Below, one piece after another: positions 1 through 33,491 of a stretch of 33,491 bases of DNA (position 1 is its first letter; each line of letters begins with the position of its first letter). A program made the position numbers and the translations under genes. Below the pieces are notes generated by a model that did no database searches, had not been told where the DNA came from, and was given only the letters and a program-made list of their open reading frames with translations. The stretch is from contig JABIFY010000100.1 in assembly GCA_018650465.1 (NCBI GenBank), positions 1 through 33,491 on the forward strand, given 5' to 3'. Source of the stretch: Alphaproteobacteria bacterium (GTDB lineage Bacteria > Pseudomonadota > Alphaproteobacteria > UBA2966).

Positions 1-113
1 ATGCCTTCAGAAAAGCCATGGTCAAAATGTCTGAATTGGAAATCCGCGACTATATGATGGCTTTATTCAAACCAAACATTCCTCGGAAACCGTTGATAGA
101 GTTGGTGTTATGA

Positions 114-371
114 AAAGAGTCGGGTACTGTGGTCCTGAACATGCGTCAGGTCAATGATGACGCCGTTATTGTTCGATCAATTGTCGAACTGGGTCATAAC
201 CTGGGGTTAGCTGTTGTTGCCGAAGGCATCGAAGACCAGGAAACCTGGGATTTGCTAAGTGATTTACGCTGCAATCAAGCCCAGGGCTATTTCATCAGCA
301 AACCGGTATTGGCTGATGATTTTTATGACTGGGTCCAGCAAAGCAAATACAGCGGGAATATCGGAAAATAA
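114..371 (+). pseudogene. C-terminal remnant of an EAL-domain (c-di-GMP phosphodiesterase) gene
   Basis: The reading frame opens after a TGA at 111-113 and ends with TAA at 369-371. Only the last 75 or so residues of an EAL domain are present. Visible are the DDAVIVRSIVELGHNLGL helix, the late AEGIED motif and the QGYFISKP ending that closes the EAL barrel. The EAL signature itself and the metal-binding Glu, Asn and Asp residues that precede this part in the family are absent, so the piece cannot be an active phosphodiesterase. The same frame upstream of the TGA (3-110) encodes about 36 residues that do not resemble an EAL domain. A break or insertion therefore probably lies around 111-130. 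A GTG at 129 could start a short peptide, but I see no ribosome site for it. The family call is confident; the pseudogene status is inferred from the missing part. Confidence 0.75.
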
Positions 372-579
372 CTGCCACTGCATGCCAAAGGCAGCGCGAC
401 ATACTTTGGTCCTGTCCCCTGTTTCCCGGCACCAGCAACAAAAAGTGGACCTTAAACGCCCACCATATTTAGATTATTTCTACCCACAAACACAAAATGT
501 TGTTGCGGATACCCTGTTTTGCTGATACAAGGCGCGGCATCAGATGCCTGACGTCTGATTTAATTTGTTCCAGAAACTG
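372..579. other. Intergenic stretch, no gene seen
   Basis: Short open frames here have no family resemblance and no ribosome sites. A short inverted repeat (ATCAGA 539-544 with TCTGAT 554-559) and a CCAG-AAA-CTGG hairpin (570-580) lie just beyond the U-tract of the minus-strand RNA. They may be part of its 3' flank or of the EAL gene's 3' end. Confidence 0.4.
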
Positions 580-2070
580 GGCAAAATAAAAAAGCGTCAG
601 GGAGCAAAGGAGTGGGTCCCTTGCTTCGTGTCCCGCGAAAGACACCCCTGACGCCCAGGAGCCGGTCAAGCCCCTCACGTTACCGTGTCGGTCAGCATCC
701 CGAATGCGAACATTCGGCAATCAGTTGTTCAGCCAAGCTTTTGACCAGGTTGCCGACCTTGCGGCCTGCTCATCAGTCTTTATGCTCCTGCAAAGGCCGA
801 TAAATCGACCTTCCAACCTGATTGATTGACGTCCCATCTCCGGGAACCCTGTTTCCTGCGCACTATCGTCATATTCCACCTCAGCGGTTCTGATCTGTTA
901 AGACCGAAACCTTTGCGGCTTCATTTGTCGACCGCGTTATCCGCAAGTCCCATCCAGACCTTGAATTTGATCCCGGCAGTCGGGCTCAAATCTTCCGGCC
1001 TCGCGTCCCTTTGACCTTGGCCACGTTTCCCCTTCCCTTTGTCCAGTCCCAATCTGGTCATATTCCGCGAAGAATATTTTCCTGATCGCGACCGACTTCC
1101 AGTCCGCTTCTACGCGTCCTTCCGCCTGAGCCCATTTTCATGCGCCCTTTGACACATCCAGCTTCACCTCCACCACCCATCGTCCAACCGTGCTGTCTCA
1201 GGCCTGAGCCTTCAACCGCATTGCTCAACATCTTGCGGCCTTGGTCGGGACATTTCATCGCAAGCGATAATATATCCCCGAAACCGGTTTGCGCCCTCCC
1301 GATCATCTGCCGCTGATCTTTCCTCAAGATTTCCGAAGAAACACCTGATATCCAGTTCAGTTGCTGACAACCACCACGTCTCCGCTTCTGCTTCAAAACA
1401 AGTATCCTGAGATACCCCTGTGATACCTTCCGTCCCGAAGAACGTTCATCATCACACTAATTGTCCGGGGACAATCAGCTTTGAAGGAACAGCGTTTACC
1501 TGGCGAGGTTCCGACTATTGCTGCGTCCAAATTGCAAGCAATTTTTTCGCCACAATCGTCTTTCCCTCCTGTCCGGTTCCCAAATCCGGTTTTGCTTTTG
1601 GATCCGAAAATCCTTCAAACAAAACATCGACCTTTGGTCACCGCCCGACGTTACTGTCATTTACCCAACGGAAATCCATTTCTGCAAACTTCATCCCTGC
1701 AGTAAACGACCGTCCTGTCGAATGGAGAACATGCCGTCCTGACCAAACAAGCCGTTTCGTTGAACTTGCATCTGAATTTCGAACATGCATTGCCGAAGCA
1801 ATACACTTTCCAAATTCTCAGCCCGCTCACCAGTTGCTTTTGCCTAATAATCCAGATCAAAAACCAGGGATATCAACTTGCGTCGTCACCCTTGCCCGAG
1901 ATTCAGACTTTAAACAATTGCCCGGTTTGTTCGGCGGGAGTTCACCACTTTCTGATCGTACGCTTCAGGAAATTTCTGTTCCGAAGAACTGTCTTTTCCC
2001 TTTTCGTCCGGTTTCAGGAACCGGCTTCTCTCCCCACACTTTTGCGTGCAAGTCAAGTATTGCTCAAATG
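580..2070 (-). ncRNA. Putative giant structured non-coding RNA, unrecognised class
   Basis: No open frame here looks like a protein. The minus strand is purine-rich (41 of 60 bases in 1081-1140) and carries many compact hairpins. Four have cUUCGg tetraloops: stems 1978-1981/1986-1989, 1789-1793/1798-1802, 1431-1435/1440-1444 and 1330-1333/1338-1341. A 7-bp stem 700-706/711-717 carries UUCG closed by G-C. GNRA loops occur at 676-687 (GUAA) and 755-766 (GCAA). gCUUGc loops occur at 1255-1270 and 1529-1544. Other stems are 2008-2013/2019-2024 (6 bp) and 1402-1406/1411-1415. Stems at 1431-1444, 755-766 and 1255-1270 need a G-U pair that exists only in minus-strand RNA; the plus strand would have A-C mismatches. 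The element ends in a branched stem and six U (588-654). The 5' end is not fixed; the first clear hairpin is at 2024. It does not match the rRNA, RNase P RNA, tmRNA or SRP RNA signatures I know. The strand and structured nature are seen directly; the single-transcript model is inferred. Confidence 0.62.
588..654 (-). terminator. Branched 3' stem and U-tract ending the minus-strand RNA
   Basis: A perfect 9-bp stem (594-602 with 646-654, GCGTCAGGG/CCCTGACGC) encloses two hairpins. One is AGCAA/TTGCT (603-607 with 621-625). The other is GTGTC/GACAC (628-632 with 641-645, 8-nt loop). On the minus strand the stem is followed directly by six U (588-593) and then AUUUU. This resembles an intrinsic terminator, except that the stem closes a three-way junction instead of a simple loop. 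On the plus strand the A-tract precedes the stem, so it would not terminate in that direction. Confidence 0.6.
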
Positions 2071-2091
2071 AATGATCTATACCAAATGAAT
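2065..2091. repeat. 9-bp direct repeat, 18-bp spacing, near the RNA 5' end
   Basis: CAAATGAAT occurs at 2065-2073 and again at 2083-2091, so equivalent bases are 18 bp apart. A minus-strand TATAGAT, possibly a -10 element, sits between them at 2075-2081. No convincing -35 hexamer is visible, so the promoter idea is weak. The repeat could be an operator for the minus-strand RNA. Confidence 0.35.
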
Positions 2092-2114
2092 TACTTCCAA
2101 ATAAAGAACAAAGT

Positions 2115-2163
2115 TGTGCATAAGTTTACTTAATAAATATTTTTAATAAACAAGTTATCCACA
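2115..2163. promoter_or_regulatory. Pair of opposed DnaA boxes around an AT-rich core
   Basis: TTATCCACA (2155-2163, plus strand) and TTATGCACA (minus strand, read from TGTGCATAA at 2115-2123) both match the DnaA-box consensus TTWTNCACA exactly. They point in opposite directions and flank 31 bp made almost only of A and T. This arrangement fits a replication-origin unwinding region or a DnaA-controlled promoter. I found no further perfect box between 2040 and 2340, so this could be a minor DnaA site and not oriC. Confidence 0.45.
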
Positions 2164-2363
2164 GATTTGCTCACAGTTTGTTATTACTGTTAAATACCAA
2201 TGCCTTGCAAAACCCATTCAGGGGCAACCGATTGGTCACAAAAATTCTGGCTGTTTCCAAAAACTGCAAACTTTTAATATATTTTCCGATTTCCGGTAAA
2301 ATCAGTCATACTAGGCCATCAAGCCTGACGATTGGACGAATGATAGTGTAATTGAGGACAGCG
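2164..2363. other. Intergenic upstream region of the mlaC-like gene
   Basis: AT-rich leader between the DnaA boxes and the mlaC-like start. No tRNA, clear terminator or convincing promoter hexamers were found. GAGG at 2354-2357 is the likely ribosome site of the next gene. Confidence 0.4.
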
Positions 2364-3083
2364 ATGCCCCCCTGCTCGGCAAAAAACAATAATCGTCTTT
2401 CTGATTCCATGACGCGACCAAATGAACATCATGTGCCCTCGCGCCGTCAAATTCTTGGGTTTGTATTTGCGTCCCCTCTGTTTATCGCGGCCGGAACGGG
2501 AACATCTGTTCTGTTCTGTTCAGGTGCCCATGCTGCGACATCGCCGCAGGGTGCCGCAGATTTTGTCCAGTGGCTGGCTGATCAAGCACTCAAGGTATTA
2601 CGCTCTCCGAATGCGTCCATGTCGGACAGGGAACGTATTCTGCGAGAGTTGTTGGCGAGCGGTTTCGATCTGAAATTCATCGGACGATTTGTTTTGGGCA
2701 GAACCTGGCGGAAACTATCGCCGGCTCAGCGCGATGCTTATATCAAGGTCTATTCAACATTTTTCCTGAATACCTATTCGGCGCGCTTCGGCGGGTACAA
2801 CGGCCAGAAATTTACAGTTCTGTCTGCACGGGGTGCCGGCAAAAAAGATGCGGTCGTCAAAACAAGGATTGACCGACCAGGTGGCGCACCCCTGACCAGT
2901 GACTGGCGCATCAGAGCCAACCAGAACGAGTTTCGCATTATCGACATTTCAGTTGAAGGCGTAAGTATGGCCGTCACACAGAGATCGGAATTTGCATCAG
3001 TAATCAAAAATAGTGGAATAGAAGGATTAATGGCTGCATTACGCGCAAGAACTGATAAAATGCCAGTCATGACTTCTAATTAA
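2364..3083 (+). CDS. mlaC: MlaC/Ttg2D-type periplasmic phospholipid-binding protein
   Basis: About 239 residues matching the toluene-tolerance Ttg2/MlaC family, the soluble carriers that move phospholipids between the outer-membrane MlaA complex and the inner-membrane MlaFEDB transporter. Family features seen are the helical start (ADFVQWLADQALKVL), the RFVLGRTWRKLSPAQRDAY segment and the later VKTRIDRPGG and WRIR strands. The N-terminus has a Tat-like motif SRRQILG (residues 26-32) before a hydrophobic stretch ending AHAA, so export folded through Tat is possible. I chose ATG 2364 because GAGG at 2354-2357 sits at good spacing. ATG 2409 would shorten the n-region but has no visible ribosome site, and a TTG at 2352 is also in frame. 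It is followed after about 33 bp by a Sel1 gene that runs directly into mlaA, so the three are probably one operon. MlaFEDB genes are not in the window. Confidence 0.85.
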   Translation: MPPCSAKNNNRLSDSMTRPNEHHVPSRRQILGFVFASPLFIAAGTGTSVLFCSGAHAATSPQGAADFVQWLADQALKVLRSPNASMSDRERILRELLASGFDLKFIGRFVLGRTWRKLSPAQRDAYIKVYSTFFLNTYSARFGGYNGQKFTVLSARGAGKKDAVVKTRIDRPGGAPLTSDWRIRANQNEFRIIDISVEGVSMAVTQRSEFASVIKNSGIEGLMAALRARTDKMPVMTSN

Positions 3084-3116
3084 AGCGACATCCAACAGGT
3101 AAGATAGAAAACTTGA

Positions 3117-3971
3117 ATGGTGGGCAGCGTGATGAAATATCTGAAGCGGACAAGACCAGGGTCACCAACGCAATTAGTTGCCGTCGCTTTGTTGGTGATC
3201 GCATTCGGTCATACAGCAACGACCGCCAAGGCTGATTTTGCGGCTGGTGTCGTGGCCTATGAAAAGGCTGATTTTATCACGGCTCTCAAGGAATGGACTG
3301 CGGCGGCGGAAACTGGCGATGCAAAAGCTCAATACAATCTGGGGGTTTTGCATGACGAAGGAAAAGGCGTAGACCTTGATCACAGCGCCGCTGTAAAATG
3401 GTGGTCAATGGCTGCCAAAAATGGCCTTGCTGTGGCCCAGCACAATCTGGCTTCTGCCTACATTGCAGGCGATGGCGTAAAAAAGAATCATCGCAAGGCG
3501 GGCAGTTGGTTACAAAAATCTGCAGATCAGGGACTTGCCAGATCTCAATACACGCTTGGGAAAATGTACGGTTATGGCATGGGTGTGCCAAAACATGATG
3601 CCCAAGCCGCTTTCTGGATTGGCAAGGCTGCAGAACAGGGCGATATGCGTGCCCAATACAACATGGGGAAAATCCTCCGGGACGGAAAAGGCATGGAGAA
3701 GAACCTTGCTGAATCTGTCGACTGGTTCATTCGCGCCGCCAAGCAGGGTCATGTCCGCGCGCAAGCGAAACTCGGCAAAAGATATGCCGCAGGCGCAGGC
3801 ATTAAAAGGAACGATGTGATGGCCTTGAAATGGTCACTGCTGGCGGCCCAAAACGGCAACGTAGCAGCCATCGAAAACGTCAAAACTTTGAAGCGACGGC
3901 TGAGCGGAAAATCGATTACTGATGCCTCTCGCCAGGCCAGATTGTGGACACCAATCCAGGAAAATAATTAG
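3117..3971 (+). CDS. Secreted Sel1-repeat (SLR/TPR-like) protein
   Basis: 284 residues. An N-terminal signal peptide with a basic n-region (KYLKRTRP), a hydrophobic core and likely cleavage after AKA (before DFAAG) predicts a periplasmic protein. It is followed by about six Sel1-like repeats. Repeat hallmarks are A-x-x-W, A-x-A-Q-Y-N-L-G and G-x-G-V at regular intervals, for example AQYNLGVLHDEGKGV, AQHNLASAYIAGDGV and SQYTLGKMYGYGMGV. Such solenoids are protein-protein scaffolds; no enzymatic residues are expected. ATG 3117 or ATG 3132 could be the start; both keep the signal peptide and neither has a textbook ribosome site. The stop codon shares its last base with the GTG start of the mlaA-like gene, so the two are translationally coupled. 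A role in assembling the lipid-transport complex is an inference from this position only. Confidence 0.85.
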   Translation: MVGSVMKYLKRTRPGSPTQLVAVALLVIAFGHTATTAKADFAAGVVAYEKADFITALKEWTAAAETGDAKAQYNLGVLHDEGKGVDLDHSAAVKWWSMAAKNGLAVAQHNLASAYIAGDGVKKNHRKAGSWLQKSADQGLARSQYTLGKMYGYGMGVPKHDAQAAFWIGKAAEQGDMRAQYNMGKILRDGKGMEKNLAESVDWFIRAAKQGHVRAQAKLGKRYAAGAGIKRNDVMALKWSLLAAQNGNVAAIENVKTLKRRLSGKSITDASRQARLWTPIQENN

Positions 3972-5275
3972 TGCTTTTGACAGATCAAAAATCGGTGCCA
4001 CGGGCGCTGGCCATCTCCCTTGTCATTCTCGCAAGTCTTTGCGCCAGTACATCCTCGGCCCTGGCCGAACTGCCGGCAGATATTGCCCGCAATATTGCGA
4101 CCACAGCATCGGCTGCGAACGCACTGCGAACCACGGAAGCGTCCGTTGGGCAATCGCTTGGCAACAAGTCCCTGCAATGGATCAAGGCACGACGGGCACG
4201 GGATAGTGGTGACAACGCCCTTGGTTCCGTTGTCGTCACTGCCATCTCGGCTCGGCCTGATCTTGTCAGCGAAATTATCTCAACTGCTGTCCAGGTGGCA
4301 CCATCATCGGCACAAATGTTGGCCAAACATACCGCCCATGTATTTCCGGGATTTGCGCCCGTAATTGCCAGGGCCGCCGGATTACCCCTGCCATCGATTC
4401 AAACTTCAGCCTATACGGACTACATTGCGTCTCCCAGCTACGGCGCGCAGCCGCCGATACAGGTTGCGACCCGGGCCCCGACACTCTATCGGCCTGTTTA
4501 TCCGGTCGTGCAGTCGACCCAGCCGCCACCCAGGCCGCTGGCATCCGTTACGCCGAAACGACGCGTTGTTGCTGATGACCAAAAGATCGCACCTGGATAT
4601 TATGGCGCAGAAGAAATCAGCGATCCCATTGAAGGATTAAACCGAGCGGTATTCGCCTTCAATGATGCGCTTGATATTATGATCATGCGACCTGTTGCAG
4701 CCCTGTATGGCTATTTGATGCCGCCCCCTGCCAAACCGGCCGCACAGCGGTTTTTCAAAAACCTGAAAGCGCCTGTCATTATGATCAATGATTTAGTTCA
4801 GCTGGACGGCACGGATGCAGCAGTCACCGCCGGACGATTTGTCATCAATTCAACGGTTGGTGTTCTAGGGTTATTCGAAATGGCCGACGATTTTGGCCTG
4901 AATGAGCATCGTGCAGATTTCGGACAGAGCCTGCATAGCTACGGTGTCGCGCCGGGACCTTACATTGTGTTGCCGGTGCTGGGCCCGAGCACTTTGCGTG
5001 ACGGGACAGGCCAGGTCGTCGATGGCTTCATCGATCCCTTTAACTATCTGCTACGTGCAGATGTCCGCACGGCGCGTGACGTTGGTGCGGCAGTGGTTGG
5101 ACGTGAAAGCCTGGTTGCCGGCCTGGATAATCTGCGGAACAATTCTGTTGATTATTACTCGGCCTTGCGCGCTGCCTGGTACCAAAACCGCGTACTGAAC
5201 CTGAACAAGGGTCGAGCTGGCCTTGCAGCAGCGACTGACAAGCTAACAGACGATATGTTTGATGACGCTGAATAG
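3971..5275 (+). CDS. mlaA: MlaA/VacJ family outer-membrane lipid-asymmetry protein with N-terminal extension
   Basis: 434 residues. The C-terminal half (about 214-420) is a clear MlaA/VacJ domain: DPIEGLNRAVFAFNDALD, FFKNLKAPVIMINDLVQ, RFVINSTVGVLGLFEMA, the FGQSLHSYGV segment, GPYIVLPVLGPSTLRDG and FIDPFNYLL. MlaA removes mislocalised phospholipid from the outer leaflet and passes it to MlaC, encoded two genes upstream. Typical MlaA is about 250 residues. Here about 200 extra residues precede it: a signal peptide (cleavage likely after SSALA), a helical part containing SVVVTAISARPDLVSEII, and a proline-rich linker (about 150-205). No proper lipobox is seen; the only nearby Cys follows Leu, so it may not be a lipoprotein. 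Start GTG 3971 overlaps the upstream stop by one base. Confidence 0.88.
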   Translation: MLLTDQKSVPRALAISLVILASLCASTSSALAELPADIARNIATTASAANALRTTEASVGQSLGNKSLQWIKARRARDSGDNALGSVVVTAISARPDLVSEIISTAVQVAPSSAQMLAKHTAHVFPGFAPVIARAAGLPLPSIQTSAYTDYIASPSYGAQPPIQVATRAPTLYRPVYPVVQSTQPPPRPLASVTPKRRVVADDQKIAPGYYGAEEISDPIEGLNRAVFAFNDALDIMIMRPVAALYGYLMPPPAKPAAQRFFKNLKAPVIMINDLVQLDGTDAAVTAGRFVINSTVGVLGLFEMADDFGLNEHRADFGQSLHSYGVAPGPYIVLPVLGPSTLRDGTGQVVDGFIDPFNYLLRADVRTARDVGAAVVGRESLVAGLDNLRNNSVDYYSALRAAWYQNRVLNLNKGRAGLAAATDKLTDDMFDDAE

Positions 5276-5293
5276 ATTGGCGTCTGGTTCTGT

Positions 5294-5854
5294 CTAATTT
5301 TTATTACGTGCTTCCCAGGCTTCATCCCAGGTACAAGTCAGTTCCAGTTGCCCGGCCGTATTGCCGACCGCGGCAAGGCAGGCTGCTGCGCGCTCTGCAG
5401 GGATCGAAACCGCAAAGCGTGTAATGTAGTTGGACTGTCCACCCTGGCCTTCTGTCGATTCACAATTCATGCGAACGACATTCGCATCAAAATTGACGAA
5501 GACTTCCGATAAACGTGCAACCAGACCTGGCTGGTCTCCACCGCTAATGCGGATACGGTGAGTTATACGCCCACTATCCCCATGTGCCGTATCATAGCGA
5601 AACGGTTGAATATCAAACGTTGCTTCCGACAGGAGCGGAAGCGTGCGCAATTCCAGACCAATGTCATCCAGGACCGACTGATCCGGAAATTCCACGACTG
5701 CCGAAAACTCGAAACCAGAGCCCAGTACGGCAAAAGTCGTATCGCCAAGATCACCACCCAAATCAAATATCCGGGCCGCCAATTCAGAAATAAGACCAAG
5801 TCGGTCTTCGCCCGTGACAGATATTAAAGCTGTTTTCGACATTATTGCGTCCAT
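5294..5854 (-). CDS. Two-ACT-domain protein, GcvR-like regulator
   Basis: 186 residues with two ACT domains: one from about residue 5 (KTALISVTGEDRLGLISELA) and one from about residue 99 (RIRISGGDQPGLVARLSEVF). Paired ACT domains with no enzyme domain are the layout of GcvR, which represses the glycine-cleavage operon in enterobacteria by binding GcvA, and of related small-molecule sensors. The ligand cannot be read from the sequence. The gene lies convergent to mlaA with only 18 bp between stops and divergent from the carbonic-anhydrase-like gene. Start ATG 5854 has AAGG just upstream at rather short spacing; ATG 5842 (MSKTALI) is an alternative. The domain call is firm, but glycine-cleavage control is only a family-based guess because no gcv genes are nearby. 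Confidence 0.8.
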   Translation of the reverse strand: MDAIMSKTALISVTGEDRLGLISELAARIFDLGGDLGDTTFAVLGSGFEFSAVVEFPDQSVLDDIGLELRTLPLLSEATFDIQPFRYDTAHGDSGRITHRIRISGGDQPGLVARLSEVFVNFDANVVRMNCESTEGQGGQSNYITRFAVSIPAERAAACLAAVGNTAGQLELTCTWDEAWEARNKN

Positions 5855-5994
5855 GTACCTTGGTGTATTGTCGGTTTAGCTTCCGAGAACATCAATTTGT
5901 TTCCCCTCTGGCAACATGCCAAGCCGATAGTGTATTATCACTTTGACCGAAGCGGCAGGCAGTATCAAGGCCCCGTAATCCTGGTCCGTATTAT
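5855..5994. other. Divergent intergenic region
   Basis: 140 bp between the GcvR-like gene (minus) and the carbonic-anhydrase-like gene (plus). It must hold promoters for at least the minus-strand gene. I see no clear -35/-10 pairs or operators. Confidence 0.35.
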
Positions 5995-6615
5995 GTGAAT
6001 CCCCAACTGCATGAGGAATTTGATTTGTCCGGTTTTGGCCCAGATGTCACTCTGAATGACCCCGCCTTCATCCACCCCACAGCCCTGCTCTATGGCAAGA
6101 TACGTGTGGAAAAAGATGCCTCCATTTGGCCCAACACGGTTATTCGGGCAGAAAACCATGACGTGGTCATCGGGGAAGGCACCAATATTCAGGACTTTGT
6201 TATGATCCATGTGGGGGGCCAAACAGGGACAAAAATTGGCGCCTATTGCTCAATTACGCACCATTGTACTATTCACGGAGCAACGATCGGCGATAATTGT
6301 CTGATTGGCATCAACGCCACAATCATGGATGGCGCCGTTGTTGGCGATAACTGCATTGTCGCGGGTGGCTCGTTTCTGAAAGAAGGAACCGTGATCCCGG
6401 ATAACTCCATTGTCATGGGGATGCCGGGAAAGGTCACGAAGGAGCGCAACAACTATGTGGCCAACAAAATGAACGCCATTTTGTACATCCACAATGCGCG
6501 TGGTTTTGCCAATGGCCAGCACCGGACCTGGGATGATCCTGAAATCCTGAAACTGATCAATGCCGAACGGGCTGAGATCGCCGCCGAATTCGCAGCCCTG
6601 GAAGCTGCACAATAG
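5995..6615 (+). CDS. Gamma-class carbonic anhydrase-like hexapeptide-repeat protein
   Basis: 206 residues forming a left-handed beta-helix, seen as repeated I/V-G-x-x hexapeptides (VVIGEGTNIQDFVMI, GAYCSITHHCTIHGATIGDN, GDNCIVAGGSFLKEG). Three histidines occupy the zinc-ligand pattern of the gamma carbonic anhydrase family: His72 in MIHVGG, and His89 and His94 five residues apart in ITHHCTIHG. The family includes Cam, YrdA, PaaY and CaiE; many members have weak or untested carbonic anhydrase activity, so the reaction is uncertain. The C-terminal helix (ILKLINAERAEIAAEFAAL) is typical. The start is taken as GTG 5995, the only in-frame start before the conserved region; no strong ribosome site is visible. 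It is followed 52 bp later by dgcN on the same strand, possibly in one transcript. Confidence 0.82.
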   Translation: MNPQLHEEFDLSGFGPDVTLNDPAFIHPTALLYGKIRVEKDASIWPNTVIRAENHDVVIGEGTNIQDFVMIHVGGQTGTKIGAYCSITHHCTIHGATIGDNCLIGINATIMDGAVVGDNCIVAGGSFLKEGTVIPDNSIVMGMPGKVTKERNNYVANKMNAILYIHNARGFANGQHRTWDDPEILKLINAERAEIAAEFAALEAAQ

Positions 6616-6667
6616 TTTTTGGCCCCTATGGGGCAAATGATATCATTTTTACCGAGGACGATTAGCC

Positions 6668-7660
6668 ATGGAACACCCCTACCTGCTCTTTCTGGGCAAT
6701 GCCAAAGACCAGTTGGCCGCCAAAACGGCCCAAGGCGTTGCAGATTGGCGACCGGAATGGTGTGTGGGTCAATTACGGCTGGAAGGCTGCAAGGCCGATC
6801 TGGGCCTGCCAGATCTCAGCCTGAAGGAAGCCGCAGAAAAAGGCGCAAAAACCTTGCTGATAGGTGTTGTTAATCCGGGCGGTGTCATGAACCAGGACTG
6901 GACCACTGTTTTGGTCGACGCCCTGGACGCCGGACTGGATATTGGCAGTGGCTTGCATAGCCCGCTGTCGGACACCAAAGAACTGGCTGAAGCCGCCACC
7001 CGAAACGGGCGCAACCTAATCGATGTTCGTATTCCCAACCAACAGCTGGACACCGGAACAGGCGTCAAACGCAGCGGTAAACGCCTGCTGACCGTTGGCA
7101 CGGACTGTTCCCTTGGCAAAAAGTACACGGCTTTGGCGCTGGAAAAGGAAATGCGGGCCCAGGGTCTGAATGCCGATTTTTGTGCAACCGGACAAACCGG
7201 TGTCATGATTGCAGGTCGTGGTCTTGCCATTGACGCCGTGGTTGCCGATTTCATTTCCGGTGCCGCGGAATGGATTTCGCCAGAAGCCGACCCCAACCAC
7301 TGGGACGTTATTGAAGGCCAGGGATCGTTGTTCCACCCGGCCTTTGCGGGCGTCAGCTTGGGGTTATTGCATGGCGCACAACCAGACGCCCTGGTGTTGT
7401 GTCATGAGCCGACCCGTACCAACATGCGAAACTTGCCGGGGCACCCGATCCCGGATATTCAGGAATGCATGGACCTGAACCTGATAGCGGCCCGCCTGAC
7501 CAACGAGGAAGTGAAATTCGTCGGAATTTCTATAAACTCTTCCGAACTGGACGACGAAGCCCGCAAAAAATACCTTGCTGAGACAGAAGCAAAATATGGC
7601 CTGCCCTGTGCCGATCCCTTGATCGAAGGTATGGGCCGCATCGTGGAGAACTTGTCGTGA
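6668..7660 (+). CDS. dgcN: DUF1611 family protein, probable D-glutamate N-acetyltransferase DgcN
   Basis: 330 residues, full length for the DUF1611 family. An N-terminal alpha/beta part (LLFLGNAKDQLAAKTAQG) is followed by a P-loop-like segment GTDCSLGKKYT (about 143-154) and a C-terminal ATPase-like fold with the GQTGVMIAG and IEGQGSLFHPAFAG motifs. DgcN is reported as the N-acetyltransferase of a D-glutamate degradation route, acting before the racemase DgcA. The next gene is exactly a DgcA-type enolase-superfamily protein and overlaps it by 4 bp (GTGA), which is strong support for this name over generic 'DUF1611'. Start ATG 6668 follows GAGG at about 11 bp. The stop overlaps the dgcA start, so translation is coupled. 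Activity itself is inferred from family and neighbour. Confidence 0.83.
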   Translation: MEHPYLLFLGNAKDQLAAKTAQGVADWRPEWCVGQLRLEGCKADLGLPDLSLKEAAEKGAKTLLIGVVNPGGVMNQDWTTVLVDALDAGLDIGSGLHSPLSDTKELAEAATRNGRNLIDVRIPNQQLDTGTGVKRSGKRLLTVGTDCSLGKKYTALALEKEMRAQGLNADFCATGQTGVMIAGRGLAIDAVVADFISGAAEWISPEADPNHWDVIEGQGSLFHPAFAGVSLGLLHGAQPDALVLCHEPTRTNMRNLPGHPIPDIQECMDLNLIAARLTNEEVKFVGISINSSELDDEARKKYLAETEAKYGLPCADPLIEGMGRIVENLS

Positions 7661-8646
7661 GTGAACGCCGCATGATCGTGCGCGAAGAAGCGTGGAACAT
7701 TGAAGGTGGCTTCAATATCTCGCGCGGTCGGCGCTCAGTTGCCGAAGTGGTCACGGTTGAAATCCACCAAAATGGCGTGCGTGGTCGGGGCGAATGTGTG
7801 CCTTATCGACGCTATGGTGAAACAAAGGAAAGCTCGGCCGCAGAAATCGAACGCCTTCGCTTACCTTTGGAAGATGGCTCTCTTGACCGTGAGTCGCTGC
7901 AAAGTCTTATGGGTCCTGGTGCTGCGCGCAACGCCCTGGATTGCGCCTTGTGGGACCTCGAAGCCAAATTAACCGATGTTCCCGTTTGGCAGCTGGCTGG
8001 ACTGCCACAGCCACGGCCATTTGTTACGGCCTATACCATCAGCCTGGGCACACCGAAGGAAATGGGCGCTTCTGCGCTTAAACATGCTGCACGACCTTTA
8101 TTGAAACTGAAACTGGGCGGTGAGAACGACATCGCCCGCGTTCGCGCTGTGCGCGAAAATGCGCCGGCAACCACGATCATCGTCGACGCCAACGAAGCCT
8201 GGACCCCCGTCATGGTTTCAGAATATGGCGGAGAATTGGCAAAACTTGGCGTCAAACTGGTGGAACAACCTTTGCCTGCTGGCAGCGACAGCGTGCTGGA
8301 CGGCCTTGGCCGGGCCGTACCGGTTTGTGCGGATGAATCCTTCCATGATTACGATTCAATCCGTGAAGTCGCGCATCGCTATGATTTTGTGAATGTTAAA
8401 CTGGACAAGACCGGTGGTCTGACCGAAGCAATCAAAGTTGTCTCAGCGGCCAAAGAAATCGGCCTGGGTGTTTTTGTTGGCTGCATGGTCGGCACATCAT
8501 TGGGTATGGCACCCGCAGCGTTGCTGGGGCCCCTGGCGGCTTATGTCGACCTGGATGGCCCCTTGTTACTGAGCGAAGATCGTGAAAACGGTTTTGTTTA
8601 CGAAAACAGTTTGATGAAGCCTGCTTCGCGCGAATTGTGGGGTTAG
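7657..8646 (+). CDS. dgcA: Enolase-superfamily racemase, probable N-acetyl-D-glutamate racemase DgcA
   Basis: 329 residues of the muconate-lactonizing/dipeptide-epimerase branch of the enolase superfamily. Catalytic positions are visible: the K-x-K motif in LLKLKLGG (Lys150, Lys152), metal ligands Asp177 (VDANEAW), Glu near 203 (VEQPL) and Asp near 226 (CADES), and the opposite-face Lys248 (VKLDKTGG). The paired lysines are what a 1,1-proton-transfer racemase or epimerase needs. Annotation pipelines often call such proteins L-Ala-D/L-Glu epimerase. The tight coupling to dgcN favours N-acetyl-D-glutamate racemase, which would feed N-acetyl-L-glutamate to deacetylation. No deacylase gene is adjacent. 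The GTG start 7657 overlaps the dgcN stop. Confidence 0.83.
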   Translation: MSERRMIVREEAWNIEGGFNISRGRRSVAEVVTVEIHQNGVRGRGECVPYRRYGETKESSAAEIERLRLPLEDGSLDRESLQSLMGPGAARNALDCALWDLEAKLTDVPVWQLAGLPQPRPFVTAYTISLGTPKEMGASALKHAARPLLKLKLGGENDIARVRAVRENAPATTIIVDANEAWTPVMVSEYGGELAKLGVKLVEQPLPAGSDSVLDGLGRAVPVCADESFHDYDSIREVAHRYDFVNVKLDKTGGLTEAIKVVSAAKEIGLGVFVGCMVGTSLGMAPAALLGPLAAYVDLDGPLLLSEDRENGFVYENSLMKPASRELWG

Positions 8647-8901
8647 GAAAAACTGATTTTCAGGAAATCTTTTTCAGAAGATAAAAAATATTTTATCGGT
8701 CGCGCCAAAATCAGGAAATTAGACCAGAATCAAACTTTTTTGGCTGATTCCGGGCCGATTGAGTCGACCCGGCGGAAAACCCGTGTATAACCACTCCAAC
8801 ATAATTTGAATGTCGTTTTTCTTCTTCAAAACCGACCGCGTTCCCGGAATTTATCCATTCCCCTTTGCCTGAACGCCAACCGAATTCGGAGTTTATGACG
8901 C
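8647..8901. other. Intergenic region between dgcA and tkt
   Basis: 255 bp. It contains an AT-only hairpin GATAAAA-AATA-TTTTATC (8680-8697) and a CCGGG/CCCGG inverted repeat (8750-8754 with 8768-8772, 13-nt loop). Neither is a convincing terminator. The region must hold the promoter of the glycolytic operon, but no clear hexamers are seen. GGAG at 8888-8891 is the tkt ribosome site. Confidence 0.4.
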
Positions 8902-10908
8902 ATGAGCCTCGCTGACGCGACTGCCGCGACCACCACAACTAATTCTTCACAGCACAACAACTTGGCGAACGCGATCCGGGCCCTGTCCATGGATGCAGTT
9001 CAGGCCGCCAATTCCGGCCACCCCGGCATGCCCATGGGCATGGCAGACGTTGCCACAGTGCTGTTTACCAAATTCCTGAAATATGATGCCAGCTGGGCAC
9101 AATTCCCCGACCGCGACCGGTTTGTACTCTCTGCTGGTCATGGCTCCATGTTGCTTTATTCCCTGTTGTACCTAAACGGCTATGACAAGTGTGATATTGA
9201 CCAGCTGCGTAATTTTCGCCAGCTCGGCAGCATGACAGCAGGCCACCCGGAAATCGGTCACTTGCCAGGCATTGAAACCACAACCGGCCCTCTGGGTCAG
9301 GGACTGGCCAATGCCGTTGGCATGGCCCTGGCGGAAAGTCACCTTGCTGCACGCTATGGCACTGACATCGTTGACCACTATACCTATGCCATTGCCGGTG
9401 ACGGTTGCTTGATGGAAGGTATCAGCCAGGAAGCAATTTCCATGGCTGGCCATTGGAACCTGAACAAGCTGATCGTTTTGTGGGACGACAACGGCATCTC
9501 CATTGATGGCTCTGTAGATATTGCTGCCAGTGACGACCAATTGGCCCGCTTTATGGCCAGTGGTTGGGATGTTTCCAGCTGTGACGGACACAACGCTGAC
9601 GAAGTGGCCGAGGCTATTGAAGCTGCCCGCAACTCCGACAAGCCATCATTAATTGCCTGTCGCACAGTTATCGGTTTTGGTGCCCCTAATAAACAGGGCA
9701 CCAGCGGTGTTCATGGCGCGCCACTGGGCGATGATGAAATTGCCGCTGCCCGCGAAGCCCTAGGATGGTCGCACGCTCCTTTTGAAATTCCGCAAGATGT
9801 GCTTAACGCCTGGCGCGAAGCTGGAAGCCGGGGCAAAGGCGCCTCAGCCGAATGGAACAGCCGTTTGGCCGGCATGGATGCCGCGAAACAAGCCGACTTC
9901 AACCTTGCCATCTCAGGTGAGCTGCCTGCTGGCTGGCAAAGTGCCATCAACGATCACAAAAAAGCGCTGAGCGCCGACGCTCCCGCCTGGGCCACACGTA
10001 AATCCAGCCAGGAAGCGCTAAAGGTCATCAACCCGGTCCTGACATCGACCATAGGGGGTTCGGCTGATCTGACGGGTTCCAACAATACGGACACACCTGA
10101 TCTGGGAATCTTGTCCGCCGATAACTATGGCGGTCGTTATATCCATTATGGCATCCGCGAACATGGCATGGGTGCTGTGATGAACGGCCTTGCCTTGCAT
10201 GGTGGTATCATTCCTTACGGTGGGACCTTCCTGGTCTTCTCCGATTACCTTCGCCCTGCCCTGCGCATGTCGGCCCTGATGGGCCAGCGAGTGATTTATG
10301 TTCTGACGCACGATTCGATTGGTCTGGGCGAAGATGGTCCGACCCACCAACCTGTCGAACATATCCCCAGCATGCGTGCCATTCCAAATGTCGCGGTCTT
10401 CCGTCCGGCAGATGCCGTGGAAACGGCGGAATGTTGGGCTTTGGCGCTGGAACGCAATGACGGACCTTCTGTCCTGGCTTTAACCCGCCAGGGTCTGGTC
10501 CTGCAGCGTACCGAGCACACCGAGGAAAACCTCTGTGCGACAGGTGCCTATGAATTATATGCCGCGGAAGGTGACGCCAAAGTTACCATACTGGCAACCG
10601 GTTCAGAAGTTGGTGTCGCAGTTGAAGCCCGCGATAAATTGCAGGCTGATGGCATCGGCACCCGGGTTGTTTCTGTCCCTTGCCTGGATTTGTTCGCTGA
10701 ACAATCCGACGCATACCAGGCTGAGATCCTGGGACCAGGCACGGTTCGCATTTCGGTCGAAGCTGCGATTGCCCAGGGCTGGGAAGGCTACTCAGATATC
10801 CATATCGGCATGACCGGTTTTGGTGCCTCGGCACCGGCTAAAGACCTTTACGTTCATTTTGGCATTACAGCTGACGCAGTTGCGGCAGCGGCAAAGTCAA
10901 AGCTTTAG
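8902..10908 (+). CDS. tkt: Transketolase
   Basis: 668 residues, the usual length. It transfers two-carbon ketol units between sugar phosphates in the pentose-phosphate or Calvin cycle, using thiamine diphosphate. Seen are the N-terminal [13 protein letters not shown] motif, [14 protein letters not shown], the ThDP/Mg motif beginning [13 protein letters not shown] (from about residue 166) and ending DDN, the pyrimidine-domain segment with the catalytic Glu ([15 protein letters not shown]), and the phosphate-binding [18 protein letters not shown]. All key residues appear intact. It leads a tkt-gap-pgk-fba series transcribed together; gap starts 31 bp after its stop. This grouping is common in alphaproteobacteria, in autotrophs (as cbbT) and heterotrophs alike. 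No RuBisCO or phosphoribulokinase is in the window. Confidence 0.97.
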
Positions 10909-10939
10909 AATCAAAGATACTCACTTACGGGAGAGACAC

Positions 10940-11947
10940 ATGGTAACGCGCGTTGCAATTAACGGTTTTGGTCGTATTGGCCGCCTGGTCCTTCGGGCCA
11001 TCGAAGAATCAAATCGCAAAGATATTCTGGTCGTTGGTATTAACGATTTGGGTTCAGTTGAAGCCAATGCCCATCTTCTTCAGTATGATTCGGTACACGG
11101 CAAGTTCCCGAAGAAAGTCAAAAAAACAAAGACTTCCATCGATGTCGGTCGTGGCAAAATGATGGTCACTGCCGAGCGTGATCCTGAAAACTTGCCGTGG
11201 GCAGAACTGAAAGTCGATGTGGCCCTGGAATGTACTGGCCTGTTCACCAAAGGCGAAATGGCCAAGAAGCATCTGAAGGCCGGTGCCAAAAAGGTTTTGA
11301 TTTCTGCCCCTGGCACAGATGTCCACAACACCATTGTTTATGGCGTCAACGACAAAACCCTTCGCAAGAGCCACAAGATCGTCTCCAACGCATCTTGCAC
11401 AACAAACTGCCTGGCACCGGTCGCTCAGGTGTTGAACGATGCGGTTGGCCTGAAACATGGCTTCATGACAACAATTCACAGCTATACAGGTGACCAGCCA
11501 GTACTGGACACTTTGCACAGTGACCTGCGCCGCGCCCGTGCCGCTGCCATGTCCATGATCCCGACTTCAACGGGTGCAGCCAAAGCCGTCGGTCTGGTGC
11601 TACCTGAACTGAAGGGCAAGCTGGACGGAACTTCGGTACGTGTACCGACACCGAACGTCTCAATGATTGACCTGACTTTTAATTCTAAAAAGAATACGAC
11701 TGTCGAAGAAGTGAATGCCGCCATCGTCAAGGCTGCCAAAGGTCGCCTCAAAGGCGTTCTGGCCACATGTGACGGCCCGATGGTTTCCATCGATTTCAAT
11801 CACGATCCAGCCAGTTCCACATTCGATCTGACCCAGACCCAGGTCATTGGCGGGAACTTTGTCCGTGTCCTGTCCTGGTATGACAACGAATGGGGTTTCT
11901 CCAATCGCATGGGCGACACCGCTGTCGCCATGAACAAACTGGGTTAA
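10940..11947 (+). CDS. gap: Glyceraldehyde-3-phosphate dehydrogenase, type I
   Basis: 335 residues, standard length. The NAD-binding start [14 protein letters not shown] is followed by an acidic residue in INDLG, which fits NAD preference. The catalytic cysteine is Cys153 in [38 protein letters not shown] and [12 protein letters not shown] are intact. It oxidises glyceraldehyde-3-phosphate to 1,3-bisphosphoglycerate, the substrate of the next gene product. The frame stays open upstream to 10820 inside tkt, but GGGAGAG just before ATG 10940 and the family N-terminus fix the start there. Confidence 0.97.
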
Positions 11948-11965
11948 TCGGCAGGATCAATAATA

Positions 11966-13168
11966 ATGGGTGATTTCAAAACGCTTGATGACTTTGACGT
12001 TAAAGGTAAGCGCATCATGGTCAGGGCCGATCTTAACGTTCCCATGCGGGACGGAGAGATTACTGATTTCACCCGCATAGACCGCCTGGTCCCGACGCTG
12101 GCTGAACTTCGCCAGCGCGGTGCCAGGGTGGTTGTGCTGTCACACTTTGGTCGCCCTAAAGGCCAGGTTGATCCGGACATGTCGCTGCAACCTGTTGCCG
12201 GTCCCTTGTCGGAGAAATTAGGAGCCCCTGTATCGGTTGCCAGCGACTGTATCGGTGCACCAGCAGCAACCGCCGTTGACGCCTTACCTGATGGCGGTGT
12301 TGTCCTTTTGGAAAACCTGCGCTTTCACGCGGGCGAAGAAAAAAACAATCCGGACTTTGCCAAAGCCTTGGCCGCCAATGCAGATATCTATGTGAATGAT
12401 GCTTTTTCCTGTGCCCACCGGGCCCATGCGTCAACGGAAGCGCTGGCACGATTGCTTCCTGCCGCTGCCGGTCGTGGCATGGAGGCCGAACTGAAGGCCC
12501 TGGCCAGCGCCCTGGAAACACCGGAACGGCCACTTGCTGCGGTTGTTGGCGGTGCCAAGGTTTCAACAAAGCTCGAATTACTGGGCAACCTGATCAAAAA
12601 TGTTGATGTGCTTGTTATCGGCGGCGGCATGGCCAATACCTTCCTGCATGCCCGCGGGATTGATGTTGGCAACAGCCTTTGCGAAGCCGACCTTGCTGAG
12701 ACCGCCCGCGAAATTGACGCCGCAGCCCAGGCTATGGGCTGTGAAATTATCCTGCCCGACGACGTTGTCGTGGCAAAAGAATTCAAGGCAAATGCTGACA
12801 ATCAAACTGTATCCGCCAATGACGTACCCGCTGATGCCATGATTCTGGATGTGGGTCCAAATGCGGCCCAGGCACTGGCTGAGCGTCTGGAAACCTGCAA
12901 AACACTCGTCTGGAATGGTCCTTTAGGGGCCTTTGAAATACCACCTTTTAATGCCGGTACCGATGCTGTGGCCCTGGCCGCCGCCAAACTGACGGCAGCC
13001 GGAAAACTTGTCAGTGTGGCTGGAGGTGGTGATACAGTTGCCGCCCTTGCCCAGGCAGGTGCCGGCGACAAATTCACTTATCTTTCAGCAGCCGGAGGTG
13101 CTTTCCTCGAATGGCTGGAGGGCAAAGATTTACCAGGTGTTGCGGCCCTGAAAGACGCAGCCGCCTGA
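11966..13168 (+). CDS. pgk: Phosphoglycerate kinase
   Basis: 400 residues, typical bacterial length. N-domain motifs are [21 protein letters not shown] and [12 protein letters not shown]; linker and C-domain motifs are [37 protein letters not shown] and [12 protein letters not shown]. The substrate arginines and the glycine-rich nucleotide loop are present. It makes ATP from 1,3-bisphosphoglycerate made by the preceding gap. The spacing to gap is 18 bp; the ribosome site (GGCAGGA) is modest. It is followed by a 68-bp gap and then fba. Confidence 0.97.
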
Positions 13169-13236
13169 TTACGTAGTATTTTATAACCTCGGGACCCCCC
13201 GACGTCAGATCAAACAAAAAGACATGAGGTAAGACA

Positions 13237-14301
13237 ATGGCTCTGGTTTCAATGCGACAACTTCTCGATCACGCGGCTGAGAATGATTACGGCTTGCCAG
13301 CGTTCAACGTCAACAACCTTGAACAGGTCATTGCCATCATGGAGGCAGCCAAATCCACTAATTCTCCGGTTATTCTGCAAGCCAGTCGTGGCGCCCGGGC
13401 TTATGCCGGAGATATTTTCCTGCGCCATTTGATCATGGGTGCAATTGAAAGTTATCCGGATTTACCGGTCTGTATGCACCAGGACCATGGCAACAGCACG
13501 GCCACCTGTACCTCTGCCATGACCAACGGTTTTTCTTCTGTGATGATGGATGGATCGCTAGAGGCTGATGGCAAGTCACCTGCTTCATATGAATATAATG
13601 TCGACACGACCAAAGCGGTTGCCGACATCGCCCATTCGGTTGGTGTTTCGGTGGAAGGTGAACTGGGTTGTCTTGGCTCTCTGGAAACAGGCGAAGGTGA
13701 AAAAGAAGATGGCCACGGCTTTGAGGGAAAGCTGGACATGGATCAGCTGCTGACCGATCCGGACCAGGCCGCAGACTTTGTTGCCAAAACCAAAGTTGAT
13801 GCTCTGGCTGTTGCCATTGGCACTTCGCACGGTGCCTACAAATTCACCCGCAAGCCCACGGGCGATATCCTGGCCATGAATGTAATCAAGGCCATCAATG
13901 CTCGCCTGCCCAACACCCACCTTGTCATGCATGGCTCATCTGCCGTGCCACAGGAACTGCAGGATATCATCAATGAGTTCGGCGGTGAGATGCCGCAAAC
14001 CTATGGTGTGCCGGTGGAAGAGGTTGTTGTTGGTATCAAGAACGGTGTGCGCAAGATCAACATCGATACGGATTGCCGCATGGCTGTTATCGGTCAATAT
14101 CGCAAGGTCGCCACAGAAAAGAAGGCTGAGTTTGACCCTCGCGCCTTTAATAAACCAGCTATGGCTGCCATGACTGAAATCTGCACAGCACGCTACGAAG
14201 CCTTTGGTGCCGCTGGCCATGCAGACAAAATCAAGGTCATTCCCATGGCGGATATGGCTACACGTTATGCCGATGGCTCCATGGACCCTAAAGTGAATTA
14301 G
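13237..14301 (+). CDS. fba: Class II fructose-bisphosphate aldolase
   Basis: 354 residues of the zinc-dependent class II family (CbbA/FbaA type). Seen are the start [19 protein letters not shown], the zinc-binding HQDHG (81-85), the VEGELGCLG segment with a conserved Glu, [20 protein letters not shown] and [14 protein letters not shown]. It interconverts fructose-1,6-bisphosphate and two triose phosphates, and in Calvin-type organisms also makes sedoheptulose bisphosphate. A good GAGGT lies just upstream of ATG 13237. It is the last gene of the tkt-gap-pgk-fba series, with a terminator 20 bp after its stop. Confidence 0.97.
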
Positions 14302-14321
14302 TTCTTGCTCACATATAGCGG

Positions 14322-14349
14322 AAAACCCGGCCTTTGAGCCGGGTTTTTT
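14322..14349 (+). terminator. Rho-independent terminator after fba
   Basis: AAAACCCGGC (14322-14331) pairs with GCCGGGTTTT (14338-14347) across a 6-nt loop and runs into a T-tract. This is a strong intrinsic terminator for the glycolytic operon and, through the A-tract, possibly works on the minus strand too. Confidence 0.92.
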
Positions 14350-14401
14350 GTTTACGACTGATTAACCGTAATTGCCCTAAACTTGTGCCGGGAATGCCAG
14401 G

Positions 14402-14860
14402 ATGATTCCCTCTTTTCACAGGTTCATGATGAAGCACAATAACCATCAAAATTCAGAAATAACCAGCTATCGCTGCTGGCTGCGAACCCGACTGGGTGAC
14501 AGCCGCGGTGCTGTTGCCATTGAATTTGCCATCATGCTGCCGATGTTGATCACCATTCTGTTTGGCATCATTCAATATGGCTTGATCCTGAATACACGTC
14601 AGTTAATGACCTACGCGGCCCGCGAGGCTGCCCGCAGCTATGCCATTGGCGAATCAACCGGGGACGAAGCCGAAGCACTGGCGATCTCATTGTTGAACAA
14701 TGCCAGCTACAATTACGACACCACCCTGACAGATGACGGCACCAGCGTGCAGTTTGATATCTCCTTGCCGATGGCTGAAGCCGCCTTGGTCAATGCCCTG
14801 GAAGATTCGCTGATGTCTGGCAACATCGAAGTCAGCGTCACAATGCGGCTGGAGGAATAG
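14402..14860 (+). CDS. tadE: TadE-like minor pseudopilin
   Basis: 152 residues. The TadE family hallmark is a processed hydrophobic N-terminal helix after a short basic leader: here RGAVAIEFAIMLPMLITILFG, with Glu five residues after the likely cleavage glycine, followed by a QYGLILNTRQLMTYAAREAAR helix. TadE is cleaved by the prepilin peptidase (cpaA product) and is needed for Tad pilus assembly. The leader is long (about 40 residues) if ATG 14402 is used, with AGG just upstream; ATGs at 14426 and 14429 are alternatives. It is followed 2 bp later by tadG. Confidence 0.88.
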   Translation: MIPSFHRFMMKHNNHQNSEITSYRCWLRTRLGDSRGAVAIEFAIMLPMLITILFGIIQYGLILNTRQLMTYAAREAARSYAIGESTGDEAEALAISLLNNASYNYDTTLTDDGTSVQFDISLPMAEAALVNALEDSLMSGNIEVSVTMRLEE

Positions 14861-14862
14861 GC

Positions 14863-16185
14863 TTGTTCGCCCGCCTTAAGCGCAAGTTCAGCAATTTCAG
14901 GCGCGATCAACGCGGTGCCGTATTTATCATCGTTGCTGTGGCCATGCCTGTTATTTTTGGCGCGGCGGCGGCCTCCATTGATATGGGTCACATTCTGTAT
15001 ATCCAATCAGAATTGCGCGCCGCTGCCGATGCAGCTGCCCTGGCAGCAACTGATGAACTCGATGATGAAGATGCCGCCAAGGCCCTGGCTGTGCAATATG
15101 CAGAACTGAACATGCCGATAACACAAAACGGTAATGTCGTTGATCCTGATGATGTCATCCTGGGTAACTGGGACACGGACACAAGTACCTTCACAGCCGC
15201 CGCCACACCCACAAATGCTGTCCAGGTGACGGCGCGCCATTCCAGTGCCAATGGCAACGCTATCGGCTTGTACTTTGCCAAACTAATCGGCTTCGACAGC
15301 AAGGATGTTTCCGTATTGGCTGTCGCCAGTGTCTCTACCAGTGAAACAACTTTTTGCATTTTGTCCTTAAGTGATTCGGGCACTGGCGTGACCATGAACG
15401 GCAGCATGTCCTTGACCATGCCAAACTGTGGTATGGCAGTATCATCGGGCAGTGGCGGCGCCTTTACGGTGAACGGTTCCGGCACGGTAACTGCTGAAGA
15501 AATTTGTGTCGCGGGCACATCCACGGAAAACGGAACCACGAACGTCACAGACCCGACGGACAATTGTTCTGGCGTTCCATCGGACCCTCTGGCGGGTCTT
15601 GATCCCCCTGCAATTGACCCGGAAGACTGTGACGAAGATAACTTCCGCGTAACTGGCAATGGCAATACCGTTACAATTTCCCCGGGTACCTATTGTGGTG
15701 GCATTACGATTGCCGGCAGCAACAACACAGTAATAATGGAGTCTGGTGAGTACATCATTGCTGGTGGCGGCATTTCGGCAACTGGCGGCACATTGACTGA
15801 TGACGGCACCGGCGGCGTCTATATCTATAACACCGGTACAGATGACGATGCCATTCAGCCCATTTCATTTGGCGGTACTTCCAGCATCGACCTTGATGCG
15901 CAAACATCGGGTACTTATTCAGGCGTCCTCTTTCACATGGATACCGGTGCCGACTTCAATGCCACAGGCACAGGTGATACTGACCTCAACGGCACCATTT
16001 ATGCGCCCGACAATGATGTTGAATATAGTGGAACGGCATCCCAGTCTTCTTCCTGTCTGCAAATTATCTCCAATACTGTCACTATGAGTGGTACCAGTGA
16101 TGTTTTGGCAGATCCGGATGACCCCGCTGGCTGCAACAGCGATGTCGTGATTGCCGACACCACCCCGCCGCGCCTTCGCGATTAG
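14863..16185 (+). CDS. tadG: TadG-like pseudopilin/Flp assembly protein
   Basis: 440 residues. It starts with a basic leader and the TadG-N segment DQRGAVFIIVAVAMPVIFGA, then an IDMGHILYIQSELRAAADAAALAA helix as in TadG/TadE proteins. The rest is a long low-charge beta-rich region full of Gly, Thr, Ser, Asp and Asn (GNTVTISPGTYCGGITIAG and similar), consistent with a beta-solenoid exposed outside the cell. Several spaced cysteines may form disulfides. The start is TTG 14863, because GGAGG at 14851-14855 sits at ideal spacing and the leader matches the family; the next ATG (14944) would cut into the hydrophobic helix. No von Willebrand A domain, present in some TadG proteins, is seen. Confidence 0.85.
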   Translation: MFARLKRKFSNFRRDQRGAVFIIVAVAMPVIFGAAAASIDMGHILYIQSELRAAADAAALAATDELDDEDAAKALAVQYAELNMPITQNGNVVDPDDVILGNWDTDTSTFTAAATPTNAVQVTARHSSANGNAIGLYFAKLIGFDSKDVSVLAVASVSTSETTFCILSLSDSGTGVTMNGSMSLTMPNCGMAVSSGSGGAFTVNGSGTVTAEEICVAGTSTENGTTNVTDPTDNCSGVPSDPLAGLDPPAIDPEDCDEDNFRVTGNGNTVTISPGTYCGGITIAGSNNTVIMESGEYIIAGGGISATGGTLTDDGTGGVYIYNTGTDDDAIQPISFGGTSSIDLDAQTSGTYSGVLFHMDTGADFNATGTGDTDLNGTIYAPDNDVEYSGTASQSSSCLQIISNTVTMSGTSDVLADPDDPAGCNSDVVIADTTPPRLRD

Positions 16186-16218
16186 CGACCGACTGTTGCT
16201 GACAGCCCTTCCCCCTTA

Positions 16219-16263
16219 TACTCTCTGGCTAAATACTCTCTGGCTAAGTAATCTTTAGCTTAC
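16219..16263. repeat. 15-bp tandem repeat, two exact and one degenerate copy
   Basis: TACTCTCTGGCTAA starts at 16219 and again at 16234, and a degraded copy starts at 16249, giving a 15-bp period. It lies between tadG and the TPR lipoprotein gene and may be replication slippage or an array of regulator sites. Confidence 0.7.
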
Positions 16264-16282
16264 AATAATTTTCGGACCTGAC

Positions 16283-17335
16283 ATGATACCAGGAAATCTA
16301 AAAGCAATTTTGTTTGCGGGGCTGTTGCCGCTATTGGTGGGTGCGTGCGCCCAGGTGCCTGATTTCTTCAAACGCTTTGACGAAACAAAGGCCGTTGAAA
16401 ATTCTTTGCGCAAAGTTGCCGTTGCCTCACAACAAACCCAGGATTATGGCGCTGCGGTGCGTTACTACGAGCAACTCCATGAAAGAAATCCGGAGGATAT
16501 CGAATCCACATTGGGGTATGCGCGCAATCTGCGCTACGTCGGCACCCCGGCCCGGGCGGTTCAGATGCTGGAAGAAGTTTTGGCTGACGGACTGGAAAAT
16601 TCACGATTGCTCTCAGAGCTTGGCCGTGCCCTGATCGCCAGTGGCAAGCCAGAACGTGCCATTACCCCTCTGACGGAAGCCGTCAGTACCGGCCTGAATG
16701 ACTGGCGTACAATTTCGGCTCTGGGTATTGCCAACGATCAACTGGGTCGTCATGCAAAAGCCCGTAATTATTACCGCCAGGCGCAGCGCATCTCACCGGA
16801 AAACACCGCTGTCCTCAACAATCTGGCTTTGTCATGGGCCTTGAGTGGTGATCTTGAGCGCAGCTTGATGATCCTGGAACGGGCCAACAAAATGCCGGGC
16901 GCAACTGCCCAGGTTCGGCAGAACCTGGCCTTGTTGTACGGTGTGAAGGGCGATGACAAACGGGCCCATGATTTGGCCAGGCTCGATCTACCCGAGGACA
17001 GCGTTCAGGACAATCTTCGCTATTACGTGAATCTGCGGGAAGGCGACGGGAGCAAGCCTGTGGTACAAAAAACTGATGGCCCTATCAAAGGTCCATTCGC
17101 CCTGCAAGTTGGCAAATACCCCTCAGCAGAAGATGCCCTGAATAACTGGTTGGCCATGCAGCGCCAGAATAAGGATTTACTCAGCAGCTATGACGTCAGC
17201 ATTCATGACAGCAAAGATGGCGGCCCCACACCAATTCTTGCCTGGGTGGGCCCCGTCAATAATTTGAAAAAAGCCAACTATATCTGTCTGGCCCTGTCCT
17301 CACGCAGCTTGAACTGTCAGGTCGTCCGCCCCTGA
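16283..17335 (+). CDS. tadD: TPR lipoprotein with C-terminal SPOR-like domain, TadD-like
   Basis: 350 residues. The signal ends in the lipobox LVGAC with Cys22, so it is a lipoprotein. TPR-type helical repeats follow (for example AAVRYYEQLHERNPED, AVQMLEEVLADG, ARNYYRQAQRISPENTAVL). The last 80 residues (about 268-350) look like a SPOR domain: FALQVGKYPSAEDALNNW at the start and ILAWVGPVNNLKKANYICLA near the end, with two cysteines. TadD is the TPR lipoprotein that helps the secretin assemble. The SPOR part, which normally binds denuded peptidoglycan, is extra. It follows tadE and tadG on the same strand and overlaps the end of the convergent Sel1 gene by 19 bp. Confidence 0.82.
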   Translation: MIPGNLKAILFAGLLPLLVGACAQVPDFFKRFDETKAVENSLRKVAVASQQTQDYGAAVRYYEQLHERNPEDIESTLGYARNLRYVGTPARAVQMLEEVLADGLENSRLLSELGRALIASGKPERAITPLTEAVSTGLNDWRTISALGIANDQLGRHAKARNYYRQAQRISPENTAVLNNLALSWALSGDLERSLMILERANKMPGATAQVRQNLALLYGVKGDDKRAHDLARLDLPEDSVQDNLRYYVNLREGDGSKPVVQKTDGPIKGPFALQVGKYPSAEDALNNWLAMQRQNKDLLSSYDVSIHDSKDGGPTPILAWVGPVNNLKKANYICLALSSRSLNCQVVRP

Positions 17336-17703
17336 AGGATCGTGGCGTTTTCCTTAGCTTGCGATACCTGCTCAGGGGTTAGATAGGGCAGCACTTCTTC
17401 ACAACCTTCTTGACCAGCTGCCGCAAGCTCTCCGCCGCCATCCGCAACCGTGCGATACCATACATAGGCCTGCATCAGGTCTTGCGGAATGATACGACCC
17501 TCCTTGCATATTTCGCCGAGACTGAAACGAGCGCGTTCAAATCCCTGTTTGGCTGACGCCTTATACCATTGCATGGACAAATCATCGTCCATGGGAATGC
17601 CAAGGCCATATTGCAGCGCCTGGGCGTATCGGAACTGTGCCTCCGCGTCACCGGCTTCCGCCTGGGCCTGCAGATCGGCTGTCCCGTTCGACATGTCCGC
17701 CAT
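17317..17703 (-). CDS. Small Sel1-repeat protein at the end of the tad operon
   Basis: 128 residues with two or three Sel1-like repeats (AEAQFRYAQALQYGLGIPMDDDLSMQWY, ARFSLGEICKEGRIIPQDLMQAYVWY). It has no signal peptide or membrane segment, so it is likely cytosolic unless exported otherwise. Its ATG begins 1 bp after the tadC stop, so it is the last gene of the minus-strand pilus operon. TPR genes (tadD) often sit in this place; here tadD is on the other strand and a Sel1 protein takes the slot. Its 3' end overlaps the tadD-like gene by 19 bp. The role is unknown; adaptor for the platform or ATPase is a guess. Confidence 0.78.
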   Translation of the reverse strand: MADMSNGTADLQAQAEAGDAEAQFRYAQALQYGLGIPMDDDLSMQWYKASAKQGFERARFSLGEICKEGRIIPQDLMQAYVWYRTVADGGGELAAAGQEGCEEVLPYLTPEQVSQAKENATILQGRTT

Positions 17704-17704
17704 C

Positions 17705-18670
17705 TCAGGAATTCATGATTTGAATAACCGCAGGTCCCAACAAAACAATAAAGACAACTGGCAGGAAAAAGACAATCATTGGCCCCGTCAGCATGGCTGG
17801 CAAGGACCCCGCCTTTTGTTCTGCCCTGGACATACGGGACGCGCGGTTTTCGTCACTCAGAACACGCAAGGCAACCGTAAGAGGCGTGCCATATTGTTCC
17901 GACTGCACAAGTGACGTAACAAGGCCTTTTGCTTCCTGTGTGCCGACACGACCGGCGAAATTATTTAATGCCTGACGCCGGTCACCCAGAAACCCCAATT
18001 CGGCCGTCAATAAACCCATTTCTTCAGCCAGTTGCGGTGCACTTTCACCCGTTTCCTTAACCACACGGGTTAAGGCAGCTTCCAGCGATAGCCCGGCTTC
18101 AATACAAATCAAAAGCAAATCCAGCGTGTCCGGGAAATTCAGTGTCATTTCCTCTTGCCGCTTGGTCGCTGCATTTTTGACCGTCACATTCGGCAGGTAA
18201 TATCCAAGACCGAGACCGCCAATGACGGACAGGCATTGCATAACAAAACTAAGCTTGAACAGGTTCAGGCCAAAAAACAAAATGGCCGCGACCAGAGCCA
18301 TGACGATCGGCATGACAACACGTGCGGCGACGAACATTGTCGCAGGCCCTTGCCCACGCCAACCCGCCTGAGCGAGGCGCATGCGCAGGTCCTTGTCATC
18401 AATCTGATTTTTGAGGTTTAACCGACCAAGAACCTTGGTCACGATATTCATTGTTTCCTTGCGGCCCGGACGCTGCGCACGGGATTTCTTGGCCTGCATA
18501 TTCGCCCTGAGTTCTTCCCGCCGTTCGGCCACGGCTTTCAGGCGCGGTGACAACTGATCCTTTTGCAGAAAAGGAGTGGCAATGGCAAACACGCCGAGGA
18601 ACATACCGACGGCGCCCAAAGCTATGATTATATTGGCAGGATCAAAAATAAAGGCGGCAAATTCTTCCAT
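17705..18670 (-). CDS. tadC: Tad platform protein TadC
   Basis: 321 residues with a type II secretion F (GspF) domain. The central segment LNFPDTLDLLLICIEAGLSLEAAL is the family signature. Four hydrophobic stretches are visible: one near the N-terminus (IIIALGAVGMFLGVFAIATPF), two around residues 115-155, and one at the C-terminus (MIVFFLPVVFIVLLGPAVI). With TadB it forms the inner-membrane platform that couples the CpaF ATPase to pilin extrusion. It starts 13 bp after the tadB stop; GAGG lies about 11 bp before ATG 18670. Confidence 0.95.
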   Translation of the reverse strand: MEEFAAFIFDPANIIIALGAVGMFLGVFAIATPFLQKDQLSPRLKAVAERREELRANMQAKKSRAQRPGRKETMNIVTKVLGRLNLKNQIDDKDLRMRLAQAGWRGQGPATMFVAARVVMPIVMALVAAILFFGLNLFKLSFVMQCLSVIGGLGLGYYLPNVTVKNAATKRQEEMTLNFPDTLDLLLICIEAGLSLEAALTRVVKETGESAPQLAEEMGLLTAELGFLGDRRQALNNFAGRVGTQEAKGLVTSLVQSEQYGTPLTVALRVLSDENRASRMSRAEQKAGSLPAMLTGPMIVFFLPVVFIVLLGPAVIQIMNS

Positions 18671-18683
18671 GGTCTGTCACGCC

Positions 18684-19691
18684 TCAAATCTTGAAGTTAA
18701 TCATTTTTGCCATGATGGCGCTGCCGGTGATCATTGAGATAACGCCCGCGACCATTGAAACATGGCCGCCTGACGAACTGAATAATACCATCAGATATTT
18801 GGGGCTTGTTATATAGAGCAACAAACCCATGGCGAAAGGCAAGGATCCGATAATCATTGCCGTTGTGCGCGCCTCCGCCGACATTGCTTTCACCTTGTCC
18901 TTCATAGCTTTACGAGCGCGCAGAACACCGGACAGATTGGACAAGGTTTCCGCAAGGTTGCCACCTGTTTCCTGTTGAATGGCCAAGACGATCGAAAAGA
19001 ATTTGAACTCAGGCACACCAACGCGTTCGGCGCCCCGCTCCAACGCCTCCGGCAGAGGCAAGCCAAGCCGGGTTGCTTCAATGATATGTCGAAACTCAAT
19101 ATTGATTGGGTCTGGTGCTTCGCGGGCGATGATGTTCAGACATTCGCCCAGCGGCAAGCCCGAACGGATACCCCGGACGATAATGTCTACAGATTCAGCA
19201 AAGTTTTCGACGAAGCGTTTTTTCCGCTGCCCCGCCTTGTAGGACAAAGTCATTCTCGGAAAGCCAAGGCCAATACCAACACCACCCAACAAGGCAGCCA
19301 GCGGACCAAACTTCATGACAAAGACCGTGATCATAACGGCCAAACCGAGACCAACGCTGGCCATGTAAAATTGTTTTTCGGTAATATCCAGACCTGACAT
19401 TTCAATCCGGTTTCGCAAAGTGATTCGATCGGGGCCCTGCTTCTTGTCACCTTCCAATTCATCCAGTTTGCCCTGGATCAACAAACGCCGTTGCTGGCCT
19501 TTTTTACCGCGCTGGCCACCTTTGGCACTTGCGCCGATATTGGACACCGCCGACAAACGTTTCTTGAAGCGGTTCTGGGCTCGTCCCCTGAGCACCAACA
19601 GGACGGCCAGACCGACAAACAATGATATGACCACAGTTAAACCGAGAGCCAGTATCAAGGGACCAAAGTCAGAGTCAAAAAGGGCAGCCAT
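18684..19691 (-). CDS. tadB: Tad platform protein TadB
   Basis: 335 residues with a GspF domain (VENFAESVDIIVRGIRSGLPLGECLNIIA, then RLGLPLPEALERGAERVGVPEFKFF). It has an N-terminal membrane segment, a central pair and a C-terminal pair. A basic cytosolic segment with GQRGKKGQQRR follows the first membrane span. It pairs with TadC as the inner-membrane platform and lies 10 bp downstream of cpaF. Confidence 0.95.
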   Translation of the reverse strand: MAALFDSDFGPLILALGLTVVISLFVGLAVLLVLRGRAQNRFKKRLSAVSNIGASAKGGQRGKKGQQRRLLIQGKLDELEGDKKQGPDRITLRNRIEMSGLDITEKQFYMASVGLGLAVMITVFVMKFGPLAALLGGVGIGLGFPRMTLSYKAGQRKKRFVENFAESVDIIVRGIRSGLPLGECLNIIAREAPDPINIEFRHIIEATRLGLPLPEALERGAERVGVPEFKFFSIVLAIQQETGGNLAETLSNLSGVLRARKAMKDKVKAMSAEARTTAMIIGSLPFAMGLLLYITSPKYLMVLFSSSGGHVSMVAGVISMITGSAIMAKMINFKI

Positions 19692-19701
19692 ATACCGTCC
19701 C

Positions 19702-21357
19702 CTATTCTATCGCAGCCATTAATTCCTGCTCGCGGCCATAATAGCGGGCTTTCTCATAGAAGTTGGGCCGCAATCCGGATGATTTGTGATGACCTATGAT
19801 TTTTCCATTTTCATCTTCACCTTCATATTCAAAGAGATAAAGATCCTGGATCGTCACCACCTCGCCCTCCATGCCTACGATCTCCGAAATATGGGTTACT
19901 TTGCGTGAACCGTCCCGCAAGCGTGAGGCCTGAACGACCATGTTGATCGCCGAAGATATTTGCGTTCGCATATTTTTCAAAGGAAGCTCAAAGCCACCCA
20001 TAGAAATCATGTTTTCCAAGCGGGTCAGGGCCTCACGTGGGTTGTTGGCGTGCACAGTGCCCATGGATCCATCGTGGCCAGTATTCATGGCCTGCAGCAT
20101 ATCCATGGCTTCCGCACCACGAATCTCGCCCAGGATGATGCGTTCTGGCCGCATACGCAGGCAATTCTTCACCAGATCAGTCTGGGTAATTTCACCCTTG
20201 CCTTCCAGGTTGGGGGGGCGTGTTTCAAGACGCACAACGTGATCCTGCTGCAATTGTAATTCCGCAGCATCTTCCACCGTAATCACCCGCTCGCCCTCCC
20301 CGATCTGGCGGCTAAGACAGTTCAACAAGGTCGTCTTGCCACTTCCCGTACCACCCGAAATCAAAATATTCAGGCGACATGCCGAGGCGATTTCCAATAC
20401 CTTGGCGGCCTTGGGCGACATGCTGCCCCACTCCACCAGACGGTCCAGCGTAATTGTGTCTTTTTTAAATTTGCGAATGGTCAGGATGGGGCCGTCAATG
20501 GCCAGCGGCGGCACAATAACGTTAACACGGCTGCCATCAGCAAGACGGGCATCACAAATGGGATTGGCTTCGTCGACCCGCCGGCCAACGGCACTCACGA
20601 TGCGGGTACAGATGTTCATAAGCTGGGCATTATCACGAAATTTAACATTCGACAGAATCATTTGACCATCGACTTCGATATACGTCTTTGCCCAGGTATT
20701 GACCATGATGTCGGCGATATCATCTCGCGCCAGCAAGGGCTCCAATGGACCCAACCCGAGAATATCATTGATGATATCGTTGATCAGGGTTTGCTGTTCG
20801 ACAGCGGACAAAACCAAATTCTTAACACTGATAATCTCGCCGATAATGTCACTGATCTCGGTGCGCATGGTCGCCGGGTCAAGCTTGCTTAACTCCGTCA
20901 AATCGATGGATTCAATCAGGGCACCAAAAATACCAACCTTCGCTTCTTCGAGACTGTCGTCCCTGGTTGAGGAAATCGATTCTGAAACACTTTTCTGTGG
21001 CTCGGGCTCAGGTTGCGCTGTTGGTTCAGGTTCGGGTTCCGCTTTTTTGGTAACTTCAGCAGGTTTGGCGACGGGCTCTGGCTCGCTGGCAGTTGCCGGC
21101 GATTTTTCATCCGAAAACTCTTCCGAAAGATCGAAACTGTCATCCATATCCGAGAACAGCTCTGAATCGTCGAAACCAAAGTCGTCATTTGATGCAGCGA
21201 TTTCTGCTTGCGCATCTCCGTCCAAACTACTTGTTGCGGGCTCCGCTACGATTTCAGGCGTAGCTGCAGGCTGTTCCAAAGCCGGCTCAGGCACGGCAAC
21301 AGCCGGCTGTTTGGCCGGTGCGTCATCCGCGGGTTTCGCTTGTCTTTTTCCAAACAT
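19702..21357 (-). CDS. cpaF: Tad pilus assembly ATPase CpaF/TadA with long acidic N-terminal tail
   Basis: 551 residues. The C-terminal 420 are a standard type II/IV secretion ATPase: LIGPLEPLL-like helix pair (ILGLGPLEPLLARDDIADIM), Walker A GGTGSGKTT (near 340), Asp box and Walker B (RPERIILGEIRGAEAMDML), then the His box GHDGSMGTVHANNPREAL. It powers pilin assembly. The first 120 residues are unlike a normal CpaF: alanine-, proline-, glutamate- and aspartate-rich with runs such as EPEPEPTAQPEPEP and an acidic DDSFDLSEEFSDE patch. This part is probably disordered and may be a docking tail. It starts 12 bp after the cpaE stop. Confidence 0.95.
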   Translation of the reverse strand: MFGKRQAKPADDAPAKQPAVAVPEPALEQPAATPEIVAEPATSSLDGDAQAEIAASNDDFGFDDSELFSDMDDSFDLSEEFSDEKSPATASEPEPVAKPAEVTKKAEPEPEPTAQPEPEPQKSVSESISSTRDDSLEEAKVGIFGALIESIDLTELSKLDPATMRTEISDIIGEIISVKNLVLSAVEQQTLINDIINDILGLGPLEPLLARDDIADIMVNTWAKTYIEVDGQMILSNVKFRDNAQLMNICTRIVSAVGRRVDEANPICDARLADGSRVNVIVPPLAIDGPILTIRKFKKDTITLDRLVEWGSMSPKAAKVLEIASACRLNILISGGTGSGKTTLLNCLSRQIGEGERVITVEDAAELQLQQDHVVRLETRPPNLEGKGEITQTDLVKNCLRMRPERIILGEIRGAEAMDMLQAMNTGHDGSMGTVHANNPREALTRLENMISMGGFELPLKNMRTQISSAINMVVQASRLRDGSRKVTHISEIVGMEGEVVTIQDLYLFEYEGEDENGKIIGHHKSSGLRPNFYEKARYYGREQELMAAIE

Positions 21358-21369
21358 GACGCGATTCTA

Positions 21370-22545
21370 TCAGGAACTGTTCACAAAACGCAAAAGACCT
21401 TTTTTCTTCTTTCGCGCTGCGACATGACGGCCGCTTAGTTTTCGTCCTAGCTCCATAAATGCCAAGGCTGGTTTACTCTTGGCATTCATCTGGCCAAGCG
21501 GCTGTCCATTGTTTGAAGCCGTATCAAATACAACGGGATCATGGGGCACAACGCCAAATACTGGTCCTTCGGTTGCCCCTTCAAAGTCTTTCTCTGAGAG
21601 CTCGCTCTTTTTCGCACGACCGACTTTGTTCAACACAATCCGTGCATGTCGCTGATCACCGCGCTTTTCGTTCAGATGACGTAGCCAGTTTTGTACATCA
21701 CGCAAAGAAACCAGGTCCGGCGTTGCCACAATAACCGTTTCATCCGCCATGATCAGGGCTTGGCTAATCCAGTCACTCCAGCGGGAAGGCAGGTCAAGGA
21801 CAACGAAGGGGACCCTTTGGCTCATGATATCGACCAACTGCTCCATGGCAGCAACATCAACATCCTGTGGCAGGTTCAAGGATCCAGACGTGCCAAGAAT
21901 ACTCAGATGATCATCATATTTTTGAATATATCGATCCAGCAACTGGTCATCCAGTCGGTCCGTTTGCGACAGGCAGTCAAAAATACCCTGGCGTGCCTCG
22001 ACATTCAGGTTCAAGGCTGCCGTGCCCAGCTGCATATCAAAGTCCAGAATTGCGACATCAGTGTCATATTCACTGGTAATTGCATAAGCCAGGTTCTGAG
22101 CAACTGAGCTGCCGCCGGCACCTCCATGAACACCTGTCACTGCGATAACGCGTCCTCTGGGACGGGCCTCAGGATCGGCTGTCAGGGTATAGATTGAATC
22201 TACTATTTGACGTGTCGCCAAAGGTGACGCCAGGTAGTCACTGATTCCGAGCTTTAACAAGGACCTGTACAAGCTGACATCATTAACCGAACCTGCAACG
22301 ATGACGCGCGTGCCGGGATCAACGATTTCAGCCAGATCGTCGAGACCGGCCATGATGCCGTTCGTATCACCCTCGAGTTCCACCATCAGAATTTCCGGCG
22401 TCGGACGTTCATTGTAATATTCAATTGCCGCGGGTAAGCCGCCATCAGCAACATGACCCAACATGTTGGTCAGGGTGCGGTCTTTCAAACCGTCCGTTAC
22501 ACGCGCGGCATTTTCAGCACTTAACAGGAAGGCATCAACAGCCAT
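21370..22545 (-). CDS. cpaE: Tad pilus localisation protein CpaE (MinD/ParA-like)
   Basis: 391 residues. The N-terminal 120 form a receiver-like fold lacking a clear phosphorylation site, as usual in CpaE. From about 133 a MinD/ParA-like ATPase domain follows: IAVTGVHGGAGGSSVAQNLA, AILDFDMQLGTAAL and VVLDLPSRWSDWISQALIMADETVIVATPD. The Walker A is deviant: where ParA/MinD has K-G-G-x-G-K-S/T, this has HGGAGGSS (138-147), with both lysines missing. CpaE directs the pilus machine to the cell pole in Caulobacter. I chose ATG 22545, preceded by GGGAG about 9 bp away. A TTG at 22596, directly after the cpaD stop, would add 17 residues that do not look conserved. Confidence 0.93.
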   Translation of the reverse strand: MAVDAFLLSAENAARVTDGLKDRTLTNMLGHVADGGLPAAIEYYNERPTPEILMVELEGDTNGIMAGLDDLAEIVDPGTRVIVAGSVNDVSLYRSLLKLGISDYLASPLATRQIVDSIYTLTADPEARPRGRVIAVTGVHGGAGGSSVAQNLAYAITSEYDTDVAILDFDMQLGTAALNLNVEARQGIFDCLSQTDRLDDQLLDRYIQKYDDHLSILGTSGSLNLPQDVDVAAMEQLVDIMSQRVPFVVLDLPSRWSDWISQALIMADETVIVATPDLVSLRDVQNWLRHLNEKRGDQRHARIVLNKVGRAKKSELSEKDFEGATEGPVFGVVPHDPVVFDTASNNGQPLGQMNAKSKPALAFMELGRKLSGRHVAARKKKKGLLRFVNSS

Positions 22546-22596
22546 AACCCAGGCTCCCGGTGTACATTCTATTCCTTTGAGAAGGCATGCGCGCAA

Positions 22597-23406
22597 TCAT
22601 TCGGTCGTCTCCGTCGAAGATTGACCAGTCGTCGTACCCTCAGGTGCCGGTGCACTACCGGTGCCAGACGCAGCCGGGACGACAGGTGAGCCAGCGCCGA
22701 CGGTACCGACACCCTTCTTCGGATGTCCACGCGGAACGCCGACTGTCCGGATTCTAGTGTCAACCGTGGCACCATCCGCAGCACGGCTCTTGCGTGGTTT
22801 GATCAGGTCTGCAGGATCAACCAGCATGGCACCAAGATTGGACTGGGTCGCACAGCCAAAATTGCTGTGGTCTGAATTAGCGCGATTATTATCAACGTTC
22901 TTGCTCCAGTCCGGGCAATTGGGTAACCCCGCAATATAGCGTATGTATCCCAGTTCGATATCCGCCGATCCTTTGGGTGTTTTGATAACCGGTGTCAAAA
23001 AAACTTCCAGCTCTTCAGCCTTGATTCCCTGGTTTCTGGCAACTTCTCGTAATGCCGCCAGACGGTTATTGCGGACCGCCAGAGTTAAACCCCTGGTCGC
23101 CAGGCGAGCCGTAATATGGCCATGACCTGCAACAATAAAGTCACTGAAATAGCGTTGTAACTTATCATTGTCAGCCGCGGATAGATGACCTTGCGCTTTC
23201 GCAAAAGTGATCCAGTTCCGGGCCACCGTGCTTTCGACTGTCACTGCGTGGCGCTTGCGATAATCGTGATCCGTTTCATTGTATAAATACCCGGCGGAAG
23301 GATCGGAACACCCGGTTAACAACGCTGTCACCGCAATCGATACGCCAACAGCGATTGAAAATCTGAAGCGAGGCGTTGATCCGAGGCTATGTCGATTAAT
23401 AGTCAT
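22597..23406 (-). CDS. cpaD: Tad pilus assembly lipoprotein CpaD
   Basis: 269 residues with a lipoprotein signal ending LLTGC (Cys33). The CpaD family core follows, with GYIRYIAGLPNCPDWSKNVDN and SNFGCATQSNLGAMLVDPADLI near the end; two conserved Cys lie in NCPDW and FGCATQ. CpaD is an outer-membrane accessory that helps the CpaC secretin. The final 60 residues are a low-complexity Gly, Thr, Ser and Pro tail. It sits 2 bp after cpaC and directly before cpaE. Confidence 0.93.
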   Translation of the reverse strand: MTINRHSLGSTPRFRFSIAVGVSIAVTALLTGCSDPSAGYLYNETDHDYRKRHAVTVESTVARNWITFAKAQGHLSAADNDKLQRYFSDFIVAGHGHITARLATRGLTLAVRNNRLAALREVARNQGIKAEELEVFLTPVIKTPKGSADIELGYIRYIAGLPNCPDWSKNVDNNRANSDHSNFGCATQSNLGAMLVDPADLIKPRKSRAADGATVDTRIRTVGVPRGHPKKGVGTVGAGSPVVPAASGTGSAPAPEGTTTGQSSTETTE

Positions 23407-23408
23407 GG

Positions 23409-24929
23409 CTATTCCATCACAAACCCGACAGGGCCCTTTGGCTTGCCCTTCGGCGGTTTTGTGCCCTTGCGTCCATAATGTGCATGCAAGCGACCAAGCA
23501 AATACATATCAGCATCGCTGGAAGCAGCAAAGCCATCCGTCGGCAAGACCAGAGCGTGCTCTGCCACCGGACGAACCAGATAGGCCGAAACAGTAACAAC
23601 CAGTTCGGATTCAGCCTTTGTAAATGAAGTGCTGCGGAAAAGCGCGCCAAGGATCGGGATATCAACCAGCCCTGGGAAACCGCTTTGCGTATTGTTCAGA
23701 TCATTTTGTAACAGGCCGCCGATAACCAAACCACCACCACTTGCCATTTCGACAGTTGTCTGGGCCCGACGGGTTCGAAAACCAGGAATCGACACGCCTT
23801 GAATTGTCTGCGAATTTGTCGAATCAACTTCACTGACAGATGTTCGAACCTTGAGATTAATTCGTCCTGTATCAAGAACAGTCGGCGTAAAATCCAGTTC
23901 AACGCCAAAATCACGGAAGCGGATTGTAAGGTTGCCGTTGCGATCCACACCTGAGGGAACCGGAATTTCACCACCGGCCAGGAACGTCGCATGTTCTCCG
24001 GATAACGAAGTCAGATTAGGCTCGGCCAGTGTCCGTACCAGTCCTTCCGTTTCCAGGGCATCCAATGCCAAAGCCAGGTTCCGGAACGGATTACCGGCGA
24101 ACAGACCGAACTTGATTGTGCCGCTTCCTTGTGGACCAACGATACCTGTACCCGTTAACGGCGTCAGAAAGGTTGAAGAGTTGCCAACAACATTTCCAGC
24201 CTGACCAATGGAGCCGCTGAGACCAAGGGTTTTCGTAACAGAACGCCGAACTTCGGCAACACGAACCCGTAACATGACTTGTTGTTCAGCCAGAACCTGG
24301 ATGCGGTTAATGATCTGTTCGTCAGAGGTCACGAAGCGACGTGCCAGATCACGGGCGTAACTCGCCGCGTAAGACGTGCGCACCTTACCGGTCATCAGAA
24401 TATTGCCCTGAACTGACGTCACCGAAATATTTTCATCCGGCAACACAGTTTTCAACATGGTCTGCAATGTCGATAGTTCCTGGGCCACAACAATGTTCAT
24501 GTTGTAGATGATATTGGAGTCGGCATCCAACATGATCACGCTGGTCGACCCGGATTGTTGCCCCAGCATATAAACCAGCCGCGGCGATTTCACGACGACA
24601 TCGGCGACAGCGCTTGAGGAGACAATAATATCTTTCACGTCAACGGGAAGACGCATTAACTGCGCACGACCAATCGCCAGTTTCAAAGTCCTGGGCGTGT
24701 CAGAGGGAGCGCCAAGCGTCGTGACCGTCAAGGGCGTTCCGCTGCTTTCGATTATGATCTGTTTATTACCGTCTTCAGGCACCATTTGTGCGTGGGCTGA
24801 TATTGGCAGCAAAAAGGCCAACCCCATTACGAAGACAGTTCCGGGAACAACTTTGTTCATATTAGTGAAAAACTTGAGACCAGCAGGCAACAATCGCCCC
24901 AATGCGGTCCTGTATTCCGGGCCGCTCAT
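23409..24929 (-). CDS. cpaC: Tad/Flp pilus secretin CpaC (RcpA)
   Basis: 506 residues. The signal peptide is preceded by a long n-region. A pilus-assembly N-terminal domain follows (LKLAIGRAQLMRLPVDVKDI, VVVKSPRLVYMLGQQSGSTS), then a BON-like segment (VLPDENISVTSVQGNILMTG), then the secretin pore domain (GSGTIKFGLFAGNPFRNLALALDAL, LAEPNLTSLSGEHATFLAGGEIPVP, GGGLVIGGLLQNDL, VDIPILGALFRSTSFTKAESELVV). It forms the outer-membrane channel for the pilus. ATG 24929 overlaps the cpaB stop by 4 bp (ATGA) and has GGAGG 4-5 bp upstream, so I keep the long n-region; ATG 24860 (MNKVVPG) lacks a ribosome site. Confidence 0.95.
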   Translation of the reverse strand: MSGPEYRTALGRLLPAGLKFFTNMNKVVPGTVFVMGLAFLLPISAHAQMVPEDGNKQIIIESSGTPLTVTTLGAPSDTPRTLKLAIGRAQLMRLPVDVKDIIVSSSAVADVVVKSPRLVYMLGQQSGSTSVIMLDADSNIIYNMNIVVAQELSTLQTMLKTVLPDENISVTSVQGNILMTGKVRTSYAASYARDLARRFVTSDEQIINRIQVLAEQQVMLRVRVAEVRRSVTKTLGLSGSIGQAGNVVGNSSTFLTPLTGTGIVGPQGSGTIKFGLFAGNPFRNLALALDALETEGLVRTLAEPNLTSLSGEHATFLAGGEIPVPSGVDRNGNLTIRFRDFGVELDFTPTVLDTGRINLKVRTSVSEVDSTNSQTIQGVSIPGFRTRRAQTTVEMASGGGLVIGGLLQNDLNNTQSGFPGLVDIPILGALFRSTSFTKAESELVVTVSAYLVRPVAEHALVLPTDGFAASSDADMYLLGRLHAHYGRKGTKPPKGKPKGPVGFVME

Positions 24930-26146
24930 TGCGCCTCCTTAAACTTCAACGTTTGAATTGCGCCGGCCCGGTCCACACGAACCGTCGTTGTCACGACCGG
25001 TGCAACGGACACTGGATCAACCTTTTTAACCGTTTTTGCCACGACAGGTTTCGGTGCAGGGTCGACAACTTTTACTGATGCCTTTTTGACCACAGCCTTG
25101 GGCTTTGGCTTAATCACAACCGGTTCGACGGCTTCGGGTTTCATGATCGCTGGTGTTTGCTTGTTGGTCGTCCCCGCTCTTGGCACTAATACCGGTGACT
25201 CAATTCTGATTTTGGGGCGAGTGTTAACCGGTTTTACCACTGGCGCAGTGGCCTTCGGCTGAACCGAAACAGATGCGCCATCAGGCCCGTCAAGCCAGCG
25301 TTTCAAACCAAACTCATGCATCGCCTGGTTATTCTGTTCATGAATATGGGAAACAAGTCCGCCGCGCAGGGAAGACAGAACTTCCAGATCAGTCGTAAAG
25401 GGATAGCTTCTTTCCTGCCGGGGTGTTTCAGACTGAACATGGCTGCGCAGCGCCAAAAACAGTTTGCCCATTCGGCGAACATTGGCCAGAATTTCGACCT
25501 GTTTTTCCGTGACTTCAAGCGTCGCGGATTTTGGCTTTTTTGTCGCCTTGCCCTGCTTGTCAGCGTTCTGATTTATCGCGAGCACCCGAACATTACGCAA
25601 GATTGTTTCGCTAACCTTCCGCGATTCATTCACGCGCGGTATCTTATCGCTTTCCACATCCCAACCAACAGAGATGGTTGTGGTCAAAATGACATCGACA
25701 AAATCGCCGGGTGTCACAAGTCCGGCGACGCCAACAATCGGGTCTACCTTAATGGCAACGGCCCGCATGCCCGGTTTCAGACCCGAAGCCAGAAATCCTT
25801 TTTCACCTGAGCGATAAACCAGATCATTACTGATCGGGACACCAGCTTTGATCTGACGCCGAACCACGGCACCGACAAATTCCTTGTCGAGATCAGTTCC
25901 TTTAAGAACATAGTTTTTGTTAAGACCCTGGGCTGGCCATGCCTGCCAGCGAAAATGATCCTTTGCCTTGAGCACCGTTCCACCTGGCAAGTCCGATTTT
26001 GCAACCAGGACACGCTCGGCAGGAACAATCTCTTTTGTCGCTTCGACAGACGGCACCTGTGACCCCAGATAAGACTGGATCAAAAAGGCCGTCAATATCG
26101 ACACACCCAGTGCCGCGACGATTATGATGATCGTGCTCATCCGCAT
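24926..26146 (-). CDS. cpaB: Tad pilus assembly protein CpaB (RcpC) with lysine/proline-rich tail
   Basis: 406 residues. An N-terminal membrane anchor (STIIIIVAALGVSILTAFLI) is followed by an SAF domain (VLVAKSDLPGGTVLKAKDHF, GAVVRRQIKAGVPISNDLVY) and the RcpC core (GMRAVAIKVDPIVGVAGLVTPGDFVDVILT, ETILRNVRVLAINQ, TLEVTEKQVEIL). CpaB is periplasmic and stabilises the secretin. From about residue 300 a 100-residue tail is rich in Lys, Pro and Val (VVIKPKPKAVVKKASVKVV and similar), longer than the usual CpaB end and probably disordered. ATG 26146 and ATG 26140 are both plausible starts. Confidence 0.93.
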   Translation of the reverse strand: MRMSTIIIIVAALGVSILTAFLIQSYLGSQVPSVEATKEIVPAERVLVAKSDLPGGTVLKAKDHFRWQAWPAQGLNKNYVLKGTDLDKEFVGAVVRRQIKAGVPISNDLVYRSGEKGFLASGLKPGMRAVAIKVDPIVGVAGLVTPGDFVDVILTTTISVGWDVESDKIPRVNESRKVSETILRNVRVLAINQNADKQGKATKKPKSATLEVTEKQVEILANVRRMGKLFLALRSHVQSETPRQERSYPFTTDLEVLSSLRGGLVSHIHEQNNQAMHEFGLKRWLDGPDGASVSVQPKATAPVVKPVNTRPKIRIESPVLVPRAGTTNKQTPAIMKPEAVEPVVIKPKPKAVVKKASVKVVDPAPKPVVAKTVKKVDPVSVAPVVTTTVRVDRAGAIQTLKFKEAQ

Positions 26147-26239
26147 TAAGTCAAATATCTTCCCGGTTACACAAGTCCAAGATCAATAAGGGTTTTTTTC
26201 AGGTTGTACGATATCGTCCCTGCCCCAATGGAGCAAGCG

Positions 26240-26770
26240 TCAGCCAAACAGTTTTAACTGTTCCAAAAGTTCACCCAAACTAATTATTCCAGCCAAACTG
26301 ATTGCTACACCGTATGGAATACCTTCATTTTCAGTCAACAATTTCTGCACTTTTCTCCCCGTAATGACATTTTCTGGCCACCAGGCTTTCGATTTTCTTA
26401 AGACCAGTATCAAAAGTGCAAGAATTCCACCAAATATCATTACAGTAAGCATGAAGAGCGGCCACGCATCCGGGGCCAGCCACGGCGACAGAGAGGCAAG
26501 AAGTTTTACGTCACCGCCTCCGACGACACCCCGGGCATGCATGAACATCCCGAAAATCAAGACGGCCAAGCCGATACCCGACCGCAATAAAAAGTTCTCA
26601 TACCCCATTGTTGAAAAGTAACCGAAAACGAAAAACAACAAGGCAAGCGACAAGCAAAGCCAGTTTGGAATTCGGAATTCAGTGATGTCAGTGTAAGCCG
26701 CGGTCAATAATAACATTGCAGCCCCGATCACGGGAACGACTGCATAAGTGTAATGCGAAAAATCAGGCAT
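26240..26770 (-). CDS. cpaA: Prepilin peptidase CpaA (A24 family)
   Basis: 176 residues from ATG 26770, the usual size for CpaA/TadV. The two catalytic aspartates are Asp28 in YTDITEFRIPN and Asp87 in GVVGGGDVKLL (G-x-G-D). Four or five membrane spans are visible. It cleaves the leader of the Flp pilin and of the TadE and TadG pseudopilins. A longer frame opens at TTG 26818, but the 16 extra residues are polar and unlike the family. No good ribosome site is seen at either start. It lies 225 bp after the flp stop, with two hairpins between, and 93 bp before cpaB. Confidence 0.92.
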   Translation of the reverse strand: MPDFSHYTYAVVPVIGAAMLLLTAAYTDITEFRIPNWLCLSLALLFFVFGYFSTMGYENFLLRSGIGLAVLIFGMFMHARGVVGGGDVKLLASLSPWLAPDAWPLFMLTVMIFGGILALLILVLRKSKAWWPENVITGRKVQKLLTENEGIPYGVAISLAGIISLGELLEQLKLFG

Positions 26771-26846
26771 TACTTTATCTGAATGTTCAATTGTTATATT
26801 TTTGCGTACGAGATTCAAGACCGCAGAATAAATGTTTCGCCGTCAT

Positions 26847-26877
26847 TGTCACAAATCCAATAGTGTCACAAATCCAA
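26847..26877. repeat. 14-bp direct repeat, 17-bp period, upstream of cpaA
   Basis: TGTCACAAATCCAA occurs at 26847-26860 and again at 26864-26877. A related TTGTCACATA lies at 26976-26985. The exact two-copy spacing of 17 bp suggests tandem protein binding, or a small duplication. Confidence 0.6.
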
Positions 26878-26918
26878 CCGTCGCCAAGCAGACCGCGCAA
26901 AATAAATCGATGGTCTAT

Positions 26919-26985
26919 ACAGGTACGAACACCTGTCAGATATGTGAAACCAACAGCGCAAAATGCGCTGTTGGTTTGTCACATA
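26919..26985 (-). promoter_or_regulatory. Two hairpins between flp and cpaA
   Basis: A 12-bp perfect stem (26948-26959 with 26965-26976, 5-nt loop) is extended by a further 7 bp (TATGTGA 26941-26947 with TCACATA 26979-26985) after a 2-nt bulge. Downstream on the minus strand is a second, 6-bp stem (26919-26924 with 26931-26936). The long stem is followed by only three U, so it may partly terminate or protect the abundant pilin mRNA and not fully stop transcription. This would allow more Flp than assembly proteins. Confidence 0.65.
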
Positions 26986-26994
26986 TACGAAGAC

Positions 26995-27174
26995 CTAGTT
27001 GCCTGAAGCGTTTTGCAATCCGCCCGACACATTATTGAACAGGTTGGTCAAATCAGTACCAACTGTCGTGATAACGGCGATGATTACAACAGCAATCAAG
27101 CCAGCGATAAGGCCATATTCAATAGCCGTAACACCGCTCTCGTCGCCCGCAAAAGCTTTGAATTTCTTTAGCAT
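26995..27174 (-). CDS. flp: Flp/Fap type IVb major pilin
   Basis: 59 residues from ATG 27174, the normal size for Flp pilins. A basic leader (LKKFKAFAGDESG) precedes the cleavage site G14|V15 and the hydrophobic helix VTAIEYGLIAGLIAVVIIAV, with Glu19 at +5 and Tyr20 next to it: the signature of this family. The C-terminus is short and polar. GGAGG lies about 10 bp before ATG 27174; the frame is open further upstream to 27252 but that part is leader-like noise. It is the first gene of the minus-strand tad operon. Confidence 0.95.
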   Translation of the reverse strand: MLKKFKAFAGDESGVTAIEYGLIAGLIAVVIIAVITTVGTDLTNLFNNVSGGLQNASGN

Positions 27175-27630
27175 GTTTAACAATACCTCCTGAACAGGAC
27201 CCATTTCGCATAGAGGTAAACCCTCTGCACACCTCGTCCCCTGGGTCTTCATTTGTTGCCTTGAGTGGTCAAAATATGGGGCAAATCCTTAACAAAGTCT
27301 ATATCCACTATGGCTTTATTGGTTGTTTTATCAGCATAAAATCAAAAACACGGTTATTTTCTGCGGCTTTGCCGCATCTGCAAAATGTTGATTGGTTTTT
27401 CTCACTTTGTCTGAATCCGGGGCAAATCCTGTGAAAAAGGTTTTTAACCGCCTTCATGACTGTTCGGGTTTAATCAATGCAAATTCTGTAAATTTTCGAT
27501 CTCTGCAAGAATGTCAAAGAATGTCGAGCATTTGCTTGCGCCTGCTGTCCCCCTGTCAGTATTCTGATACCGGGGACCAGACCAAGACATACCGGTAGAA
27601 GAACAAGAACACAGAGAGCACCGATAAACT
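27175..27630. other. Intergenic region between flp and the response-regulator gene
   Basis: 456 bp between divergent genes. It holds the flp 5' leader, with an AGAGG/CCTCT-type stem at 27214-27228. GGGGCAAATCCT occurs as an exact direct repeat at 27278-27289 and 27419-27430. A TGCGGC-TTT-GCCGCA hairpin lies at 27362-27376 without a U-tract. No clear sigma-70 or sigma-54 promoter was read with confidence. Confidence 0.45.
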
Positions 27631-28521
27631 ATGCGCATTCTGATCGCTGACCGTAATCAGCTTGTTAACCGTCTTGTCCGTATGAAGCTGGAGAAATGGG
27701 GCCATGCGGTTGATATCGCGCCAACCGGTAGTGCCGCCCGCGAAGCGCTGAAACTGAACTCCTATCGCATGGTGATTATGGATTGGGGTCTGGAAGGTAC
27801 AGATGCGCCTGATTTGTGTCGCTACATCCGTAGCCTCGACAAAATCAGTTATACCTATGTAATGTTTTTCAGCGAGCGCACCGACCATGATGGCATCATG
27901 GAAGCCTTCGAGGCGGGCGCGGATGATTTTATGCCAAAGCCCCTGAACCCACAGTTATTGATGCTGCGCATGAAAACCGGCGAACGTGTGTTAACGCTGG
28001 AAGACGAATTACGCATGACGTCCAGTTATGACACGAGCACGGGGCTTATTACCTACACTACATTTCGCAGCTTTTTTGCCACGGTTATGGCGGGTGCCCG
28101 GCGTCACGAAAGTGCCGGTACAGTTCTGTTTGCAACCTTGTCAAATTACGCTGCTTTGTCCGACGCTCATGGCAATATCGCCGCATCCAAAATGATGATC
28201 GAAATTGCCAAAGTCACGTCAGATACGATCCGCAGTAGCGACATGTTGGCCAAGGTTGCGGACGACCAGTTTTGTCTGTTGCTGCCACAAACAGCTTCGG
28301 CCAATCTGCCGATCGTTATTATTCATCTGAACAAGAGCCTTCAGGAAGCAAGCGTCAGGGTTGGTGAAGTTAATTTGCTACCTCAAATTGATGTGTCCTA
28401 CGTGACTTATCCAATTGGGAAACGCACCTCGGAAGAAGTGTTGGCCGTCGAGAACAGAACACATATGGGTCGAATTGATGAAGTTGCTGAGGCATTTGCA
28501 GCAGAAGCGGATGAAGGCTGA
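27631..28521 (+). CDS. Response regulator with degenerate GGDEF-like output domain
   Basis: 296 residues. Residues 1-115 are a receiver domain with the acidic residue Asp7, phospho-acceptor Asp51 (VIMDWG), switch Ser81 and Lys103 (FMPKPL). Residues 130-280 fold like a GGDEF domain (DTSTGLITYTTF, then ADDQFCLLLP), but the catalytic GGDEF is replaced by ADDQF (210-214). It therefore should not make c-di-GMP and may act as a binding or signalling module. The divergent neighbour is the flp pilin gene and the convergent neighbour is a PAS histidine kinase, so regulation of the Tad pilus is plausible but inferred. Confidence 0.85.
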   Translation: MRILIADRNQLVNRLVRMKLEKWGHAVDIAPTGSAAREALKLNSYRMVIMDWGLEGTDAPDLCRYIRSLDKISYTYVMFFSERTDHDGIMEAFEAGADDFMPKPLNPQLLMLRMKTGERVLTLEDELRMTSSYDTSTGLITYTTFRSFFATVMAGARRHESAGTVLFATLSNYAALSDAHGNIAASKMMIEIAKVTSDTIRSSDMLAKVADDQFCLLLPQTASANLPIVIIHLNKSLQEASVRVGEVNLLPQIDVSYVTYPIGKRTSEEVLAVENRTHMGRIDEVAEAFAAEADEG

Positions 28522-28617
28522 GAAATGGCAGGCAGGCTGCACCCCTGTCATTACCATGTTCCATCTCCAACATATTGGCATGGCAGAGTGCTGTGTCATG
28601 GCTTCATTTGCCGCTGT

Positions 28618-31600
28618 TCAGGAAACCCTTCTATCGGCCGGTAATGTGACAATAGCAGTTGTGCCCTTTCCGGGATCGCTTTTCAGGTCAAGTTTTCCAC
28701 CATGCAATTCAGCAAGCGACGTCACCAGTGGTAGCCCCAATCCTGTTCCCTCAAACCTTCGATCCAGCCCTCCCTCGACCTGGCCAAATGGTGCCAACAC
28801 TTTGGGGATATCATCTTTGGCAATACCAATGCCGGTATCCTGAACTGTAATAGTCAAAATGTCGCTTTCGAGTACATTCACAGTGACATGGACACTGCCG
28901 CCTGCGGGCGTAAACTTGATGGAATTCGAAAGCAGATTTAGCATGATTTGTCGGATCAGACGTTCATCCACCCGATACAAACAAGGGTCTCGAGGTCTTT
29001 CGTACACCATCGTCAGATTATTTTGATTCGCACGATCCATTAGCAGGTGAACACATTCTTCAACAACCGATGAAATCTGCACGGCAGTTTCCTGCAAATC
29101 AACTTTCCCGGCCTCGATTTTGGACAGGTCAAGAATATCATTGATCAGGCCCAGTAAATGGGTCCCTGACGATTCAACATCTTTCAAATATTCTTGTTGA
29201 CGCTCGTTTACCGGGCCATGATATTCGGCCGATAACATATCAGCAAATCCGATGATCGCGTTCAGGGGTGTTCTCAATTCGTGGCTCATATTGGCCAGAA
29301 ATTCAGACTTTGCCCGATTTGCCTTCTGGGCTTCATCGATCGCAAGTCGTAGTTTTTCTTCGGCAGCTTTTCTTTCTGTAATATCCACAAAAGTTGCCAT
29401 CGCTGCTGGCTGGCCGTCCCACTGCACCAGACTGTGACGACTATCCAGCCAGATTTCATCACCATTTTTCTTTTTGCCCTTGAATTCGTAGGCACTAAGC
29501 AAATCAGGTTCACCCGCCATACGACGCAGGCGACGCTCTGTCATTTCTTCCTTCATAAGGTCGGACATTAGATCGCTCGTGCTGCCAATCGACAGTATGT
29601 CCGCCACACTGTCGTAGCCAAAAATCTCCGCAGCAGCCTGATTGGCAATGTTTAGCTTGCTGAGGCCAGACACCAAAATTCCTTCGATAGACTCCTCAAA
29701 CAGATCTCGATATCTGGCTTCACTTGCTATCACAGCCAGTTCACGTTCTTTGATTTCGGTGACAAGGGTTTGCACCCTGAGGGTCCCGCCTTCAGAGGTT
29801 TTTTTCACCGATGCAACATACCAGTCGCCCGTCTCAGTTTGGTATTCTTCGTGCAATTCAGCGTTTTTATGTCCTTCCAGATTTCGCGCAAGAAACCCTT
29901 CTGGATCGCCATCAACATCGCCAAAAAATCCAGCCGCAATAGATTTTCGTAACAGTACTTCCAGAGAGGCGCCCGGTGAGGCAAGTCCAGGGAAAGTAGA
30001 ATTAATCTTGTCGCAAAACCGCCGGTTCCCGACCACAAAATTATCATCTTTGTCAAAGGCCGATATCGCGGCATCGATTCCGTCTATGGCATCGATAAAT
30101 CGCTGTCGAAACCGTTGGTTCGTGAGCTCAGCTTCAACCTCGGCGGTAATGTTTGTAGCTACTCCCCGATAACCTAAAAATAATCCATCGTTATCAAATG
30201 TAGGAACGCCGCTGTTGCGAATATGTATAACTTCTCCATTCCGACCGGCAATTGAATAGACCAGGTCCCGGTAGCTCTCTTGCCTCGACATCCTGTCTTC
30301 AACGTCGCGCCAAATAGCCCATCTTTTTTCATCCATATCGATCAGGCGATGCAACAAAACTTCTTGCCGGGTTTTACCAATGGCATCACCATCGGGAGCC
30401 CCCATAATCTCCCCGCTAAGTCCACTAAAATTTGTAAATTTCAGGTCTGAATCCATTTCCCAGAACCAGTCGGCCCCTGACTCCGCATACTCCCGAAAAC
30501 GCTTTTCGCCCAGTTCCAGTTGTTTTTCCCGATCCTTCAAATCGGTAACATCAGCAACACTCAGAACAGTACCGCCGTCCGCCGTCGCGCGTTCCAGGAT
30601 TCTAACCCACCTATGTGAGGCTGTATAAAATACCATGCCGAAAGGCGGATTAGCATGTTGCTCCAGCCTCTTCTTGACAATAGCCTCTGTTGTCGCTGCT
30701 GTTTGATTAAGGTTTCCTGCATCAACGCTCCGACGAAGCATGTCTTCAAAAGTCAATTTTCCCAATTCATCTCGAGAGAAAATATTGCCAACCATTTTCA
30801 GGTAATCGTCACTCCAGGCAACGACGACATCATGCCTGTCAAACACCACCACACCTTCGCCTACGACAGCGAGTGCTTCCTGAAACATGCGACTTTGTTT
30901 TTTTAGTTCTTTCTCGGCATTTACTGTCGCAGTTACATCTTGCGTAGAGCCTCTGTATCCGGCAAATTCACCACTTTCATCACAATATGGTATCCCGGAT
31001 ATTTTTAGATACACCCCGGATTTTTCATGGCGTTTCCGTTCATAAGTAAAATCCCTGAAGGGTTGTTTGGCATCAATTTTTGCGAATAATGACTGCCATT
31101 TTTGAGACGCTAAATCTTCATTTTCGGAAGTAACTTCAGCAAGGAACTCTCTTGTCAAATATGGATGCCTTTCATCGGAGAGATCTCCTATGAAATCTTC
31201 AAACCGATGATGGAAACTGCTGATACGATAGTCGACATCTGACTCCCACAGCCATTCGGAAGTAGACCGGGCAAAATCCAATAATCGGGATTCATTTGCT
31301 TTTTGATCTGTCAGCGTTGCCGTTAAACGCTGGTACTGTTCGCGATTGTGTTTGTCCGAAATTTCACGGGATTCAAAAAGTAACAAGACCTCACCGGACT
31401 TCATTTCAATTGGTAAAATTTTGCAATCGACGACACATTTCTTGTCCCCGGCATTCAATATCCAAGGATCATAAGTGCAAGACTCACCATCATGAAATCT
31501 GGCGACATAAGCTTGCAGGCGAGTCATATCCTGAATGTCAGTGGCGAATGTAAAGTCTTCGAGGGTTTCAGTTTTTGAAAGATGGCAAAGCTGTCGGGCC

Positions 31601-31710
31601 GCATTGTTCGCCCACCAAACAACATTGTGAGCTGGATCCCATACCCATATTGGCTGATCCAACAAATCAAATGCCGCTAGATCCGCCCTGCTATGGATAA
31701 TAATCGTCAA
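28618..31710 (-). CDS. Multi-PAS sensor histidine kinase
   Basis: About 1030 residues with six PAS-like domains in series. Starts are seen at LLDQPIWVWD, SEWLWESDVDYR, VVGEGVVVFDRHD, ADWFWEMDSDLKF, IDAAISAFDKDDN and IEGILVSGLSKLN. A HisKA domain follows with phospho-acceptor His810 (FLANMSHELRTPLNAIIGFA), then a HATPase domain with NLLSNSIKFTPAGG, DTGIGIA and FEGTGLGLPLV. No transmembrane segment is seen, so it probably senses a cytosolic signal. There is no receiver in the protein, so a separate regulator is needed. I chose TTG 31710, with GGAG at 31719-31716, 14 bp after the cyclase stop; the longer open frame to 31791 overlaps the cyclase gene. Confidence 0.88.
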   Translation of the reverse strand: MTIIIHSRADLAAFDLLDQPIWVWDPAHNVVWWANNAARQLCHLSKTETLEDFTFATDIQDMTRLQAYVARFHDGESCTYDPWILNAGDKKCVVDCKILPIEMKSGEVLLLFESREISDKHNREQYQRLTATLTDQKANESRLLDFARSTSEWLWESDVDYRISSFHHRFEDFIGDLSDERHPYLTREFLAEVTSENEDLASQKWQSLFAKIDAKQPFRDFTYERKRHEKSGVYLKISGIPYCDESGEFAGYRGSTQDVTATVNAEKELKKQSRMFQEALAVVGEGVVVFDRHDVVVAWSDDYLKMVGNIFSRDELGKLTFEDMLRRSVDAGNLNQTAATTEAIVKKRLEQHANPPFGMVFYTASHRWVRILERATADGGTVLSVADVTDLKDREKQLELGEKRFREYAESGADWFWEMDSDLKFTNFSGLSGEIMGAPDGDAIGKTRQEVLLHRLIDMDEKRWAIWRDVEDRMSRQESYRDLVYSIAGRNGEVIHIRNSGVPTFDNDGLFLGYRGVATNITAEVEAELTNQRFRQRFIDAIDGIDAAISAFDKDDNFVVGNRRFCDKINSTFPGLASPGASLEVLLRKSIAAGFFGDVDGDPEGFLARNLEGHKNAELHEEYQTETGDWYVASVKKTSEGGTLRVQTLVTEIKERELAVIASEARYRDLFEESIEGILVSGLSKLNIANQAAAEIFGYDSVADILSIGSTSDLMSDLMKEEMTERRLRRMAGEPDLLSAYEFKGKKKNGDEIWLDSRHSLVQWDGQPAAMATFVDITERKAAEEKLRLAIDEAQKANRAKSEFLANMSHELRTPLNAIIGFADMLSAEYHGPVNERQQEYLKDVESSGTHLLGLINDILDLSKIEAGKVDLQETAVQISSVVEECVHLLMDRANQNNLTMVYERPRDPCLYRVDERLIRQIMLNLLSNSIKFTPAGGSVHVTVNVLESDILTITVQDTGIGIAKDDIPKVLAPFGQVEGGLDRRFEGTGLGLPLVTSLAELHGGKLDLKSDPGKGTTAIVTLPADRRVS

Positions 31711-31724
31711 CGCAACTCCACACC

Positions 31725-33356
31725 CTATTTGCTGGTCATAACCCAGACCCCATTCCAGTCTTTTGGGTTTGACTCTTTCAGATGTTGGCAACGCTCAATA
31801 TAGGTATCGCTCAACTTATCAGCTGGATTGGCTTTTAGCACTTCTTTGAAAGCCGTGACCGCCTTGTCCCAATTACCTTCATGGTATTGTTTGCGCGCTT
31901 CAGTGAAATAATTCACGACGTCCATCAAATTGGGGCAGGTTTCCTCGGTGTGGTAATCCAATACTTCGTATACCCTGACCGGTTTTGTCTTTCCCTTGAC
32001 GACAACATCATCAATGTCACGAATACGATAGGTGCCGCGAAGTTTCGCATAAGTGTTTTCGCTGATCAAAATGCGTGCCGAATATTGTTTACAGGCACTT
32101 TCCAGCCGGGCTGCCAGATTAACACCGTCACCAATCATGGTGTAATCCATGCGTTTGGGCGAACCAATATTACCGGACACAACATTCCCCGTGTTTAATC
32201 CGATACCCATATCCAGCGGTTTTTGGCCTTTTTCAGCACGGACAGCATTCCAGGCCCACATATCGTTAATCATGGAGATGGCCGCCCGCACTGCACGGTC
32301 TTCATCATCATCATGAGAGATCGGCAAGCCGAATGCCGCCATGATGGCATCGCCGATAAACTTGTCGAGCATGCCTTCTTCGCGCGAAATGCAGTCAACC
32401 ATTATCGTGAAGTAGTCATTCAACAGACTGACTGTTCCCTGCGCGCCCAGTTCTTCGGTCAGGGTCGTGAAACCACGCACATCTGAAAACAAAATGGTCG
32501 CTTCCACATTGGTGCCACCAAGAATATCTTCGCTGCCCTCCATCAATTGATCGGCAATACCCGGATCCATATACCGTGACATTGTCAACTTCATGCGTTT
32601 TTCGCTGGAGATATCCTCAATCATGATCATAGTGCCGAGATTTTTATCCTCAGAACTGACCAGCGGCATGACAGAAACGTTGACAGAGAGTTTTTCGTCG
32701 CCGACCATTAACTCCGCATCCAGCGTACTGTCGGTTTCTCCGCTTTCCGCAACCCGGGTTACTTTTTCAAGAATCCAGTCATTGGTTTCACCGAAATACT
32801 CTTCAGCGCTCTGACCAATAATTTCCGATTGGGCGATCTTCAGGATTTCAGAACCCGCTGCATTACAGGTGACAATCTTGGCGTCTTCATCCAGCGTTAC
32901 AACGCCGTTCGACATGCTTTCCAGCATGCTTTCATTATAGTTTTTGATGTTCTGAACATCGTCAAACAGCTTGGCATTTTCGAGGCCAATAGAAACTTGT
33001 GCCGTAAACGCCTTGAGGCGGGTTTCGTCTTCTTCGTCAAAGGGTCCCCCGCGTTTGTTCAAGACCTGAGTCACACCGATAACCTTGCTTTCCTTGTTCA
33101 GGACAGGCACGCACAGCATGGAGCGGGTGAAATAGCCGGTTTGTTTATCAAAGGCCGGATTGAAGCGCAGATCAGCATAACAGTAAGGAATGTTGACAGT
33201 TTTGCCTGAAGTAAAAACCGCTCCGGCAATGCCCAGATGGTTGGGCAGGCGAATTTCACCGATTGATTCACCCATGGCGACGCGTGAATAAAGCTCGTTT
33301 GTTTTTTCGTCATTAATAAAAAGCGTCCCACGATCAGCCTGCAGCATCCGCATGGG
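31725..33356 (-). pseudogene. GAF-PAS class III adenylate/guanylate cyclase, 5' end lost at an IS
   Basis: The visible 542 residues hold most of a GAF domain (RMLQADRGTLFINDEKTNELYSRVA onward), a PAS domain (about 145-265), a class III cyclase domain and a short TPR-like tail. Catalytic features are intact: ILFSDVRGFTTL and FIGDAIMAAFG (metal aspartates), then MDYTMIGDGVNLAARLE. The GAF domain begins abruptly: about 50 residues normally before this point are missing and a TGA lies seven codons upstream of ATG 33353. An IS256-type transposase gene starts just outside on the other strand. The simplest reading is that an insertion cut the 5' end. A downstream in-frame ATG could still give a partial protein. 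The stop lies 14 bp before the kinase start, so both were once one operon. Confidence 0.8.
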
Positions 33357-33491
33357 AGCGTTAGAAATTCCGTGTCATTTCTTTAAACTGAAGAAAAGGA
33401 ATGACACATGCGAAATGATTTTGATTTTGATACAGCTCTTTCTGCCCTGCAAGATGGCCAGAAGCTGACAGGCAAGGACGGCATTTTGACG
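33357..33491 (+). mobile_element. Left end of an IS256-family element (partial)
   Basis: The inner boundary of the cyclase remnant lies around 33357-33372. It is followed by an 8-bp inverted repeat GTGTCATT (33372-33379) with AATGACAC (33400-33407), which ends directly before the transposase ATG. The exact terminal inverted repeat and target duplication cannot be set because the right end is outside the window. Confidence 0.7.
33408..33491 (+). CDS. IS256-family transposase, N-terminal fragment
   Basis: 28 residues are visible before the window ends: an acidic start NDFDFDTALSALQDGQ followed by KLTGKDGILT, which is the typical N-terminus of IS256-family (mutator-type) DDE transposases. AAGGA at 33396-33400 serves ATG 33408. 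ATG 33401 is out of frame and stops after five codons. The hairpin just upstream could limit translation from outside transcripts, a feature known for several IS elements. The catalytic domain is outside the window. Confidence 0.85.
   Translation, partial: MRNDFDFDTALSALQDGQKLTGKDGILT

Follow-up and report, generated by a model that had tools for sequence, protein, structure and literature searches.

A predicted large structured RNA gene family with a putative DnaA-box array upstream of its promoter in Alphaproteobacteria

What fills the nearly 1.5 kb in front of mlaC on this alphaproteobacterial contig, where there is no believable protein gene and where the original prediction, made from the letters alone, placed a very large, purine-rich, structured RNA on the minus strand? 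Within our window (the whole 33,491-nt stretch analysed, contig JABIFY010000100.1), the computational evidence indicates that positions 2050 to 585 of the minus strand are a single large noncoding RNA gene of 1466 nt with its own promoter and terminator. The prediction was largely right: the RNA has homologues and covarying pairs, its promoter and terminator are conserved, it matches no Rfam family, 59% of its nucleotides are purines, and the limits first proposed (580–2070) almost equal those of the gene. Conservation, covariation and membership of known RNA or protein families have all been looked into, and the RNA reading came through each of them. The prediction had not foreseen a putative DnaA-box array at 2115–2175, the precise position of the terminator, how widespread the family is, or that its members usually sit next to sdhC.

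The predicted RNA gene and its structure

All features of the gene are read on the minus strand, from about 2050 (5′) to about 585 (3′), and we infer the 5′ ends, here and in relatives, from promoter alignment. For the predicted −35 element, TTGGTA (2080–2085), the majority of 28 loci have a TTG that starts at −36 or −35, and an 18-nt spacer separates the element from a predicted −10 element, AATACT (2056–2061), identified in the aligned promoters. A terminal hairpin, CACGC/GUGUG (2035–2048), opens the RNA, and nearly all relatives have a hairpin at the same place. There follows a 5′ branched domain (1742–1935, closing helix 1935–1923/1754–1742) with a 15-pair arm that is capped by cUUCGg at 1794–1797 and has changes on both sides in five of its pairs. 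The main multibranched body of about 1 kb (690–1739) is predicted to be enclosed by the helix 1739–1731/698–690, which covariation leaves unproven because it is invariant between the two species compared, and the body's hub starts with a recurring motif, CAGGACGG (1724–1741), that is found eight times in the family against 0.5 expected. Last comes the conserved 3′ domain (585–679), which is what the covariance models R1 and R2 describe: a hairpin (675–669/663–657), a three-way junction closed by 656–646/602–592 and carrying hairpins 643–630 and 625–603, and then a U-rich tail. The closing stem of this junction, GGCGUCAGGG/CCCUGACGC, together with the tail is the predicted intrinsic terminator, and a pattern-based terminator scan passed it over because the branched loop falls outside the scan's definition.

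The stable tetraloops that drew attention to the region are indeed there. CUUCGG occurs on the minus strand at 1333–1338, 1435–1440, 1793–1798 and 1981–1986, every copy is the loop of a stem in the minimum-energy fold (5, 5, 9 and 4 bp, with closing-pair probabilities of 0.52, 0.95, 0.99 and 0.89), and the proposed excess over chance is borne out by dinucleotide shuffles, only 6 of 2000 of which reach four copies (mean 0.51). Bodies of 27 family members hold 78 copies against 13.2 expected, so that the tetraloop signal belongs to the family at large, and the flanks of the cUUCGg stems vary in paired fashion (CCUUCGGG, 32 against 1.8; UCUUCGGA, 22 against 0.7, in the same 27). The fold also contains the GUAA loop (680–683), a GCAA loop (1878–1881) and the two gCUUGc loops (1261–1264 and 1535–1538) that had been described. 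The 7-bp UUCG hairpin claimed at 700–717 fares less evenly: it is present, with seven of seven pairs unchanged in a close relative, but its pair probability in the single-sequence ensemble is 0.36. A purine-rich RNA with many GGA and GGAA motifs and repeated hairpins might of course suggest a CsrB-like sponge that soaks up CsrA or another small RNA-binding regulator; fully unpaired GGA, however, numbers 74 against 60.8 expected, which is little loop enrichment, and the loops that are enriched are UUCG and GCAA. We set the sponge aside because GGA is not clearly enriched in loops, and we regard it as highly improbable.

Is the structure itself under selection? The computational indications are that it is. 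The window RNA folds at −553.6 kcal/mol against −479.1 ± 9.8 for 16 shuffles (z = −7.6), and its opposite strand folds much worse (−393.2); across 31 members z runs from −2.6 to −9.3, and the sense strand is more stable than the antisense in all 31. When the body structure predicted from the window alone is tested on a same-genus relative (G001, 72% identical over the RNA), 26 double compensations appear, where the null has a mean of 11.9 and a maximum of 20 in 1000 trials; the reverse test gives 28 against 12.1, and another pair of members (G212 to G100) 17 against 4.5. Compensation in the body is weak or absent in some other pairs (G220 to G309, G318 to G229), possibly through poor alignment, and some distant pairs have no excess of body covariation, probably because their alignments fail. 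For the 3′ domain, 23 of 32 pairs have changes on both sides and 96.6% of cells are paired, a share that sliding the partner brings down to 55% or less, in an alignment that is fitted to the covariance model; an unfitted alignment of eight relatives (A1) gives 5 such pairs. These compensatory changes, in body and 3′ domain, and the sense-specific stability argue for selection on the RNA itself.

They leave the idea of a decayed protein gene, or of plain spacer with chance hairpins, a practically negligible probability. Its one attraction is an open frame of 237 aa on the plus strand (1420–2133), but this has no Pfam match and no plasmid match, and the largest open frames likewise lack significant Pfam matches. 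Between the window and the same-genus relative, moreover, not one of 17 indels has a length divisible by three and the mismatches favour no codon phase, and the covariation and conserved ends speak against decay as well.

Could the RNA then be a very diverged member of a large RNA family that is already known? Its size and ornate folding certainly recall OLE, GOLLD and ROOL, but in the window and some 30 relatives no Rfam 15 family reaches its cut-off, which agrees with the initial remark that none of their features was recognised and makes hidden membership, to our minds, extremely doubtful. A permissive Rfam search returned chance matches only. Part of the GOLLD family has a tRNA embedded or adjacent, and ARAGORN finds no tRNA in the window. 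Taken by type, the RNA is longer than 500 nt, noncoding and extensively structured in a conserved way, as a giant ornate RNA is, the exception among relatives being two copies of 171 nt in one genome.

An elastic family with old neighbours

How widely is this RNA spread? At least 15 families of Alphaproteobacteria and about 36 genomes carry it, at lengths of 0.17–1.5 kb, both counts being lower bounds in which families are a tool's f-number labels and many genomes are metagenome assemblies. The distribution is patchy: in a sample of 385 genomes from the class, about 31 are carriers. A DNA search of 60 related genomes gave a two-part, near-full match in the same-genus relative; in G015 and four more genomes of the family it was the ends that matched. 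Covariance models of the 3′ domain, first R1 and then R2 (built from 14 sequences), match 21 of the 385 class genomes, one of them a relic, and in a 398-genome sample of the phylum the model matches the window's own genome only. Among the named carriers are a Sneathiellales bacterium, a Minwuiaceae bacterium and the alphaproteobacteria UBA2966, 277c_15 and SI054_bin61; most of 55 pattern matches in named genomes are chance, and seven fit the model. Genomes with no model match have the same arrangement upstream of sdhC in f103, f136 and G229, while a search for the array alone added f9, f106 and a further f103 member, these members beyond the model's reach being recognised by eye from the array, the location and a similarly built terminator. 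In all these searches, the family has so far been found in Alphaproteobacteria only.

Relatives share the promoter, the 5′ hairpin and the 3′ domain, and between these the body diverges. Most RNAs are 460–1000 nt long, those of the window's own genus reach 1269 and 1466 nt, and two minimal copies of 171 nt in G002 have array, promoter, 5′ hairpin and 3′ domain with almost no body, so that a function that depends on the body cannot be universal. These two copies lie on the chromosome and on a 93-kb contig (L012 3720–4030, L013 3850–4160) in similar flanks, and related flanking sequence surrounds the 3′ domain of G273, which has neither array nor body and which we judge to be the relic. In its second copy (L225, about 1991–2560 of G317:C106), G317 has about ten tandem 33-nt UUCG hairpin units for a body, between the same DnaA array and 3′ domain as in usual copies. 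With bodies as variable as these, the ends and the array are the more constant parts. In the RNA of G030 (L068 6969–7700) a stretch of about 140 nt is directly repeated within the body (73% identity, E 4.6e-16), and we considered growth by internal duplication as a general rule for the body; it is clear in this RNA and in the second G317 copy only, and we dropped it. In L181, L187, L190, L238 (f103) and L225, sequence similar to a portion of the 3′ domain (GGCGUC...GGGCUCCGCAUCCAGGC) recurs as a second motif about 100–150 nt past the terminator.

The gene lies upstream of sdhC, mostly in divergent orientation, in f18, f88, f114, f115, f155, f103, f136, f9 and G223 (f106), with MaoC/mesaconyl-CoA-hydratase-like, HpcH/HpaI or pyridoxal-kinase-like genes on its far side in several of these loci; it is absent beside sdhC in f39. 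In the window and its same-genus relative the RNA adjoins mlaC-Sel1-mlaA instead: mlaC (2352–3083, plus strand, by Pfam) is the divergent neighbour on the array side, followed by a Sel1-repeat gene and mlaA, and a fragment of an EAL-domain gene (129–371, plus strand, by Pfam) converges on the terminator. Such recurrent chromosomal neighbourhoods argue for an old chromosomal locus and not a mobile element. A plasmid or phage element had been considered, and three sample queries gave no match in plasmid or phage collections; the one pattern match on a viral contig failed the RNA model.

Elsewhere in the window, the listed frame of the EAL-domain gene (1–371) starts within the domain, and the frame seems to be broken near 110–130. 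By inspection, 8902–14301 holds apparent transketolase, GAPDH, phosphoglycerate kinase and fructose-bisphosphate aldolase genes in succession, and 17705–26818 reads as a Tad/Cpa pilus assembly locus, with TadC/TadB, CpaF, CpaE, secretin, CpaB and prepilin peptidase-like genes.

The putative DnaA-box array and what it may do

Most members have a putative DnaA-box array 73–125 bp upstream of the RNA start, in nearly invariant spacing. In the window, a consensus (strong) box, TGTGGATAA, stands at −113 (2155–2163, minus strand), a weak DnaA-like box, TGTGAGCAA, lies 12 bp further upstream at −125 (2167–2175, minus strand), in a position kept in relatives, and an inverted consensus box, TTATGCACA, follows at −73 (2115–2123, minus strand), 40 bp start-to-start from the strong one. 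Measured from the 5′ hairpin, most loci have the strong forward box at about −113, the inverted one at about −73 and the further box at about −125, with TGTG half-sites near −102 and −91 and TGTG spacings that peak at 11–12, 22–23 and 34 bp; these positions recur across a dozen families. Three f136 loci have their boxes in a non-standard layout, and some members have mismatched boxes.

How specific is this geometry? A pair of boxes with this spacing occurs once in the whole of the window's own genome, and 1.49 Mb of sampled sequence contains 30 exact boxes and just two clusters of two within 120 bp, both at RNA loci. The whole-genome pattern TGTGNAWAA-N20-50-TTWTNCACA finds the RNA locus and nothing else in eight of nine matching genomes, the window's own included, and in the ninth (G317) its matches are the two RNA copies. 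A stricter pattern for the array alone matches 14 of 332 genomes, and its reversed control none; 11 of the 14 are RNA loci, including families that the RNA model had missed, and the rest are a box-rich site that resembles an origin (G262) and two sites in apparently coding sequence. The array geometry and the conservation of the RNA gene are thus indicated computationally; transcription, DnaA binding, cell-cycle control and a function are what we infer from them.

DnaA boxes in an AT-rich island resemble oriC, and a replication origin, primary or secondary, with the RNA as an origin transcript was at first our favoured reading. GC skew overturned it in six genomes (G002 was sampled too and is too noisy to use). 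In G015, G346, G173, G309 and G329 the skew does not change sign across the locus, and the complete 4.36-Mb chromosome of G312 switches skew at 0.46–0.66 Mb and 2.66–2.86 Mb, whereas the RNA lies at 3.98 Mb, mid-replichore, as the only DnaA cluster in the 400 kb sampled. We now find an origin scarcely credible.

What we lean towards is an undescribed family of large RNAs with a DnaA-gated promoter, whose product acts in trans as a scaffold or decoy. DnaA would oligomerise on the array, through the head-to-tail boxes at about −125 and −113, the half-sites every 11–12 bp and the inverted box at −73, and the oligomer would gate the adjacent downstream promoter; with its promoter gated by DnaA, RNA output would follow both the activity of DnaA and the replication cycle. 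Usually 0.5–1.5 kb long, the RNA might then serve in trans as a scaffold or decoy, multivalent and very stable, with its conserved ends as anchors, and here, as with its binding partners, we are frankly speculating. On a more ambitious version, which we entertain tentatively and with rather more doubt than belief, the locus would be an alphaproteobacterial replication-control module, in which an off-origin DnaA array of fixed geometry switches a giant RNA that feeds back on DnaA, the chromosome or the cell-cycle state.

The main rival dispenses with the product. A cis-acting site like E. coli datA or DARS could use the array to titrate, inactivate or reactivate DnaA, with long, terminated transcription clearing or insulating the array and the RNA itself mattering little, and as one joint explanation we consider this serious but unlikely. 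A DnaA-box cluster outside oriC, by which such sites are recognised, is present as far as the letters can tell; the geometry of the array has been kept better than the body of the RNA, which is lost in the 171-nt RNAs of G002 and replaced by tandem 33-nt hairpins in the second G317 copy; the G312 locus is mid-replichore, roughly 0.9–1.0 Mb from a skew switch; and transcription through E. coli datA controls datA (PMC10950094). Against it, the array is upstream of the promoter and so outside its transcript, the DARS2 core is reportedly found only in gammaproteobacteria that have Fis (PMC4245941), and the compensatory changes in body and 3′ domain, with the sense-specific stability, tell against a cis role as the whole story. 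A DnaA-gated RNA that acts in trans thus continues to be our preferred reading.

Why should this matter? A promoter joined to apparent initiator sites, whose spacing in many families is almost exact to the base pair, is a strong functional lead, and because these apparent DnaA sites sit at the promoter in near-fixed spacing, the RNA's control is directly testable. Through the array, a giant RNA may be connected with the replication cycle, and the locus suggests replication-linked regulation in Alphaproteobacteria, in which, as far as we know, off-origin DnaA control sites are little known. To our knowledge bacteria have yielded very few giant noncoding RNAs, most of them of open function, and if the control module is real, this would be the first giant ornate RNA we know of that is tied to the replication initiator. 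The open-licence literature yielded no description of such an RNA family, and we know of no RNA family or DnaA locus that combines these parts, which is why we rate the locus as new in kind; a cautious reader could label the RNA a new family of a known kind, the giant ornate RNAs.

Comparison with known systems

Where, then, does the locus stand among its nearest analogues? Like the DnaA arrays of oriC, it has boxes phased at about 11 bp, an AT-rich island and an inverted box, but it lacks the skew switch and has a promoter and then a terminated RNA. With datA, DARS1 and DARS2 it shares the character of a noncoding chromosomal site with DnaA boxes away from oriC, and the activity of E. coli datA is tied to transcription (PMC10950094, PMC4585315); those sites, compared here by description, differ in being DNA sites without a dedicated structured RNA and in having another phylogenetic range. 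CcnA of Caulobacter is, like our RNA, an alphaproteobacterial noncoding RNA tied, in our case putatively, to replication and cell-cycle control: CcnA lies in the origin, is presumably activated by CtrA and acts on the ctrA and gcrA mRNAs (PMC8959179), whereas the present RNA lies away from the origin, with DnaA boxes. The closest kin in form are OLE, GOLLD and ROOL, very large, stand-alone, multibranched RNAs with stable tetraloops and a function long unknown, all three of which have been seen by cryo-EM (PMC12286853). From these the present RNA differs in matching no covariance model, in being chromosomal, often beside sdhC and without a phage or plasmid match for the queries tried, in its home among the Alphaproteobacteria, in a body that ranges from almost nothing to about 1.3 kb between conserved ends, and in the DnaA-box array that stands upstream of it.
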